Part shown: in pieces, positions 1 through 62,813 of the stretch
Layout of the letters: every line of letters starts with the position of its first letter
Position numbering within the stretch: the stretch's first letter is position 1
Assembly: GCA_016209275.1 (NCBI GenBank)
Contig: JACQWM010000052.1
Location: forward strand, 1-62,813
Source of the DNA: Candidatus Omnitrophota bacterium
GTDB lineage: Bacteria > Omnitrophota > Gorgyraeia > Aquiviventales > Aquiviventaceae
Direction of reading: 5' to 3'
DNA length: 62,813 nt
Notes under the pieces: model-generated
The model's database searches: none
What the model saw: the letters and a program-made list of their open reading frames with translations, nothing else
Told to the model about the DNA's origin: nothing
Program-made: the position numbers and the translations under genes

Positions 1-1
1 G

Positions 2-457
2 CTGAAGCTCGGCGGGGTGACGGTTCCGTCCGCGCGGGGATTGTCCGGTCATTCGGATGCCGACGTGTTGCTGCACGCCGTGGCCGATGCGCTCTTCGGC
101 GCGATCGGGGCACCCGATATCGGCGAACAGTTTCCGTCGAGCGATTCCAAGTGGCGCAACACGGAGAGCCGGATGTTTGTCGATGCCGCGATCCGCCAGG
201 TGCGGCGCAAGGGATTTGCGGTCGCCAACGTCGACGCCACCGTGGTCGCTGATACGCCGAAGCTCGTCGGCTACAAAACGAAGATGGCCATAGCTATCAG
301 CGGGATGCTCAAGATTGCCCCGAGCCACGTGTCCGTGAAAGCGAAAACCACCGAGGCGTTTTGCCCGGGCAAAGAAGGGATTGCCGCTCAGGCGGTGGTA
401 TTATTGGACAAGGCAAAAGGCAAAAGGCAAAAGGAAAAAGTACAAGGTAAAAGGTAA
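2..457 (+). CDS. ispF: 2-C-methyl-D-erythritol 2,4-cyclodiphosphate synthase, 5' end missing
   Basis: This enzyme makes MEcPP in the cytosolic MEP isoprenoid pathway. The frame is open to the left edge, so the N-terminal metal-binding stretch is outside the window. What remains has the GHSDADVLLHAVADAL motif with metal-binding Asp and His, the IGEQFPSSD stretch, and the VKAKTTE...GKEGIAAQAVV C-terminus typical of IspF. The last ~15 residues (KAKGKRQKEKVQGKR) are encoded by a tandem AAAAGGC-type repeat and lie beyond the normal family end, so they are probably an added tail. dxs and ispA of the same route lie far downstream in this window. Confidence 0.93.
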   Translation: MKLGGVTVPSARGLSGHSDADVLLHAVADALFGAIGAPDIGEQFPSSDSKWRNTESRMFVDAAIRQVRRKGFAVANVDATVVADTPKLVGYKTKMAIAISGMLKIAPSHVSVKAKTTEAFCPGKEGIAAQAVVLLDKAKGKRQKEKVQGKR

Positions 458-470
458 AAGTAAAAGAAGG
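410..470. repeat. AAAAGGC/AAAAGGT heptamer repeat
   Basis: Tandem 7-bp words (aaaaggc about three times, then aaaaggt twice with slips) cover the ispF stop region and the spacer before cysE. They encode the lysine-rich ispF tail. One of many short-word repeat modules at junctions in this window. Confidence 0.7.
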
Positions 471-481
471 TTCACAGCACC

Positions 482-1195
482 ATGTCATGGCTTGTTGCGG
501 CAGCGAGTATTGTCGGCATGCTCATCGTCGTGCGCGTGGCATTTGCGCCAGAGGTGAAAGCGTGCTTTGAGCGCGACCCGGCCGCCCGCAACCTCATCGA
601 GGTGCTGCTCACCTATTCCGGACTGCACGCGGTCATCGCCTATCGCATCGCGCATGCGCTGGAGCGGCTGCGCATTCCCGTGCTGCCTCGATGGATCATG
701 ATGGTGGCGCGCTGGCTCACGGGTATTGAAATTCATCCGGCGGCCAAGATCAAGCGAGGGCTCTTCATCGACCACGGCATGGGGGTCGTCATCGGCGAAA
801 CCACCGTGATCGGCAAGAATGTCACCCTGTATCAAGGGGTGACCTTGGGTGGTACAGGCAAAGAGAAGGGCAAGCGCCACCCCACGATCGGGAATAACGT
901 GGTCATCGGTGGAGGGGCGAAGGTGCTGGGCAACATCACGATTGGCAACGACTCGATGGTTGGGGCCAACGCCGTCGTGCTGCGCGATGTGCCGCCGCAT
1001 TCCACTGTCGTCGGCGTGCCGGGGCGGATTACGCGAATCAAAGACCGTTCGTTTCCCGGGGTGAAGCTCGATCACTCGCACCTGCCGGATCCGCTCACCG
1101 ATCGGTTGGAAAAACTGCAGCATGAAATCGATGCGCTAGAGCACCATTTCCGAGAGCAGCGCAAGAACCCGCCGCCGTCTTCTCCCACCCCATAG
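482..1195 (+). CDS. cysE: Serine O-acetyltransferase
   Basis: CysE acetylates L-serine with acetyl-CoA, the first step of cysteine synthesis. The 237-residue product has an N-terminal hydrophobic stretch, a helical region, then the left-handed beta-helix of hexapeptide repeats. Family-typical segments are [31 protein letters not shown] and [20 protein letters not shown], with the catalytic His in the IDHG segment. The short N-terminal domain and leading hydrophobic segment match the shorter bacterial type rather than the E. coli form. It sits directly before cysS with a 5-bp gap, linking cysteine synthesis and charging. Confidence 0.92.
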
Positions 1196-1200
1196 CCGGC

Positions 1201-2625
1201 ATGCGGCTGTACAACACGCTCACCAGACGCCTGGAAGAGTTCGCGCCGATCGCTCCGCCGAAGGTGTCGATGTACGTCTGCGGCCCGACCGTCTACGACG
1301 ATCCCCATATCGGCCATGCGCGCAGCGCCTACGTGTTTGATGTGTTGCGGCGCTACCTCGAATACAAAAAGTTCCAGGTCACGTTTGTGCGAAACGTCAC
1401 CGATGTCGACGATAAGATCATCGAGAAGGCCAAACAAGAGTTGGTCGCAAGCGATCTTAAGGCCGCATGCGCGGCGGTGGCGGAGAAATACCTGAAGAGT
1501 TATCACGAGACGCTGGCGCGATTCGGCGTCGGAACGCCGACGCAAGAGCCCAAGGCGACCGAGCATGTCGTGCCGCTGATGACGGATCTGATTTCGCAGT
1601 TGCTCATCAAGGGCACGGCGTATGAAGCGAAAGACGGCGTGTACTTTTCCGTGCGCAAATTCGAGCGGTATGGCCAGCTTTCCAAGCGCAGCGTCGATGA
1701 GCTGCGCGCCGGGGCGCGTGTGGAGCCTGGCGAGCATAAACACGATCCGCTTGATTTTGCACTCTGGAAACATGCCAAGCCGGAGGAACCCTCCTGGATC
1801 AGCCCGTGGGGGCCGGGCCGCCCAGGCTGGCACATCGAATGCTCGTCGATGAGCACGAAATACCTCGGCGATACGTTTGACATCCATGGCGGAGGGGTGG
1901 ATCTGGTGTTTCCGCACCATGAGAATGAAATCGCCCAAGCCCAGGCCGCCGGCAAACCCTTCGCCCGCACCTGGGTGCACAACGGCCTGCTGACGGTGAA
2001 GGGCGAGAAGATGTCCAAATCGCTCGGGAATTTCTTGACGCTGCAGCAGGTCTTGGATCAGTATCCGCATCCGGATTATCTGAAAATCTTTTTCCTCAAA
2101 GCGCACTACCGCTCCCCGATTGATTATTCACCTGAGCGGATGGAAGAAGCGAAGAAGAACTGGGAGGAGTTTTCCAGATTTTTTCAACATTACTACCAGC
2201 AGCAGCTGGATACGGATACCGTCAGGAGCGGCCGAGCCATTCCCGAAGCGGCGACCGCCATGCAGGCCTTTGAGACGGCGATGGATGATGATCTGAATAC
2301 CCCCAAAGCGCTCGCCGCGCTCTTCGACCTTGTGAATGCCGGGCATCGTCTGCTGGCGTCGGACCATGCGGAAGCCCGCGTGGCTCTTCGCGGCGTGTTT
2401 GAAGTGCTGACGCGATGCGGCACGGCGCTCGGGTTGTTTCAACAAGGCTTGAGCGAAGAAGGGATGGACACGGTTTCCCATCTTCGAGCGGTGATTGCTG
2501 AGCGCGATGCGGCGCGAAAAGCCAAGGATTTCAAGCGGGCGGATCTGATCCGCGAGCAACTACGCCAGGAAGGCTATATGCTCGCGGACACTGCGGCTGG
2601 AACGCTGTGGCGTCGCCTCAAATAA
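1201..2625 (+). CDS. cysS: Cysteinyl-tRNA synthetase
   Basis: Class I aminoacyl-tRNA synthetase that charges tRNA-Cys. The 474 residues are the usual length. Visible features are the zinc-ligand Cys in YVCGPTVYD, the HIGH-type motif PHIGHARS, further zinc ligands in WHIECSSMS and FPHHENEIAQ, and the KMSKS loop (GEKMSKSLGNF). The C-terminal helical anticodon-binding part ends in a conserved AD-x-IR-x-QL-type region (KRADLIREQLRQEGY). The start is the ATG just after the cysE stop. Confidence 0.97.
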   Translation: MRLYNTLTRRLEEFAPIAPPKVSMYVCGPTVYDDPHIGHARSAYVFDVLRRYLEYKKFQVTFVRNVTDVDDKIIEKAKQELVASDLKAACAAVAEKYLKSYHETLARFGVGTPTQEPKATEHVVPLMTDLISQLLIKGTAYEAKDGVYFSVRKFERYGQLSKRSVDELRAGARVEPGEHKHDPLDFALWKHAKPEEPSWISPWGPGRPGWHIECSSMSTKYLGDTFDIHGGGVDLVFPHHENEIAQAQAAGKPFARTWVHNGLLTVKGEKMSKSLGNFLTLQQVLDQYPHPDYLKIFFLKAHYRSPIDYSPERMEEAKKNWEEFSRFFQHYYQQQLDTDTVRSGRAIPEAATAMQAFETAMDDDLNTPKALAALFDLVNAGHRLLASDHAEARVALRGVFEVLTRCGTALGLFQQGLSEEGMDTVSHLRAVIAERDAARKAKDFKRADLIREQLRQEGYMLADTAAGTLWRRLK

Positions 2626-2640
2626 GCGATGTTGTACGCT

Positions 2641-2668
2641 ATCTGCTATCTGCTATCTGCTATCTGCT
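2641..2668. repeat. ATCTGCT heptamer, four copies
   Basis: Four perfect tandem copies of the 7-bp word atctgct fill the spacer between cysS and tmk, immediately before the tmk start. The same word recurs before aroK (20746-20762) and, reverse-complemented, before the gene at 16017. Confidence 0.9.
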
Positions 2669-2672
2669 CGCG

Positions 2673-3362
2673 ATGGGATTAAGAGGATTTTTTATTACGT
2701 TGGACGGACCGGAGGGGTCGGGGAAGTCGACGCAGGCGCGATGGCTGGTGCAGTGGCTGAAGCGGCAAGGCTATCGCGTGACGTTCGTGCGCGATCCCGG
2801 CTCGACGTCGCTGGGACGAGCGCTGCGGCAGGTGCTGCTCCATTCAACCGCACCGCTGTCGCCGCTGGCGGAAGCCCTGCTCTTTATCGGAGGGCGGGTC
2901 CAGCTCGTTGAGGAAAAAATCCGGCCAGCGCTGGCCAAAGGCCGCGTCGTCGTTTGCGACCGGTTTCATGATGCGACGATAGTCTATCAAGGGTATGCTG
3001 GAACGCTAGACGTGCCGTGGCTGCAGCAGCTTGGGCGGCGCGCGATCGGTGGTACGATGCCGGATCTGACGCTAGTGTTGGATGTGCCGCCGCGTATTGG
3101 CTTTAGCCGGCTGAAGCGTTCTCGCGATCGCATGGAGCGCAAGCCGCTGTCGTATCACCGCCGCGTGCGCGCCGGCTATCTGGCACTCGCTCGTCGAGAG
3201 CCGTTGCGCATCAACGTCGTCGATGCGACACCGCCCGCTCAGCGGGTGCGAAACCGGATCACGGCACTGGCGGGCAAACGAGTTGCTCAAGTGGCCAACT
3301 GGCCAAGTGGCCAAACACTCACCGGGCCACCTGGCCACCCGGCCACCGGGCCACTCAGATGA
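2673..3362 (+). CDS. tmk: Thymidylate kinase
   Basis: Phosphorylates dTMP to dTDP. The 229-residue product has the P-loop DGPEGSGKSTQ, the DR-type substrate motif (CDRFHDATIVYQGYAG) and a LID region with RSRDRMERK. I chose the ATG at 2673 because MGLRGFFITLDGPEG is the normal N-terminus; the open frame upstream only translates the ATCTGCT repeat. The last ~25 residues (from about VANWPSGQ) come from a TGGCCAA-type octamer repeat and are not part of the fold. The stop overlaps the holB start (ATGA). Confidence 0.94.
   Translation: MGLRGFFITLDGPEGSGKSTQARWLVQWLKRQGYRVTFVRDPGSTSLGRALRQVLLHSTAPLSPLAEALLFIGGRVQLVEEKIRPALAKGRVVVCDRFHDATIVYQGYAGTLDVPWLQQLGRRAIGGTMPDLTLVLDVPPRIGFSRLKRSRDRMERKPLSYHRRVRAGYLALARREPLRINVVDATPPAQRVRNRITALAGKRVAQVANWPSGQTLTGPPGHPATGPLR
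3292..3353. repeat. TGGCCAAN / CCNGGCCA octamer inverted module
   Basis: Three octamers (tggccaac, tggccaag, tggccaaa) are followed after a short spacer by four octamers on the complementary theme (ccgggcca, cctggcca, cccggcca, ccgggcca). The two halves can pair as an imperfect hairpin. The module lies inside the 3' end of tmk. Confidence 0.75.
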
Positions 3363-4207
3363 GCTGGGACGAGATTCAGGGACAAGCGTTCGCCAAGACG
3401 TATCTGCAGGGGCATCTGGCTACGGGTCGGGTGGCTAATGCCTATTTGCTGATCGGCTCAGACGAGACCAGCACACGGCAACTCGCCATAGAAATGGGAA
3501 AAGCTCTTAACTGCACCGAGCGTACAGGGCGGCCATGCGATCAATGCCGGACCTGCGCGCAGATGACGAAAGGCGTGCACCCGGATCTGCATGTGCTGCT
3601 GCCGGAAGGCCCGGCAGACCGCATCAAAATCGAAACGATCCGGCAGGTGCTGAGCCGTGTGGCCCTGCGGCCGTATAGCGCCGCATGCCAGGTGGTGATC
3701 ATCGACGGGGCCGAGCGGCTCACCGAAGAAGCCGCGAACGCGCTGCTGAAGGCATTAGAGGAGCCGTCTGCCTCGACGAAATTTTTCCTCACCACGTCGG
3801 CGCTGCCGCAGTGTCTGCCGACAATCGTCTCGCGCTGCCAACTGGTGCGATGTCCGTCGCCCACATCAGGGCCGACATCGGAACGCTGGAGGACGCAGCT
3901 GGCGGATCCTTCGCCGCTGCCGTGGCTGACCCAACCGCTGCCGGATGCGCGCGAGTCGGTGGCACAGCTCCTGGAGGAGATGATGGCGGCGTTTCATCAA
4001 CAGGCCGCGCGTGCCGCCGAAGCCAACCGCGCAGCATCTGCACAGCGGTACGTCGATGCCGCCTTGAAGCTCATTGACTTGCAGGAATCCTTGGAGCAAT
4101 TCGTCAGCCCGCGCCTCGTCGCGGCCCTGGCGAGAGAGCAATGGCTCACACTACAACGTGACCAGGTGGCCATGTGGCCAAACACCCACCCGGCCACCCT
4201 ACGGTGA
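3359..4207 (+). CDS. holB: DNA polymerase III delta' subunit
   Basis: Clamp-loader subunit related to gamma/tau. The 282-residue protein has the delta' features: a degenerate P-loop region (YLLIGSDETSTRQLA), a four-Cys zinc module (CTERTGRPCDQCRTC), the Walker B-like IIDGAERLTEEAANALLKALEEP and the sensor-like SRC motif (TIVSRCQ). The C-terminal collar domain is short. The last ~15 residues are encoded by another TGGCC-type repeat. It overlaps tmk by 4 bp and metG by 1 bp; tmk-holB is a common pairing. Confidence 0.9.
   Translation: MSWDEIQGQAFAKTYLQGHLATGRVANAYLLIGSDETSTRQLAIEMGKALNCTERTGRPCDQCRTCAQMTKGVHPDLHVLLPEGPADRIKIETIRQVLSRVALRPYSAACQVVIIDGAERLTEEAANALLKALEEPSASTKFFLTTSALPQCLPTIVSRCQLVRCPSPTSGPTSERWRTQLADPSPLPWLTQPLPDARESVAQLLEEMMAAFHQQAARAAEANRAASAQRYVDAALKLIDLQESLEQFVSPRLVAALAREQWLTLQRDQVAMWPNTHPATLR
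4159..4201. repeat. GTGGCC octamer repeat at the holB/metG junction
   Basis: Octamer-spaced copies (aggtggcc, atgtggcc, then aaacaccc, acccggcc) form a degenerate version of the module at the tmk end. They encode the holB C-terminal tail. Confidence 0.6.
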
Positions 4208-5799
4208 TGTCTAAGACATTGTATTTCACAACCCCGCTATATTACGTCAATGCGGCACCGCACATCGGCCACTCGTACACGACGATCGCGGCCGATGCGC
4301 TGGCTCGCTACTACCGCCTGAAAGGCGAATCAGTCTTCCTGCTCACCGGGACCGATGAGCACGGCCAAAAGATTGAGCAGGCCGCCGCGGCCGCCGGCAA
4401 AACCCCGCAGGTCTACGTCGATGACGTCGTCGAACGCTTCCTGGAACTCTGGAAGCTGCTCAACATTTCGTATGACGATTTCATCCGCACCACCCAGCCG
4501 CGGCATGAGAAAGCGGTGCAGGCGATTCTGACGAAATTGTACGACGAGAAGAAGTTAGTGCACGCGGAGTATCAGGGGTGGTATTGCACTCCGGATGAAA
4601 CGTTCTGGACAGAGGCGGAATTGGCCGCGACCGGCCGCGTCGACGGAAAACCGCTGTGCCCCTCCTGCCAGCGGGCGTTGGAGCCCGTTCAAGAGGATGG
4701 CTGGCACCTGCCGCTGCGCGCGTCCCAAGACTGGCTGCGAAATTTTGTGAAGACTCACCCGGATTTTGTCAAGCCGGCCAGCCGCTATAACGAGCTCGCG
4801 AGCCTCTTGGAGCAGCCGCTGCCGGAGTCGCTGTGCATCACCCGCCCGCGCCAGCGGGTCAGTTGGGGCATTCCGGTGCCCTTCAGCCCGGACCATGTCA
4901 CCTATGTGTGGATCGATGCGCTGCTGAACTACATCACCGTGGCGGGCTACCTCGAGAACCCGAAACGGTTCGACGCGCTCTGGCCGGCGGCGATGCATGT
5001 CATCGGCAAAGATATCCTGCGGCACCACGCGCTGTACTGGCCGGTGCTGCTGCATGCGCTGGGCCTGCCTGATGCGCAGATGCCGAAAACGATTTTCGCC
5101 CACGGCTGGTGGAAGGTGGGCGAACAGAAGATGTCGAAAACGCTGGGCAACATCGTCGATCCGACGGCCGTGGTCACGCAGCTGCTGAAGGATCAGCCGT
5201 ATGCCGCGGACATCTACCGCTATTTTCTCCTGCGCGAAATCCCCTTCGGCCAGGATGGGAGTTTTTCGGAAGACGCCCTATTCAAGCGCCTTGACGCCGA
5301 TTTGGCCAACGACCTCGGCAACTTGGTCAACCGCACCTGCTCGATGCTGGAGCGCTATTGCCAAGGCGTGATCCCGCAGGCGGATGGCGTCGGCGCCTCA
5401 TCGGACGATGCGGCGCTGTGGACGGCAGCGCAGCAGGTCTCCTCGGCGGTGGATGCGTCGATGAGCCGGGTGGATTTTTCAGGAGCGCTCGAGGCGATCA
5501 TGGCGGTGGTGACCCAGACCAATCAATATATCGAGCGCACAGCCCCCTGGAAACTCGCGAAACAGCCTGAGAGCGTTCGGCGCTTACACGTCGTCCTCGT
5601 GACAATGGCGTCGGTGGTGCGGGCATTGGCCGCCCAGCTGCAGCCGTTCATGCCGTCGGTCGCCGACGCGATGTGGGAGCAGCTCGGCTACACCGGCGTG
5701 TCGCACACGGCAGATCCCACCCTCGTCACCGCGTCGTGGCCTTCGGCGCATCCCATCGGCGCGCACCCTGTGCTGTTTCCTCGGGCCAAGGTGGGATGA
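4207..5799 (+). CDS. metG: Methionyl-tRNA synthetase
   Basis: Charges tRNA-Met. The 530-residue product has the HIGH motif (APHIGHSYTT), a compact zinc-knuckle region (WYCTPDETFW...LCPSCQ), the WIDALLNY segment and the KMSKS loop (EQKMSKTLGN), followed by the helical anticodon domain. No C-terminal EMAP/Trbp111 domain is present. The start ATG overlaps the holB stop by one base; the open frame before it is repeat-encoded. Confidence 0.96.
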   Translation: MSKTLYFTTPLYYVNAAPHIGHSYTTIAADALARYYRLKGESVFLLTGTDEHGQKIEQAAAAAGKTPQVYVDDVVERFLELWKLLNISYDDFIRTTQPRHEKAVQAILTKLYDEKKLVHAEYQGWYCTPDETFWTEAELAATGRVDGKPLCPSCQRALEPVQEDGWHLPLRASQDWLRNFVKTHPDFVKPASRYNELASLLEQPLPESLCITRPRQRVSWGIPVPFSPDHVTYVWIDALLNYITVAGYLENPKRFDALWPAAMHVIGKDILRHHALYWPVLLHALGLPDAQMPKTIFAHGWWKVGEQKMSKTLGNIVDPTAVVTQLLKDQPYAADIYRYFLLREIPFGQDGSFSEDALFKRLDADLANDLGNLVNRTCSMLERYCQGVIPQADGVGASSDDAALWTAAQQVSSAVDASMSRVDFSGALEAIMAVVTQTNQYIERTAPWKLAKQPESVRRLHVVLVTMASVVRALAAQLQPFMPSVADAMWEQLGYTGVSHTADPTLVTASWPSAHPIGAHPVLFPRAKVG

Positions 5800-6845
5800 C
5801 GCGATCCTTCTTGCGCAGCCGATGGCTGTACGCCGTGTTGGCTCTCCTGATCATCGGGGTGTACGTGTGGGGGCGTCCGACGAATGCGCCGGAGCCGCTG
5901 GAAGCCATCCGGGAGCTTCCGGAGCGCTCGCGAGAGTGGATGCCGCAAACGATCGATGCGCAGACATGGCGACGCGTTGTGCGCCATGAGCCGGCGACCA
6001 CCCTCGCATTGGTGATCCTCGGCCTGTTCTCGCTCGTCATGACATGCGGCGGCATCGCGCTGGCGATTCGCGCCGTCATGCAGGGCACGTGGCGGTCGTG
6101 GTGGACCGCATCATCGACGGCGCTGCCCCCGTGGTCTTTCGGCGAGCTCTTCCGAATCATGATGCTGGCCGTGGCCATGGCGTTTCTGTTATCCGCCGCC
6201 CAGCTGATGCTGGTGACGACCGGGCTGTTGCCCCTGCCTGATCCGCATGTGGCGTTGACCGTGGCCATGCTGTTGCTTGACGTGTTTGTGGGCCTCATGA
6301 TCCTCTCGTTCGCCGCCGGCAAGGGGCGCTCGGTCTGGGCCACCTTCGGGTTGACCGGCCCGATCGCCGGCCCGGCCATGACGATCGGCTTGCGCAGCTA
6401 CATGACGGCGTTTCCGTGGCTCTTCGGGTTGCTCTGGCTGGTCGCTCAGGTGGTTGAAGCGCTCGGCATCAAGCAGCCGATTGAGCCCATCCAAGAGCTG
6501 GTGTTTCGCGAGCAGCGTCCGTTCGTGCTGGGCTTGACGGTGGTGCTCGCCTGCACGGTCGGCCCCATCGTCGAAGAGCTGTTTTTCCGCGGCGTGCTCT
6601 ACACCGCGATTCGCCAGCGGACGTCGCGCCTCATCGGGATGCTCGCGAGCGCGGCGATCTTCGCGCTGCTGCACACCAACGTGGTGGGATTTTTGCCGAT
6701 CGTCGCGCTCGGCTGCGTGCTGGCGTATCTGTATGAGCGGACCGGATCGCTCGCCGCGTCGCTGGCGGTGCATGTGCTGCACAATAGCTTTTTGATCAGC
6801 ACCGCCATGGTCTTTCGCCATATGATGAGCGCTAGCCCACCGTGA
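5796..6845 (+). CDS. CPBP-family intramembrane glutamic protease-like protein
   Basis: A 349-residue polytopic membrane protein with an N-terminal signal-anchor (about residues 8-25) and several later hydrophobic helices. The C-terminal third carries the CPBP/Abi motifs EELFFRG, the FALLH segment and HVLHNS, the residues that form the active site in this family (Rce1-like). Substrate unknown. The start overlaps the metG stop (ATGA). The long non-hydrophobic segment near residues 30-60 probably lies outside the membrane. Confidence 0.85.
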   Translation: MTRSFLRSRWLYAVLALLIIGVYVWGRPTNAPEPLEAIRELPERSREWMPQTIDAQTWRRVVRHEPATTLALVILGLFSLVMTCGGIALAIRAVMQGTWRSWWTASSTALPPWSFGELFRIMMLAVAMAFLLSAAQLMLVTTGLLPLPDPHVALTVAMLLLDVFVGLMILSFAAGKGRSVWATFGLTGPIAGPAMTIGLRSYMTAFPWLFGLLWLVAQVVEALGIKQPIEPIQELVFREQRPFVLGLTVVLACTVGPIVEELFFRGVLYTAIRQRTSRLIGMLASAAIFALLHTNVVGFLPIVALGCVLAYLYERTGSLAASLAVHVLHNSFLISTAMVFRHMMSASPP

Positions 6846-7753
6846 TGAAGACGGTGCATGCGATTGGTGAGTTTAAGTTGATTGATCGCATTCGAAGGCG
6901 TCTCCACCGACCAACGTCTGTTGTGGCGGGGATCGGCGATGATGCGGCGGTGGCGCGCACGAAACACGGCGAGCTGCTGCTCTTTGCCAGCGACATGCTG
7001 GTGGAAGGGACGCATTTTCGCCGAGACGCTCTGTCGCCTGCGGCCATCGGCTGGAAAGCGCTCGCGTGCAATATCAGCGACATCGCCGCGATGGGGGGCG
7101 CGCCGTTGTGGGCGGTGGTGTCGTTAGGCCTGCCGCCGCGCACGCCAATCGCCTTCGTCGATGGGCTCTATGCCGGACTGGAACGGTGTGCCAGGCGGAA
7201 TCGCTGCGCCGTCGTCGGCGGGGATACCGTGCGAGCCCCGCAGGTCATCGTCGATGTGGCGATCATCGGTTACGCGGCGTCATCGCAAGTGGTTCGGCGC
7301 AGCGGCGCACGGATCGGCGATACGCTGTGCGTCACCGGCCGGTTAGGCGGCTCCTACCTCAGCGGGCATCACGCCGCCTTTACCCCCAGAGTCGCAGAGG
7401 CTCAGGCGTTATTGAAGCGCGCGCGCATTCATGCCATGATGGATCTCTCCGACGGGCTGGCATCGGATCTGTGGCAGATGAGCCGGGCCAGCGGTGCGAT
7501 CCTGCGCATTGAGGCGAAGCAGGTTCCCATTTCACGGGCAGGAAAAACGTTGCGCCATGCGCTGATGGATGGAGAAGATTTTGAGCTGCTGTTTGCCGTC
7601 GCCGCGCGCGACGTGGCGCGATTGCCCCGGCGGATGGGTTCCTGTCCTGTGACGTCGATCGGTCGCGTGGTGCGCCGCGGCGTCGGCGTCGAGTTGCAGC
7701 GTCGTGATGGCCGCATCGTTCCACTCATCCCGACAGGATTCAGGCACTTCTAA
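6845..7753 (+). CDS. thiL: Thiamine-monophosphate kinase
   Basis: Phosphorylates thiamine monophosphate to thiamine diphosphate, the cofactor of IlvB and Dxs encoded in this window. The 302 residues show the PurM/ThiL signatures GIGDDAAV, SDMLVEGTHF, NISDIAAMGG, VVGGDTVRAP and MDLSDGLASDL. A GTG at 6842 is also in frame; I prefer the ATG at 6845, which overlaps the previous stop. The stop overlaps the tsaE start. Confidence 0.95.
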   Translation: MKTVHAIGEFKLIDRIRRRLHRPTSVVAGIGDDAAVARTKHGELLLFASDMLVEGTHFRRDALSPAAIGWKALACNISDIAAMGGAPLWAVVSLGLPPRTPIAFVDGLYAGLERCARRNRCAVVGGDTVRAPQVIVDVAIIGYAASSQVVRRSGARIGDTLCVTGRLGGSYLSGHHAAFTPRVAEAQALLKRARIHAMMDLSDGLASDLWQMSRASGAILRIEAKQVPISRAGKTLRHALMDGEDFELLFAVAARDVARLPRRMGSCPVTSIGRVVRRGVGVELQRRDGRIVPLIPTGFRHF

Positions 7754-8289
7754 TGTCTCATCGCCAATCGCCAATCGTCAATCGACAATTCGAGGCTGTC
7801 ACGGCTTCGGTTGAGGAAACCCACGCTCTTGGTGAGCAGCTCGGTCGACTCTTGCAGCCCGGCGATGTGGTGGCGTTGCGCGGGGAGCTGGGCAGCGGAA
7901 AGACCACGCTGATTCAGGGAATCGCCAAGGGGCTCGGGTGCGATCCGCACCGCGTCAAAAGCCCCACCTTTGTGCTCATGCGTGAATATTCCGGCCCCGC
8001 ACCCGTGGTGCATATCGACGGCTACCGGCTCTCCGGAGCCCCGGCCGCGGCGTGGCTGGATGTGGATCTGATGTTTTCGCCCTCAAAGATCACGCTGATC
8101 GAGTGGGCCGAACGGTTTGAAGGCGTGTTGCCGTCGGATCACGTGGAGATATCGCTGGCTCATGTCAGCACCAACCGCCGCCGCATTACCTTCCGCGGCA
8201 CTGGTGCACGAGGGCAAGCTGTAATGAGTCAGTTCCAGGTTCCAGGTTCCAGGTTTCAGGTTGTTGCGAAGGCTGAACCTGAAACTTGA
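7753..8289 (+). CDS. tsaE: tRNA threonylcarbamoyladenosine biosynthesis ATPase
   Basis: TsaE (YjeE) is the ATPase partner of TsaB/TsaD in making t6A on tRNA. The core has the P-loop GELGSGKTTLIQG, then SPTFVL, HIDGYRL and LIEWAERF. The 178-residue open frame is longer than the family: residues 2-13 come from a 7-bp repeat (tcgccaa type) and the last ~20 (from MSQFQVPG) from a ttccagg/tttcagg repeat. If translated as written, repeats have been added at both ends; an internal start is possible but none is obviously better. Confidence 0.93.
   Translation: MSHRQSPIVNRQFEAVTASVEETHALGEQLGRLLQPGDVVALRGELGSGKTTLIQGIAKGLGCDPHRVKSPTFVLMREYSGPAPVVHIDGYRLSGAPAAAWLDVDLMFSPSKITLIEWAERFEGVLPSDHVEISLAHVSTNRRRITFRGTGARGQAVMSQFQVPGSRFQVVAKAEPET
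7761..7788. repeat. TCGNCAA heptamer, four copies
   Basis: Tandem 7-bp words tcgccaa, tcgccaa, tcgtcaa, tcgacaa lie in the first codons of tsaE. A related word (attcgac/aatcgac) is repeated four times at 50417-50444. Confidence 0.8.
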
Positions 8290-8306
8290 AACTTGGAACC
8301 TGAAAC
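8232..8306. repeat. Long imperfect hairpin of TTCCAGG/CTGAAAC heptamers
   Basis: Left arm 8232-8262 and right arm 8277-8306 are built of 7-bp words and are reverse complements with about four mismatches over ~31 positions, with a loop of about 14 bases. The module covers the tsaE 3' end and the spacer before tsaB. A sister copy lies before dxs at 51577-51645. Confidence 0.88.
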
Positions 8307-8315
8307 GAACATACG

Positions 8316-9032
8316 ATGACAATCTTAGCCATTGAAACATCGACAAGGCAATTGGGAGTCGCGGCCGTTGACGCAGGACGGGTGCTGGCATCCTATGAGT
8401 TATTGGCTGATTACCCCCATGCCGTGGAGCTGCCGAATGCGGTGACGCGCGTGCTTCAGAGCGCGCGCACTCCGCTGAACCGGGTGGAGGCTATCGTCGT
8501 CGATATCGGGCCCGGCTCGTTTACCGGCTTGCGGATCGGCCTCGCGTTTGTGAAAGCTTTGGTGTTTCCCAAATCCCTTCCGGTGGTGGGCGTCGCTTCG
8601 TTGGATGTGCTGGCGGCGCACGTGCCGTATGCCTCATCTCCAATCTATGCGGTGCTGGATGCGCGGCAGGGCAACGTGTATCTGGCCCGGTATCGCTGGG
8701 ACAGGCAGCGCATCCTCAAAGACAGCGACTACCTGCTTGGCCCGCTTGAGCAGACGCTGGCCGCATCAGCAGAGCCGGCGATCTTTGTTGGCGATGGCTG
8801 TGCGGCGTTCCGCGAGCAGATTCTTGCGCGCGTGCCACAGGCGGTCTTCGCCCCCTCCGACTTCTGGCTGCCTCGCGCCGCCACGTTAGCCCGGCTTGGG
8901 CAGGAGCGGTTTCGTGCTGGGCAGCGGGATGATCCGCAGACATTGGTCCCGCTCTACCTGTATCCGATGGACTGCTCGGTCCGCTCCCCCGACCGTCCCA
9001 CCGCCGTCATTCCAAAAACCGTGGCCGTGTGA
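8316..9032 (+). CDS. tsaB: tRNA threonylcarbamoyladenosine biosynthesis protein TsaB
   Basis: TsaB scaffolds the TsaBDE complex that modifies A37 of ANN-decoding tRNAs. The 238-residue product shows the ASKHA N-terminal strand (LAIETSTRQLGVA) and the conserved VDIGPGSFTGLRIGLAFVKAL. The C-terminal half is less conserved, as is normal. It follows tsaE, the usual arrangement; tsaD is not in the window. Confidence 0.93.
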   Translation: MTILAIETSTRQLGVAAVDAGRVLASYELLADYPHAVELPNAVTRVLQSARTPLNRVEAIVVDIGPGSFTGLRIGLAFVKALVFPKSLPVVGVASLDVLAAHVPYASSPIYAVLDARQGNVYLARYRWDRQRILKDSDYLLGPLEQTLAASAEPAIFVGDGCAAFREQILARVPQAVFAPSDFWLPRAATLARLGQERFRAGQRDDPQTLVPLYLYPMDCSVRSPDRPTAVIPKTVAV

Positions 9033-9058
9033 CCAAGTGGCCAAGTGGTCCCTGGCCA
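9033..9058. repeat. TGGCCAAG octamer remnant
   Basis: A short copy of the CCAAGTGG/TGGCCAAG motif starts at the tsaB stop, just before the left end of the AT-richer insert. Confidence 0.5.
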
Positions 9059-9067
9059 TCCAAGTCC

Positions 9068-9085
9068 GGTCGTGTCTTAATTTGA
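9068..9085. repeat. Left inverted repeat of a 2.1-kb insert
   Basis: GGTCGTGTCTTAATTTGA matches the reverse complement of 11178-11195 at 16 of 18 positions. The pair brackets a stretch visibly richer in A/T than its surroundings. No clear target-site duplication is seen outside it. Confidence 0.6.
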
Positions 9086-9155
9086 AAACCCAAAGGCAAT
9101 ACCTTGCTCAGCGACCCGCTTTACAGAATCCACGCTTATCATCCACACTTTTTTC

Positions 9156-9184
9156 TTGACCGCTATTTAGATTTCCACTATACT
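9156..9184 (+). promoter_or_regulatory. Sigma-70-type promoter for the gene at 9211
   Basis: TTGACC (9156-9161) and TATACT (9179-9184) are separated by 17 bp and lie 26 bp before the start codon. A perfect AAAGGAGG ribosome binding site follows at 9199-9206. An independent promoter fits a self-contained accessory insert. Confidence 0.7.
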
Positions 9185-9210
9185 TGGGATCGCTATCCAA
9201 AGGAGGCGCA

Positions 9211-9690
9211 ATGGCAAAAATCACTTTTGATCTACGAGATGGGCAAATTGTAATCGAGGGAGCCGAAAAGGAGTTGATTGAGATTCTACAGGTGGCTAAG
9301 ACCGTCGCTCCTCATTTTAAAGATGTAAACATTCACGGTGAGGTAGCTAGCACTGAGGAGGCTCGTGGAATAACTAGTCCCAGCGGTAGAAAAACCACAG
9401 TGAGAGAATTCGCTAAAGAGCTTCCGGTCAGTACCTTTTACGAACGCATAGCGGCTATCGCTTATCATGCAATTAAACATGAGCGGCGAGCCTCATTCTC
9501 CCCTAAAGAAATGGAGGACTGGTTCGGGTTATGTGGTTTCAAGAAGCCGAGTAACATGCGCGTGGCTTTCAATGATGCCAAAAGAAAATACGGATATATC
9601 GAGAGAAAAGGTCATGGTCAGTGGACAATTTCAACTGGCGGAGAAAATATAATTCTTGAGATGCTTGAGCGAAAAGGGGGCAACCCCTAA
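9211..9690 (+). CDS. Hypothetical accessory protein (159 aa)
   Basis: I do not recognise this family. The start at 9211 follows a strong AAAGGAGG site; the longer open frame upstream is not needed. The N-terminus (MAKITFDLRDGQIVIEGAEKELIEIL) reads like a small alpha/beta domain. The middle (about residues 55-130) is helical and ends in a possible DNA-binding-like segment (PSNMRVAFNDAKRKYGYIERKGHGQWTIS, here described by its ends) that resembles a winged-helix tail. Codon use is AT-richer than the flanking housekeeping genes, consistent with acquisition. It lies inside the inverted-repeat-flanked insert. Confidence 0.7.
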   Translation: MAKITFDLRDGQIVIEGAEKELIEILQVAKTVAPHFKDVNIHGEVASTEEARGITSPSGRKTTVREFAKELPVSTFYERIAAIAYHAIKHERRASFSPKEMEDWFGLCGFKKPSNMRVAFNDAKRKYGYIERKGHGQWTISTGGENIILEMLERKGGNP

Positions 9691-9753
9691 CATGGAGTGT
9701 AGCCATGCCGCCTCCATTACGCGGCTGGCTCGGCAGCCCTAGATAAAGCAAGA

Positions 9754-9785
9754 AGGCGGGATCGCCGCTAAGCTGATACCCGCCT
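9754..9785. repeat. Hairpin in the 9691-9921 spacer
   Basis: aggcggg (9754-9760) pairs with cccgcct (9779-9785), followed by a short T-poor tail. It lies downstream of the gene at 9211 and may end its transcript, but there is no clear T-run. Confidence 0.35.
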
Positions 9786-9807
9786 CCTTGTCCGAGCTAT
9801 GTACGAC

Positions 9808-9850
9808 CTAGACGGGGCTACTTGCTCGTTTGGGCGGTAGTCCCGTCTAG
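9808..9850. repeat. Strong 14-bp-arm hairpin upstream of the DUF3800 gene
   Basis: Arms 9808-9821 and 9837-9850 (ctagacggggctac / gtagtcccgtctag) pair along 14 positions with one G-T pair and a 15-nt loop. It could be a terminator without a T-run, a small structured RNA or an operator. The rest of the 9691-9921 spacer holds no gene that I can see. Confidence 0.5.
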
Positions 9851-9921
9851 TATATTAGCTTAGATATTCGGTACTTGACAAGGGAATTGTATACCTGAAT
9901 CAGCAGGAGTAGCTTAATAAG

Positions 9922-10761
9922 ATGCTTTTCTTCATTGATGAAAGTTGGCAGGCAACACACGACCAAAAGCTTAAGGCTGGGGTGCTCGCTGCCGTCCAGA
10001 TTAAGAGCCACGACTTTAACGAGTGCTCGCAGGACATTTATTCAATCAAGGCAAGCCATCTAGGACGTGAAAACGGTAACATAGAATTGAAGGGAAAAAG
10101 TGTTTTGGGAGCGTATCAATTTCGGTTAGAGTCAAGAGGGATTCGCTCAAAGGATCTTGCTCTTGTTAGAGAAATACTCTCGTATATGGCGACAAAAGGG
10201 ACGACGGCGTTTGCTTCAGTCGTGTTCGCAAAGGAAGATATGGATTTAGCTTGCGCTGACTCCCAGCACCTCGAACGGCCATTCTTTTACCTGTTCGAGA
10301 GAATCAATTTATTCATGAAAGAGAACCATCCAGGACTAATTGCAAAATTGATCTTTGACGACAGAGGCGTCCAAACAAATCAGAAAATATCAATCTCGGT
10401 GAGTAATTTCTTCCATAAAAGCTCAGCGGGTCGTTCGTTTGACTCAATTCTCAAGGTTCCATTATTTGCTATCTCAAAGGAAAATGTGGGGATTCAGGTG
10501 GCTGACATCGTAGCTTACACGCTAGGTGGACGATTCACTGGCGACAAGAACATCGGTGAATTCTTTAAGACGGTAAAGAGTATGGAGTTCAAGAGTAGAC
10601 TGACTCGTGACGTTAGTGGGGTTCAGCGCCCTTGGCTGGGATTCAAGATCATAAAAGATAAAGAGGCTGGCGATTTAAGAACCCCAATCGGAATTCCTAA
10701 ACCTATGAGGGGACCAGAGGGCCCCCCACCAACCTCCACACCTAGCTTGGCATCCCCCTAA
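9922..10761 (+). CDS. DUF3800 domain-containing protein
   Basis: The 279-residue product opens with FFIDESW, has a charged mid-section (LIFDDRG) and ends its core with VGIQVADIVAYTLGGRF, the conserved acidic and Gln-x-Ala-Asp motifs of DUF3800, a family of RNase H-like fold whose function is not settled and which is common in mobile and defence-linked DNA. A weak AGGAG lies about 12 bp before the start. The last ~20 residues (Pro/Ser-rich) look like read-through of non-family sequence. It sits in the AT-richer insert, next to a transposase remnant. Confidence 0.8.
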   Translation: MLFFIDESWQATHDQKLKAGVLAAVQIKSHDFNECSQDIYSIKASHLGRENGNIELKGKSVLGAYQFRLESRGIRSKDLALVREILSYMATKGTTAFASVVFAKEDMDLACADSQHLERPFFYLFERINLFMKENHPGLIAKLIFDDRGVQTNQKISISVSNFFHKSSAGRSFDSILKVPLFAISKENVGIQVADIVAYTLGGRFTGDKNIGEFFKTVKSMEFKSRLTRDVSGVQRPWLGFKIIKDKEAGDLRTPIGIPKPMRGPEGPPPTSTPSLASP

Positions 10762-10771
10762 CCCCCCTGTC

Positions 10772-10907
10772 AAGTTTTTCTACAACTTCTGCCGGTGGCA
10801 TCGAACCCTCACGATGACACCGGGCAATGGCGGCTGGTATAAGAGATCATATCTGGACGCTGGAAGAACTCGTAGACGAAGCCTTGCAGTGGCCTTCCGA
10901 AAAATGA
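10772..10907 (+). pseudogene. Frameshifted C-terminal fragment of a transposase
   Basis: From 10772 one frame reads KFFYNFCRWHRTLTMTP. After about 10823 the match continues in another frame as AMAAGIRDHIWTLEELV and stops at 10905-10907. Joined, this looks like the tail of transposases ending YNF-x-R-x-H-x-TLRMTPAMAAG-x-x-DHIW, as remembered from IS1-like and related DDE families. No upstream part of the transposase is present and the frame is broken, so it is a remnant. The family name is a memory-based inference. Confidence 0.55.
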
Positions 10908-11167
10908 AGAAGTGGTTTTTAATCTTGTTTACTCTCTTTCTGTCAGGCTGCGGTTCGGCCTATGACAAAGGCTACGAAGATGTCTGGGAGGAGCGTGGAA
11001 AAGACCCCCTCATGTATGTGCTAAGCGGGGCATATCAGAGTGGTTATCAGCAAGGAGAACGCGATTATGCTGATTACAACAAAGGTTGCGCCCACGCGGA
11101 TGGAGGCGAACCCAAGCAGCGATTTGATAGCTATTACTACGACTTGGGTTACAGCGAATGCCAGTAA
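10904..11167 (+). CDS. Small putative lipoprotein (87 aa)
   Basis: MKKWFLILFTLFLSGCG is a textbook lipoprotein signal with lipobox LSGC, so the mature protein would start at Cys17 and be membrane-anchored. The mature part is rich in Gly, Tyr and acidic residues (YDKGYEDVWEERG, YQSGYQQGERDYADYNKG), with two repeated GY-containing segments. No family recognised. The start overlaps the end of the transposase remnant, and the ribosome binding site is weak. Confidence 0.7.
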   Translation: MKKWFLILFTLFLSGCGSAYDKGYEDVWEERGKDPLMYVLSGAYQSGYQQGERDYADYNKGCAHADGGEPKQRFDSYYYDLGYSECQ

Positions 11168-11177
11168 TTTTCGTTGG

Positions 11178-11195
11178 TCAAATTAGGACACTACC
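11178..11195. repeat. Right inverted repeat of the 2.1-kb insert
   Basis: TCAAATTAGGACACTACC is the reverse complement, with two mismatches, of the repeat at 9068-9085. It lies after the lipoprotein gene and before ilvB, bounding the insert on the right. Confidence 0.6.
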
Positions 11196-11210
11196 CCGAA
11201 TTGGTTTTGC

Positions 11211-11239
11211 TTTCTCTGACGAGAAAATCCAGCTATAAT
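11211..11239 (+). promoter_or_regulatory. Possible promoter for ilvB
   Basis: A perfect TATAAT (11234-11239) lies 11 bp before the ilvB ATG, with a poor -35 (tttctc, 17-bp spacing). If used, the leader would be very short. No attenuator or leader peptide is visible. Confidence 0.35.
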
Positions 11240-11250
11240 ATTTGGTTACC

Positions 11251-13008
11251 ATGTCGCAAAAACTCAAAGGCGCGCAAATCCTCGTCGAGTGCCTCAAACG
11301 CGAGGGAGTCGAGACGGTCTTCGGCATCCCTGGCGGGGTCAATCTGCCCACGTTTGACGCGCTCTACCAATCGTCGATCAAGGTCATCCTCACGGTGCAT
11401 GAGCAGGGCGCGGCCCATATGGCCGACGGCTTTGCCCGCGCTACCGGCAAGGTCGGCGTGTGCCTGGCGACCTCCGGTCCTGGGGCGACCAACCTGGTGA
11501 CCGGCATTGCCACCGCGTACATGGATTCGATTCCGATCGTGGCCTTGACCGGCCAGGTGCGCACGTCGGTGATCGGCAACGATGCGTTTCAAGAGGTGGA
11601 CACGATCGGCATCACCCGGCCGGTGACGAAGCACAGCTACCTCGTCAAAGATGTGCGAGACATCGCCCGCGTGGTGCGCGAAGCCTTCTACATCGCGGCG
11701 ACCGGCCGGCCAGGGCCGGTGCTGATCGATCTGCCGGTGGACTCGACGGTGGCCGAGACCGAATTCATCTACCCTGAGACAGTGGACATCCGCGGCTATC
11801 GGCCCACCGAGGCTCCAAAGCCCTCAGCCAAAGCGATCGAACAGTTGGCCGAGGTCATTGCGCGCGCCAACAAGCCGATTCTCTACGCCGGGGCCGGCGT
11901 GATCCAAGCCGGGGCCACCGCGGAGCTGATGGAGCTGGCCCATAAAACCAAGATTCCCGTGACGACCAGCCTGCTGGGTCTGGGCGGGTTTCCAGAGACG
12001 GATCCGCTGAGTTTGGGCATGCTGGGCATGCACGGGTTTGAATACACGAACTACGCCGTGGCCCAGTGCGATTTGCTCATCGGCATCGGGGCGCGCTTCG
12101 ATGACCGCGTGACCGGCAAGCCGGATGAATTCGCCCGCCATGCCAAGAAGGCGCACATCGACGTGGATCCTTCCTCGATCAATAAGACCGTCGTGGTGGA
12201 CTATCCGGTGGTGGGCGATGTGAAACACGTGCTGCAGGCCCTCAACCGCATCGTGAACGCCCCGGACACCAACGGTTGGCTCAAGACGATTGCCGAGATG
12301 CGCAAGCAGTACCCGCTCGTCTACCGCGAAAAAACCAAGCTGCTGCCGCAATACATCATTCAGCAGATCTCCGAAGCGACGAAGGGCAACGCCGTGATCG
12401 CGACCGGGGTCGGGCAGCATCAGATGTGGGCCGCGCAGTTCTATCAATTCAATCGGCCGCGATCGCTGATCACCAGCGGAGGCTTAGGCACCATGGGCTT
12501 TGGGCTGCCGGCGGCCATTGGCGCTCAATTCGGCCGGCCCAATGAAGTCGTGTGGGACATCGATGGCGACGGCAGCTTCCAGATGACCGCGCAGGAGCTC
12601 GCCACGGCCGCTCAGCACAAATTGCCGCTGAAGGTGGCGATCATGAACAACCAGCACCACGGCATGGTGCGGCAATGGCAGGATTTATTCTATGAGGGAC
12701 GGCATGCCAGCTCTCGCTTGAACCCGGTGGATTTCGTGAAGCTGGCTGAGGCGAACGGGTGCGTGGGCATTCGCGTGGAACGGAAGGATGAGGTGCGTCA
12801 GGCCATCGACCGCGCGATGCAGGTGAATGACCGTCCGACGGTGATTGAGTTCATGGTGGAGCAGACCGAGAATATTTGGCCGATGATAGCACCCGGCAAA
12901 CCGCATGACCAGCTCTTGGGCACCTACGAAACGCTCAAGAATGAAGGCGGAGTAGCCCAGCACAGGCGCCTTGATCCCGATGACGAATCCAAACTCAGCC
13001 TCGGCTAA
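11251..13008 (+). CDS. ilvB: Acetolactate synthase, catalytic subunit
   Basis: Thiamine diphosphate enzyme that makes acetolactate or acetohydroxybutyrate for valine, leucine and isoleucine. The 585 residues hold the three domains: the PYR domain with catalytic Glu (VHEQGAAHMADG) and SGPGATN, the FAD-type central domain, and the PP domain with GDGSFQMTAQE...NNQHHGMVRQWQ (the GDG...NN metal/ThDP motif). A TTG at 11242 is also in frame, but the ATG at 11251 gives the usual MSQKLKGAQIL start. First gene of the ilv-leu block. Confidence 0.96.
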   Translation: MSQKLKGAQILVECLKREGVETVFGIPGGVNLPTFDALYQSSIKVILTVHEQGAAHMADGFARATGKVGVCLATSGPGATNLVTGIATAYMDSIPIVALTGQVRTSVIGNDAFQEVDTIGITRPVTKHSYLVKDVRDIARVVREAFYIAATGRPGPVLIDLPVDSTVAETEFIYPETVDIRGYRPTEAPKPSAKAIEQLAEVIARANKPILYAGAGVIQAGATAELMELAHKTKIPVTTSLLGLGGFPETDPLSLGMLGMHGFEYTNYAVAQCDLLIGIGARFDDRVTGKPDEFARHAKKAHIDVDPSSINKTVVVDYPVVGDVKHVLQALNRIVNAPDTNGWLKTIAEMRKQYPLVYREKTKLLPQYIIQQISEATKGNAVIATGVGQHQMWAAQFYQFNRPRSLITSGGLGTMGFGLPAAIGAQFGRPNEVVWDIDGDGSFQMTAQELATAAQHKLPLKVAIMNNQHHGMVRQWQDLFYEGRHASSRLNPVDFVKLAEANGCVGIRVERKDEVRQAIDRAMQVNDRPTVIEFMVEQTENIWPMIAPGKPHDQLLGTYETLKNEGGVAQHRRLDPDDESKLSLG

Positions 13009-13027
13009 TACAGAAATTCATGACGTT

Positions 13028-13107
13028 GATTACACAGATTATGAAAAGATGATTGCACAGATTAAGGCGATTTAATCGGTGTAATCAATTTGAAAATCTG
13101 TGTAATC
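13028..13107. repeat. Nested GATTACACAGATT inverted repeats
   Basis: Outer arms gattacacagatt (13028-13040) and aatctgtgtaatc (13095-13107) are perfect. Inside them, 13051-13065 pairs with 13072-13086 with two mismatches, using nearly the same word. The structure fills the ilvB-ilvN spacer and leaves ilvN without an obvious Shine-Dalgarno site. Confidence 0.85.
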
Positions 13108-13115
13108 CCACAAAA

Positions 13116-13595
13116 ATGAGTGAAAAACATACGATTTCTTGCTTAGTGGAAAACCACTTCGGCGTGCTGGCCAGGATTTCGAATCTGATCAGCGCCCGAG
13201 GCTTTAACATCGATTCGCTGACGGTGAGCGCGACCGAAGATCCCACGATCTCGCGCATGACCATCGTGGTGGATGCGGATACCACCGTAAAACTGGAGCA
13301 GGTGAAGAACCAGCTCAACCGGCTCATCGACGTGATCGAGGTGCGCGAGCTGAAGGAAGGCCAGTTCATCGACCGGGAAATTCTGCTGGCCCGCGTTTCC
13401 GCCAGTGGCAAAAAACGGGCCGAGCTGGAAGCGCTCGCGGCGAGTTTCGGCGCGAAGCTGGCGGAAACCACCGATCATTCCGTCGTGATTGAGGCGATCG
13501 GCGACACCAAGCGGCTGGATCAGCTCGTGGAGAAGCTTCGGCCTCATGGCATCACCAAGCTCGTCCGCACCGGCCGTGTAGCACTTGAGAAATAG
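13116..13595 (+). CDS. ilvN: Acetolactate synthase, regulatory subunit
   Basis: Feedback-sensing small subunit that binds IlvB. The 159-residue product has the N-terminal ACT domain (HTISCLVENHFGVLARISNLISARGFNI, by its ends) and the C-terminal ALS_ss_C domain (IDREILLARVSA...). The start at 13116 is family-typical; the 5' extension only reads the hairpin repeat. It is directly downstream of ilvB as usual. Confidence 0.95.
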   Translation: MSEKHTISCLVENHFGVLARISNLISARGFNIDSLTVSATEDPTISRMTIVVDADTTVKLEQVKNQLNRLIDVIEVRELKEGQFIDREILLARVSASGKKRAELEALAASFGAKLAETTDHSVVIEAIGDTKRLDQLVEKLRPHGITKLVRTGRVALEK

Positions 13596-13605
13596 ACGAA
13601 AAGAC

Positions 13606-13679
13606 GACCCAGGACACATGACCCATGACATTTGATGAAGACCGTTTGGTCATGAGTCGTGAGTCATGCGGCATGGGTC
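13606..13679. repeat. GACNCAT / ATGNGTC heptamer inverted module
   Basis: Left arm 13606-13633 reads gacccag, gacacat, gacccat, gacattt. Right arm 13652-13679 reads atgagtc, gtgagtc, atgcggc, atgggtc. That is four 7-bp words per arm in opposite orientation with an 18-nt spacer. It lies right after the ilvN stop. Confidence 0.85.
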
Positions 13680-13691
13680 GCCGTCACTGAA

Positions 13692-14075
13692 ATGATTCCA
13701 GTTCCCATAGCTTTGCTCACACTCTTCTACGGCGCGATGGCGGCCCTCTCCGCCGCAACGGTGTGGAAGATGTTTTTTGATGTGACCGATCGCTCGATGC
13801 TGCTGCCGCTGGGGTGGCTAGCGCTGTCGGCGAGCCTGATGTGCGGTTTGCCGCTGCTCAAACCTTGGGCGCGCAAGCTGGCCGTGGCGGCGTCGTTATT
13901 GATGATGGTGTTTACCTTATCGCTGGCAACGCTGTTGGTGATGCGCGGCCAGCCTAGTGTCGCGATCATCGCGACATGCGGGGCCGGCGTGCATGGGGTG
14001 GTTATCCGCTATCTGCAGCGGCCGATGGTGAAGGCGTACTTTCAGAGCGATATCAGATATCAAAGTGAACTTTGA
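13692..14075 (+). CDS. Hypothetical membrane protein (127 aa)
   Basis: The product has four hydrophobic segments (about residues 5-25, 40-60, 62-85, 88-108) and a short basic tail, so it is probably an integral inner-membrane protein. No family recognised. I start at ATG 13692 because upstream residues come from a repeat module. The final codons (SDIRYQSEL, stop) are encoded inside a GATATC hairpin. It lies between ilvN and ilvC. Confidence 0.65.
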   Translation: MIPVPIALLTLFYGAMAALSAATVWKMFFDVTDRSMLLPLGWLALSASLMCGLPLLKPWARKLAVAASLLMMVFTLSLATLLVMRGQPSVAIIATCGAGVHGVVIRYLQRPMVKAYFQSDIRYQSEL

Positions 14076-14087
14076 TATCTGATATCG
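14048..14087. repeat. GATATCA palindromic hairpin, copy 1
   Basis: Perfect 19-bp arms (14048-14066 and 14069-14087) with a 2-nt loop, built on gatatca/gatatca words. It contains the stop codon of the upstream gene and ends 4 nt before the ilvC ribosome binding site (ggaaagga, 14091-14098). Confidence 0.95.
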
Positions 14088-14103
14088 ATTGGAAAGGATG
14101 ACA

Positions 14104-15153
14104 ATGGCGAAGATGTATTACGAGAAGGATGCAGACGTAAAAGCGCTTAAGGGTAAGACGGTGGCGATCATTGGCTACGGCATCCAGGGCCGGGGCCAAG
14201 CGCTCAATCTGCGCGACTCAGGCGTCAAAGTTATTGTTGCCCAGCGCCCTGGCGGGCCAAATTTCGATCTGGCCAAGCACGATGGCTGGACACCAGTCTC
14301 CGCGACCGAGGCGGCCAAGAAGGCCGATGTCATCATCATGCTCGCCCAGGATATGCTCCAGGGGCAGATCTACCGCAAGTCGATTGCACCGAACTTGAAG
14401 GCTGGCAAGGCGCTGGGATTTTCGCACGGCTTTGCGGTGCTGTACAAGCTGGTCGATCCGCCGAAGAACGTCGATGTGATCTTGATTGCGCCCAAGGGTC
14501 CTGGCAGCTTGGTGCGCTCGCAGTATCTCGAAGGCAAAGGGGTTCCGGCGTTGGTGGCCGTCTATCAGGATGCGACAGGCAAGGCCAAGCAGCTCGCCCT
14601 GGCCTGGGCCAAGGGTATTGGGGCCACGCGAGCCGGGGTATTGGAGACGACCTTTAAGGAAGAAACCGAAACCGATAACTTTGGCGAGCAAGCCGTGCTG
14701 TGCGGCGGAGCCTCGGCGCTGATCAAGGCCGGATTTGAGACGCTGGTCGAGGCCGGCTATCAGCCGGAAGTGGCGTACTTTGAATGTTTGCATGAGCTGA
14801 AGCTGATCACCGACATGTTCTGGGCCTCAGGCATCCAGGGCATGCGCAAGCGCGTCTCGGATACGGCGAAGTGGGGCGATGTGGCGTGCGGGCCGCGCGT
14901 GATCGATGCGCGCGTGAAGGACAACATGAAGCAGCTGCTGCGCGAGATCCAATCCGGCCAGTTCGCCAAGGAATGGATCGCCGAGCATCAGGCCGGCCGG
15001 CCCATGTTCAACAAGCTGATGGCGCAGGATGAGCAGCATCAGATCGAGCAGGTGGGGCGCAAGCTGCGGGCGATGATGCCGTGGATAGGCAGCCAGCAAA
15101 AGCCAAGACAGAATAGAAGCAAGAAGCGGCAAGTCGCCCGCAGCCGATCGTGA
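14104..15153 (+). CDS. ilvC: Ketol-acid reductoisomerase
   Basis: NADPH- and Mg-dependent isomeroreductase, second common step to branched-chain amino acids. The 349-residue protein has the Rossmann segment [21 protein letters not shown] and the C-terminal knotted all-helical domain with the acidic metal ligands ([28 protein letters not shown]). Length fits class I plus a basic ~20-residue tail ([17 protein letters not shown]) beyond the usual end. The ATG at 14104 follows ggaaagga at 14091-14098. Confidence 0.95.
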
Positions 15154-15167
15154 AGCGGACGGGGGTG

Positions 15168-15247
15168 ATCCCACCCCCTGCGAGTGTTGCTGAAAGCAAC
15201 CGCCGCATTGCGGCGAGCGCCTTTGGCGCCCTCGCAGGGGGTGGGAT
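15168..15247. repeat. Cloverleaf-like inverted repeat downstream of ilvC
   Basis: A perfect 17-bp outer stem (15168-15184 with 15231-15247) encloses three perfect small hairpins: 15186-15200 (6-bp stem), 15201-15215 (6-bp stem) and 15217-15229 (5-bp stem). Each has a 3-nt loop and they are separated by 0-1 nt. The result is a tight four-way junction. It is not a tRNA: no anticodon-like loop or conserved tRNA bases. It could be a structured RNA, a terminator or a mobile hairpin. Confidence 0.85.
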
Positions 15248-15268
15248 GAAGGCGCAGTTTTCAAAGGC

Positions 15269-15304
15269 AGTGAGTAAGTGAGTGGGTGAGTCAGTGAGTG
15301 AGGG
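15269..15304. repeat. GTGA/GTGAGTN low-complexity repeat
   Basis: Tandem gtga units with slips (gtgagtaa, gtgagtgg, gtgagtca, gtgagtga) follow the cloverleaf-like element. Nothing else is recognised in the 15154-15378 spacer apart from the palindrome at 15326. Confidence 0.7.
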
Positions 15305-15325
15305 AAGACGGCTTGGAACCTAAGG

Positions 15326-15365
15326 CGATATCAGATATGAAATGGCCATTTCATATCTGATATCG
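15326..15365. repeat. GATATCA palindromic hairpin, copy 2
   Basis: Perfect 40-bp palindrome (arms 15326-15345 and 15346-15365) of the gatatca-gatatga type. It ends a few bases before the ggagg site of the next gene. Confidence 0.95.
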
Positions 15366-15378
15366 AATTGGAGGACTG

Positions 15379-16002
15379 ATGAAGCGATCAGGAGGCGTGA
15401 CGGCGTGGGCGATGGTGTTGATCGTCATCGGAGCCTTGACGGCGGCGGGATCGCTCTTTGCGTTGGCGATCGGCCCTCGGGCGCTGGATGTCTACGAGGC
15501 GCAATTGCGGCAGCTGGATTCAGCCCCCACCGGAGATCAGCCCGGCCAATTGCCGCCTGAAGAAAAGGAGCGCGCCCTGAGACAATTGCGGCAAGCCTTA
15601 GAGTCAGTGCGGCAGATTCTCAGCGCTCCGGCGATCAGAATGGCCACGGCGGCGAAGAGCGCGTTGGGAAGTGCTGCGCTCATTGCCGGCATCGGGCTGC
15701 TGATGCTGCAGGGTTGGGCCAGAACACTGGCCATCGGCCAAGCTGGTGCCTCAATCCTGCTGGGCTTGTGGGAATTATTCGTCTCGCCTCAGCGGCAGAT
15801 TGCCGAGCAGATGATGGCGGCGATGAACGGCTTGGTCGATGCGGCCACGCTTGCGCAGATGCGGCAGAGCCTGCAGATCGGGCAAGCCGTCGGCCTAGGG
15901 GTGGGACTCCTCCTACTCCTAGCATGGAATGGCGTGATCATATGGTTTTTCAATCGGGAATCGGTCAAGGCCCAATTTGCAAGTGCAGCACATAGCGCAT
16001 AG
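15379..16002 (+). CDS. Hypothetical membrane protein (207 aa)
   Basis: Follows a good ribosome binding site (ttggagga). It has an N-terminal hydrophobic segment (about residues 8-30), a Gln/Glu-rich soluble loop (about 35-75), then three more hydrophobic segments (about 85-115, 110-130, 165-195). No family recognised. The last residues and stop codon lie in the 7-bp repeat at 15991-16016. It sits between ilvC and the small gene before leuA, so it may be co-transcribed with the pathway. Confidence 0.65.
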   Translation: MKRSGGVTAWAMVLIVIGALTAAGSLFALAIGPRALDVYEAQLRQLDSAPTGDQPGQLPPEEKERALRQLRQALESVRQILSAPAIRMATAAKSALGSAALIAGIGLLMLQGWARTLAIGQAGASILLGLWELFVSPQRQIAEQMMAAMNGLVDAATLAQMRQSLQIGQAVGLGVGLLLLLAWNGVIIWFFNRESVKAQFASAAHSA

Positions 16003-16016
16003 CAAATAGCAGATAG
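15991..16016. repeat. AGCNNAT heptamer repeat (reverse orientation of ATCTGCT)
   Basis: Tandem words agcgcat, agcaaat, agcagat run through the stop codon of the upstream gene up to the ATG at 16017. agcagat is the reverse complement of the atctgct word seen at 2641 and 20746. Confidence 0.75.
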
Positions 16017-16265
16017 ATGGTCAACGGCCAGGTGCATGATCCGCAGGTGTTTATTACGGTGCTGCGCGAGTATCATGAAGCCCCATCGAATGCGCGCGGG
16101 GCGCTGGCCAATACGGTCGCGGATGCGATTATCACCAAGCGTGTTGATTTGGCCCAAGTGCGCCAACATCTGATCCACGACGGCGCGCATGAGCTGCTCG
16201 AAACCCTTGACCGGCTCATTGATCTTATCGAACCCTACATTGAAGAAGGCGGAGTGGAAGAATGA
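16017..16265 (+). CDS. Hypothetical small protein (82 aa) upstream of leuA
   Basis: A soluble, mostly helical acidic protein (VHDPQVFITVLREYHEAP at the start, LETLDRLIDLIEPYIEEGG at the end). I do not recognise a family. Its stop overlaps the leuA start (ATGA), so translational coupling with leuA is likely. It could be a small accessory factor of the pathway, but nothing in the sequence proves this. Confidence 0.65.
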   Translation: MVNGQVHDPQVFITVLREYHEAPSNARGALANTVADAIITKRVDLAQVRQHLIHDGAHELLETLDRLIDLIEPYIEEGGVEE

Positions 16266-17809
16266 GACGCATCACGATTTTTGACACGACGTTACGGGAT
16301 GGAGAGCAATGTCCCGGGGCGAGTTTAACCCCTGAGGAGAAGCTGGAAATCGCCAAGCATTTAGCCCGGCTGGGTGTGGACGTCATTGAAGGAGGTTTTC
16401 CCATCGCCTCGCCCGGGGATGCCAAGGCGGTGCGCATGATCGCCGAGACGGTCAAAGGGCCGACGATCGCGGCCCTGGCGCGCTCGCTCGGTCCGGACAT
16501 CGATGCGGCGGCGAGAGCGGTCGCCCCGGCTAGCAAGAAGCGCATCCATGTGTTTCTGGCCACCTCCCCGATTCACCGCAAGTACAAGCTGCGCAAAGCG
16601 CAAGAAGAGATTCTGCGCCAGGCGGTGTGGGCGGTGAAGTATGCGAAGAAGTACAGCCGCGACGTGGAGTTTTCGCCGGAAGACGCCTCGCGCACCGAGC
16701 CGGAGTTTCTGCACCAGGTGGTGGAGGCGGTCATCACGGCAGGGGCGACGACGGTGAATATTCCGGATACCGTCGGGTTTGCGGTTCCGGATCAGTTTGG
16801 CGAATTGATTAACAGTATCGTCGATTGCGTGCCGAATATCGATCGGGCCGTGATCAGCGTGCATTGCCACAACGACCTGGGGCTCTCGGTGCCCAACTCG
16901 CTGGCCGCGATTGCCAACGGCGCTGGGCAGGTGGAGTGCACCGTCAACGGCATCGGCGAGCGGGCGGGCAACGCCTCGCTCGAAGAAATCGTCATGACGC
17001 TGAAAATCCGCCAGGATTTCTATCATGCCACGACCGGCATCGACACCACACAGATCGCCAAGGCCTCGCGCTTAGTCAGCGCGCTGACCGGCATCGTCGT
17101 CCAGCCGAATAAGGCGATCGTCGGCGGCAACGCGTTCCGCCACGAATCCGGCATCCACCAGGACGGGATGCTGAAGCACCGCGCGACGTACGAAATTCTG
17201 CGGCCGGAAGACGTCGGGGTCGGGGGAAGCAAGCTCGTGCTGGGCAAGCTCTCCGGGCGCCATGCGTTTGCCAAGCGATTGGCCGATCTCGGATTTCGTT
17301 TGCAGAAGCCTGGGCTGGACCGCGCGTTTGAGCGGTTCAAGATTCTTGCCGACAAGAAGAAAGAGGTGTTCGATGAGGATCTGGCGGCCATCGTCGAGGA
17401 TGCGCTGCCGGCGGCCCAGGAAGTCTACAAGCTGGCGTATGTCCATACCGCCTCTGGCAGCGACACGGTGCCGACCGCGACGATTCGGCTCACCAAGGAC
17501 GGCAAAGCGCTGCAAGATGCGGCTTGCGGCGATGGCCCGGTGGACGCGTGCTATAAGACGATCGACCGGCTCACCGGAGTCTCGCCTGAGCTCGTTGACT
17601 ACAGCTTGCATGCCGTGACCAAGGGCAAGGATGCGTTGGGCGAGGTGACCGTGAAATTGCGCCACCAGGGTGTGGAGGTCTCAGGCCGCGGCACCTCGAC
17701 CGATGTGATTGAAGCCTCGGCCAAGGCGTATCTGAGCGCCGTCAATAAGCTCGTCTCGTCGAGCACCCGCCAATCCTACGTGAAACGACGCCAAGCGCTT
17801 CATCCATGA
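16262..17809 (+). CDS. leuA: 2-isopropylmalate synthase
   Basis: Condenses acetyl-CoA with 2-ketoisovalerate, committing to leucine. The 515 residues show the HMGL-like TIM barrel with [27 protein letters not shown] and [17 protein letters not shown], and the C-terminal LeuA dimer regulatory domain (about residues 380-505) where leucine feedback acts in the family. Full length. Its place after ilvB-ilvN-ilvC fits a branched-chain operon; leuB/C/D are not in the window. Confidence 0.95.
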
Positions 17810-17826
17810 GCAGCTAGGAGCTGCGG

Positions 17827-18654
17827 ATGACTCGTATCTTTGGTGTGATTGGCCATCCGGTTGCTCACAGTCTTTCGCCGGCGATGCATGAGGCGGCGTT
17901 TCACGCGCTGCGGCTTGATGCGGTCTATGCGGCCATCGACGCGCCGCCGAAACATCTGCGGCCCATGCTCCAAGCCCTCGCACTCGCCGGAGTCGAAGGC
18001 CTCAACGTGACGGTCCCGCTGAAAGAAGCGATTGCGCCGTGGCTTGATCGTCTGGACCCTCACGCCGCGGCGATGCGCGCGGTCAATACCGTAGTCATCA
18101 GCAACCGCCGAACGATCGGCTATAACACCGATGGGATCGGGTTTCGGCGAGCGCTCATCGCGCTGGGGTGGAGGCCGCGCGCAACACGCGCCGTGATTCT
18201 TGGCGCTGGAGGCGCAGCACAGGCGGTCGCGTGGGAACTCGCGCGCATTCGAGGCAGCCGCCTGACCATTGCCAATCGGCACCTCGGCAGAGCCCGGCGT
18301 CTTGCGCGGTGGCTGACCAAGCATCATCCCGGTGTTTGCGCGTGCCCGACACGTCTTTCTCGCGTGCGATTGGACGATGCCGATCTGCTCGTCAATGCGA
18401 CTTCGGTGGGGATGCGCCCAAGCGACGGCTTGCTCATTGACCCCTGCCAGCTGCGCCAAGGACTCATGGTGTATGATCTGGTGTACAACCGGACGACACC
18501 CCTTGTGGCTGCGGCTCGCCGTCGAAGATGTGTGGCGGCCAATGGGGCGTCGATGCTCCTCTATCAGGGCGCGGAATCCTTCCGGCTGTGGTGGCATCGG
18601 CCACCACCCTTAGCAGCCATGCGTCGCGCCCTGCAGGAAGCGCTTACGCGCTGA
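17827..18654 (+). CDS. aroE: Shikimate 5-dehydrogenase
   Basis: Reduces 3-dehydroshikimate with NADPH. The 275-residue protein has GVIGHPVAHSLSPAMHEAAF (shikimate site), NVTVPLKE with the catalytic Lys, NTDGIGF and the NADP-binding GAGGAAQAVAWEL. The stop overlaps the prepilin peptidase start by one base. It begins an aromatic-pathway block interrupted by a pilin-processing gene. Confidence 0.95.
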   Translation: MTRIFGVIGHPVAHSLSPAMHEAAFHALRLDAVYAAIDAPPKHLRPMLQALALAGVEGLNVTVPLKEAIAPWLDRLDPHAAAMRAVNTVVISNRRTIGYNTDGIGFRRALIALGWRPRATRAVILGAGGAAQAVAWELARIRGSRLTIANRHLGRARRLARWLTKHHPGVCACPTRLSRVRLDDADLLVNATSVGMRPSDGLLIDPCQLRQGLMVYDLVYNRTTPLVAAARRRRCVAANGASMLLYQGAESFRLWWHRPPPLAAMRRALQEALTR

Positions 18655-19553
18655 TGCCGTCGTGGTTGGTGTGGGGCTTCATCGTGGCGGTCGGCGCTTG
18701 TGCCGGCAGTTTCCTCAATGTCTGCATCTATCGGATGCCGCGGGAAGAATCGATTGTGTGGCCCGGTTCACGCTGCCCGCATTGCCAGAAGCCGATTGCG
18801 TGGTATGACAACATTCCCGTGCTCAGTTTTCTGGCGTTGCGGGCTCAGTGCCGGCAGTGCCATCAGCCGATTCGGTGGCGGTATCCGATTGTTGAAGCGC
18901 TGACGGCCGCCTCGCTGCTCGCCGTTCTCTGGCAATTCGGCCTGACCGCTGTGGGAGTCATCTACGCCGCGTTGGTGTGCTCGCTCATTGTCGCTAGCTT
19001 CATTGATCTGGAATTTCAAATCATTCCGGATGAAATCAGCCTCGGCGGCCTGGCGATCGGTGTGGCGCTGAGCGCGCTGGTGCCAGCACTACATGATACC
19101 GGCGACCGTTGGGTGTCGCTTGAGCGCTCCGTCATTGGCGCGCTCACCGGCGGCGGGCTCCTGTACGTGACCGGCTCGGCCGGCAACGTCATGCTCTACG
19201 GCCTGCGGCGGCTTGGGGTAGCGCTACGGCATCATCCCGCGTGGCGCGCGAGATTCGCCCGCTATCGCCATATGCGCGATTCGATGGGCGGCGGGGACAT
19301 CAAGCTCATGGCCATGGCCGGCTCGCTGCTCGGCTGGAAAATTGTCACCCTCGCGTTTTTCTTCGCTCCGGTGTTGGCATTAGTCCCCGGACTGTTTATG
19401 ATGGTATTCCGGAAGACGCATGTGATTCCGTACGGGCCATTTTTGTCGCTCGGATTGGTCATCGCGATGTTTTACGGGGAGACGATGCTGCGTAGCAGCG
19501 GCATTGAGGAGACGATTCGTCTGATGTGGAGCTTCTATGGGCCATCGAGGTAA
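18654..19553 (+). CDS. pilD: Prepilin leader peptidase / N-methyltransferase
   Basis: Membrane aspartyl protease (family A24) that cleaves and N-methylates type IV pilin-like proteins. The 299-residue protein has the N-terminal GSFLNVCIYRMP, the two CxxC pairs of the methyltransferase zinc site (CPHC and CRQC), and the catalytic Asp motifs FIDLEFQIIPDE and GGGDIKLMAM within multiple membrane helices. It is the likely processing enzyme for the six pilin-like genes at 40621-45589. It lies between aroE and aroC with a 3-bp gap to aroC. Confidence 0.93.
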   Translation: MPSWLVWGFIVAVGACAGSFLNVCIYRMPREESIVWPGSRCPHCQKPIAWYDNIPVLSFLALRAQCRQCHQPIRWRYPIVEALTAASLLAVLWQFGLTAVGVIYAALVCSLIVASFIDLEFQIIPDEISLGGLAIGVALSALVPALHDTGDRWVSLERSVIGALTGGGLLYVTGSAGNVMLYGLRRLGVALRHHPAWRARFARYRHMRDSMGGGDIKLMAMAGSLLGWKIVTLAFFFAPVLALVPGLFMMVFRKTHVIPYGPFLSLGLVIAMFYGETMLRSSGIEETIRLMWSFYGPSR

Positions 19554-19556
19554 TCC

Positions 19557-20681
19557 ATGTTGAGATTTTTGACAGCGGGGGAGTCGCACGGGCCGTGTCT
19601 CGTGGCTATTCTGGAAGGCATGCCCTCCGGCGTGCCGATTAACCTCAACGAGATCCAACATCAGATGCGCCGGCGGCAGCTGGGCTTCGGCCGCGGCCCG
19701 CGCATGCAATTTGAAACCGATACCGCCGAAATCCTCTCCGGCCTCCGGCGCGGCGTCACACTGGGCAGCCCGATGGCGTTGGCGATTAAAAACAAGGACG
19801 CGTCGATCGACCGGCTGCCGGTGGTCACCCAGCCGCGGCCAGGCCATGCGGATTTGACCGGCGCGATGAAATACGACCACCGCGATATCCGCAATGTCTT
19901 GGAGCGGGCGAGCGCTCGCGAGACCACGGCGCGCGTCGCCGTCGGGGCGGTGTGCCGGCAGCTGCTCTCGCTGCTCGGCATCGAACTCGCCAGCCATGTG
20001 ATTGCCCTGGGAGGCATCCGGGCGACATCTGCACATGCCACGGTGGCCCTCGTGAGGAAAAAGGCTGAGCCAACACCGCTGCGCTGTTTGGATGCGACCG
20101 CGACCAAGAACATGATCGCGCTGATCGATCGGTGCGTAAAGGTCGGCGACACGCTTGGCGGTGTCTTTGAAGTGCTTGTGGAGGGCGCTCCGCCGGGCTT
20201 GGGCAGCTATGTCCACTATGATCGACGGCTGGACGCAATTCTTGGCCGGGCAATTCTCTCGATTCATGCGGTGAAAGCGGTGGAGCTTGGCGAGGGGGTC
20301 CTGGGAGCGTCGCTGCCAGGCTCAAAGGTTCAAGATGAAATCTTCTACAAGAAGGGGCAGGGATTTAGCCGTTCGTCGAATCGCGCTGGCGGGTTGGAAG
20401 GCGGCATGACCAATGGCCAGCCGATCATCGTGCGCGGATTCCTCAAGCCGCTCTCAACGCTGCGCAAGCCGCTACGCTCCGTTGAAATCAATACCAAGAA
20501 ACCGGTCGTCGCCACCGTCGAGCGGTCGGATGTTACGACGGTGCCGGCGGCCGGTGTCATCGGCGAGGCGATGGTCGCCTTTGAGCTGGCCCGCGCCATC
20601 CTTGAGAAATTCGGCAGCGATTCCTTACGCGAGCTCACACGCAACCATAGCAATTATCTCAAACAAGTAGAGAGGTTTTAG
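19557..20681 (+). CDS. aroC: Chorismate synthase
   Basis: FMN-dependent last step to chorismate. The 374-residue protein shows LRFLTAGESHGPCLVAILEGMP at the N-terminus (described by its ends), the RPGHADLTGAMKY signature, ERASARETTARVAVGA and the C-terminal DVTTVPAAGVIGEAMVAFELA. Complete length. Confidence 0.96.
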   Translation: MLRFLTAGESHGPCLVAILEGMPSGVPINLNEIQHQMRRRQLGFGRGPRMQFETDTAEILSGLRRGVTLGSPMALAIKNKDASIDRLPVVTQPRPGHADLTGAMKYDHRDIRNVLERASARETTARVAVGAVCRQLLSLLGIELASHVIALGGIRATSAHATVALVRKKAEPTPLRCLDATATKNMIALIDRCVKVGDTLGGVFEVLVEGAPPGLGSYVHYDRRLDAILGRAILSIHAVKAVELGEGVLGASLPGSKVQDEIFYKKGQGFSRSSNRAGGLEGGMTNGQPIIVRGFLKPLSTLRKPLRSVEINTKKPVVATVERSDVTTVPAAGVIGEAMVAFELARAILEKFGSDSLRELTRNHSNYLKQVERF

Positions 20682-20702
20682 GGGCATTATCTATGTGCGA
20701 TC

Positions 20703-20744
20703 CCCGCCACACATCATGGCGGGTCCGCCACGGGTTGTGGCGGA
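20703..20744. repeat. Two adjacent hairpins between aroC and aroK
   Basis: cccgcca/tggcggg (20703-20709 with 20717-20723) and tccgccac/gtggcgga (20724-20731 with 20737-20744) sit side by side. They carry nearly the same stem word, as if one was copied from the other. Confidence 0.75.
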
Positions 20745-20745
20745 T

Positions 20746-20762
20746 GCTATCTGCTATCTGCT
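20746..20762. repeat. ATCTGCT heptamer, two copies
   Basis: gctatctgctatctgct just before the aroK start repeats the word found in four copies before tmk (2641-2668). Confidence 0.8.
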
Positions 20763-20768
20763 GACATC

Positions 20769-21500
20769 ATGAACATTACGCTCACAGGATTCATGGGGAC
20801 AGGGAAGACCAGCGTGGGCAAAAAACTGGCCAAGCATTTGGGCTGGCGGTTTGTCGATGTGGATCAGCTCATCGAGTCCAGTGCTAACATGTCGGTGCCG
20901 GAGATTTTTGAGAAGCGCGGCGAGGCGGTGTTCCGTCGGATGGAACGGCGGTGCATCAGCCGCGCGGTGCGAGGCCGGCATCAAGTGATTGCCACCGGCG
21001 GCGGCGCCTTTGTCGATGCCGAGACGCGCGCCCACTTGCGCGTGACCGGGCCGGTGGTGTGCCTCACCGCAAGCCCGCAGGTGATTGTCTCGAGAGTCGG
21101 CAGGAAATTATCTCGGCGGCCGATGCTCAGCGGACATGCGAATCCCTTGGCGCGCATCAAGACACTGCTCGCCCAGCGCGCTTCGGCGTATGCCAAGGCG
21201 GATGTCGCGATTGACACGAGCCATCTCTCGGCTGAAGAGACGGTGCAGCGCATTTGCCGGGAGCTTGGCCCCTATGTGTGCAAAGGGTGGCATTATTTGC
21301 AGCATCATTTGGCCGAGCTGACCCCGCGGTACGGCGGCCAGTATGTGGTTGTCGTGGATGACCGCATCATCGCTTCAGGCAAAACGCAACTCGCCGCCTA
21401 CCAGAAGGCGTCGGCGCGGCTGACGAAGACCTGCCAAGCGGGCGTCTATTATATTCCACTGCCGGAAGAAGCTGTGACGGCATTAAGCGCGCAGTCGTAA
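20769..21500 (+). CDS. aroK: Shikimate kinase fused to a DUF5678-like domain
   Basis: Residues 1-170 are a shikimate kinase: P-loop GFMGTGKTSVGKK, shikimate-binding FVDVDQLIE, GGGAF and the LID RKLSRRPML. A normal AroK ends near residue 175. Here ~65 more residues follow (PRYGGQYVVVVDDRIIASGK...VYYIPLPEE), with the W/Y-V-x-V-x-D-x-x-(I/V)-(I/V)-A-x-G-K pattern I associate with DUF5678. That domain is often encoded beside retropepsin-like proteases, and exactly such a gene overlaps the stop by one base here. Start ATG follows the ATCTGCT repeat; no strong ribosome site is visible. Confidence 0.9.
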   Translation: MNITLTGFMGTGKTSVGKKLAKHLGWRFVDVDQLIESSANMSVPEIFEKRGEAVFRRMERRCISRAVRGRHQVIATGGGAFVDAETRAHLRVTGPVVCLTASPQVIVSRVGRKLSRRPMLSGHANPLARIKTLLAQRASAYAKADVAIDTSHLSAEETVQRICRELGPYVCKGWHYLQHHLAELTPRYGGQYVVVVDDRIIASGKTQLAAYQKASARLTKTCQAGVYYIPLPEEAVTALSAQS

Positions 21501-21928
21501 TGCGACGGTCGAACGCGCCCGCCTCATCACTGCGGCGGTTTGAGTTTCCGTATCTGAAAGACGCGCACGGCCATTACGCGCCGATTGTCTACCTGCAGGC
21601 GTGGACCGGCAACCGATGGCTCTACCTGCAGGCCTACGTCGACTCCGGGGCGTCGTGGAGCGTGTTTCACGTGGATGTGGCCCAGCTCTTAGGCATTAAG
21701 CTCAATACCGTCAAGCGCCGATATGTGTCGCTGAGCAACGGCAGCGTGCTGCCGGTCTATCTGGCCCAGATTAAGGTGCGGTTTGCGGGTGCCGAGTTTT
21801 CCGTGCCGGCCGGATTCTCGAATGCGCTGCACATGGGCTTTAATCTGATGGGCCGCGCCGGATTTTTCAGCCGATTTTCAATGACGTTTAACGATCACGC
21901 CCGCCTCCTGACCGTCACTCGCCTCTAG
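21500..21928 (+). CDS. Retropepsin-like aspartyl protease domain protein
   Basis: The 142-residue single-domain product has LQAYVDSGASWSVF, the D-(S/T)-G catalytic motif of retroviral-type aspartyl proteases, which work as dimers, followed by a beta-rich region and LMGRAGFFSRF, the second conserved block of the family. Partner and substrate are unknown. It overlaps the aroK-DUF5678 stop (TAATG), so the two are translationally coupled. Confidence 0.8.
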   Translation: MRRSNAPASSLRRFEFPYLKDAHGHYAPIVYLQAWTGNRWLYLQAYVDSGASWSVFHVDVAQLLGIKLNTVKRRYVSLSNGSVLPVYLAQIKVRFAGAEFSVPAGFSNALHMGFNLMGRAGFFSRFSMTFNDHARLLTVTRL

Positions 21929-21943
21929 CGGGAACCCGCAATT

Positions 21944-21983
21944 CGATATCAGATATGAATTGGCCTTTTCATATCTGATATCG
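21944..21983. repeat. GATATCA palindromic hairpin, copy 3
   Basis: Arms 21944-21959 and 21968-21983 (16 bp) with an 8-nt centre that has diverged from the perfect palindrome. It lies between the retropepsin gene and dprA. Confidence 0.92.
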
Positions 21984-21997
21984 CCTGTGGAAAACTC

Positions 21998-23131
21998 ATG
22001 ACCGATCGCGAGCTGTGTATTGTGCTCAATTTGATTCCCGAACTGCATCCGGCGCGGATGCGGCGGCTGCTGGAGGCCTTCGGCAGCGTGCAACAGGTCT
22101 GTGCGGCCGATGAATCTCTGTTGGCTCAGGTTGAGGGAATCAACGCGGCGATCGCGAAGCGTATCAGGAGCAGCGTGCGAAGTCCTCGGCTCCTGAAGGA
22201 GGAGCTTGCGCGCGCCAACCAGGAGGGTGTTGGCCTGGTGACCTTGGCCGACGCCGCCTACCCTCGGCGGCTGCGGGAGATTACTGATCCGCCGGTGGCA
22301 CTCTACGCGCGCGGGGAGCTCACCGAGGCGGATGATGCGGCACTCGGCATTGTCGGATCCCGCGCGGCCTCACTCTACGGTTTGCAAGTGGCTGAGCAAT
22401 TAGGGTATGATCTTGCCCTGCGCGGGGCGACCGTGGTTTCTGGTCTCGCCCTGGGTATTGATGCGGCAGCGCATCGCGGGGCATTGAGGGCTCACGGGCG
22501 GACCATCGCGGTGCTTGGCAGCGGATTTTCGCATGTCTATCCAACGGAACATGCGCCGTTGGCTGACACGATTGCCGCTCACGGAGCGGTGGTGTCGGAA
22601 TACCCCATGCAGATGCTGCCGTATCCCGGCAATTTTCCACGGCGCAACCGGATTATCAGCGGTTTGTCGCTTGGCGTCGTGGTGGTGGAAGCCGGCGAGC
22701 GAAGCGGGGCGCTCATTACCGCGGACTCCGCGCTGGAGCAGGGCCGCGAGGTGTTCGCGGTGCCAGGAGCGATTACGGCGAGCACTTCCGCCGGAACGCA
22801 TCAGCTGCTGAAACAAGGCGCTCGCCTTGTGACCTCGGTTGATGATATTCTAGAAGAACTGCATCTGCTTCCTGTGCCTGTGGCAGCGTCAAGGGTGCAG
22901 CAGGCCGCGGGGCCTGAGGGGTTGCGTGAAGAAGACCTCAGTGACGCGGAGCGCCGTATCGCGTCGTGCATGACGGGCAAGGAGCCGCTCTACATTGACG
23001 CGATTACCGCACGCTGCGGGCTGGCCACAGCCGATGTCTCAGCGGCCTTATTGCAGCTGGAACTGAAAAAGATCATTAAACAGTTGCCAGGGAAGCACTT
23101 TATCAGATATACCTATGAACGCCATCGTTAA
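21998..23131 (+). CDS. dprA: DNA-processing protein DprA
   Basis: Single-strand DNA-binding RecA loader of natural transformation and recombination. The 377 residues contain an N-terminal helix-hairpin-helix-like domain, the Rossmann-fold core (GIVGSRAASLYG; VVSGLALGIDAAAHRGAL; NFPRRNRIISGLSLGVVVVEA; SGALIT) and a C-terminal winged-helix (about residues 305-375). It precedes topA and xer as in many bacteria. The C-terminus overlaps thiS by 17 bp. Confidence 0.95.
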   Translation: MTDRELCIVLNLIPELHPARMRRLLEAFGSVQQVCAADESLLAQVEGINAAIAKRIRSSVRSPRLLKEELARANQEGVGLVTLADAAYPRRLREITDPPVALYARGELTEADDAALGIVGSRAASLYGLQVAEQLGYDLALRGATVVSGLALGIDAAAHRGALRAHGRTIAVLGSGFSHVYPTEHAPLADTIAAHGAVVSEYPMQMLPYPGNFPRRNRIISGLSLGVVVVEAGERSGALITADSALEQGREVFAVPGAITASTSAGTHQLLKQGARLVTSVDDILEELHLLPVPVAASRVQQAAGPEGLREEDLSDAERRIASCMTGKEPLYIDAITARCGLATADVSAALLQLELKKIIKQLPGKHFIRYTYERHR

Positions 23132-23315
23132 TGGGCAAGCGCGCCAATTGCCGGACGGGGCCACTGTTTCGAAGATGCTTGAGGCGCTGGCGATTGCGCC
23201 AGAGCGCGTGGTGGTCGAAGTGAATCTGAAGATTCTGAAGCGAGCCGAGCACACCGGCACCGTATTAAAGGAAGGGGACCAGGTGGAAATCGTTCGGTTC
23301 GTGGGTGGAGGCTGA
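23115..23315 (+). CDS. thiS: ThiS-family sulfur carrier protein
   Basis: A 66-residue ubiquitin-like protein (MNAIVNGQARQLPDGATV...) ending in GGG after IVRFVGG, the di-glycine tail that is adenylated and thiocarboxylated in ThiS/MoaD carriers. The length and VNG/EVN pattern favour ThiS. No thiF, thiG or moeB neighbour is present. It overlaps dprA by 17 bp and topA by 1 bp, so it is translated within a DNA-processing operon. Its real sulfur acceptor is uncertain. Confidence 0.85.
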   Translation: MNAIVNGQARQLPDGATVSKMLEALAIAPERVVVEVNLKILKRAEHTGTVLKEGDQVEIVRFVGGG

Positions 23316-25432
23316 TGGCCAAGAAACTCGTCATTGTCGAATCGCCGGCGAAGGCGAAGACGATCCATAAGATCCTCGGGTCGGACTTTGACGTGACCTC
23401 CTCCTTCGGCCACCTGCGCGATCTGCCGGCGAGCAAGCTTGGCGTTGATGTCGACCATAACTTCGAGCCTCAGTACATCGTGATTCAGAAGCGGCGCAAG
23501 ATCGCCAAGCAGGTGCAGGAAGACGCGCGCGGCTGTGACGCCATCTACTTAGCGCCCGACCCGGATCGCGAAGGCGAAGCCATCAGCTGGCATTTGCAGC
23601 GGCTCCTGCTTGACGATGAAGAGGCGCAAGCCAAGAAAGCCGCGAAGCGCGCCAACGATGAGGCGGCCAGCGGCAAGAAACGTCCGAAGGCGAAGCGCGC
23701 TGCGCAGGATGGCCGGAAAATCTATCGCGTCACCTTTCATGAAATCACCCCGCAAGCCATCAAGGCCGCCATCCAGCATCCCACGGCGATCGATTTGAAG
23801 CTCGTCAACGCGCAGCAAGCGCGGCGGATTCTCGACCGGCTCGTCGGGTACTCCCTGTCGCCGCTCTTGTGGAAAAAGGTCGGCCGCGGCTTATCCGCCG
23901 GCCGGGTGCAGTCGGTGGCGTTACGGCTGATCGTCGATCGAGAAAAAGAGATTGAGGCGTTTAGACCGCAAGAGTACTGGCTGATTGATGCTGAGCTGAA
24001 GAAGACCGCAGGGGGCGCGGCCTTCAAAGCCCAGCTCGATAAAGTGAATGGCAAAAAAGTTGAGATGAAGACTCAAGATGAGGCGGAGCGTCTGGCGAAA
24101 GAACTCCGTGAGCAGTCCTTTGTCGTTTCGGATGTGACGGAAAAGGAGCAAAAGCGCTACCCGAAGCCGCCGTTCACCACCAGCACGCTGCAGCAAGAGG
24201 CGTTCCACAAGCTGAGGTTTTCTTCCGCGCGCACCATGCGCATCGCCCAGCAGCTCTACGAGGGGCTCGAGATCGGCCAGGAGGGCGCGGTGGGGCTGAT
24301 CACCTACATGCGCACTGACTCGGTGCGGATCGCCGATGAGGCGTTGAACGCCCTTCGCGGGTTTATCCCCAAGCAGTTCGGCAAGGACTATGTGCCGGCC
24401 GAGCCCCGCGTGTATAAATCCCGCAAGACCGCGCAAGAAGCGCATGAGGCCATTCGCCCCACGAGTGTCGTCCACACGCCTGAGTCGCTCGCGCCGTATT
24501 TAACCGAGGAGCAGGCCGCGCTCTATCAGCTCATTTGGCAGCGGTTTGTCGCCAGCCAGATGGCCGACGCCATTGATCAGGTGGTGGCGGTGCAAATCGC
24601 CGCCGGGACATTTAACTTGAAAGCCAACGGCCGCACGAATCTCTTTGCCGGATGGACCAAAGTCTATGAGGAAGGCGAGAAGCCGGAAGCGGAGGAGGGC
24701 GCTTTGCCTGAGGGCGCCTTGCCGCCGTTGGCGCGGGGTGATGCCTTAACACTGCTCAACCTGCTGCACAGCCAGCACTTCACCAAGCCGCCGCGCCGGT
24801 ACACCGATGCGTCGCTGGTGAAAGCCTTAGAGGAAGCCGGCATCGGGCGGCCGAGTACGTATTCGCCCACCATCCTGACGATTGTGTCACGGGATTACGT
24901 GCGCCGCAACGGCGGCAGCCTCATTCCCACGGACTTAGGCCGCATCGTCACCGACATGCTCATCGAATATTTTCCCGAGGTGATGGACTTGAAATTCACC
25001 GCCGAAGTGGAGGAAGAGCTGGACCGCGTGGAAGAGGGCGATCTGGAATGGGTCTCGGTGGTGCGCCACTTCTACACGCCGTTTTCGCTGCGCATCGGGC
25101 ATGCGCAGGAGACGATGAAGGCGGTCAAGCGCGAGGTGATCCCCACGAACTATGTCTGCGAAAAATGCGGCAAGCCCATGGTGATCAAGTGGGGCCGGTT
25201 CGGCCAGTTCTTAAGCTGCTCAGGATTCCCCGAGTGCAAAAACGCCAAGCCGGTGCCGACCGGTGTCAAGTGTCCGACCTGCGGCGGAGAGTTGGTGGAG
25301 CGTCGCTCCCGCGGACGGATCTTCTACGGGTGTGGAAACTATCCGACGTGCCGGTACACGGCGCGCAAGCTCGACAAGACCGAGAACGGAGCAGAAAAAG
25401 CCGCTGAGGATTCCGAGGATCTTGACGAGTGA
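23315..25432 (+). CDS. topA: DNA topoisomerase I
   Basis: Type IA enzyme that relaxes negative supercoils. The 705-residue protein has the TOPRIM domain (KLVIVESPAKAKTIHKIL; APDPDREGEAISWHL), the catalytic Tyr in GLITYMRTDSVRIADEAL, and two C-terminal four-Cys zinc fingers (CEKCGKP...CSGFPEC; CPTCGGE...CGNYPTC). It tolerates a lysine-rich insert near residue 105 (KKAAKRANDEAASGKKRPK). The stop overlaps the GTG start of the recombinase. Confidence 0.96.
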   Translation: MAKKLVIVESPAKAKTIHKILGSDFDVTSSFGHLRDLPASKLGVDVDHNFEPQYIVIQKRRKIAKQVQEDARGCDAIYLAPDPDREGEAISWHLQRLLLDDEEAQAKKAAKRANDEAASGKKRPKAKRAAQDGRKIYRVTFHEITPQAIKAAIQHPTAIDLKLVNAQQARRILDRLVGYSLSPLLWKKVGRGLSAGRVQSVALRLIVDREKEIEAFRPQEYWLIDAELKKTAGGAAFKAQLDKVNGKKVEMKTQDEAERLAKELREQSFVVSDVTEKEQKRYPKPPFTTSTLQQEAFHKLRFSSARTMRIAQQLYEGLEIGQEGAVGLITYMRTDSVRIADEALNALRGFIPKQFGKDYVPAEPRVYKSRKTAQEAHEAIRPTSVVHTPESLAPYLTEEQAALYQLIWQRFVASQMADAIDQVVAVQIAAGTFNLKANGRTNLFAGWTKVYEEGEKPEAEEGALPEGALPPLARGDALTLLNLLHSQHFTKPPRRYTDASLVKALEEAGIGRPSTYSPTILTIVSRDYVRRNGGSLIPTDLGRIVTDMLIEYFPEVMDLKFTAEVEEELDRVEEGDLEWVSVVRHFYTPFSLRIGHAQETMKAVKREVIPTNYVCEKCGKPMVIKWGRFGQFLSCSGFPECKNAKPVPTGVKCPTCGGELVERRSRGRIFYGCGNYPTCRYTARKLDKTENGAEKAAEDSEDLDE

Positions 25433-26301
25433 TCCCGCCACTGGTGAGGCGATTTTTGCAGTACCTGCGAACAGAGCGTAACGCCTCCGAGCACACCGGC
25501 ACGAATTATTCCCTCGATCTTGCGCAATTTTTCGCCTTCCTGGGGCACGCGCGACTCCACGAGATCACGCCGCTGGAGATCCGACGTTTCGTGGCGCATC
25601 TTGGCACCCAACAGCTCGCGCGTCGCACGGTTGCGAGAAAGCTGTCGTGCCTGCGCAGTTTCTTCCGCTTTGTGTGCCGGGAAGGCGGGCTCGAGCATAA
25701 CCCGGCGGCGTCGATCCCAACGCCGCGGTTGGACAAGCGGCTGCCGTCATTTCTTGATGAGCCGCAAATGACCAAGCTGCTAGGCGCGCCGACGACGGAA
25801 AAATGGCAGGGCTGGCGGGATCGCGCGATGCTGGAAACCCTCTATTCCACCGGCATCCGCGCGAGCGAGCTGGTAGGGCTTAATGTGCAAGATCTGGATG
25901 AGATTTCCGAAACGCTCATCGTCAGAGGCAAAGGCAAGAAAGAACGGCTCTGTCCCATCGGGAAAACAGCCCTGAAGGTGGTGCGAAGCTATGTGGCGAA
26001 GCGGCCGCGAACACCGCGCGCGCCGTACGCCCTCTTCGTGAGCCAAAAAGGCACACGGCTGACCGTTCGGCAGGTCGACCGGCTGCTGGCCCGCTACGTG
26101 AAGCTCTCCGGTTTGCCGGCGACCATCAGCCCGCACAGCCTGCGCCATAGTTTTGCCACGCATCTGCTGGATCGTGGGGCGGATCTGCGCAGCGTGCAGG
26201 AGCTGCTCGGCCACGCCAGTCTCTCCACCACCCAAATCTACACGCACGTCACCGCCCAGCGGCTGAAGAAAGTCTATGATCAAGCCCATCCAAGGGCGTA
26301 A
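25429..26301 (+). CDS. xerC: Site-specific tyrosine recombinase XerC/XerD
   Basis: Resolves chromosome dimers at dif. The 290 residues comprise a SAM-like N-terminal core-binding domain (RTERNASEHTGTNYSLDL) and a catalytic domain with Arg (STGIRASELVGL), HSLRHSFATH, LGHASLSTTQIYTHV including the nucleophilic Tyr. The start is GTG at 25429 in a GTGA overlap with topA. Context (dprA-topA-xer) favours XerC, though XerD cannot be excluded by eye. Confidence 0.93.
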   Translation: MIPPLVRRFLQYLRTERNASEHTGTNYSLDLAQFFAFLGHARLHEITPLEIRRFVAHLGTQQLARRTVARKLSCLRSFFRFVCREGGLEHNPAASIPTPRLDKRLPSFLDEPQMTKLLGAPTTEKWQGWRDRAMLETLYSTGIRASELVGLNVQDLDEISETLIVRGKGKKERLCPIGKTALKVVRSYVAKRPRTPRAPYALFVSQKGTRLTVRQVDRLLARYVKLSGLPATISPHSLRHSFATHLLDRGADLRSVQELLGHASLSTTQIYTHVTAQRLKKVYDQAHPRA

Positions 26302-26313
26302 ACTAGCGTCCTA

Positions 26314-27606
26314 ATGTGGTGGGTGTACGAACTGCTGTTTATCCTCGGCTACCTCGCCTACCTGCCGAAGGCGCTGATGCGCAAGCGGCTGCCGCATCCC
26401 GGCTGGACCATGCGGCTGGGGTATTACCCGCAGCCTGCGCGCGATGTGTTACGCCGCGGCGTGCCGATTTGGGTGCATGCGGTGAGTGTGGGCGAAGTGC
26501 TGGCTGCGCGCCCCCTGGTGCGAGCCATCGCGGAGGCGAGTGTGGATCCTCTGATCCTCTCGACCATTACCCGCGGCGGGTTTGACGTGGCATCAACGCC
26601 CGCCATCCCTCAAACGATTCCGCTCTACTTGCCGCTTGACCTGCGGGGGTGCGTGCGTCGCGCGTTTGATCAGATTCGGCCGCGGGTCTTGATCCTCATC
26701 GAATCAGAATTGTGGCCGATTCTCATCCGAGAAGCGAAGGCCCGCGGCTGCCGGATTGCGGTGGTCAATGGGCGGATCTCCGCACGAGCCTTTCGCCGTT
26801 ATCGGTGGGTCCGCCGATGGCTGGGAGGCGCGCTGAGCCGCCATATCGACTTCTTCTGCATGCAGAGCCAGCAGGATGCTGATCGGCTGACCAGTCTTGG
26901 CGTGACCGCGGAAAAAGTGCGCGTGGCCGGGAATCTCAAATGGGAGGCCAGCCTCTCGGCGCGGCCAACGCCCGAGCAGGCGCAGGAAACCGCCGGAACG
27001 ATTGGGGTGCTGCCCGGCGATCAGCTGATCGTTGCCGGCAGTACGCACCGAGGCGAAGAGGCCGCGCTGCTTGCGGCCATCCACGAGTTAAAGCGCGCGC
27101 AGCAGCCGATACGGCTGATCATCGCTCCTCGGCATCTGGAGCGCGTGGCCGAGGTGGAGTCGTTGGTTAAACAGGCAGGACTGATTTCGCTGAGGTTTTC
27201 CCAGGCGCGCGGCGGCGGCGGCTGGGACGTGGGCATCGTGGATACCTTCGGCCAGCTGCCGCGCTACTATGCGCTGGCCACGGTGGTGTTTATCGGCGGC
27301 AGCCTGATCCCGCACGGAGGGCAAAATCCGCTGGAGGCTGCGAGCCTTGGCAAACCCGTGTTCTTCGGGCCGCACATGCACAACTTCGCCGACATCGCCG
27401 AACAGTTGCTTGCTGCAGATGCGGCGAAACAGCTTGCCACAACCGAAGAACTCTTGGCAACGCTCACTGCCCTGCTCACGAATCCTGCCAGCGCCGAGGC
27501 AATGGGGCGTCGGGCCCAGGCGCTGGCCGAACGCTCCCGCGGCGCCGTCACCCGCACCCTCGAAGCGCTCCAGCCGATTTTCCAGTCGATATCAGATATG
27601 AAATGA
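26314..27606 (+). CDS. waaA: 3-deoxy-D-manno-octulosonic acid transferase
   Basis: Adds Kdo to lipid IVA at the inner membrane. The 430-residue GT30 enzyme has an N-terminal membrane anchor, WVHAVSVGEVLAARPL with the acidic catalytic residue, LILIESELWP, and the C-terminal donor-site segment GGSLIPHGGQNPLEAASLGKPV (by its ends). The final residues SISDMK and the stop codon are encoded inside a GATATC hairpin. First of the lipid A/core gene run. Confidence 0.94.
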   Translation: MWWVYELLFILGYLAYLPKALMRKRLPHPGWTMRLGYYPQPARDVLRRGVPIWVHAVSVGEVLAARPLVRAIAEASVDPLILSTITRGGFDVASTPAIPQTIPLYLPLDLRGCVRRAFDQIRPRVLILIESELWPILIREAKARGCRIAVVNGRISARAFRRYRWVRRWLGGALSRHIDFFCMQSQQDADRLTSLGVTAEKVRVAGNLKWEASLSARPTPEQAQETAGTIGVLPGDQLIVAGSTHRGEEAALLAAIHELKRAQQPIRLIIAPRHLERVAEVESLVKQAGLISLRFSQARGGGGWDVGIVDTFGQLPRYYALATVVFIGGSLIPHGGQNPLEAASLGKPVFFGPHMHNFADIAEQLLAADAAKQLATTEELLATLTALLTNPASAEAMGRRAQALAERSRGAVTRTLEALQPIFQSISDMK

Positions 27607-27626
27607 CCATTTCATATCTGATATCG
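27587..27626. repeat. GATATCA palindromic hairpin, copy 4
   Basis: Perfect 19-bp arms (27587-27605 and 27608-27626) with a 2-nt loop. It contains the waaA stop codon and lies before lpxK. Confidence 0.95.
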
Positions 27627-27681
27627 CCTTGAGAGTCGTTCTAGACTCTGTCTCTCCGACGACGTACAATAAGAGATTACC

Positions 27682-28821
27682 ATGTGGCGATCCCTCCACG
27701 ATGCGTGGTGGCGCATAGCCACGCAATCCCAGCCATCCACATGCTCCGACAGCCTTGCCGGAGCCGTCCTTTCCGCCGGCGCAGTCGTGTATGGCGCGGC
27801 GGTGGCTGCCCGCAACGCGGCCTACGATCATGGATGGGCTCCTTCAGTTCGGCTGCCTGCCATGGTCATCAGCGTTGGGAATCTGACCGTCGGTGGCACC
27901 GGCAAGACCACCTGTGTGGAGCTCATGGCCAAGAAATTCATCGCCTGCCGCAAACAGGTGGCCGTGCTGTCCCGCGGCTATGGCGGTGGCGGCAGGGAAT
28001 ACGTCTTGGCCTGGGGCTCCGGCGGGCTGCTGATCAATGGAACCGCGCAGGCCCCCACAGAGCTGCTGGCTGATGAACCCCAGGTGCTGGCTCAGCGTTT
28101 GGGCGGTGTGCCCGTCCTCGTGGGGCCTGATCGGGTGAAGAGCGGACGGCGAGCGATCTCACAATTTGGCGCTGAGGTCATCGTGCTCGATGACGGGTTT
28201 CAGCATCGGCGGCTTGCGCGCGATTGCGACATCGTGCTCGTGCGCACGCGGATGCCCTTTGGCGGCTGGCAGGTGTTTCCGCGCGGGCCGATGCGGGAAA
28301 ACATCTCAGCGCTTCGGCGAGCGGACATCATTGTCATTACGAAGGCCGATGAAGCGCTGGAATCCGTGGGCGCATTGACGGAGCATCTGCATGCGCTGGC
28401 CCCTTCCGCGACGATTGTGGCCACGGCGCATGAGCCGATTGGGCTGGAAGATGTGACGACGCGGCAGCCCTATCAATTATCCCGGCTCGATGGCGCCCGG
28501 GTGGGCCTGCTGTCTTCCATCGGCGATCCGGAAGGGTTTGAAGCGACCGTGAAACAGTTGCATGCGACCATCGCCTGGCATCGCACCTTTCCGGATCATT
28601 ATCGGTATCGCCTGGCGGATTGGAAGGCCTTGGCACGACCCTCATCCGGGGTTCGTCCGGATGCGATTGTGACCACGGAAAAAGATTGGGTCCGCCTCCG
28701 CCCGCTCGTGGCCGCGGGAGGCTCGTCATCTGTGCCGTTATGGGTGCTTCGGGTTCACATGAAAGTGTTAAGCGGAGAGCATGAGTTGGATGATCGATTG
28801 GCTCGCGTGCCTTGCGGTTAG
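27682..28821 (+). CDS. lpxK: Tetraacyldisaccharide 4'-kinase
   Basis: Phosphorylates the lipid A disaccharide to lipid IVA. The 379 residues have the N-terminal amphipathic/membrane helix, the P-loop in VISVGNLTVGGTGKTTCVELMAKK (by its ends), LSRGYGG, DEPQVLA and LDDGFQHRRLARDCDIVLVR. Full length. It overlaps the next gene by 41 bp if that gene starts at 28781. Confidence 0.95.
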   Translation: MWRSLHDAWWRIATQSQPSTCSDSLAGAVLSAGAVVYGAAVAARNAAYDHGWAPSVRLPAMVISVGNLTVGGTGKTTCVELMAKKFIACRKQVAVLSRGYGGGGREYVLAWGSGGLLINGTAQAPTELLADEPQVLAQRLGGVPVLVGPDRVKSGRRAISQFGAEVIVLDDGFQHRRLARDCDIVLVRTRMPFGGWQVFPRGPMRENISALRRADIIVITKADEALESVGALTEHLHALAPSATIVATAHEPIGLEDVTTRQPYQLSRLDGARVGLLSSIGDPEGFEATVKQLHATIAWHRTFPDHYRYRLADWKALARPSSGVRPDAIVTTEKDWVRLRPLVAAGGSSSVPLWVLRVHMKVLSGEHELDDRLARVPCG

Positions 28822-30739
28822 GCTCATGAGCCGGCTCCTCTGTGTGATGCCGGCCGAGGCTGCGGTGTGGTGCGGGCAGCGACTGGGCGGGCTGATCTTT
28901 TGGCTGCAGCCCAAGCGATGCCGCGTCGGGATCAGAAACGTCCGCGCGGCCTTCGACGGGCGGATCACTCCGGAGGCGTCTCGCCGGATCATTCACGCCT
29001 ACTGTCGACATCTTGGGGCGAGCGCGGTGGAGCTGCTGCGTCTGCCGGTGATTGATCGGCGCTATGTCGAGCGGTACATCACGATCGAGGGGTATCAGCA
29101 TTTTGAAGCGGCGATCTCCTCTGGCCGGCCCATCGTGCTGTTGACCGGCCACTATGGCAATTGGGAACTCTGCTCCATCGTCGCAGCACTCAGAGGCTAT
29201 CCGATCATGGCCTTAGCGCGCGCTCAGAAGCGCCTGCCGCGTTTGTATCGGTTGCTCGTGTCCTACCGCGAATCAAAAGGGTGCACGATCATCCACAAAG
29301 GCGGAGCGATGAAACGGATGATCGAAGCGCTCTCGCGCCGGCAGCTCATCGGCATTGTGGGTGATCAAGTCAGCCGCCAGGGCCTCTTCGTCGAATTTTT
29401 CGGCCGGCCAGCGCTGTTTGCCACCGGGCCGTTTGCCTTAGCGCATCAGAAGCGCGCGCTGATTCTTCCGGCGTTCATCCATCGGATCCGCGGCCCGCAC
29501 CACCGTATTGTTGTTGAGCCCCCGATTGCGCTGCCCACACCGGCGTCGGAAGACGAGGCCGCGCGGCAGGGAGCTCAGGCGTTTGCCAGTGTGCTCGCCC
29601 GACACATTGAGCAGGATCCGACGCAATGGCTCTGGTTGCACAAGAAATGGAAGTATACCCCGGCCCGCCGCGCGCTGGTCTTCAGCGACGGCAAGCTTGG
29701 GCATCTCAAGCAATCCCATGCCGTGGTGCACGCGCTGCAGGAGCAGCATCCGCAGCTCGTCAGCCAGACCGTGGAGATTCGCTACCGCAGCCGGCTGGCG
29801 CGCGGGATCGCCTTGCTATGGGGCTGGGGGATGCCGAAGGGGTGGGGGGGAGCGCGCTGTTTGCGATGGACGCTCACCCCTGAGAGCTGGAAGGCGCTGC
29901 GCGGCCGATACGCCGACCTCATCATTTCGTGCGGGGCTTCGCTCTCGGCGCCCAACGTGTTGTGGGCGGCCGAGCACCAAGCCAAGTCGGTGGTGCTGAT
30001 GAATCCCTCCCCGCTGCCGCTGTCGCGATTCGATGTGGTCATTTCCCCGCGCCATGACCGGCTGCCGCATCGGCGCAATGTGGTGCAGGTGGACGGCGCT
30101 GTTGCCGCGACGCTCGGCGAGGACGCCTTGGCTTGCGCGCGCGCGCACGTGCAGCACCATCCCCGATTTCGCGCAGGGTCCGGCGCATTCCACGGGCCGG
30201 GCATTGCCGTGTTTCTCGGCGGAGATACGGCGCACTACGCCGTGTCGGAGCCGTTTGTGGCATCCCTGATGGAGGGGGTGGCCCGCGCCAGCCGGCAGCG
30301 TGAGGCGACGATGCTGGTCACGACCTCGCGCCGCACCTCGCGCGCTGTGGACGCGATGCTCACGCAGCGGTTCAGCGAGGATCCGCGGTGCCGGTTGCTC
30401 CTCTTGGCCAGCCGGGATGCGCTCAACGGGACCATGGAAGGCATGCTGGGGGCTGCCGATGTCGCCATCGTGACTGGCGAGAGCATTTCCATGGTGTCTG
30501 AAGCGTGCGCGAGCGGACGTCCGGTCATCGTGGTGGAACCCCCGCTTCGCTCCACCGTGTGCCGGCGGCGGACCAAACACCGTCGGTTTCTTCAGGATTT
30601 GGCCGCCGACGGCTACGTGCGTATCGTACCCGTGCATCAGGTGGCGGCAGCGATCGAGCAGGCCCTGAGCGAGCCAGCGTCGTTCAAACGCCTCGACACG
30701 GCCAGCGCCGTCCGGCACGCCCTCCAGAAACTGATTTAA
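28781..30739 (+). CDS. LpxL-type lipid A acyltransferase fused to an ELM1-type domain
   Basis: Residues 1 to about 295 are a lysophospholipid/lauroyl acyltransferase (HtrB/LpxL/MsbB family), with LTGHYGNWELCS carrying the H-x4-D/E-type catalytic motif, GDQVSRQGLFVEFFGRPA and WLWLHKKWK. From about residue 298 (RRALVFSDGKLGHLKQS) to the end is an ELM1/GtrOC1-type putative glycosyltransferase domain with ISCGASLSAPN, MNPSPLPLSRFD and a late GESISMVSEACASGRPVIV motif. These are normally separate proteins. The start could also be ATG 28826, just after lpxK. Confidence 0.85.
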   Translation: MSWMIDWLACLAVRLMSRLLCVMPAEAAVWCGQRLGGLIFWLQPKRCRVGIRNVRAAFDGRITPEASRRIIHAYCRHLGASAVELLRLPVIDRRYVERYITIEGYQHFEAAISSGRPIVLLTGHYGNWELCSIVAALRGYPIMALARAQKRLPRLYRLLVSYRESKGCTIIHKGGAMKRMIEALSRRQLIGIVGDQVSRQGLFVEFFGRPALFATGPFALAHQKRALILPAFIHRIRGPHHRIVVEPPIALPTPASEDEAARQGAQAFASVLARHIEQDPTQWLWLHKKWKYTPARRALVFSDGKLGHLKQSHAVVHALQEQHPQLVSQTVEIRYRSRLARGIALLWGWGMPKGWGGARCLRWTLTPESWKALRGRYADLIISCGASLSAPNVLWAAEHQAKSVVLMNPSPLPLSRFDVVISPRHDRLPHRRNVVQVDGAVAATLGEDALACARAHVQHHPRFRAGSGAFHGPGIAVFLGGDTAHYAVSEPFVASLMEGVARASRQREATMLVTTSRRTSRAVDAMLTQRFSEDPRCRLLLLASRDALNGTMEGMLGAADVAIVTGESISMVSEACASGRPVIVVEPPLRSTVCRRRTKHRRFLQDLAADGYVRIVPVHQVAAAIEQALSEPASFKRLDTASAVRHALQKLI

Positions 30740-30755
30740 ATCCAGCGTCCATCAG

Positions 30756-32864
30756 ATGCATATCCTGCAGTTGGTCCCGACATTAGCGGTCGGCGGTGTT
30801 GAGCGCGGCGTGCTCGATCTCGCGAAGGGGGCGATCGCCCGCGGGCATCGCGTCAGCGTCATCTCCGCCGGCGGACCACTCGTGGAGCCGCTGACGTCAT
30901 TCGGCGCGGTGCACTATGCGTTGCCCGTGCATGAAAAATCCCTCTCCAGGATGCTCTCGTGCATTCCCGCCGTGGCGGACATCATGACCAGCACAGGCGT
31001 TGATGTGGTGCATGCGCGCTCCCGCATTCCGGCTTGGATCGGGTGGGCGGCCGCCCGGCGTACCCAGCGGCCATTCATCACCACGGCGCACGGATTTTAC
31101 CGGCCGCACGCGGCGTCTCGCGTCATGGGGTGGGGCCGCACGGTCATTGTGCCTTCCGAGGCGCTCGCCCGGTATCTCATGGAGCATTTCCGGGTTCCCA
31201 AAGAGCGGCTGCGGGTGATCCCTCGCGGCGTTGATCTGGAGGAGTTCTCTGTTCGCCCATCGCCTCCTTCCCGTGATGGCCCGTGGCGTGTCGGCGTCTT
31301 CGGGCGATTATCCGCGACGAAAGGCCACGAGGTCGCCATCCGAGCATGTGCGAAGCTTCAGCAGAAGGGCCTGCCCATTCGGCTGGTCATGGCCGGCGAT
31401 ACACCAGGTTCGCCGGCACGTCAGATGCTGGACGCCCTCATCAAGAGTCTCAAGCTTGACGATGCCGTTGAATGGCTCGGCATCCGCTATGATGTGGCAG
31501 CGCTCATGGGCACGATGGATCTGATTCTCGTCCCCTCAACCTACCCCGAGTCCTTTGGCCGCGGGGTGGTGGAAGCGCAAGCGGTCGGCCGACCGGTGAT
31601 CGCCTCCCGCATCGGCGCGCTCGCCGAGCTCATTGATGATGGGCAGAATGGGTTGTTGGTGCCGCCGCGCGATCCAAAAGCGCTGGCCGATGCGATTGAG
31701 CGATTGCTTCACGATCCGGCGTTGCGCCAGCGATGCGTGGCACGGGGGCGCGCGCAGGTTGAGGCGAAATGGCCTGCGGGGCGGATGGTGGAGCGAACAC
31801 TCGCGGTCTATGACGAGTGTCTCACGCGCCCCCGCATCCTCATCTGGAAACTGAGCGCGCTCGGCGATGTGGTGCTCTCCACACCCAGCTTGCGGGCCAT
31901 CCGTCGCCGATGGCCGTCGGCGCATCTGACCCTCATCGTCGGCCGCTTGGCATATGACGTGGTGGCGCGCTGCCCCTATCTCGATGACGTCATCATCTAT
32001 GACAAGGCCGGCAAGGACCGCGGGCCGCTGGGTCATGCGAAGCTGCTTCGGCGTCTGGCCGCCGGACGTTTTGATCAGTCGATCGATTTGCAAAATAGCC
32101 GCAAGACGCATCTGTTGGCGTGGCTCGCCGGCATCCCGGTGCGCATGGGCTACAACCGTAAATGCGGTGGGTGCCTGAATCGGGCGGTGCGGCTGCCGCG
32201 CGTCATCTTGGCCCCGATGGCGCATCAGCACTATCTCTTGCGTCATCTTGGCATCGAGCCGGCCGGGGAGGAGCTTGAGCTGTGGCCCTCCCCACTAGAC
32301 GAACAAACCGCCGAGCGATTACTGACCCTTCCACCTTCGACCCTCCACCTTCGACCTCTGGTCGGCATGCAGCCTGGCGGCAGCGGGCGGTGGAAAACCA
32401 AACGTTGGGATCTCGCCCGATGGGCCGCGGTGTGCAACGCCTTAACGAAGCAGGGCGTTCGGGTGGTGGTGACCGGAGGGTCGCAGGAGCAGGGCATCGC
32501 CAGCGCGCTGGCGCAACTCACCTCGCCGCTGCCCCACATCGTCGTCGGGAAAACAACCCTGATGGAGTTGGCCTGCCTAATCAAGCGTTGCGATCTGTTT
32601 CTCGCGCACGATTCTTCGGCGTTGCATCTGGCGGCGGCGATGCGCGTGCCGACCATCGCGTTGTTTGGGCCCACCGATCCGGCCCGTCATCTGCCGCCGA
32701 ATTTTCTCGGTGAGGTGATCAAGAAAGACGTCTTCTGCAGCCCGTGTTATTCGCCGCGCTGCCGCACCCTCACGCATGCCTGCATGAACCGCATCTCGGT
32801 TGAGGAGGTCCTGAAGGTCGTCCTTGGGCGATTAGCGATGGCTGAAGCGAGCGGGAAGGATTAG
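30756..32864 (+). CDS. GT4-GT9 fusion glycosyltransferase
   Basis: The 702-residue protein joins two enzymes. Residues 1 to about 360 form a GT-B family 4 transferase (VPTLAVGGVERGVLDLAKG at the N-terminus; PSTYPESFGRGVVEAQAVGRPVI, by its ends, at the donor site). Residues ~362-702 are an ADP-heptose:LPS heptosyltransferase-like GT9 (ILIWKLSALGDVVLSTPSLRA; HDSSALHLAAAMRVPTIALFG; GPTDPARHLPP). It likely adds consecutive core sugars. A CTTCCAC/CTTCGAC heptamer repeat is embedded in the GT9 part (32328-32355) and encodes PPSTLHLRP. Confidence 0.88.
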   Translation: MHILQLVPTLAVGGVERGVLDLAKGAIARGHRVSVISAGGPLVEPLTSFGAVHYALPVHEKSLSRMLSCIPAVADIMTSTGVDVVHARSRIPAWIGWAAARRTQRPFITTAHGFYRPHAASRVMGWGRTVIVPSEALARYLMEHFRVPKERLRVIPRGVDLEEFSVRPSPPSRDGPWRVGVFGRLSATKGHEVAIRACAKLQQKGLPIRLVMAGDTPGSPARQMLDALIKSLKLDDAVEWLGIRYDVAALMGTMDLILVPSTYPESFGRGVVEAQAVGRPVIASRIGALAELIDDGQNGLLVPPRDPKALADAIERLLHDPALRQRCVARGRAQVEAKWPAGRMVERTLAVYDECLTRPRILIWKLSALGDVVLSTPSLRAIRRRWPSAHLTLIVGRLAYDVVARCPYLDDVIIYDKAGKDRGPLGHAKLLRRLAAGRFDQSIDLQNSRKTHLLAWLAGIPVRMGYNRKCGGCLNRAVRLPRVILAPMAHQHYLLRHLGIEPAGEELELWPSPLDEQTAERLLTLPPSTLHLRPLVGMQPGGSGRWKTKRWDLARWAAVCNALTKQGVRVVVTGGSQEQGIASALAQLTSPLPHIVVGKTTLMELACLIKRCDLFLAHDSSALHLAAAMRVPTIALFGPTDPARHLPPNFLGEVIKKDVFCSPCYSPRCRTLTHACMNRISVEEVLKVVLGRLAMAEASGKD
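32328..32355. repeat. CTTCNAC heptamer, four copies, inside a GT9 coding region
   Basis: cttccac, cttcgac, cctccac, cttcgac run in frame through the fusion glycosyltransferase. Closely related to the repeat at 36071-36098 at the start of another GT9 gene. Confidence 0.85.
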
Positions 32865-32873
32865 TCGTAAGCC

Positions 32874-34010
32874 ATGAAGATCCTTCAGATCACCTCGCAC
32901 CTCAACGTCGGAGGGATTACACGCTACGTCCTCTCGGTGTCGAGCGCGCTCATTCAGCGAGGGCATGACGTCGCGATCGCCGCCGATGCCGGCACCTGTG
33001 GGGCAGAGGCCTCACAGCGCGGTGCCGCGGTGTGGCCGGTTCCACTCCACACGAGTGTAGAGTTCAGCCCGAAGGTGTGTCGCGCCACGCGCGAGTTGAC
33101 CCGCCGTCTGCGGAGGGAGGAGCCGGTGGACGTGATTCATGCGCACACGCGCGTGGCCCACGTGGTGGCGGATCGGCTCTCACGGCGGCTGTCGATTCCG
33201 TATGTGACGACGTGGCATGGATTTTTTCGGCCGAATCTCGGGCGGTGGCTCTGGCCGTGCACCGGAGGGCTGACGATTGCCATCAGCGAACCGGTGCGCC
33301 AGCATCTCCTCAAGGATTTTCATGTTCCGGAGGCGCGCATCCGGCTGATCCCGCACGGCATCAATCCAACGCCGTTTGAAGCCTCGATCGATCCGGCCCA
33401 GCTGCAGCGCCTGCGCGCGCACGTGGGATTGCCAAGCGGCGGGCCGGTCATCGGCACGGTGGCTCGATTGGTGCCGAGCAAAGGCGTGCATCAATTGCTT
33501 GAGGCTCTCCCGCATGTGCGCGCCGTGATGCCGAACGCGCGCCTGCTCATCATCGGCGATGGCGAAGATCGCGCACGCCTGCAGCGGCTCGCCGACGCGC
33601 TGAGGATCAGCGATGCGGTGCATTTTGCCGGAGCGCTCCCGCAGACCGCCGCCGCCTTGCGCCTCATGGACCTGTTCGTGTTTTTGCCGGCAGAGCAAGA
33701 GGGTTTTGGGCTTTCGCTGCTGGAAGCCATGGCGAGTGCTCGGCCGATCGTGGCGGTTCGCCGCGGTGGAGGCTCAACGTGGGTGCTGGAGCAGAGCGGG
33801 GTCGGCACGTTGGTCGAGCCAAATGATCCGCGCGGCTTAGCCTCGGCGATCCTGCAGACGCTTCAACATGGCGAGACAGCGTCTCGGGCAGCCGACCGAG
33901 CCCGCGCCATCGTGAAAGAACGGTATACGCTGACCCGCATGGTGGAGCAGGTCGAGGCGGTCTACCACGACGTAACTTCAACGAATTGCGAATTGCGGGT
34001 TGAAAAGTGA
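32874..34010 (+). CDS. Glycosyltransferase family 4
   Basis: The 378-residue GT-B enzyme opens with MKILQITSHLNVGGITRYVLS and has HAHTRVAHVVADRLS, IPHGINP, VIGTVARLVPSKGVHQLLEA and the donor-site motif PAEQEGFGLSLLEAMASARPIVA (by its ends). Likely an LPS core or O-antigen sugar transferase; the sugar is unknown. The last residues (NCELRVEK) come from a cgaattg heptamer repeat. Confidence 0.88.
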   Translation: MKILQITSHLNVGGITRYVLSVSSALIQRGHDVAIAADAGTCGAEASQRGAAVWPVPLHTSVEFSPKVCRATRELTRRLRREEPVDVIHAHTRVAHVVADRLSRRLSIPYVTTWHGFFRPNLGRWLWPCTGGLTIAISEPVRQHLLKDFHVPEARIRLIPHGINPTPFEASIDPAQLQRLRAHVGLPSGGPVIGTVARLVPSKGVHQLLEALPHVRAVMPNARLLIIGDGEDRARLQRLADALRISDAVHFAGALPQTAAALRLMDLFVFLPAEQEGFGLSLLEAMASARPIVAVRRGGGSTWVLEQSGVGTLVEPNDPRGLASAILQTLQHGETASRAADRARAIVKERYTLTRMVEQVEAVYHDVTSTNCELRVEK

Positions 34011-34033
34011 CACAATCCACAATCCGAAATCCC
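33982..34033. repeat. CGAATTG / CAATCCG heptamer inverted module
   Basis: Left arm cgaattg, cgaattg, cgggttg (33982-34002) and right arm caatcca, caatccg, aaatccc (34013-34033) are in opposite orientation. The module bridges the end of the GT4 gene and the start of the next GT9 gene. Confidence 0.8.
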
Positions 34034-34035
34034 TC

Positions 34036-35085
34036 ATGATGGAACGCATCCTGGTCGTGCTGCCTAACTGGTACGGCGAGATCTTATTCGCCACGCCATT
34101 TCTCAAGGCGCTGCGGCAGCATCGTCCCAATGCGTTGATCGCCACCCTGGGCTGGCCGCAATCCCGCGAGATCCTGCTGCACAACCCGCGCCTCAATGAG
34201 GTGCTCGTCTTTGATGATCGCGGAGAGCCCCGCGGGTTCGCCGGATGGTGGCATCTTGCGCGTGAGCTGCGCCGCCTGCGGTTTGATCGGGCGTTTATCT
34301 TACGCAAGAGCTTGTCCCGGACGCTGCTCTTGTGCGCGGCAGGCATCCCGCACCGCATCGGGTTCGACAATTCGAAAAGCGGATGGGCGCTGACCGCGCG
34401 CATCCCGGCGCCCCGGACGCCTCAACATAAAGCGGCGTCGTACCTGCCGCTGCTCTCCGCCATCGGGGCCACCGCCTCGCTCCAACCGTATGAGTATGTC
34501 GTGAGCGAAGCGGAGCGCCGCGCCGCCAGAGAAACGTGCCTGTCGCTTTTTCCAAAAAAAGTGACAGACACGTTTGAACAACCGCTGGTGGTGCTGCACC
34601 CTGGGGCGAACTGGGCGCACAAACGATGGGCCCCGGAGCGATTCGGCGACCTGGGGGATCGGCTCAGCACGGCCTTCGGCGCGCAGGTGCTGCTCACCGG
34701 CGGGCCGGAGGACCTCGCGCTCGCGCAGGCCGTCCGGGCGAGTATGCAGCGGCCTGCGACGGTGCTCGCAGGGGCAACGAGCGTCCGTGAGCTGGCGGCG
34801 ATTCTCGAACACGCCGATCTGGTCGTGTCGAATGATACGGGGATCGCGCATCTGGCCGCGGCACTCCACCGGCCGCTCGTCGCCCTCTACGGCCCGACGT
34901 CACCGGCACTCACCGGCCCGCTCGGTGATCGTGAGCGAGTAGCCGTTATCCATCGTCCCGAGTGTTGCCCCCAGATTCCCTGTTATGCGCCCAACCACGC
35001 GTCCCATCCGGGCATGCAGGCGATCAGCGTTGATGAAGTCTATGAGGCGGCCCACCGGCTCTTGCAGAACACCCATGTCTCCTGA
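34036..35085 (+). CDS. waaF: ADP-heptose:LPS heptosyltransferase II-like (GT9)
   Basis: The product (349 aa from ATG 34036; ATG 34039 equally possible) shows ERILVVLPNWYGEILFATPFLKAL (by its ends), VVLHPGANWAHKRW, SNDTGIAHLAAAL and LYGPTSPALTGPLG. The PNWxGD/E-type N-terminus and the GPTxP-x-x-x-GP ending fit WaaF, heptosyltransferase II. Upstream in-frame residues are repeat-encoded, so I exclude them. Confidence 0.87.
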   Translation: MMERILVVLPNWYGEILFATPFLKALRQHRPNALIATLGWPQSREILLHNPRLNEVLVFDDRGEPRGFAGWWHLARELRRLRFDRAFILRKSLSRTLLLCAAGIPHRIGFDNSKSGWALTARIPAPRTPQHKAASYLPLLSAIGATASLQPYEYVVSEAERRAARETCLSLFPKKVTDTFEQPLVVLHPGANWAHKRWAPERFGDLGDRLSTAFGAQVLLTGGPEDLALAQAVRASMQRPATVLAGATSVRELAAILEHADLVVSNDTGIAHLAAALHRPLVALYGPTSPALTGPLGDRERVAVIHRPECCPQIPCYAPNHASHPGMQAISVDEVYEAAHRLLQNTHVS

Positions 35086-36070
35086 TACCGTCCAACGAAT
35101 CCTCGTGATTGGCCCGTCGAACATCGGGGATGCGGTCTTAGCCGGCGAGGTCATCGCGCGCCTCCATGAACGTTTTCCCGCAGCGCACCTAACACTCGTG
35201 GTCGGCGCGCGCGCCGCGGCGCTGTTTCAGGATGACCCGCGCGTTCGCACGTTGGTTGACGCCGACGCGTTCAGCGGTTGGGCAGGGCGCGTGAAACTTG
35301 GGCTCGCGCTCTGGCGATTTCATCCGCAGATCGTCGTCGATCTGCGCCATACCGCGCTCCCGCTTTTTCTGACCCCGCTGACCGCTTGGCGGTATGTGCT
35401 GCCGCCTCCGCGCCGCATCGTCCACATGCGGGACCGGCATTTGTGGAAACTGCGCATTCAAGTGGCCGAGTGGCCGAGTGGCCGAGTGATTGAGGATCTT
35501 TTCCAATGTTCGCTGTGGTTCTCGGAGAAAGATAAAGCGCACATTGATAGTTTATGCAAACGATGGAGTATCAACGGGACGATGCCGCTGGTGATCATCT
35601 GTCCAGGGGCGCGCAGTCATATTAAACGCTGGACGGCTGAAGGATTTGCCCAGGTGGCCGATCGGCTCATGGCGGAGCAGCGCGCGGCGGTGATTCTTTC
35701 GGGAGAGCCGGCTGAACAATCGATTGTGGACGAGGTGCTGGCGGCGATGAAGCACAAAGCCCACAACGCGGTAGGCCTGACGACGGCGCGGCAGGCCGCC
35801 CTGCTCATGCAGCGCGCGCGGGTCGTGATCACCAACGATTCAGCGTCGCTCCATCTGGCCTCGGCCATCAACGCGCCGACGGTGGCGATGTTTGGGCCGA
35901 CCGATGAGCGCAAATACGGCCCCACCGCTTCGCAGCGCCGGACAGTCCGCCGGCGGCTCTTCTGCACCCCGTGCGAAGCAGCGCTCTGTCGCTTTCACCA
36001 CGAATGCATGCGATTCATTTCCCCGGATGAAGTCTATGAAGCAGCTCGCGACCTTCTGGCAAATGGCTAG
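35075..36070 (+). CDS. GT9 heptosyltransferase family protein
   Basis: 331-residue GT9 enzyme: RILVIGPSNIGDAVLAGEVIA, CPGARSHIKRW, ITNDSASLHLASAINAPTVAM and FGPTDERKYGPT. It may transfer heptose or another ADP-linked sugar to the core. The start at 35075 overlaps the preceding gene by 11 bp. A TGGCCGAG octamer repeat (35463-35486) is in frame and gives EWPSGRV within the N-terminal domain. Confidence 0.85.
   Translation: MSPDTVQRILVIGPSNIGDAVLAGEVIARLHERFPAAHLTLVVGARAAALFQDDPRVRTLVDADAFSGWAGRVKLGLALWRFHPQIVVDLRHTALPLFLTPLTAWRYVLPPPRRIVHMRDRHLWKLRIQVAEWPSGRVIEDLFQCSLWFSEKDKAHIDSLCKRWSINGTMPLVIICPGARSHIKRWTAEGFAQVADRLMAEQRAAVILSGEPAEQSIVDEVLAAMKHKAHNAVGLTTARQAALLMQRARVVITNDSASLHLASAINAPTVAMFGPTDERKYGPTASQRRTVRRRLFCTPCEAALCRFHHECMRFISPDEVYEAARDLLANG
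35463..35486. repeat. TGGCCGAG octamer, three copies, inside a GT9 coding region
   Basis: Three perfect tandem octamers lie in frame. Related to the TGGCCAAG words at 3292 and 9033. Confidence 0.85.
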
Positions 36071-37145
36071 CCTCCACCTTCCACCTTCCACCTTCCACCC
36101 GCGCCGGATTTTAGTGATCAGGCTCGATCGGATCGGCGACGTCGTGCTCTCCACGCCCGTGCTGCAAGCCCTCCGCCACCAGTATCCTCATGCCTTCATC
36201 GCCATGATGGTGCGCCCGGCGTGCAACGATGTGGTGCAGGGCAACCCCTATCTCAACGACGTGATGCTCTATGAGAAGGAGGGGCGGCATCGCGGCGCGT
36301 GGGCGACGATTCGGTTTGCCCTCAGGCTGCGCCAGGCGCAGTTTGATACGGCGATCGTGCTCCATCCGACCAACCGGTCTCATTGGATCGCGTGGCTGGC
36401 CGGGATTCCCGTGCGGATCGGCTACCGCCGAAAATGCGGCTGGTTGTTGACGCGCCGCATGCCGCATCGCAAGCACGAAGGGGAGCGGCACGAAGCCGTC
36501 TATACCTTAGAGCTGTTGCGTCTCTTAGGTATCACACCTCCCGAGCCGCACCCCGTCGTGCCGATTCACGCCGCATCGGCCTCGCGCGTCGAAGCCTTGC
36601 TTCGCAGCGCCGGCATCGCGGAGACCGATGCGCTCATCGCGGTGCATCCCTCAGCCAGTTGCCCCTCGAAGCGCTGGATGCCGCAGCGCTTCGCCGAGGT
36701 CGCGGATCGCCTCGCGGCAGACCACGGCGTGCGCATCTGCCTCATCGCGGGCTCCGAAGATGCGGCTCAGGCGGCGCTGGTAGAGCAGGTCCTGCAGTCG
36801 CCAGCCCTCAATTTCGCGGGACAGCTTTCGCTTGCCGAGCTGGCAGTACTCTTGCGGCGCTGCCGCTTGCTCATTTCCAATGATTCCGGGCCGGTGCATG
36901 TCGCCGCCGCGGTCGGCACGCCGGTGGTCGATATTTTCGGCCGCAACCAGCGCGGCCTCTCGCCCCGGCGCTGGGGCCCCCTCGGCGAGGGGCATGTCAT
37001 CCTCCATAAAGAGGTCGGCTGCGTCACCTGCCTGGCCCACAATTGCGACATCGAGTTTCTGTGCTTGACCTCATTGACCGTGGATGAGGTGTACCAGGCC
37101 GCCGTCTCAATTCTTTCGCGGGAAGCCCCAAAGAAGGTTCATTGA
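36063..37145 (+). CDS. GT9 heptosyltransferase family protein
   Basis: 360-residue GT9 enzyme: RRILVIRLDRIGDVVLSTPVLQAL (by its ends), AVHPSASCPSKRW, LISNDSGPVHVAAAVGTPVVDIFG (by its ends). The ATG at 36063 overlaps the upstream stop; the first 12 residues (ASLHLPPSTFHP) are encoded by the cttccac repeat. The RLDRIGD motif is shared with heptosyltransferase I/III-like proteins. Fourth GT9 module in the run. Confidence 0.87.
   Translation: MASLHLPPSTFHPRRILVIRLDRIGDVVLSTPVLQALRHQYPHAFIAMMVRPACNDVVQGNPYLNDVMLYEKEGRHRGAWATIRFALRLRQAQFDTAIVLHPTNRSHWIAWLAGIPVRIGYRRKCGWLLTRRMPHRKHEGERHEAVYTLELLRLLGITPPEPHPVVPIHAASASRVEALLRSAGIAETDALIAVHPSASCPSKRWMPQRFAEVADRLAADHGVRICLIAGSEDAAQAALVEQVLQSPALNFAGQLSLAELAVLLRRCRLLISNDSGPVHVAAAVGTPVVDIFGRNQRGLSPRRWGPLGEGHVILHKEVGCVTCLAHNCDIEFLCLTSLTVDEVYQAAVSILSREAPKKVH
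36071..36098. repeat. CTTCCAC heptamer, four copies, at a GT9 gene start
   Basis: cctccac followed by three perfect cttccac words, in frame with the GT9 start. Confidence 0.9.
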
Positions 37146-37177
37146 CTTTCAGGAATATTCAAGATTAAATAGAATTC

Positions 37178-38374
37178 ATGCGTTCCCAAGTCGCCGCTCG
37201 CCTCATCCTCATCCTGAGTCTCATCGGCCTGGGCCTCGCCGGCTACCTCTACTACATCCATCTGGGTTTGCTCCGCGGCGAGCTGCTGGGGGGCGCGGTC
37301 TGCAGCGGCGCGGGGCAGTTCAATTGTCATGCCGTCACCGCCGGCCCGTGGGGATCGTTCCTCGGCATCCCCTTGGCCCTCTGGGGCGCGCTCGCCTACG
37401 TGGCGTTCGCCGGCCTGGCCCTCCTCGCCCATCAATCCGAGGAGTGGGCAGGGCACGCCCTGGCCGCCATCGCGCTGCTGGCACTGTTGGCGGTGGCGGT
37501 GGATGTGGCACTCTTCGGCCTCATGGCGTTCGTCATTCGTTTCTATTGCCTCTTTTGTCTCTTGACGTATGCCGTGAATCTGTTGATCCTCATCGCGTCG
37601 GCCCAGGCGCTTGGACGGCCATGGCTTCGCGTCTTCGCCTCGGCCGGTCAGGCGATCGGAGCGCTCATGCCCGCCCGCGCGCGCCCTCAGGCCGCGCTGT
37701 TTTGGGGCCTCATGGCGGTGGCCGCGCTGGGGCTGGCGGGCATCCATGCGTCCAACGAATTCATCACGCGCGGTCCCGCCGGCGCGATGCGCAAACAGCT
37801 GCAGGACTATATCGCTCGGCAGCCGGCCCGCGGGATCGTCGCGCTCGATCATGATCCGATGCAAGGCCCGGCGAATGCCCCCATCCAAATGGTCGAGTTC
37901 AGCGATTTCATGTGCCCGGCCTGCCAGCGGGCCTCGAAGCTGAATCCCGTCTTGTTAGCCGGCCACCATCGGGACATTGCGTTCGTGTTCAAGAATTATC
38001 CGCTGGACACGGCCTGCAACAGCCATGTGCAAAGCAGCCCGCATCCAGGCGCGTGCCAGCTGGCGGCGGCCGGCGAATGCGCCCACGCGCAGGGTAAGTT
38101 TTGGCCGCTGCATGACGTGATCTTCGAGAAGGGCCACGACTACAAGGCCACGGCGCTCGATGACGACGCGCGCCGCGTCGGGCTGGATGTCGAGCGTTTT
38201 CGCGCGTGCATGGCCTCAGGCGAGGGGCTGGAGGCCGTCAAGCGCGACATCGAGGAAGGCGCTGCGAGGCAGGTGATGAGCACGCCGACGTATATCGTCA
38301 ATGGCGTTCCCGTCACCGGAGGATTCAATCCGGTGATGTTTGAGGAATTTCTCTCGGTGCTGCGCGAGCGATGA
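37178..38374 (+). CDS. VKOR-DsbA fusion disulfide-forming protein
   Basis: The 398-residue protein joins a vitamin K epoxide reductase-like membrane domain (about residues 8-190: loop Cys pair CSGAGQFNC and active-site YCLFCLLTY between membrane helices) to a periplasmic thioredoxin-fold DsbA-like domain (about 215-398: FSDFMCPACQRAS with CPAC, and the cis-Pro segment STPTYIVNG). The design implies self-contained oxidation: quinone to VKOR to DsbA to substrate. It follows the LPS cluster with a 32-bp gap and overlaps the PilZ gene (ATGA). Confidence 0.9.
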   Translation: MRSQVAARLILILSLIGLGLAGYLYYIHLGLLRGELLGGAVCSGAGQFNCHAVTAGPWGSFLGIPLALWGALAYVAFAGLALLAHQSEEWAGHALAAIALLALLAVAVDVALFGLMAFVIRFYCLFCLLTYAVNLLILIASAQALGRPWLRVFASAGQAIGALMPARARPQAALFWGLMAVAALGLAGIHASNEFITRGPAGAMRKQLQDYIARQPARGIVALDHDPMQGPANAPIQMVEFSDFMCPACQRASKLNPVLLAGHHRDIAFVFKNYPLDTACNSHVQSSPHPGACQLAAAGECAHAQGKFWPLHDVIFEKGHDYKATALDDDARRVGLDVERFRACMASGEGLEAVKRDIEEGAARQVMSTPTYIVNGVPVTGGFNPVMFEEFLSVLRER

Positions 38375-38952
38375 CGACTGCGCTGCTGCAAGAGCGCCGG
38401 CGGGCTCCCCGCCTCCACAGCGGATCCGTTGAGGTAGCCGTGCGGTCCGCCGACCGTTCGCTGCCGGCGGAAACGGTGAATGTCAGCGAGGGAGGGTTGT
38501 GCGTCCGCCTGCAAGAGCTGCTGGAGATCCGATCCCTCATCCACCTGCACCTTGGCGGTGTGGAGTGCGCGGGACGGGTGGCGTGGGTGATCCAACGGCT
38601 GGATTTGCGCCCTGCTCCCCCATTCATGTTTGATGTCGGTGTGGAGTTCATCGACCCGCCGAGGCTGCTGCGGCGTTGGCTCGCCGAGCGCTTCCCCAGC
38701 CATCCGGCAGCCTCCGCCGTCAAGGCGGGGGGGGAGAACGCGAAGGGGGGGCTTCAGCCATGGGTCTTCAGCGGCCGAACCTACATGCCGTCGATGCAAC
38801 GGGCCAGCCGCCGCCCGCAGCCGTGGCACCTGGTGGTCGCCATCGACGGATCGCCGTGTTTCAGCGGCCATTATGCGTCTGAGCGGCAAGCCCTGGCGGC
38901 GTGGGCGGCATTTAAGCGAGCGCACGCCAAACGCGGAGGACCGATCGGATGA
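38371..38952 (+). CDS. PilZ domain protein
   Basis: Residues ~8-105 read as a PilZ domain: the RRAPRL c-di-GMP-binding arginine patch (ERRRAPRLHSG), VNVSEGGLCVRL corresponding to the D/N-x-S-x-x-G motif, and a later GVEFIDPP. The C-terminal ~85 residues have no recognised fold. It can bind c-di-GMP if the family rule holds. The start overlaps the VKOR-DsbA stop, and its end overlaps the ACT gene. Confidence 0.8.
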   Translation: MTTALLQERRRAPRLHSGSVEVAVRSADRSLPAETVNVSEGGLCVRLQELLEIRSLIHLHLGGVECAGRVAWVIQRLDLRPAPPFMFDVGVEFIDPPRLLRRWLAERFPSHPAASAVKAGGENAKGGLQPWVFSGRTYMPSMQRASRRPQPWHLVVAIDGSPCFSGHYASERQALAAWAAFKRAHAKRGGPIG

Positions 38953-39338
38953 GGATCGACACTCAGCTTGCGGTCTTTCTCGAAAACCGCCCCGGAATGC
39001 TGGCACGGGTGTGCGAGGCCTTGGCCAAGGCTCGCGTCAACATCAACGCGCTCTCCGTCTTGGACACCGTCGACCACGCCGTGATCCGCATGGTGGTGGA
39101 CAAACCCAAGGAGGCCGAGCGCGTCCTGCAGCAGCTGCCGGCGATGGTCCAGGTGCGTGATGTCGTCTTCCTCGATGTGCCCAACGAAGTGGGCGCGCTG
39201 GCCCGCATCTCCCAGCGGCTGGCGGAAGCCGGCATCAATCTGGAATACGCCTACTGCGTCGGTTCCACCTCCGGCAGCCCCGGCGGCCTCGTGCTGCGCA
39301 CCAACGATCTCGAAGGCACCATTAACGCCCTCAGCTAA
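38949..39338 (+). CDS. Tandem ACT domain protein
   Basis: 129 residues forming two ACT repeats: TQLAVFLENRPGMLARVCEALA and later FLDVPNEVGALARISQRLAEAGINL (by its ends). Stand-alone double-ACT proteins usually sense amino acids; the ligand here is unknown. It overlaps the PilZ gene by 4 bp. There is a 24-bp gap to the oxidoreductase. Confidence 0.85.
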   Translation: MRIDTQLAVFLENRPGMLARVCEALAKARVNINALSVLDTVDHAVIRMVVDKPKEAERVLQQLPAMVQVRDVVFLDVPNEVGALARISQRLAEAGINLEYAYCVGSTSGSPGGLVLRTNDLEGTINALS

Positions 39339-39362
39339 CCTGAGGGGACAATCTCCAGTTGG

Positions 39363-40391
39363 ATGAAGGCGGTTATCTTTAAGCAGCATGGGGAACCGGA
39401 GGTGCTGGAATACACCGACGCGCCGGATCCCGTCCCCCAACCCGGTGAACTCCTCCTCCGCGTCAAGGCCTGCTCGATTAACCACCTGGATCTGTGGATC
39501 CGGCAGGGCATTCCCGCCTATCGCATGGCGCTACCGCATATCTTAGGCTCCGATGTTTCCGGGGTGGTGGAGCGCGTGACCGACGGGGTGACACACGTCA
39601 AGCCCGGGGATGCCATCGTGCTGGCCCCGGGCTTAAGCTGCGGTCAATGCGATCCCTGCCGGCAAGGCCTCGACAACGTCTGCGTCTCCTTTGGTATCCG
39701 GGGGGCAGCCACCGACGGAGGATATGCCGAGTTGGTCACCGCGAAGACCTCCGATGCGTTGCCCCTGCCGAGAGGGCTGTCGTTTGAAGACGCGGCCGCC
39801 TATCCGCTCGTGTTTCTAGCCGCCTGGCACATGCTAGTGGGGCGCGCGAAGCTGACCGCCGGCGAGCGCGTGCTGATCCATGCCGCGGGCAGCGGTATCG
39901 GCCATGCCGCCATTCAAATCGCGAAACATCTCTCGGCGACGGTGTATGCCACGGTAGGGTCCGATGAGAAAATCGACAAGGCGCGCGCCGTGGGAGCGGA
40001 TGCCGTGATCAATTATCAGCGCGAATCCGTTGAGGAACGCGTCAAGGCGCTGACCGGCGGTGAAGGCGTGCACGTGGTCTTCGAGCACGTCGGCCCGCAG
40101 ACGTGGGAGGCCAGCCTCCGCGTGCTGGCGAAAGGCGGCCGGCTCGTCACGTGCGGGGCCACCACCGGCCCCACCGTGCCGCTTGATCTGCGCTATGTCT
40201 TTTCTCGGCAACTCTCGATCTTCGGCTCCATGATGGGGACGCGGGCTGAACTGCAGCAGGTGACCCAGCTGATCGAACAAGGCGCTCTTCGACCGATCAT
40301 CGATACGGTCTTTCCGCTCCGCAATGCCCGACAAGCCCATGAACGCCTGTTGCGCCGCACCGTCTTTGGAAAACTCGTGTTAGTGCCTTAA
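39363..40391 (+). CDS. Zinc-binding medium-chain dehydrogenase / quinone oxidoreductase
   Basis: 342-residue MDR-family protein. The GroES-like domain has HILGSDVSGVVERV and a structural zinc lobe (CGQCDPCRQGLDNVC); the Rossmann half has IHAAGSGIGHAAIQIAKHL. The substrate is not evident; similar proteins reduce quinones or alkenals. It ends just before the riboswitch. Confidence 0.85.
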   Translation: MKAVIFKQHGEPEVLEYTDAPDPVPQPGELLLRVKACSINHLDLWIRQGIPAYRMALPHILGSDVSGVVERVTDGVTHVKPGDAIVLAPGLSCGQCDPCRQGLDNVCVSFGIRGAATDGGYAELVTAKTSDALPLPRGLSFEDAAAYPLVFLAAWHMLVGRAKLTAGERVLIHAAGSGIGHAAIQIAKHLSATVYATVGSDEKIDKARAVGADAVINYQRESVEERVKALTGGEGVHVVFEHVGPQTWEASLRVLAKGGRLVTCGATTGPTVPLDLRYVFSRQLSIFGSMMGTRAELQQVTQLIEQGALRPIIDTVFPLRNARQAHERLLRRTVFGKLVLVP

Positions 40392-40396
40392 TTGAT

Positions 40397-40425
40397 TTGT
40401 TTTCCCCTCTCAGATTGGGCATACT
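40397..40425 (+). promoter_or_regulatory. Possible promoter for the riboswitch operon
   Basis: TTGTTT (40397-40402) and CATACT (40420-40425) with 17-bp spacing precede the riboswitch. Only moderate matches to consensus. Confidence 0.4.
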
Positions 40426-40430
40426 CATAT

Positions 40431-40449
40431 GGTGCCTGAAAGAGGCACC
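40431..40449 (+). repeat. Hairpin overlapping the riboswitch P1 strand
   Basis: ggtgcct (40431-40437) pairs with aggcacc (40443-40449), sharing two bases with the 5' strand of P1. It could be an alternative fold competing with the aptamer, or simply an upstream stem. Confidence 0.5.
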
Positions 40450-40528
40450 ACCGAAAAGAGCAAACCTCGCGAAAGCGGGGGACGCAAAGCTACCGGCCCT
40501 GAACCTTGGGCAGCGGGGTTACCGGTGG
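40448..40528 (+). promoter_or_regulatory. GEMM-I cyclic dinucleotide riboswitch (A at specificity position 20)
   Basis: The aptamer shows the GEMM-I core: P1 ccaccg/cggtgg (40448-40453 with 40523-40528), GAAAAGAGCAAACC, a P2 hairpin with GAAA tetraloop (cctcgcGAAAgcgggg), GGGACGCAAAGC, then the P3 arm with the tetraloop receptor and GCGGGGTTACCGG. Aligned to the Vibrio Vc2 aptamer, the ligand-contacting base 20 is A (AAGAGCAAACC) where c-di-GMP sensors have G. A at this site is the reported hallmark of 3',3'-cGAMP-preferring GEMM-Ib riboswitches. Downstream are a hairpin and an intrinsic terminator, so control is probably by transcription termination. Confidence 0.88.
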
Positions 40529-40530
40529 AG

Positions 40531-40603
40531 TGATCCGCCAACATTGTTGGCGAAAGATCAACACTTGCGTACACGAGTCTCTTTTCAAGACTCGTGTTTT
40601 TTT
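40531..40603 (+). terminator. Riboswitch expression platform: hairpin plus intrinsic terminator
   Basis: A first hairpin spans 40531-40560 (outer tgatc/gatca, inner cgccaac/gttggcg). Then acacgagtct (40571-40580) pairs with agactcgtgt (40588-40597), followed by seven T residues to 40603. The terminator ends 17 bp before the first pilin-like start codon. Confidence 0.88.
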
Positions 40604-40620
40604 ATGGAGCAGCGATACCG

Positions 40621-41028
40621 ATGCGCCGCGGAATGACGTTTATCGAATTGCTGGTGGCGATCGTGGTGATGATCATCGCCGGCGTGTGGCTGCTCGGGGC
40701 GTATCACGCATCGCTTCAGCTGACCGAGGTGAGCCAGCAAACCAGCGTGGCCCTGAGCGACGCCAAAGATATCATGGAGCGGATCAAGAGCACCCCGTTT
40801 CTCGCGCTGAGTGCCAGTTTTCCTGACGGCGTGGCCGGCGGGGGCGCGCCGGATACCTATGGGGCCATCATCGGCGGGTATTCGCTCAGCGGGGAGCAGG
40901 TGACCGTGCGGCATCAGCCCTCTGCGGTCGCGGATCCGCGCGAGCTCATTGTCGACGTCAGTTGGACGAATAGCCATCGGGTCTACCGCGCTTCGCTCTC
41001 AACCGTCAGATCGCAAAGCGCAAGCTAG
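40621..41028 (+). CDS. Type IV pilin-like protein (PilV-type), first gene after the riboswitch
   Basis: 135 residues with a short leader MRRG and the class III cleavage motif G/MTFIELLVAIVVMI, i.e. Gly before the cut and Glu5 after it. The hydrophobic stalk helix is followed by a small globular part. Minor-pilin PilV/FimT-like by size. A GGAG lies ahead of ATG 40621; the longer open frame starts inside the terminator and is unlikely. Confidence 0.85.
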   Translation: MRRGMTFIELLVAIVVMIIAGVWLLGAYHASLQLTEVSQQTSVALSDAKDIMERIKSTPFLALSASFPDGVAGGGAPDTYGAIIGGYSLSGEQVTVRHQPSAVADPRELIVDVSWTNSHRVYRASLSTVRSQSAS

Positions 41029-41036
41029 GAGCCGCC

Positions 41037-41591
41037 ATGAGGCATCGACACGGCAACGGAGGCAATCGCGGCTTTACGCTTCTTGAAACGCTGCTGGCGG
41101 GCAGCCTGCTGCTGTCCGTCACGTTGATGGGGTTCCTCTGGCTGACCAATGCCATTGATCTGTGGTCGACCACCTCGCTGCAGAGCGCCGCGCGCTCGGA
41201 CGCGCAGCTGGCCATGAGCCGCATGGTCAACGAATTGCGGCAGGGGACGCGGACAGCCGCCGGCATCCCCCCCAACGCCGACATCATCGCCGCCGATCAT
41301 GTGCGGTTTTCTCTGCCGGCTGACAACGACGGAAACGGCAAGATTGTCGATGCCATCGGCGCCATCGAGTGGGGCATAGTACCCGTGGAGTATCAATGGG
41401 ATGCGGCCAGCCAGCAATTGCGCCGCGCGCAAGGGGCGCAAACACAGGTGCTGGCCTCTGGGGTTTCGAGTGTCGCGTTTGCGGCCGTCAATACAAGCGA
41501 GCTGCAGCTGACCCTCACTCTGCAGCGCCGGACGTCGCGAGGGCGGCAACTGTCGGCATCCGCCACCGAGATCGTCAAGCTGAGAAATTAA
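41037..41591 (+). CDS. Type IV pilin-like protein (PilW-type)
   Basis: 184 residues with leader MRHRHGNGGNRG and motif G/FTLLETLLAGSLLLSVTLM, then a beta-rich pilin body. The segment DAQLAMSRMVNELRQGTR is PilW-like. It follows the PilV-type gene by 8 bp and forms the second minor pilin of the first set. Confidence 0.85.
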   Translation: MRHRHGNGGNRGFTLLETLLAGSLLLSVTLMGFLWLTNAIDLWSTTSLQSAARSDAQLAMSRMVNELRQGTRTAAGIPPNADIIAADHVRFSLPADNDGNGKIVDAIGAIEWGIVPVEYQWDAASQQLRRAQGAQTQVLASGVSSVAFAAVNTSELQLTLTLQRRTSRGRQLSASATEIVKLRN

Positions 41592-41605
41592 CGCGGAGGA
41601 AGCGC

Positions 41606-43261
41606 ATGGATCGACGAGGCCAAGCCGTCTTGCTCGCCTACGTGACCATCGCCACGATCACCGTGCTGGGGGCCGCACTCCTCAACCAGAGTTTCACGGC
41701 CAGCCGCAACAGCGCGCATCACCGCTTGCAAGCCGAGACATTTTACTTGGCCGAAGGAGGGTTGGAAGACGCCCTGAGGCAATTCGCCCAAGGCATCGCC
41801 GACTTCACGATCGACGCCAACACGGCGCAGTATCCGGCCGCAGGCAGCGACCCGATCGCCACGGCGTTTACCGCCGGCGGCACCGCGGCCTCGAGGATCG
41901 CGCAGGCCGAAGCCGCGCCCCGCGCCATCGTCGCGCAGGATGGCATCACAGAATTTGTGAAGAACTACGAGGTGACGACGACGGCCGTCAATCCCTCCAA
42001 CCCCACGATTTCCGTCACGCTCCATCAAATCATCAGCCGGCGCCTGGTCTATACCTTTCAACACGCCATCTTCTATCACGACACGGACTTGGAGCTGCTG
42101 CCAGGACCCCCGATGACCGTGTGGGGGCGCGTGCATGGCAATGCGAACATCTACCTCGACTCGAATGCCGTCCTGACCCTGAACAGCGATTACCTGCACG
42201 CCGCAGGCCACCTCTACAACCAGCGGAAGGATGACGGCACGACGATGCCCGGGGAGATTAACATCAAGAAGATGGGAACGAATCCGCCGCAGTACGCCGC
42301 GATGAACGGTCTTGATAGCGATGTGCCGACGTGGAAGGATGATGCCACGAATCGCTGGCTGGGGACCGCCCAAACCTCCGCGCACGGAGTGACCAAGCTG
42401 TCGGTCCCGGTCGTCGGCTCCATCCAACCCGGCGGCTTTTACGACACCCGCGCCCAGGTGAAAATCGTCAATGACACGATCACCGATGCGGCCGGTACCC
42501 CGCTGGTCGTGCCGCCAGGCACCATCACGACGACGACGACGTTCAAAAACAACCGGGAAGGCAAGTTCATCAAGATGACGGAGGTCGACCTGAAAAGACT
42601 GGCAGGATATTTTGACTGCACCGGCCCTGGCGGCGTCCCGGACGGGATCTTAGATCCCCCCGAAACGCCTTGCAACCCCTATGAGAATCAGCTGCCAGGA
42701 AATGGCCTGCTCTACGCCACTCGTAATGATGCTCCAGCAGGCCAGCAGCCGGGCATTCGCCTCGTCAACGGCGGCGAAGTCTTCCGGGCGGATGGCCTGA
42801 CGGTGGTGTCCAACGATCCGGTGTACGTCAAAGGCGATTTCAACGCGGTGAATAAGAAGCCGGTGGCGGTCATCGGGGATGCGGTCAACCTGCTGTCGAA
42901 TAGCTGGAATGACGCGAACAGCACCCTGAACGTCAACAGCCGCGTGGCCTCCAATACGACGATCAACGCCGCCTTTATCGCCGGCAACGTGCCCACGCAG
43001 GGCGCGAACTACAGCGGCGGCTTGGAGAACTATCCGAGATTCCACGAGCATTGGAGCGGGAAAACGCTCTCCATCACCGGATCGTTCGTCGCTCTGTGGA
43101 ACAGCCAGATCGCCACCGGACGATGGGTCTACGGCAATCCCCAGTACACGGCGCCGAATCGCTCCTGGGGGTATGACGCGTCATTTTCCGACGGGACTCG
43201 GCTGCCGCCCTTCTCGCCGTATTCCGTCCAGATCACGAGAGGAGCGTGGTGGAAAGAATGA
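41606..43261 (+). CDS. Large PilX-like pilus assembly protein (551 aa)
   Basis: Starts at ATG 41606 after GCGGAGGA. The N-terminus MDRRGQAVLLAYVTIATITVLGAALL (by its ends) is a membrane helix lacking the classic FTLxE motif but typical of PilX-type and DUF4900-like proteins; FYLAEGGLEDALR is the conserved follow-up. The rest (about residues 150-551) is beta-rich and Asn/Thr-rich with VWGRVHGNANIYLDSN, suggesting an extracellular domain. The long open frame upstream of 41606 overlaps the PilW gene and is not used. Confidence 0.75.
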   Translation: MDRRGQAVLLAYVTIATITVLGAALLNQSFTASRNSAHHRLQAETFYLAEGGLEDALRQFAQGIADFTIDANTAQYPAAGSDPIATAFTAGGTAASRIAQAEAAPRAIVAQDGITEFVKNYEVTTTAVNPSNPTISVTLHQIISRRLVYTFQHAIFYHDTDLELLPGPPMTVWGRVHGNANIYLDSNAVLTLNSDYLHAAGHLYNQRKDDGTTMPGEINIKKMGTNPPQYAAMNGLDSDVPTWKDDATNRWLGTAQTSAHGVTKLSVPVVGSIQPGGFYDTRAQVKIVNDTITDAAGTPLVVPPGTITTTTTFKNNREGKFIKMTEVDLKRLAGYFDCTGPGGVPDGILDPPETPCNPYENQLPGNGLLYATRNDAPAGQQPGIRLVNGGEVFRADGLTVVSNDPVYVKGDFNAVNKKPVAVIGDAVNLLSNSWNDANSTLNVNSRVASNTTINAAFIAGNVPTQGANYSGGLENYPRFHEHWSGKTLSITGSFVALWNSQIATGRWVYGNPQYTAPNRSWGYDASFSDGTRLPPFSPYSVQITRGAWWKE

Positions 43262-44457
43262 ACACTCATCGCCAACGCGGGATCGTGCTGATCACGTCAG
43301 TGACCGTGGTCATGCTGCTCACCTCGCTGGGGGCGGCACTCCTCATGCGCAGCCTCAACGAGAATCTGGTGGGGCAGCGCAGCGCCACACGCCAAGACGC
43401 GTTTTACCTGGCGGAAGCCGGCTTGGATCAAGCCTCGATCAACTTGCGGACCCCGCCGCCGGCCGAAAACCCGCAGTGGATTGTCGCGGATGATATCGTC
43501 ACGCAGACGCTTCCGACCGGGCGATTCGATCTGGATCCGCCCCAGCCGATGGGTGTGAACATCTGGCAGGTGACCAGCCACGGCATCAGCGGATCAGAGC
43601 AACGCGACATCCAGGCCGTCTACCAGCTCATTCCGCAATCAGTCTTTCAATTCGCCGTCTTCGGGGATCTGAACGTCACCGTCTCCGGCAACGCGGAAAC
43701 CGACAGTTACGATTCCCGGATCGGCGTCTACAACGATGAGCCTGGGCCGGGGTATAATAAGGACCACAACGGCGATATCGGCACGAACTCAACCGCGGAG
43801 GGCGGGATTGATCTCGGCGGCAGCATCTTTGTCGACGGACAGCTCGTGGTAGGACCCGGCGTTGCCGATCCCACCTCGGTTGTGGAAGACTACGACCCAT
43901 CGTTCATCACCGCGGATCCGAAAGTGATCTCGGCGACCGACACCTTTCCCCTGCCGCCGGTGTCGGTGCCGCCAGGGCTGCCGTGCGAGGATCGCTCTCT
44001 CGTCAATGATGAAGTGGTGACCTTGACCCCGGACGGCGGGCCGCTGGGCAACGGGACGTATTGTTTTCATGACCTAAAACTCGCCGGCGGCTCGACCTTC
44101 TCCTCAAGCGGGCCGGTCAAAGTCTACATCACCGGCACACTCACGGCGAAGGGCAATTCTGCAACGGTTGGAACCAGCGGGGCCCCGAAAGACATGCTCA
44201 TCCTGATGACGCCGGAATCGAACGCGGTGATTGAAGATGCGGCGCTGGCCGGCACGACCGATTTTTACGGCGCCATCTACGGCCCCGGTGCTGATATCAA
44301 CATCTTTGGCAATGCGGAAATTTTCGGCTCGGTGGTCGCGCGCAGCGTGAACGTGACCGGCAGCGCGTTGATCCATTATGATGAAGGTTTGAACGATCTG
44401 ACGACCATCACCAACATCTATCAGCGCAGGGTGGTCTCGTGGCAAGAGCTCGAGTAA
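43258..44457 (+). CDS. PilX-like pilus protein with C-terminal beta domain
   Basis: 399 residues beginning MNTHRQRGIVLITSVTVVMLLTSLG (by its ends), then FYLAEAGLDQASINLR as in the preceding gene, and a C-terminal DUF7305-like region (GSTFSSSGPVKVYITGTL; FYGAIYGPGADINIFG) predicted to form a beta-helix-like extracellular domain. It overlaps the upstream gene (ATGA). The two neighbours share the AEAGL/AEGGL pattern and may be paralogues. Confidence 0.75.
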   Translation: MNTHRQRGIVLITSVTVVMLLTSLGAALLMRSLNENLVGQRSATRQDAFYLAEAGLDQASINLRTPPPAENPQWIVADDIVTQTLPTGRFDLDPPQPMGVNIWQVTSHGISGSEQRDIQAVYQLIPQSVFQFAVFGDLNVTVSGNAETDSYDSRIGVYNDEPGPGYNKDHNGDIGTNSTAEGGIDLGGSIFVDGQLVVGPGVADPTSVVEDYDPSFITADPKVISATDTFPLPPVSVPPGLPCEDRSLVNDEVVTLTPDGGPLGNGTYCFHDLKLAGGSTFSSSGPVKVYITGTLTAKGNSATVGTSGAPKDMLILMTPESNAVIEDAALAGTTDFYGAIYGPGADINIFGNAEIFGSVVARSVNVTGSALIHYDEGLNDLTTITNIYQRRVVSWQELE

Positions 44458-44990
44458 GACGCCTGCCGCGGCCGCGGCCGCTTCAGGCCATGACGCTCGT
44501 CGAGTTATTGATGGGCGTGCTGGTGCTGCTCATCGCCATCATTTCGCTCTTCGGCGTCTTCAGCGGCAGCAGCCTCTTGAATGAGCAATCGCGCCATCGG
44601 GCCTGGGCGATGACCGATGCCAGCCGCGTGATGGAACGGCTGCGGCAGCAGAATACGGATGCCGCCTGCAACGCCCCATCGGTTGCTCCTCCCCCCAATC
44701 CTCCCGGTGGTAATTTCGTCAGCTGGGATGCGTGGCTGGCCGATGCTGGGGCGAACGGCGGCGGCGGCAAGACCTTGCTGCCGGATCCCGCCAATGAATT
44801 GGTGGCGATGTCCTCATCGGGGGTGGATCCGCTGACGGTCACGGTGGCGATTTGCTGGCGGCTGCGCAGCCGCGTCTATGGCGAATGCCAATGGATCGGC
44901 AATCAATTAGTGCCCCAGGATGCCGATGGCAATCTCATCATCACCTCGCCCGTCATGCTCTCTACCGTGATGACGTGCCGCCGCCCATGA
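44439..44990 (+). CDS. Type IV pilin-like protein (PilV-type), second set
   Basis: 183 residues from a GTG start, giving the basic leader MARARVRRLPRPRPLQA and the motif A/MTLVELLMGVLVLLIAIISL (Ala instead of Gly before the cut). A start at ATG 44490 would remove the leader, so I prefer the GTG. The body contains a Pro/Asn-rich loop. It overlaps the upstream gene by 19 bp. Confidence 0.8.
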   Translation: MARARVRRLPRPRPLQAMTLVELLMGVLVLLIAIISLFGVFSGSSLLNEQSRHRAWAMTDASRVMERLRQQNTDAACNAPSVAPPPNPPGGNFVSWDAWLADAGANGGGGKTLLPDPANELVAMSSSGVDPLTVTVAICWRLRSRVYGECQWIGNQLVPQDADGNLIITSPVMLSTVMTCRRP

Positions 44991-45589
44991 GACGCTCAAC
45001 CGGCTGCCGCCAGGCGCAGGGGTTAACGCTGCTTGAGGCGCTGGTCGTCGGCTCCTTGCTCAGCGTTGTGATGGGCGCGATCGTGCTTAGCTTCCTGACG
45101 AGCCAGCGCGCCTACACCTCATCAGAGGCGTACTTAAGCGTTCAAGACGAAGCGCGGCGAGCGCTGGATGCCATGACGAAGGAGCTGCATGCCGCCGGCG
45201 GGAATATCGCCACCGGGGCGGGCTGGTTGCAGTTTCAACGCGTGCTGGGCTTTAACCTGGCCCTACCGTGCCCGCCCAGCGCCGTCTGTTGGGGGGCGCA
45301 GGATGCCGCCGGCGCAGACCAATTCGGCTGGAGCATCCGCTACCGCCTGGACGCGCCGAAGAAGCAGCTCGTGCGGGAAATCCTTGATGCGGGTGCCGGC
45401 GTGCAGGGCCAGCAGATCTTGGCCAACGATGTCACACAGCTGACCTTTGCCTACACCCCCGGGGCGGTGAGAACCATCAGGATCACGATCGATGTGCGGC
45501 GGACCTCCACGTTCCTCCCCGGCGGCTCGATGGGGACCACACCCACACCGGCCACCTCGCTCATCACCACGGTCAAGCTCCGCAATTAG
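44987..45589 (+). CDS. Type IV pilin-like protein (PilW-type), second set
   Basis: 200 residues with leader MRRSTGCRQAQG and motif G/LTLLEALVVGSLLSVVMGA, then DEARRALDAMTKELHAAGGN. It overlaps the previous gene by 4 bp and ends the riboswitch-controlled operon. The two PilV/PilW pairs in this operon look like separate sets of minor pilins. Confidence 0.82.
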   Translation: MRRSTGCRQAQGLTLLEALVVGSLLSVVMGAIVLSFLTSQRAYTSSEAYLSVQDEARRALDAMTKELHAAGGNIATGAGWLQFQRVLGFNLALPCPPSAVCWGAQDAAGADQFGWSIRYRLDAPKKQLVREILDAGAGVQGQQILANDVTQLTFAYTPGAVRTIRITIDVRRTSTFLPGGSMGTTPTPATSLITTVKLRN

Positions 45590-45609
45590 AGCCCGCCCCC
45601 AGATGATTC

Positions 45610-45639
45610 TTGACAGGATTAGTAGGGTTATTCTATACT
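45610..45639 (+). promoter_or_regulatory. Strong sigma-70-type promoter for the Rrf2 gene
   Basis: TTGACA (45610-45615) and TATACT (45634-45639) with 18-bp spacing, 10 bp before the start codon at 45650. An Rrf2 operator may overlap it, as autoregulation is common for this family. Confidence 0.75.
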
Positions 45640-45649
45640 ACACGGCAGG

Positions 45650-46162
45650 ATGAAACTCTCCACGCGATCGACGTATGGCCTGCGGGCCTTGGTCGAGCTG
45701 GCCTTGGCCTCAGGCCGAGGGCCGCTGTCGGCGAGTGTCGTGGCCAAGCGGCAGCATCTGTCCGTCGCGTACCTTGAGCAGCTGCTGCATCGGCTCAAGC
45801 GGGGCGGCATCATCAGCAGCGTGCGGGGGCCGCGCGGCGGCTATGCGCTGGCCAGAGCGCCATCGACCATGACGATGGCGGAGATCGTGCGCATCCTCGA
45901 GGGGACGAGCGACGACGCGAACGGCCATGGCACAGCCGGCGGTGTGGCATGGCTCAGCAACGGCCGTCGGCCTGAGGCGAAGCGCGGCCGATCTCGCGTG
46001 AGCCACGATCGCCATGCGCAGTGGGTCGCGCAGGCGGTGGTGCGGTGCGTGCACGAGCGGATCACGCAATCGCTGAGCGCGATCACGCTGCAGCATCTGT
46101 GCGATGAGGCGCGCGCGATCGCCGGCGAGCCGCTGGATCATCGGTATGTGTTCCATATCTAG
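45650..46162 (+). CDS. Rrf2-family transcriptional regulator
   Basis: Residues 1-85 match Rrf2/IscR winged helices: MKLSTRSTYGLRALVELAL, VAKRQHLSVAYLEQLLHRLKRGG (by its ends), VRGPRGGYALAR and MTMAEIVRILEG. The C-terminal part lacks the three-Cys [2Fe-2S] cluster of IscR (only two Cys, far apart), so an iron-sulfur sensor role is doubtful. It is followed 6 bp later by the folate gene, implying co-transcription. Confidence 0.88.
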   Translation: MKLSTRSTYGLRALVELALASGRGPLSASVVAKRQHLSVAYLEQLLHRLKRGGIISSVRGPRGGYALARAPSTMTMAEIVRILEGTSDDANGHGTAGGVAWLSNGRRPEAKRGRSRVSHDRHAQWVAQAVVRCVHERITQSLSAITLQHLCDEARAIAGEPLDHRYVFHI

Positions 46163-46168
46163 CGCGGA

Positions 46169-46720
46169 ATGACGAAGGATCAGTTACGGACGACGATGTT
46201 ACGTCGGTTAAAGCGACAGAAGGAGGAGGAACGACGTCGAAAGAGCCGCGCGATTCGGCGGAAGCTCTTCCGCCTCGCGGCGTTTCGTAAGGCTCGGATG
46301 GTCGGGTGTTACGTCGGCCTGCCGTATGAAGTGCAAACGTGGCAGTTGATTGAAGCGATGTTAGCCAAGGGCAAGCGTGTGGCCGTGCCGTGGGTGCAAC
46401 CGCGGACCAAGCGCATCATGTTTTCCGAACTGCGAGATCCGGCGATGGACCTCGCCCCCGGCGCGTTTCGGGTGTGGGAGCCTCGTCCATCGGCCCGGCG
46501 TCCAATTCCCGTCAATCAGCTGGACCTGCTGATGGTGCCTGGTCTGGCGTTTGACGGGCGGGGCCACCGGCTGGGTCATGGCTTCGGCTATTTTGACCGT
46601 TGCCTCGCGCGCCTCGGAACACGCATTCCCACCGTAGGGCTTGCCTACCGCTTTCAACTGCTCGAGCGCCTTCCAACCGCAGCGCACGACTGCGCCGTGT
46701 CGACCGTCCTCGCCGCCTAA
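46169..46720 (+). CDS. 5-formyltetrahydrofolate cyclo-ligase
   Basis: Converts 5-formyl-THF to 5,10-methenyl-THF using ATP. The 183-residue protein has GCYVGLPYEVQTWQLIEAML (by its ends), the LMVPGLAFDGRGHRLGHGFGYFDRCL block (usual GxGxGYYD) and a basic N-terminus. Homologous to ygfA/MTHFS. Confidence 0.9.
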   Translation: MTKDQLRTTMLRRLKRQKEEERRRKSRAIRRKLFRLAAFRKARMVGCYVGLPYEVQTWQLIEAMLAKGKRVAVPWVQPRTKRIMFSELRDPAMDLAPGAFRVWEPRPSARRPIPVNQLDLLMVPGLAFDGRGHRLGHGFGYFDRCLARLGTRIPTVGLAYRFQLLERLPTAAHDCAVSTVLAA

Positions 46721-46722
46721 TT

Positions 46723-46751
46723 GGGGACTGTCCCCTACGGGGACTGTCCCC
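46723..46751. repeat. Two copies of GGGGACTGTCCCC
   Basis: The 13-bp palindrome ggggactgtcccc occurs twice (46723-46735 and 46739-46751) in the spacer before rny. Similar palindromes in other genomes are REP-like elements; no transposase is nearby. Confidence 0.85.
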
Positions 46752-46772
46752 GGATGATGAGGTGACTAGACC

Positions 46773-48323
46773 ATGATCGTTCTCTTCTGTGTCATTGCGT
46801 TAGGGATGGGTGTGGCTGTTGGCTACGCGATACGGCTGGCCCAGGGCCGCCGGTCGCTGACTGGCGCTGAGCAGCGATCTCAGCAGTTGTTGGAGGAGGC
46901 GACCCGGAAGGTTGAAGCGATCAAGAAGCAAGCCGAGCTTGACGCGAAGGAGCAGCTCGTGGCGATCCGGCAGGAGTTCGAGGAGAAGACGAAGGATCGC
47001 CGCGGCGAGCTCTCGCAGCTGGAGAAGCGGCTGCATCAGCGCGAGGAGATGCTGGACCGGAAGATCGATGTGCTGGATCGCAAAGACAAGGAGATTTCCG
47101 AGCGCGACAAGCAGTTCGCGGCGCGCGAGCAAGGCCTGAAGGCCAAAGATGACCATTTGGCCCAGCTCATCGCCGAGGAAAAAGAGAAGCTGAAGACCGT
47201 CGCGGGCTTGAGCGCTGAGGAAGCCAAGCAGCTGTTGCTCGCGCGCCTGGAGCAGGATTGCCGCTCCGAGGCCGGCAACATCATCAAGCACGTCGAGGAA
47301 GACACCAAGCGCGACGCCCAGACCGTGTCCAGGCGCATCTTAGTGGAAACGATGCAGCGGCTCGCGGCGGAGTTCACGGTGGAGACCACGACAGCCGTGA
47401 TCCCGCTGCCCAACGAGGATATGAAGGGCCGGATCATCGGCCGGGAGGGCCGCAACATCAAGGCCTTTGAGTTGGCGACCGGCGTGGATTTGATCGTCGA
47501 TGAGACGCCGGATGTGGTCACCCTCTCCTCGTTCGACACCGTGCGCCGGGAAGTCGCCCGGCAGTCGCTGGAGCGGCTCATGTCCGACGGGCGCATCCAT
47601 CCGGCCCGCATCGAGGAAGTGGTGGAGAAGGTCCGCAAGGATTTCAATCAGCACCTCGTGCAGGAAGGCGAAAAGGCCATCGCCGAGCTGGGCGCTGCCG
47701 GAGTGCATGCGGAGCTGGTGAAGCTGCTGGGCCGCACCCGCTATCGCACCAGCTACGGGCAGAATGTGCTGATCCACATGAAGGAAACCGGGTATCTGTG
47801 CGGAATGCTCGCCGCGGAGCTGGGCTTGGATCAGCGGCTGGCCCGTCGCTGCGGGCTGCTGCATGATGTCGGCAAGGCGGTCAGCCATGAAGTCGAAGGC
47901 CCGCACGCCATCATCGGCGGCGAACTGGCGAAAAAATACAATGAAAACGCCGATGTGGTGCATGCCATCGAAGCGCACCACGAAGACGTCGCCCCCAAGA
48001 CGCTCTATGCCGTGCTGACGATCATCGCTGATTCCATCAGCGGCTCGCGGCCGGGGGCGCGCGGCGACACGCTGGAGAATTATGTCAAGCGGCTGCAAGC
48101 GCTGGAGGCGATCTGCGACTCCTTCACTGGTGTCGCGAAAGCGTACGCGATTCAGGCGGGGCGCGAGGTGCGCGTCATCGTGCAGCCGGATCGCGTCACC
48201 GATCTGGAGGCGATTGCGCTCTCCCGAGAAATCAAGCGCAAGGTGGAAAGCTCCATTGAATTTCCCGGCCAGATTAAAATTACGGTCATCCGTGAAACGC
48301 GATCCATCGAATACGCGCGGTAA
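46773..48323 (+). CDS. rny: Ribonuclease Y
   Basis: Membrane-anchored endoribonuclease that starts mRNA decay. The 516 residues show an N-terminal transmembrane helix, a long charged coiled coil (about residues 30-190), a KH domain (GRIIGREGRNIKAFELATGVDLI, by its ends) and an HD domain (LLHDVGKAVSHEVEG) with the metal-binding His-Asp. Full length. It overlaps the next gene by one base. Confidence 0.95.
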   Translation: MIVLFCVIALGMGVAVGYAIRLAQGRRSLTGAEQRSQQLLEEATRKVEAIKKQAELDAKEQLVAIRQEFEEKTKDRRGELSQLEKRLHQREEMLDRKIDVLDRKDKEISERDKQFAAREQGLKAKDDHLAQLIAEEKEKLKTVAGLSAEEAKQLLLARLEQDCRSEAGNIIKHVEEDTKRDAQTVSRRILVETMQRLAAEFTVETTTAVIPLPNEDMKGRIIGREGRNIKAFELATGVDLIVDETPDVVTLSSFDTVRREVARQSLERLMSDGRIHPARIEEVVEKVRKDFNQHLVQEGEKAIAELGAAGVHAELVKLLGRTRYRTSYGQNVLIHMKETGYLCGMLAAELGLDQRLARRCGLLHDVGKAVSHEVEGPHAIIGGELAKKYNENADVVHAIEAHHEDVAPKTLYAVLTIIADSISGSRPGARGDTLENYVKRLQALEAICDSFTGVAKAYAIQAGREVRVIVQPDRVTDLEAIALSREIKRKVESSIEFPGQIKITVIRETRSIEYAR

Positions 48324-49129
48324 TGAAAATCTTGTTGATTGGAGACATTGTCGGACGGCCTGGGCGCGCGATTATCGAGCGGCAGATGGTGGCCCTCCGC
48401 GAGGAGCTCGGCCTTGATTGCGTCATCGCCAACTGCGAAAACGCCGCGGGCGGGGCCGGCATTACGCCGAACATCGCGAATGATTTGTTCCGCGCCGGCG
48501 TCGATGTCCTCACCTCGGGCAATCACGTCTGGCGCAAGAAAGAGGCCTACGAGCTGCTCAAGATGGATCCGCGCGTGATCCGGCCGGCCAATTATCCCAA
48601 CGGAGCCCCGGGCAGCGGCTCCACCATCGTCGAAACGCTCGCGGGCCAGAAAGTCGGCGTGCTGAACGTCATGGGCCGCGTCTTTATGGAGCCGCTGGAC
48701 TGCCCGTTCCGCACCGCCGAGAAGGAGCTGGAACGTGTGCGGCTGGTCACACCCGTCATTATCGTCGACATGCACGCGGAGGCGACGAGCGAAAAAGTGG
48801 CGATGGGCTGGTTTCTCGACGGCAAGGTCTCGGCGGTCTTCGGCACGCACACGCATATCCCGACCGCCGATGAGCGGATCCTACCGCAGGGCACGGCGTT
48901 CATCACCGATGTGGGCATGACCGGGCCGTATGATTCGGTGATCGGGCGGCGCGTGGATCAGATCTTGGAACGGTTCCTCTCCAGCCTTCCCATGAAATCC
49001 GACGTGGCCGACGCGAATATCCAGCTCCGCGGCCTGATCGTCGAGGTCCATCCCACGACCGGCAAAGCCCTCTCCATTGAACGGCTCACGAGAACCCTTG
49101 ATGGACCCGTCCGAAGCAGCGGAGACTGA
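48323..49129 (+). CDS. YmdB-like metallophosphoesterase
   Basis: 268 residues of the TIGR00282/YmdB family: MKILLIGDIVGRPGRAII, CENAAGG, SGNHVWRKKE and FGTHTHIPTADERILPQGTAFI (by its ends). In Bacillus YmdB is a cyclic-nucleotide phosphodiesterase affecting biofilm; the exact substrate here is not shown. rny-ymdB adjacency is a conserved pairing. Confidence 0.9.
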   Translation: MKILLIGDIVGRPGRAIIERQMVALREELGLDCVIANCENAAGGAGITPNIANDLFRAGVDVLTSGNHVWRKKEAYELLKMDPRVIRPANYPNGAPGSGSTIVETLAGQKVGVLNVMGRVFMEPLDCPFRTAEKELERVRLVTPVIIVDMHAEATSEKVAMGWFLDGKVSAVFGTHTHIPTADERILPQGTAFITDVGMTGPYDSVIGRRVDQILERFLSSLPMKSDVADANIQLRGLIVEVHPTTGKALSIERLTRTLDGPVRSSGD

Positions 49130-50474
49130 GCCCGGGAACCCAGCGAAGCTGGGTGGGCGAAGGAATCCCGTAGCCGAAGGCGGAGGGGCGATTGACGCGC
49201 GACGTCTCGCCCCGCCGCCGAAGACCCTCACCGTCGCCCAGGTCGTGACCCAGATCCGCGGGCTGATTGAGCGGCAATTTCCAGGGCCCCTCTGGATCGA
49301 AGGCGAGCTGTCCAATTGCAGCTATCCCGCCTCGGGCCACATCTATTTCAGCCTCGTCGATGAGCAGGCGACGGATCGCTTCGGCCAGCGCCTGGTGCTG
49401 CCGTGCGCGTTTTACCGCGGCGCCAATCAGCACCTCAAGCTGAAGCTCGCCGACGGCATGAAGGTGCTCTGCCTGGGCCAGCTGACCACGTATGAGCGCC
49501 AAGGGCAATACCAGCTGCGCGTGCTGCGCGTGGAGCCGCGCGGTATTGGCGCGCTGCAGCTCGCCTTTGAGCAGCTCAAGAAACGCTTGCAGGCCGAGGG
49601 GTTGTTCGATGAGGCGCGTAAGCAGCCGATTCCCGTCATGCCGGAGCGCGTCGGCATCATTACCTCGCCCACCGGCTCGGCGATCCACGACATGGTCAGC
49701 AAGCTCCGCCCGTGGTTTCGGGTCGTGATCCTGCCGGTGAAGGTGCAGGGCGAAGGCGCCTCGAGGGAAATTGCGGCCGCCATTGATCTGGCGAATCGCT
49801 TGCGCCTCGCCGAGGTGCTCATCATCGGGCGCGGCGGCGGCAGCGTGGAAGATTTGTGGGCGTTTAACGAGGAGCCGGTGGCCCGCGCGATCGCCCGCTC
49901 GCGCACGCCGGTGATTTCCGCCGTGGGGCATCAGGACGATTGGACCATCGCCGACTATGTCGCGGATCTGCGCGCCTCCACCCCGACCGACGCGGCCAAG
50001 CTGCTCGTCAGGGAAAAGGAGACGCGAGCCCAGCAGTCGCAGCAATTGGTGGAGCGGCTCCTCGAGGCGATGCAGGGCTGGCTGGATGAGCAGTCGCAAG
50101 CGCTCGATGCGCTGCAGAGCCAGCTACGATTGCTCCATCCGCGGGCGCAGATGGATCGGTATCTCGCGCGCACGCAGGAGCTGTCGAACCAGCTGACGGC
50201 GACCATGCGGTTTACGCTGAACGGCCACTCGCGGCGCCTTCAGGGATTGGCTGGCACGCTGCAGGCCCTCAGCCCTCTCGCCGTGCTCTCCCGCGGCTAC
50301 AGCGTGACCTTCACGTTTCCCGAGCATCGTGTGGTGACCAGCGCAGAGCAAGTCCAGGTCGGTGATGAAATGGAGACGATTCTCTCCAAAGGTCGCATAC
50401 GAAGCGCGGTCACTCAATTCGACATTCGACATTCGACAATCGACAATGGAGCAGATGATGTCTCAGACCCATGA
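49101..50474 (+). CDS. xseA: Exodeoxyribonuclease VII large subunit
   Basis: Single-strand exonuclease subunit. The product (457 aa from ATG 49101) has an N-terminal OB fold (LWIEGELSNCSYPASGHIYFSL, by its ends), the core GRGGGSVEDLWAFNEEPVARAIA and SAVGHQDDWTIADYVADLRAS (by its ends) and a coiled-coil C-terminus. The first ~40 residues are loosely conserved and read a hairpin-rich stretch. The end (DIRHSTIDNGADD) is encoded by the attcgac repeat. It overlaps the upstream gene by 29 bp. Confidence 0.93.
   Translation: MDPSEAAETEPGNPAKLGGRRNPVAEGGGAIDARRLAPPPKTLTVAQVVTQIRGLIERQFPGPLWIEGELSNCSYPASGHIYFSLVDEQATDRFGQRLVLPCAFYRGANQHLKLKLADGMKVLCLGQLTTYERQGQYQLRVLRVEPRGIGALQLAFEQLKKRLQAEGLFDEARKQPIPVMPERVGIITSPTGSAIHDMVSKLRPWFRVVILPVKVQGEGASREIAAAIDLANRLRLAEVLIIGRGGGSVEDLWAFNEEPVARAIARSRTPVISAVGHQDDWTIADYVADLRASTPTDAAKLLVREKETRAQQSQQLVERLLEAMQGWLDEQSQALDALQSQLRLLHPRAQMDRYLARTQELSNQLTATMRFTLNGHSRRLQGLAGTLQALSPLAVLSRGYSVTFTFPEHRVVTSAEQVQVGDEMETILSKGRIRSAVTQFDIRHSTIDNGADDVSDP
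50417..50444. repeat. ATTCGAC heptamer, four copies
   Basis: attcgac three times then aatcgac, at the xseA 3' end just before the xseB start. Same theme as 7761-7788. Confidence 0.85.
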
Positions 50475-50730
50475 GCTGAAATATGAAGACGCGCTGAAAC
50501 GGCTTGAGAAACTCGTCGCCGAGCTGGAAAAATCCGACGTCGATCTGGAAACGCGGCTGAAGAGGTTCGAAGAGGGGACGAAGCTCGCCCGGCTGCTGCT
50601 GAAGAAATTGGAGCAGGCTCAGAAGAAAGTCGAGCTGCTGGTCAAAACGAACGTCGGTGAGGCGACCCTCGTCCCTTTTGATGACGATGCAAACGACGAC
50701 ACGTCAACAGAGGATCAGCCCTCCTCCTAA
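50458..50730 (+). CDS. xseB: Exodeoxyribonuclease VII small subunit
   Basis: 90-residue helical-hairpin protein: YEDALKRLEKLVAELEKSDVDLE and RLKRFEEGTKLARLLLKKLEQAQKKVELL (both by their ends) match XseB. The start at 50458 follows GGAG at 50448-50451; ATGs at 50446 and 50455 are alternatives. The acidic C-terminus overlaps ispA. Confidence 0.9.
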   Translation: MSQTHELKYEDALKRLEKLVAELEKSDVDLETRLKRFEEGTKLARLLLKKLEQAQKKVELLVKTNVGEATLVPFDDDANDDTSTEDQPSS

Positions 50731-51571
50731 ACCGCCACCCCATCTCGCGCGCCTGTCGCATCTCATTGAGCGCGCCTTGGATCGCGCGTTGCCCCCGCGA
50801 TCGCAATCGCCAGCGATCATCCATGAGGCGATGCGCTACTGCGTGATGGGCAGCGGCAAGCGGTTTCGGCCGTTGTTGTGTCTGGCCGCCTGCGAAGCCG
50901 TTGGCGCGCGAGCCGCTGGGGCCCTGCCGGCGGCGTGCGCGATCGAACTGATCCATACCTACTCGCTGGTCCATGATGATTTACCCGCGATGGATAACGC
51001 CGCCCTTCGGCGTGGCAAACCGTCCTGTCATCGGCGATTCGGAGAAGGCCACGCGATCTTGATCGGCGATGCGCTGTTGACCTACGCCGTTGAGCTGCTC
51101 AGTCGGCAGGGGAGGGGGGATCGCCTGGCGGTGATTCGCACGATCAGCCGCGCATGCGGCACGGCCGGACTCATTGGGGGTCAAGTGCTAGATCTGCAGT
51201 GCGGAGCGCGCCCGCCCCGGCACGGGTCGGGTCGGGGGAGCGCGGAATGCGGAGTGGGACAACTCACAGCCATTGCACGACAGAAGACCGGCGCGCTCAT
51301 CACCGCGAGCGTTGAGGCGGGCGGATTGGCCGGCGGAGCGACGTCAAAACAGTTGCAACGCCTGCGGAAGTATGGGCACAATATGGGGCTGGCATTTCAA
51401 CTGATCGATGACGTCCACGATCAGGATGGGCTGGCTCGCGCCATGGGGATGGGGCCGGCCCTCCGCCAGGCCCACCGCGCCATCGACGGCGCGGTGTGTT
51501 GCCTTGAGCCGTTTGGTACTCGGGCGGACGGGCTCCGTGATCTCGCGTTATGGCTGGCTTCCACCGCATAA
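50681..51571 (+). CDS. ispA: Farnesyl/geranyl diphosphate synthase (short-chain polyprenyl synthase)
   Basis: Condenses IPP with allylic diphosphates. The ~296-residue protein has the first Asp-rich motif (LVHDDLPAMD), the GKRFRPLL segment, the second Asp-rich region (LIDDVHDQDG) and the GxGxGQ-like middle region. The segment around residues 180-200 (CGARPPRHGSGRGSAECG) is richer in Gly/Arg than usual. Exact chain length is not decided. Start 50681 (or 50687) overlaps xseB. Confidence 0.9.
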   Translation: MTMQTTTRQQRISPPPKPPPHLARLSHLIERALDRALPPRSQSPAIIHEAMRYCVMGSGKRFRPLLCLAACEAVGARAAGALPAACAIELIHTYSLVHDDLPAMDNAALRRGKPSCHRRFGEGHAILIGDALLTYAVELLSRQGRGDRLAVIRTISRACGTAGLIGGQVLDLQCGARPPRHGSGRGSAECGVGQLTAIARQKTGALITASVEAGGLAGGATSKQLQRLRKYGHNMGLAFQLIDDVHDQDGLARAMGMGPALRQAHRAIDGAVCCLEPFGTRADGLRDLALWLASTA

Positions 51572-51576
51572 CAACC

Positions 51577-51645
51577 GTTTCAAGTTCCAGGTTTCAGGTT
51601 TCACGTTGACGCTGAACCTGAAACTTGAAACATGAAACCTGAAAC
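51577..51645. repeat. Long imperfect hairpin of CTGAAAC/TTTCAGG heptamers
   Basis: 31-nt arms (51577-51607 and 51615-51645) are reverse complements with about five mismatches, around a 7-nt loop. The arms are made of tandem 7-bp words like those at 8232-8306. It fills the ispA-dxs spacer. Confidence 0.9.
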
Positions 51646-51650
51646 ATTCG

Positions 51651-53618
51651 ATGGGTGTGCTCGAGACGATTGATCGGCCGGCGGATGTGAAGGCGCTCGC
51701 CGCGCCCCAGCTCCTCCGGCTCGCGCAGGAGATCCGCGCCACATTGATCGCGACGGTGGCCGAGCTCGGCGGCCATCTCGCCTCCAGCCTCGGCGCCGTG
51801 GAGTTGTGCCTCGCCCTGCATTACGTCTTCGAGGCGCCCGATGACCAGCTCGTCTGGGATATGGGGTATCAGGCGTTTGCCCATAAGCTGATCACCGGGC
51901 GCCGCAGCCGCTTCAACACGCTCAAACAGTTCGGCGGCCTCTCCGGATTCAACAATAAAGAGGAAAGCCCCTACGATCTGTTTACGACCGGGCATGGCGG
52001 CACCGCGCTGTCGACGGCGATGGGGCTGGCGATGGCGCGCGATCAGGTCAAGGGCAGCCGCCAGGTCATCGCGATCATCGGCGATGCGAGCTTAGGCGAA
52101 GGGATGGCGTTGGAAGCCCTGAACTATATCGGGCATGCCAAACCGAATCTCCTGGTGATTCTCAACGATAATCGCATGTCGATCGCCAAGCCGGTGGGGG
52201 GCTTAAGCCGCTACCTGAACCGCCTGATCACGAATCCCACCTACAATCGGCTGCGGCTCGACCTGAAGGAGATGGTCCAGCGTTTGCCGCATGGCGTCGC
52301 ACTGGTGCGGCTGGGCGATAAGATTGAGGAATCCCTTAAAGGGATGCTCGTCCCCGGCGTCGTCTTTGAAGAGCTCGGCTTTCGCTATATCGGGCCCATT
52401 GACGGCCACAATCTTCCGGAGCTGATCCGCACCCTGCGGAATGTCAAGCGGATCCGCGGGCCGATTCTGCTGCATGTCTCGACGCTGAAGGGCAAGGGGT
52501 ACCGGTTTGCCGAAGAGGATCCGGAGCGGTTTCACAAGACCGAGCCGTTTGACATTGCCACAGGACAACCAAGAGATGCTCAGGGCTCAGGGCTCAGGGC
52601 TCAGGGCAAAAACGCACGGCCCGCAGCCCGGAGCCCCGAGCCCCCAGCAACGTTTACCGAGGCCTTCAGCGATTCGCTCGTCCGTCTTGGCGAGGCGAAC
52701 AAGCGGTTGGTGGCGATCACCGCGGCGATGCCTGAGGGAACCGGTGTCGCAGCATTCGCGAAGCGCTTCCCGGGGCGCTGTGTCGATGTCGGCATGGCCG
52801 AGCAGCACGCCGTCGGATTGGCGGCGGGCTTAGCGCGCGGCGGGGCCCGGCCGGTCGTGGCCATCTACTCCACGTTCATGCAGCGCGCGTTTGATCAAAT
52901 CATGCATGAGATGTGCCTGCAGAACCTTCCAGTCACCCTCGCCCTGGATCGCGCCGGCCTGGTTGGGGAAGACGGGCCCACGCATCATGGCGTCTTCGAT
53001 CTCGCGTATCTTCGGGTGCTGCCCAACATCGCGGTGCTGTCGCCGAAAGATCCGGCGGAGTTATCACTGATGCTGCAGTGGTCGCTGCAGCAGGATCAGC
53101 CGGTGGCGATCCGCTACAGCCGCGGAGGGATCACCTGCGGGGAGCCGCTCGGCCGCCCGGGCAAGCTCCTCCTCGGCAAGTCCGAGCCGCTGCGGCAGGG
53201 CAAAGAGCTTGTACTGCTCGCCCTGGGCAGCATGGTCTATCCGGCCCTGGAGGTGGCGCGGCGGCTCGGCGAAGAGGGCATTGACGCCTCGGTGATCAAC
53301 GCGCGCTTTATCAAACCGCTGGATGCAGCGATGGTCAAGCATGCCGCCCAGATCGGCCGCCTCGTCACGCTCGAAGAAGCGCAGATCGCCGGTGGCTTCG
53401 GCAGCGCTGTCTCCGAGGCGCTGGATGCGCTGCAGGCGTCGGCCATCCCGCATCTGCGCATCGGCCTGCCCGATGGGTTTGTGGAGCACGGCAAGCGCCA
53501 TGAGCTCCTGCGCCAATGCGGGTTGGATCCGCACAGCCTCACCGTCCGCATCAAGGCGTGGCACCGTACGCTCGCTCCCACCCCGGACTCGCTCTTGCCT
53601 GAATCTTCGCTCACATGA
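51651..53618 (+). CDS. dxs: 1-deoxy-D-xylulose-5-phosphate synthase
   Basis: First enzyme of the MEP pathway; needs thiamine diphosphate. The 655 residues hold GHGGTALSTAMGLA, GDASLGEGMALEALN...NDNRMSI, the catalytic Glu region MAEQHAVGLAAGLA and a C-terminal transketolase domain. Between the PP and PYR domains (about residues 308-333) an extra Gly/Ala/Arg-rich linker is encoded by a gctcagg repeat. The stop overlaps the gltX start. Confidence 0.95.
   Translation: MGVLETIDRPADVKALAAPQLLRLAQEIRATLIATVAELGGHLASSLGAVELCLALHYVFEAPDDQLVWDMGYQAFAHKLITGRRSRFNTLKQFGGLSGFNNKEESPYDLFTTGHGGTALSTAMGLAMARDQVKGSRQVIAIIGDASLGEGMALEALNYIGHAKPNLLVILNDNRMSIAKPVGGLSRYLNRLITNPTYNRLRLDLKEMVQRLPHGVALVRLGDKIEESLKGMLVPGVVFEELGFRYIGPIDGHNLPELIRTLRNVKRIRGPILLHVSTLKGKGYRFAEEDPERFHKTEPFDIATGQPRDAQGSGLRAQGKNARPAARSPEPPATFTEAFSDSLVRLGEANKRLVAITAAMPEGTGVAAFAKRFPGRCVDVGMAEQHAVGLAAGLARGGARPVVAIYSTFMQRAFDQIMHEMCLQNLPVTLALDRAGLVGEDGPTHHGVFDLAYLRVLPNIAVLSPKDPAELSLMLQWSLQQDQPVAIRYSRGGITCGEPLGRPGKLLLGKSEPLRQGKELVLLALGSMVYPALEVARRLGEEGIDASVINARFIKPLDAAMVKHAAQIGRLVTLEEAQIAGGFGSAVSEALDALQASAIPHLRIGLPDGFVEHGKRHELLRQCGLDPHSLTVRIKAWHRTLAPTPDSLLPESSLT
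52578..52648. repeat. GCTCAGG heptamer inverted module inside dxs
   Basis: Four perfect gctcagg words (52578-52605), then gcagccc, ggagccc, cgagccc, ccagc (52623-52648) on the complementary theme. The whole module is in frame and adds a linker between two dxs domains. Confidence 0.9.
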
Positions 53619-54919
53619 GCGTGCGCGTGCGATTTGCTCCAAGCCCTACGGGAAAGCTTCACGTCGGATCGGCGCGGACCGCGCTCTTTAACTGGCTCTT
53701 TGCCAAACACCACCACGGCACCTTCATCCTGCGCATCGAAGATACCGATCAGAAGCGCTCCAACCCGGCGTTTCTCGAGGATATCTACGCCAGCCTGGCG
53801 TTTCTCGGCATTCAGGCCGATGAGGGGCCGGTGTTTCAAAGCCAGCGGCAGGCGATCTATCAGGAGCACGCGAAGAAGATGCTCTCGGCCGGTGCGGCCA
53901 TCGAGCGCGAGGGGGCCGTGGTCTTTCAGATCCCGCCGCAGCAGGTGACCTTTACGGATGCGCTGCGCGGCGATATCACCGTCGACACCAGCTTGTTTGA
54001 GACGCTGGTCATCATGAAGTCCGACGGTACGCCGACGTATAATTTCGCGTGTGTGGTGGATGATGCGCTGATGCGCGTCTCCCATGTCATTCGCGGCGAT
54101 GATCACATCGCCAACACGCCCAAGCAGGTGGTGCTGTATCAGGCCCTGGGATTTCCGCTGCCGGCCTTCGCCCATATTCCGCTGATCGTGGGTGCTGACC
54201 GCGCGCGGCTCTCCAAACGCTTGGGAGCGACGTCCGTTGAGGAATATCGCCAGGCCGGCTATCTGCCGGAGGCGGTGTTTAATTATCTGGCCCTGTTGGG
54301 CTGGGCGCCCGGCGGCAACCGCGAGTTCGTGCCGCCTGCGGAGATCATCCAGCTCTTTGATCTGGCCAAGGTGCGCAAATCGGCGGCCTACTTCGATCTG
54401 AAAAAACTGGACTGGCTCAACAGCCAATATATCAAGCAAACACCGGTGCCGAAGCTCGCCGAGATGCTGGCTCCGCGGCTCATCGCCAAAGGTCTGCTGC
54501 CGGCCGCCTATGACCGCGCATGGCTTGAGCAGGTTGCCGCGATCATCCATGATCGGCTGCGCGTGCTCGAAGATATCGAAGAAGAGCACGTGTTTTTCTT
54601 TCAGGACCCGCCGCAGTATCATGAGGAGGCGGTGGCGCAATTCCTCCGCCAAGACGGTGTTGGGCCCCGGTTGCTCGCACTGCGCGATCGCCTCAGCCGC
54701 CTGGCGTCATTTGACGCCGCGTCGATCGAGCAGGCCACGCGCGGGATGATTGCCGAGCAGCACTTCGCCTCGAAGGAGCTGATCCATCCGGTGCGCGTGG
54801 CGGTGACCGGCCGCGCCGTGAGTCCGCCGCTGTTTGAAGTGATGGCCGTGCTAGGGAAAGACAAAGTGCTCAAACGACTCGACGATGCGGCCACGACCCT
54901 TGCACTCGAACATGGATGA
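53615..54919 (+). CDS. gltX: Glutamyl-tRNA synthetase, compact form
   Basis: Charges tRNA-Glu (possibly also tRNA-Gln). The 434-residue protein has the HIGH-type region (APSPTGKLHVGSARTALFNWLF, by its ends), the SDGTPTYNFACVVDD segment, the KMSKS-type loop (RARLSKRLGATSV) and the helical anticodon-binding part. A stretch of about 40-50 residues that usually follows the HAQKL helix and carries the zinc-ligand Cys residues (CYCTPEEL region) is missing. The ATG at 53615 overlaps the dxs stop. Confidence 0.93.
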   Translation: MSVRVRFAPSPTGKLHVGSARTALFNWLFAKHHHGTFILRIEDTDQKRSNPAFLEDIYASLAFLGIQADEGPVFQSQRQAIYQEHAKKMLSAGAAIEREGAVVFQIPPQQVTFTDALRGDITVDTSLFETLVIMKSDGTPTYNFACVVDDALMRVSHVIRGDDHIANTPKQVVLYQALGFPLPAFAHIPLIVGADRARLSKRLGATSVEEYRQAGYLPEAVFNYLALLGWAPGGNREFVPPAEIIQLFDLAKVRKSAAYFDLKKLDWLNSQYIKQTPVPKLAEMLAPRLIAKGLLPAAYDRAWLEQVAAIIHDRLRVLEDIEEEHVFFFQDPPQYHEEAVAQFLRQDGVGPRLLALRDRLSRLASFDAASIEQATRGMIAEQHFASKELIHPVRVAVTGRAVSPPLFEVMAVLGKDKVLKRLDDAATTLALEHG

Positions 54920-55259
54920 GCGGCGCGCGAGCATTCGGATTCAGGTTCCGGTGATGGTGGAATTTCCCAATCCCGCGACCATGAAAACCGAGCGCAGCTT
55001 CACGCAGGATGTGAGCGAAACCGGCCTGCGGTTTCCCACGACGGTGAAACTGTCGGTCGGGCAGCAGCTGCCCCTGGCCCTGCAGATGCCGTTTTCGAAC
55101 GCGACGATGCACGCGACCGGCGAGGTCATGTGGATCCGGGAAGTGGCGCGCCTGGGGGAGATTCAGTATGAGGTAGGCGTGCGCTTCCGCTGGATCGAGG
55201 ATCCCGACCGCCAGCGCCTCAACCGCCACCTCCTCGATCTCTTCCGCCGCCGCGTGTGA
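54912..55259 (+). CDS. Small PilZ domain protein
   Basis: 115 residues: MDERRASIRIQVPVMVEF with the RR-x3-R patch, QDVSETGLRF (the D-x-S-x-x-G motif), GEVMWIRE and GVRFRWIED, consistent with a single PilZ c-di-GMP-binding domain. It overlaps gltX by 8 bp. Second PilZ gene in the window, with a GEMM-I riboswitch elsewhere. Confidence 0.85.
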   Translation: MDERRASIRIQVPVMVEFPNPATMKTERSFTQDVSETGLRFPTTVKLSVGQQLPLALQMPFSNATMHATGEVMWIREVARLGEIQYEVGVRFRWIEDPDRQRLNRHLLDLFRRRV

Positions 55260-55269
55260 TATACTAACC

Positions 55270-55359
55270 CGATATCAGATATGAAAAGCCCATTTCATAT
55301 CTGATATTGCCTATGATAGAGCCATATCAGATATCAAAAGGCTCAATCATATCTGATAT
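55270..55359. repeat. Two GATATCA-type hairpins (copies 5 and 6)
   Basis: Copy 5 has arms 55270-55286 and 55293-55308 (one G-T pair at the end). Copy 6 has arms atatcagatat 55324-55334 and atatctgatat 55349-55359. They are back to back between the PilZ gene and tRNA-Gln. Confidence 0.85.
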
Positions 55360-55373
55360 TGCCTTCGCGACAA

Positions 55374-55447
55374 TGCCCTGTCGTCTAATGGTAGGACACG
55401 TGACTCTGGATCACGTTATCCTGGTTCGAGTCCAGGCGGGGCAGCCA
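55374..55447 (+). tRNA. tRNA-Gln (CTG anticodon)
   Basis: A 74-nt gene folds as a tRNA: acceptor TGCCCTG/CGGGGCA, D arm with GTCTAATGGTAGGAC, anticodon stem CGTGA/TCACG with loop CTCTGGA (anticodon CTG), T arm CCTGG/CCAGG with TTCGAGT, discriminator G and encoded CCA. Its 3' end is duplicated at 57165-57191. Confidence 0.95.
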
Positions 55448-55459
55448 ACTTGATGTCTC
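55433..55459. repeat. tRNA-proximal direct repeat (attL-like)
   Basis: CAGGCGGGGCAGCCAACTTG followed by n-TGTCTC occurs here, spanning the tRNA-Gln 3' end, and again at 57165-57191 (20 bp identical, then one mismatch and six more matches). Confidence 0.85.
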
Positions 55460-55587
55460 CCACAGCGGCTCCGATTCCCATCGGGGTGGCGTCGTCGTTT
55501 CCTAGCGTTGAGGAAATTTTTTCTGAGGGGAATTTTCGCTTTCGGGGTCCTACCGCCCTTGCTACAATTTGTCAGTTGGAGTAGGCG

Positions 55588-57038
55588 ATGGAGCTGGCAG
55601 AACAGCAGGACGTACTGAAGAACATTTTAGATATTCCGGTGGAGACGCAGACGATTGAGTTCAAGCGTCTTTCTGGCGACGCAGTAGTATCCAAGACGGT
55701 GGAAACGGTTGTGGCCATGACGAATACCGATGGCGGCGTCGTGATCTTGGGCATTGATGACCCGGTGACGACGCGGCTGAAAGGTGTTGATCGCATCTTC
55801 GGCATCGAGGAAGGCATCGACATGTTTGATGCCATCGGGCGAGAGATCCAGCGCATTGTCCCACCCCTGGTCGGCGTGTGGCCGCCAGCCATCCTTCCTG
55901 TGCCCCAGCGAGACACACGGGTCGGGCTGGTGTTTGTCCCGAAAGCGGTGGACAACTTCCATTCAGTGAATAATCACGTGCATGTCCGCGCCGAGCGGGG
56001 CAACAAGCAATTGACGGCGCATGAAGTGGTGAAATTTGCCTACGCGAAAGGCTTTGAGAAGGCCGATACGAAACTGGTGGCAGTGGAGTTCTCGCTGCTG
56101 AAGACGAGGTGTTTCGATGAGTGGAGGGAAGCCCGCCGTCTCAACGGGGGGGCGCTTGACGCCGTGTTGGAAAAGACGGGGCTGGCGCGTCGTGACGACC
56201 ACGGGATGTTGCAACCGACGCTGGCGGCGGTGTTGTTATTTGCCGACTCCCCCAACGATTTGACGGAGACCAAATGCACCATCCGGGTCTTTCAATACCG
56301 CGGCACCATTGAGAATATCGGCGAGACCCCGAATTTGATCGGCCTGCCAAGGACCATCGGCGGCCCGCTCATCCAACAAATCCACGAGGCCCACGACTAT
56401 GTGCTCACCCTGCTGCGCGCCGGCATCAAGATGTCCTCCGGGTTCAGGGCGCTCTATCAGATTCCGGAACGAGCCGTCAAGGAGGCCATCACCAATGCGG
56501 TTATCCACCGCGATTATCACATGAAACGGGACATCGAGGTTAAGATCTACGAAGATCGCGTGGAATCGAGAGCCCTGGGTTATTCCCGTCCAATATCACC
56601 CGCACGAATATCGGTTGGGTGCGCGCCGAGAGCTATCGCAACGATCTCTTGGTTAAACACCTGCGGGAGTTTCCCTCACCGCCCAACCTCGATCAGAACG
56701 AAGGTGTGCGCGCCATGCGGCATGACATGGCCGACAAACATCTCTACCCGCCGGTCTTTCTGACGTATCCCATCCTGGCGGATTCGGTCAGGGTAGTACT
56801 GCTCAATGAGTACCGTGCGACCGAATGGGAAAAGATCAGCGGGTATCTAAAGGAGCATAAATACATTACGAATGAGGAAGCGCGACAGGCGACCGGCGTC
56901 GTGCAACGGGATAAGATGAGTTACATGTTGAAAAAATGGGTCGCTCAGGGTTCGCTCATCAAGATCGTTCCACCCAGCGGTTTCGTGCGTGGCACGAAGT
57001 ACAAGTTGCCCGATGCTCAGGAGGTGAAAAACCCCTGA
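55588..57038 (+). pseudogene. Frameshifted AlbA-type ATPase/HTH regulator gene
   Basis: The first frame (55588 to about 56567) encodes an AlbA_2-type N-terminal domain (IEFKRLSGDAVVSKTVETVVAMTNTDGG, by its ends, with VILGIDD) and the GHKL-like/ATPase core up to EDRVE. The natural continuation SPGLFPSNITRTNIGWVRAE is in another frame starting near 56568, which then runs to 57038 and ends in a winged-helix region (EEARQATGVVQRDKMSYML). Joined, the ~480-residue product fits the COG2865 family. The shift is two extra bases or one missing base near 56566. It is the only gene in the tRNA-linked insert. Confidence 0.85.
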
Positions 57039-57164
57039 GCCTGGTACGTCGAATGCTTCATTCCGAGTGAAACATAACACAATGCATATCAATAGGTTAT
57101 GACGATGTTACATGGAATACCGAGGAGACCGGCTACCGAACAGCAATCTCGGTTAGCCCGCCAT

Positions 57165-57191
57165 CAGGCGGGGCAGCCAACTTGGTGTCTC
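57165..57191. repeat. Distal direct repeat (attR-like)
   Basis: Second copy of the tRNA-Gln 3' end sequence, 1.73 kb from the first. No full tRNA is present here; only the last ~16 bases are tRNA-like. The rest of 57039-57164 shows no gene. Confidence 0.8.
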
Positions 57192-57216
57192 TTATAGTCA
57201 AGATAAAACGAGCGAG

Positions 57217-58230
57217 ATGACGCCGTCACAGCAGACTCTCCGTTTCCTTGGGATCGCGGTGTTCATTGCGAGCGGCTGGGTGATGTTCGGCAGCCGCTTG
57301 GGCGCGGCGATGCCGCGGCCCGCGGGGCTACCACGCGACATCAGCTGCACCTATCGTACGCAGATGGGTCGCCTCCCCCGCGACGCGCGGCAAATCCGCG
57401 TGTGGATTCCCCTGGCAAAGACCGGCCGAGAGCAGCGCATCCTCGCGCGCGAGATCCATTCTCCCGTGGCCTACACTATTGCGCAGGACCCCGACTACGG
57501 GAACGACATCCTGCATGTGGCATTGCAGCCCCCGATTCCCGAGCAGCTGGAGATTGCGGTCGACTACCGCGCGCGGCTCTTCGGCGGGGAGACCGCCGCG
57601 GTGGATGCCTCGCCGACCCCAGAGGAGCTTCAGCGCAGCCTTCGGCCCAGCGGGCTAGTGATCGTCGATGAGGAGGTGCGCGCCAGAGCCAGACAGGCGG
57701 CCGCTGGACGGTTGACCTTGGCGGGACAGGCGCGGGGCATTTACGATGCGGTCCGCCAGGCCATGGTCTACGATAAAACCGTGCCGGGCTGGGGCCGGGG
57801 CGACACGCGCCGGGCCTGCGCGCTGGGCAGGGGCAATTGCACCGACTTCCACTCCCTCTTCATTTCCATGGCGTGCGCGCAGCAGATCCCCGCTCGATTC
57901 AAGATCGGGTTCGTCATTCCTGAAGCGCCCTCAGGGATTGTTCCCGGCTATCACTGCTGGGCGGAGTTCTATGCGCAGGGACGAGGCTGGGTGCCGGTGG
58001 ATGCCTCGGAGGCCTGGAAGCACCCGGAGCTGGCGGACTACTACTTCGGGGCACATGATTCTCGCCGGTTTCTGATCAGCACAGGGCGGGACATCCGGCT
58101 CATCCCCGCGCAGGAGGGCGAGCCGGTGAACATATTCTTCGCTCCGTATGTAGAAATCGATGGGCAAGCGTCTTCGGATGTGGGCGTCGAGGTCCGGTTT
58201 TCGGACCTTCAACAGGGGAGGACGACATGA
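57217..58230 (+). CDS. Secreted transglutaminase-like protein
   Basis: 337 residues with an N-terminal signal (hydrophobic residues 8-32) and a transglutaminase-like core: Cys in GRGNCTDFHSLF, His in GYHCWAEFYAQG and Asp in PVDASEA form the Cys-His-Asp triad. It may act as a protease, peptidase or amidase in the envelope. It overlaps the next gene by 4 bp. Confidence 0.85.
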   Translation: MTPSQQTLRFLGIAVFIASGWVMFGSRLGAAMPRPAGLPRDISCTYRTQMGRLPRDARQIRVWIPLAKTGREQRILAREIHSPVAYTIAQDPDYGNDILHVALQPPIPEQLEIAVDYRARLFGGETAAVDASPTPEELQRSLRPSGLVIVDEEVRARARQAAAGRLTLAGQARGIYDAVRQAMVYDKTVPGWGRGDTRRACALGRGNCTDFHSLFISMACAQQIPARFKIGFVIPEAPSGIVPGYHCWAEFYAQGRGWVPVDASEAWKHPELADYYFGAHDSRRFLISTGRDIRLIPAQEGEPVNIFFAPYVEIDGQASSDVGVEVRFSDLQQGRTT

Positions 58231-58727
58231 GGTGCCGGACGGTCCATGGGTTCGTGGTCATCGGGGTGAGCGGGCTCTTGGGCGTGGCGAGTTCTGTCGG
58301 TGCCGCGGAACATGGCGGCAAGGAGCATGGAGGTGCCGCGCACGAGCATGGGGGCCAGGCGGTCAGCGCCGAGCCATCGGCGGAGCAGATTCGCCAAACG
58401 ATTCAGCAGCACGTGCAGGGGATCGCCACGGAGCAAGGCACGTTTTCGATCGATGATCCGGTGACCGGGACCACGCGCAATTTGGAGTTTGTGCGAGTCC
58501 ACGATCGCGTCGGCAAGACCGGCGACCTCTACTATTCCTGCACCGACATGCGCGACACGCAGACCGGCGAAGTGCTGGATCTTGATTTCGATGTCGAGGC
58601 GACCGGTGAGCAACTCAAGGTTGTTGATCAACGTATCCACAAAGTCGAGGGCCAGGCGCGCTATACCTATGACGAGCAGGACAACCGCATCCCGGTGAGT
58701 TCGCCGGACAGCGGCGCCCTCCAGTGA
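58227..58727 (+). CDS. His-rich secreted hypothetical protein (166 aa)
   Basis: A signal peptide (to about residue 26, VGAAEHGG) is followed by a His/Gly-rich stretch ([16 protein letters not shown]) that could bind metal, then a small acidic domain with [21 protein letters not shown]. No family recognised. It is co-directional with, and overlaps, the transglutaminase gene. Confidence 0.7.
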
Positions 58728-58740
58728 CGATGCGCGGCGG

Positions 58741-61008
58741 ATGCCCTCGAAGCGAGCGCGGCCGGATCTCGGCCTGCTGCTGGTGTTGTTGAGCGCCGCC
58801 CTGGTGTCGTGCGGGTGTCTGCCTGCCCGCCCCGAGCGTGGCGAGGCAGGCGGGCCTGCCGCGTCTTCGTCGAGGAACCCAGCAGCGATGTCACGACCCC
58901 ATCCGGAACAGCAACCCAACCGGCTCATCCGCGAGAAGAGTCCCTATCTTCTGCAGCACGCCTATAATCCGGTAGATTGGTATCCGTGGGGTGAAGAGGC
59001 GTTTGCCAAAGCGGCGCGTGAAGATAAACCAATCTTCCTATCGGTCGGCTACTCGACCTGCTATTGGTGCCATGTCATGGAGCAGGAGTCCTTCGAGAAC
59101 CCTGAGGTCGCCACGGTGATGAACGACACCGTGGTCGCCATCAAGGTCGACCGGGAGGAGCGGCCGGACATCGACGCGATTTACATGACGGCCGTGCAGG
59201 CCATGACCGGCTCCGGCGGCTGGCCGATGAGCGTGTTTCTCACCCCTGAGGGCAAGCCCTTTTGGGGCGGGACGTACATTCCGCCAGAGGAGCGGTTCGG
59301 TCGTCCGGGATTCACCACGATCCTCAGCTCGATCAGCGACGCCTGGAAGATCAAGCGGGCTGAGATCCTTCAATCCAGTCAGTCGCTCACTCAGGCCATC
59401 CAAGCCAGTGCCCAGGCCGACCCCTCGGCTTCCGTGACAAGGGCGGTGATCGAGCGCGCCGCAACGCAGCTGGCTCAGCAGTACGATCCGGCGCATGGCG
59501 GCTTTGGCTCCGCCCCAAAGTTTCCACGCAGCCATAGCCTCTCGTTCTTGCTGCGGGTCTGGTCTCACCACCACGATCCCGCCACGCTCGAGATGGTGGA
59601 AACGACGCTGAAGGCGATGGCCCGAGGCGGCATCCATGACCAGCTCGGCGGCGGCTTCCACCGCTACTCCACCGATGAGCAGTGGCTCGTGCCGCATTTT
59701 GAAAAGATGCTCTACGACCAAGCGCTGCTGGCCCGCACGTACCTCGAAGCGTATCAAGTAACGGGCAAGGCCCAGTACGCTGACACGGCCCGCGACATCT
59801 TCGAATACGTCCTGCGTGACATGCGCGACCGAGCCACCATCGGGGTGGCGAAGGAAGTGCCGCGTGCCGCTGGGCACGCGGCCGATGCCACCGGGGCGTT
59901 TCACTCCGCGGAAGATGCGGGCGAGGTCGGCAAGGAGGGCGACTACTACGTCTGGACGCCGCAGGAAATCGACGCCGCGCTGAGCCCAGAAGATGCTGCG
60001 CTCGTCAAACGGTTTTACGGGGTCACTCCGGGTGGTAACTTCGAGCATGGCACGACGATTCTCTCCATCGTCGCGCCGATCGAACGTGTGCCGGCGCTGA
60101 AGGCGGCACGGGGCAAACTCCTCGCGGTCCGAAACGAGCGTCAGCGGCCGCATCGGGATGATAAGATTCTTACCGATTGGAACGGGCTCATGATCGGCGC
60201 ACTGGCCTACGGGGCCCGGGTGCTGGATGAGCCGCGCTATGCCCAAGCGGCTCGCGAGACGGCTAGCTTCCTCGTGGAACGACTGCAGGAAAATGGCCGG
60301 TTGCTGCACCGCTACCGCGACGGCGAAGCCTCCATTCCCGCGTTCTTGGATGACTACGCGTTTCTCAGTTGGGGGCTGTTGGACCTCTATGAGGCGACGT
60401 TCGAAACGCGATGGCTGGCGGAGGCGAAGCGGCTCACGCAGGAGATGACCCGGCTCTTCTGGGACGACAAGGCCGGCGGTTTCTTCTTCAGCGGCGACCA
60501 GAATGAGCGGCTCATCGCGCAGACCAAGGAACTCTACGATGGAGCGCTGCCCTCCGGCAATTCGGTTGCGGCACTCGTTCTCGTGCGTTTGGGCCAACTC
60601 ACCATGGACAAGGAGCTCCAGCGCCACGCGGAGTGGCTGCTCCAGGCATTCGCTGGCCAGGTCAGCCAGGCCCCCCACGCCTTTCCACAGTTGTTGATCG
60701 CGATGGACGTTTGGCTCGGCCCCTCGCAGGAAATCGTGATCGCTGGCGATCCAGCCTCGGCAGATACCCAGCAGATGCTCCGCGCCGTCTACGGGCGATT
60801 TCTCCCCCGCGCGGTGCTGGCGGTGCATCCGGTCGGCGGGGCCGCCCACGCGGTCGAGGCGCTTGTTCCGTTCATCAAGGCGCAGAACCCGCTTCAAGGC
60901 AAGGCGACCGCGTACGTCTGCGAGAACGACGTCTGCAACCTTCCCACAACTGAGCTCTCCACGCTGATCAAGTTCCTCGAGCATCCGCGCGGACATCAAG
61001 GCTCTTGA
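58741..61008 (+). CDS. DUF255 thioredoxin-domain lipoprotein (SSP411/YyaL-like)
   Basis: 755 residues. An N-terminal lipoprotein-type signal ([12 protein letters not shown]) is followed from about residue 60 by the DUF255 thioredoxin-like domain ([20 protein letters not shown] by its ends; [16 protein letters not shown] with [24 protein letters not shown]) and a large alpha/alpha-barrel domain ([24 protein letters not shown] by its ends; [17 protein letters not shown]). Function of the family is unsettled. A ccgagcgtggcgagg hairpin lies within the signal-encoding part. Confidence 0.9.
58821..58851. repeat. REP-like hairpin inside the DUF255 gene
   Basis: gcctgcc (58821-58827) pairs with ggcaggc (58845-58851) around a cgagcgtggcg core. 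It is in frame and adds [10 protein letters not shown] between the lipobox and the domain. Confidence 0.6.
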
Positions 61009-61030
61009 CTCTCCAGTTAACTGGAGAGTC
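61007..61030. repeat. 24-bp perfect palindrome at the DUF255 stop codon
   Basis: gactctccagtt/aactggagagtc includes part of the TGA stop (61006-61008). A second weak hairpin (gaaaa...ttttc, 61031-61048) follows. Could end the transcript or act as a binding site. Confidence 0.8.
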
Positions 61031-61082
61031 GAAAAATCGCCGATTTTCATCTTATCCAACGAAGGAAGAGGGTGGCCACAAG

Positions 61083-61751
61083 ATGACTGACTCCACGCCT
61101 GTGCTGCAGAAATACGAGACGTTGGCCGCGGGATACGACCGCCAGTGGCGGCGCTATCATGCCGAGACATTCAGCCGAGTCGCACGCTACCTGCGAGATA
61201 CTCATGCCCCATCAATCCTTGATGTGCCGTGCGGGACGGGCGAGCTGCTCCGCTGGCTCTTGCCCCGGGTGCCGGAGGCCCGCATCGTGGGTGTTGATGG
61301 CTCGGAAGCCATGCTGAACATCGCCTGCCAGAAGTGGGTGGGTGAACCCCGAGTGGGTTTCCAGCACGGCCTGGCCGAGGCCTTACCGTTTGGTAAGCAG
61401 ACCTTCGATTGGGTGCTCTGCTGCAGTAGTCTTCACTACTTCCGGCAGCCGGAGCGCGTGCTGGCGGAGTTCGCCCGCGTGCTCAAGCCCACGGGGCGGC
61501 TGCTCCTCCTCGACTGGTGCCGCAACCCGTGGCACTGTCGGGTCATCAACTGGTGGAAGGTCCGCGTGGATCCCACGCACGTACGGATGTATACCACGCA
61601 GGAGCTCGAACGGCTGCTGAGGGATGCTGGATGGTCGCTCTCGCGCGTGGAGCACTTCCGGGTGAGCTGGATTCCCGGCCTGCGGCTGTGGGAGATGATG
61701 GATTGCGTCGCACAACGGATGCAGCCCACCGCAGAGATGGAGGGGCGATGA
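61083..61751 (+). CDS. Class I SAM-dependent methyltransferase
   Basis: 222 residues: motif I ILDVPCGTGELLRWLL, an acidic VGVDGSEAML, and post-motif VLKPTGRLLLLDWC. UbiE/COQ5-like small-molecule methyltransferase by pattern; substrate not evident. ATG 61083 follows a purine-rich gaaggaagagg. Its stop overlaps the next gene's start (ATGA). Confidence 0.85.
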   Translation: MTDSTPVLQKYETLAAGYDRQWRRYHAETFSRVARYLRDTHAPSILDVPCGTGELLRWLLPRVPEARIVGVDGSEAMLNIACQKWVGEPRVGFQHGLAEALPFGKQTFDWVLCCSSLHYFRQPERVLAEFARVLKPTGRLLLLDWCRNPWHCRVINWWKVRVDPTHVRMYTTQELERLLRDAGWSLSRVEHFRVSWIPGLRLWEMMDCVAQRMQPTAEMEGR

Positions 61752-61954
61752 TCACGTTGCGTTCTACGATCACCTGCCCGCAGTGCGGCCATAGGCAGGA
61801 AGCCGCCATGCCCACTGATGCCTGCCAGTACTTCTACCAGTGCCCGAAATGTTCGGCAACGTTGCGGCCGAACGCAGGTGACTGCTGCGTGTTCTGTTCC
61901 TATGGGAGTGTCCGGTGTCCGCCGAAGCAGATGGAAACACCAGAAAAGAGGTGA
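61748..61954 (+). CDS. GDCCVxC-domain small protein
   Basis: 68 residues with CPQCGHRQ and CPKC (zinc-ribbon-like) followed by GDCCVFCSYGSVRCPP, the GDCCVxC motif of a small family (some members are selenoproteins at that motif, this one has Cys). It could carry a redox-active or metal-binding thiol. Neighbours are a methyltransferase and a DsbD/CcdA-type gene. Confidence 0.85.
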   Translation: MITLRSTITCPQCGHRQEAAMPTDACQYFYQCPKCSATLRPNAGDCCVFCSYGSVRCPPKQMETPEKR

Positions 61955-62025
61955 AGCGCGATGAAGGAGCCTATGCAGGCAGGTCCCACTATGTGGATAA
62001 CGAGTCCGCGTAGCGCAGAGCAAGG

Positions 62026-62232
62026 TCAACCCACGCCATAAGACTGCCGGACTCCGTATTCCTCTGTGCCGCCTTGCTGGACGCCGTCCAGTGCGCTCAT
62101 TTTGTCTAGTCGCCCTTGCACGTGACGAACCGTTTCCAGTGTTTGCGCATCATAAATAGTGATGGACACGGAAACGACCACAATCAGCCGATTTCTCTTC
62201 GCATTTCTCGGAGGTCTGGCGCTGAACCTCAC
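62026..62232 (-). CDS. Possible minus-strand ORF (up to 68 aa)
   Basis: The 61955-62161 spacer has no good + strand gene. On the other strand an open frame ends in YDAQTLETVRHVQGRLDKMS and a Gly/Gln-rich tail, and reads like a real protein end, but no family is recognised and its N-terminal part overlaps the start of the DsbD-type gene. The start is unclear. Confidence 0.2.
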   Translation of the reverse strand: MRFSARPPRNAKRNRLIVVVSVSITIYDAQTLETVRHVQGRLDKMSALDGVQQGGTEEYGVRQSYGVG

Positions 62233-62813
62233 CCCCTGCGTCTACCCGCTCATCCCCATCACCATCAGCTTCTTTGCCGGGCAGGCGCAGCAACGGGTGG
62301 CTCGCACGGCGCTGCTGGCCGTTTGCTACGTGCTGGGGCTGGCGATCACCTACTCGACGCTAGGGCTCGTGGCGAGCCTGACCGGAGGCATGTTGGGGGC
62401 AACGCTCCAACAGCCGTGGGTGCCGGTATTTGTTGCCATGGTGATGGTCGCGCTCGGCTTGAGTCTCTGCGGATTGTTTGAGTTTCGGATCCCGGCGGCG
62501 CTCACCAGCCGGTTGGGAGTCGCCAGGACAGGCGCGGTCGGGGCGCTCATCATGGGGCTGACGGTTGGGATCATTGCTGCGCCATGTATCGGGCCATTTG
62601 TGTTGGGGATGCTGCTGTACGTCGGCCAGCTCGGCCGTCCAGTGGTGGGGTTTTGGCTCTTCTTCGCGCTGGCGCTTGGGCTGGGGCTGCCGTATCTGTT
62701 CCTCGGCATCTTCGCCGGACAGCTCCACCGGCTGCCGCGCTCCGGCGCCTGGCTGACGTGGGTCAAACAAGCCCTCGGCTGTGTCCTGTTCGGTGTGGCG
62801 CTCTATCTGGTCC
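62162..62813 (+). CDS. DsbD/CcdA-type thiol transporter, 3' end missing
   Basis: The frame runs off the right edge (217 codons present). MDTETTTISRFLFAFLGGLALNLTPCVYPLIPITISFFAG (by its ends) holds the NLTPCVYPLIP motif of the DsbD transmembrane domain; a second Cys lies in IIAAPCIGPFVLG. These two membrane Cys shuttle electrons from thioredoxin to the periplasm. A C-terminal thioredoxin-like domain, if any, is outside the window. Confidence 0.92.
   Translation, partial: MDTETTTISRFLFAFLGGLALNLTPCVYPLIPITISFFAGQAQQRVARTALLAVCYVLGLAITYSTLGLVASLTGGMLGATLQQPWVPVFVAMVMVALGLSLCGLFEFRIPAALTSRLGVARTGAVGALIMGLTVGIIAAPCIGPFVLGMLLYVGQLGRPVVGFWLFFALALGLGLPYLFLGIFAGQLHRLPRSGAWLTWVKQALGCVLFGVALYLV

Follow-up and report, generated by a model that had tools for sequence, protein, structure and literature searches.

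A GEMM-I riboswitch with A at position 20 ahead of a minor-pilin operon in an Omnitrophota genome

In GEMM-I riboswitches, A at position 20 is the known cGAMP-selectivity change. The window analysed here, a stretch of 62,813 nt that forms contig C52 of a Candidatus Omnitrophota genome (1.8 Mb, 96.7% complete), carries a GEMM-I aptamer with this base in front of pilin-like genes. Does the A make the switch a sensor of 3',3'-cGAMP, as in the GEMM-Ib riboswitches of Geobacter and its relatives? An earlier note had proposed so, and had pointed out that cGAMP sensing would then extend to another lineage if the genome is not deltaproteobacterial. The genome is indeed not deltaproteobacterial, as the nearest homologues of its RNase Y (Rny), 71-90% identical, come nearly all from Omnitrophota MAGs, with one record among them carrying the title Planctomycetales. 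Comparison of the Rny protein with solved structures gave no match, which has no bearing on the riboswitch.

The aptamer, its leader and the pilin operon

The aptamer occupies positions 40448-40528 (+ strand). The Rfam covariance model RF01051 matches 40449-40526 (+) with 66 bits against a gathering threshold of 35, and a covariance model of our own, built from 12 aptamers of the same genome with that of the window included, gives 78.3 bits. In this genome-specific model both sides change in 11 of 20 pairs, the covariation score is 0.508 versus 0.226 in shuffles, and 95.4% of cells are paired versus about 27-45% when the partners are slid. P1 (6 bp, CCACCG/CGGTGG), P2 and P3 are all intact. 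Like Vc2-type c-di-GMP-I aptamers, that of the window has P1, P2 with a GNRA-type loop, P3, the core segments GGGACGCAAAGC and GGGGTTACCG, and a downstream terminator; the ligand contacts A47 (A40486) and C92 (C40522) are both present in the covariance alignment. It differs from them at base 20. Mapping of alignment columns places A40459, the base directly 5' of the lower P2 pair, at the Vc2-equivalent position 20, with a J1/2 of AAAAGA, so that the usual c-di-GMP contact G20 is absent. G20 is typical of the family, though the family model does not require it. These results confirm the aptamer and the A that the earlier note had assigned, and the aptamer is a genuine, well-formed member of GEMM-I whose base at the selectivity position is unusual.

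An Rfam scan, in which this was the sole riboswitch of the window, also matched 40450-40527 (+) to the c-di-GMP-I-GGC variant RF03167 (62.4 bits, E 2.4e-12), the clan member that the first scan retained. The consensus of that variant has G47 and G20 whereas the window has A47 and A20, and membership was rejected on position 47, which is A40486 and not G.

The 5' leader begins with a hairpin, GGTGCCT-GAAAG-AGGCACC (40431-40449, +; sequence and fold), that has two bases in common with P1. A probable -10 element, CATACT, lies at 40419-40424 (+). A strict promoter scan did not pick it up; a (C/T)ATACT box stands shortly 5' of the aptamer in other GEMM-I leaders of the same genome and in the syntenic leaders of relatives. 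Downstream, a terminator scan confirmed the intrinsic terminator noticed earlier at 40571-40603 (+; ACACGAGTCT-CTTTTCA-AGACTCGTGT followed by a T run; -14.3 kcal/mol). Its stem of 10 pairs spans 40571-40597, it is the only terminator within 40300-40700, and the first start codon, ATG at 40621, begins 17 nt past its end at 40603. A CACGAG... terminator is retained in three relatives (L030, L041 and L027).

In folding calculations the terminator forms whether the aptamer is present (0.92) or left out (0.999), and simple folding of the leader yielded no structure that excludes it. Consequently, we make no ON/OFF assignment. J1/2 at 40453-40460 (GAAAAGAG, A20 included) is an exact complement, over 8 bp, of the loop and upper arm of the terminator at 40580-40587 (CTCTTTTC); in L030 the match is, by eye, 10 bp. 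Among 188 aptamers, J1/2-terminator matches of at least 7 number 17, versus a permutation mean of 8.8 and a largest value of 15 in 50 runs. As a candidate switching element this pairing is only a weak lead.

The six pilin-like genes reported earlier were recovered, mostly through family matches below curated cut-offs, as two PilV/PilW/PilX-like sets, all on the + strand. The first three encode a PilV-like minor prepilin (40621-41028; TIGR02523 2e-5, N_methyl 0.0025, both below cut-off), a PilW/GspJ-like minor prepilin (41037-41591; weak NCBIfam matches, syntenic in L024, L025, L027, L030 and L031) and a large PilX-like prepilin-type protein with an HpsA-like C-terminal region (41606-43261; NF038301 2.8e-28, below cut-off). 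The other genes encode a PilX-like protein with DUF7305 (43246-44457; PF23981 1.1e-18, above cut-off), a second PilV-like minor prepilin (44439-44990; TIGR02523 2.3e-4, below cut-off) and a second PilW-like minor prepilin (44987-45589; TIGR02599 1.3e-5, below cut-off). An Rrf2-family regulator (45650-46162, +; PF02082 1.1e-27) ends the syntenic block.

Comparison with GEMM-Ib and cyclic-dinucleotide synthases

As a positive control, a pattern of A20 plus U19 and any lower P2 was run against 296 genomes from a different phylum, a set centred on a MAG that has the title Deltaproteobacteria. Four genomes of 3.5-4.5 Mb were found with 5-12 GEMM-Ib copies each. J1/2 reads GA(T/C)AATA before a P2 pair CT/GG in 47 of 47 copies read from the control loci, some of which may have been read twice where neighbouring fetched loci overlap, and in all 33 of the matches listed. 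All four genomes have matches to the Hypr motif, and in each of them one or two enzymes carry Ser together with GGDEY or GGDEF, as GacA does. From this combination of GEMM-Ib and Ser-type Hypr GGDEF enzymes we infer that they are Geobacter or close kin. A Gm0970 sequence, checked only against the published number C75, served for orientation; the control genomes were then used in its place.

The window has A20, A47, C92 and downstream pilus genes in common with GEMM-Ib, as well as the generic GEMM-I positions. In contrast to the controls, it reads GAAAAGA before a GC/GC lower P2; U19 is replaced by G19, C21, U22 and G46 are likewise missing, and its genome contains no Hypr GGDEF. Among roughly 190 Omnitrophota aptamers that were read, none had a CT lower P2.

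One natural Geobacter GEMM-Ib aptamer is ~1200-fold selective for cGAMP (PMC6456294). In an NMR study of the Cd1 aptamer, replacement of the equivalent base by A or C did not greatly affect c-di-GMP binding (PMC9262584), and a protonated adenine can enable cGAMP aptamers to bind c-di-GMP (work cited in PMC9262584). A20 is therefore compatible with c-di-GMP and may make the aptamer less selective. In the published mutants position 20 acts as a selectivity factor and as no hard filter for c-di-GMP (PMC9262584).

A search of the genome for Hypr-GGDEF or DncV synthases had been suggested as a check. Among its seven GGDEF matches, four strong ones carry Asp at the Hypr site, as does a single GGDDF, and two are degenerate; no Ser/Thr Hypr GGDEF and no SMODS/DncV-type synthase was found. 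Ser at this site is the signature of Hypr GGDEF enzymes (PMC6456294, PMC8835794). The Ser/Thr pattern matched in none of ten Omnitrophota genomes with A20 aptamers (this one and nine others), while the same search succeeds in four of four controls. SMODS synthases occur in two of the ten (G020 and G025). When most GGDEF domains of seven A20 genomes were read singly, Asp was found throughout except for Asn in L205 (genome G175) and L228 (G163); both of these genomes hold aptamers with U19-A20. Across 285 Omnitrophota genomes, a pattern with a Ser codon (TCN) returned background and one Ser enzyme (L184, G066), which was set aside: it has GGEEF, and Ser at the Hypr site combined with GGEEF is reported to be non-functional (PMC6456294).

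GEMM-I is present in 249 of these 285 genomes, and a strict A20 pattern matches eight. Aptamers with U19-A20, a Geobacter-like ligand loop and a normal GC/GC lower P2 were seen in six other Omnitrophota genomes (L142 in G175, L143 in G025, L144 in G163, L146 in G269, L119 in G148 and L148 in G020) and once in the genome of the window (C14:20172). Their J1/2 reads GATAATA, GACAATA or GATACTA, of which the first two match Geobacter GEMM-Ib letter for letter. Those at L142 and L144 precede type IV pilin genes, and G020 has two in tandem. Outside Deltaproteobacteria, these aptamers make better cGAMP-sensor candidates than the one in the window. Omnitrophota might even have a cGAMP pathway of their own, with a new synthase, U19-A20 sensors and, in the window, a G19-A20 switch that reaches this specificity in another way. 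The genomes with U19-A20 aptamers have no Hypr GGDEF enzymes, so the messenger, if present, would need a new synthase; we regard such a pathway as doubtful because most U19-A20 aptamers are not accompanied by a known one.

Position 20 in the regulon and in relatives

The genome contains 20 GEMM-I aptamers, with G at base 20 in 14, A in four and C in two; base 47 is always A and base 92 always C. The A20 aptamers are that of the window, which scores on par with its paralogues, and those at C14:20172, C28:16504 and C53:49381. Judged from translations, the regulon includes minor-pilin operons (C29, C51), secreted proteins, subtilisin-like proteases, response regulators and a histidine kinase. Of two secreted proteins that have their first ~40 residues in common, one is under a G20 switch (C62) and the other under an A20 switch (C28); this speaks against a clean ligand-based division of labour.

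Several features of the regulon may be recorded here. The two C20 aptamers of the genome are at C2:17680 and C56:6982; such aptamers, with AAAC before P2, were read in this genome and in relatives (L019:7680-7793, L023:6981-7114, L316:1300-1402, L317:60-156 and L256:1300-1382), and those of L316 and L317 stand ahead of PilX-like genes. Tandem GEMM-I aptamers at C14:19908 and C14:20172 (L017:2909-3055 and 3172-3315) precede an Ig-like secreted protein. The first is G20 (GAACGG) and the second U19-A20 (GATACTA), and together they may form a two-input switch. A palindromic repeat like GATATCAGATATCGAATTCGATATCTGATATC lies inside the P3 loop of five riboswitches of the genome (L015:7868-7899, L015:10909-10924, L017:2979-2994, L019:7704-7735 and L023:7033-7048) and at other places in that genome. 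It resembles a small mobile palindrome that exploits a tolerant loop.

In this genome and 18 related ones, 154 distinct aptamers have G at base 20 in 141 cases, C in five and A in eight, one of the eight (L041) being a misalignment by eye. The block consisting of adh, leader, pilin genes and rrf2 is syntenic in relatives. In four of them (L030, L031, L041 and L027) the pilin-operon switch has G directly ahead of P2 and an enlarged J1/2, which reads AAAAGAGGG|GC in L030 and AAAAGTGG|GC in L041 and contains hairpin inserts in L031 and L027. L030 and L025 read CCGAAAAGAGGGGC at the site where the window reads CCGAAAAGAGC. Of the leader, L025 (3560-3640) has kept nothing but the promoter and, ahead of the start codon, CCGAAAAGAGGGGC; L024 (5600-5960) retains only the 3' part of the aptamer and the terminator; L026 (3685-3830) has a palindromic insert where the aptamer would stand; and L028 (6170-6370) is without an aptamer. 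In these last four, which are close relatives, the syntenic riboswitch is in the course of loss or replacement.

Since G stands at this site in the four syntenic relatives, A20 of the window looks like a derived state of its own lineage and not a conserved GEMM-Ib signature, a direction of change inferred from those relatives rather than from a tree. The simplest reading would be that the A came to adjoin P2 through a change in the length of J1/2. In L145, from a distant genome of the phylum, the same J1/2 (GAAAAGA) also stands ahead of a pilin gene, a recurrence that could reflect selection.

The ligand and what it means for the family

We believe that this GEMM-I riboswitch probably controls the minor-pilin operon via the terminator, with c-di-GMP as its most likely ligand and with selectivity possibly relaxed to accept cGAMP too. 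c-di-GMP is favored because the 20-copy regulon is mostly G20, the diguanylate cyclases are canonical and no cGAMP synthase is recognisable. The canonical cyclases would make c-di-GMP, which would bind the aptamer while RNA polymerase is still in the leader; the bound aptamer would alter how often transcription terminates at 40571, and thereby how much minor pilin is made. Four points count against this explanation: A20 is the known cGAMP-selectivity change, strongly selective in one natural GEMM-Ib aptamer; the window's J1/2 recurs in L145; the assembly is 96.7% complete, so that it may lack a synthase or hold one of an unrecognised kind; and folding predicts the terminator irrespective of the aptamer.

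The proposal that A20 marks a cGAMP switch here is not supported by the comparison with the controls, which combine U19-A20 with CU/GG in all copies while the window combines G19-A20 with GC/GC, nor by the lack of a known synthase or the G of the orthologous switches. For the same reasons we think it unlikely that the riboswitch of the window is a true cGAMP sensor, selective through A20 and served by a GGDEF enzyme without Ser, by another CD-NTase family or by an enzyme outside the assembly. Such a sensor would account for the A itself and for A20 loops before pilin genes elsewhere in the phylum (the same loop in L145, U19-A20 in L142 and L144). The Asn-type GGDEF enzymes of L205 and L228 and the SMODS synthases of G020 and G025, all in other A20 genomes, also count in its favor.

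It is less probable again that the riboswitch is decaying, with A20 as one step in the loss of the leader across the family. The broken or missing leaders of L024, L025, L026 and L028 would fit such a course, but the window keeps every conserved core segment and helix as well as the terminator, and its aptamer scores no lower than the paralogues. A register effect in the alignment, with G19 in the role of G20 and the A bulged out as a surplus base, is very improbable. The paralogue at C54 has a 5-nt J1/2, AAAAG, next to GC, to which the window adds one A, and J1/2 length varies widely among the syntenic switches; however, the J1/2 of the window has the usual 6 nt and aligns to the Rfam model without gaps. 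c-di-GMP control of the operon remains the reading that we prefer.

These results indicate that A20 alone is a poor annotation marker for cGAMP sensing, as the control GEMM-Ib aptamers also have U19, a changed lower P2 and Hypr GGDEF enzymes in their genomes. Omnitrophota, an almost uncultured phylum, make very wide use of GEMM-I, and base 20 can be G, A or C within one genome. Their aptamers are a natural test set for how a riboswitch tolerates, or undergoes, a change of ligand.
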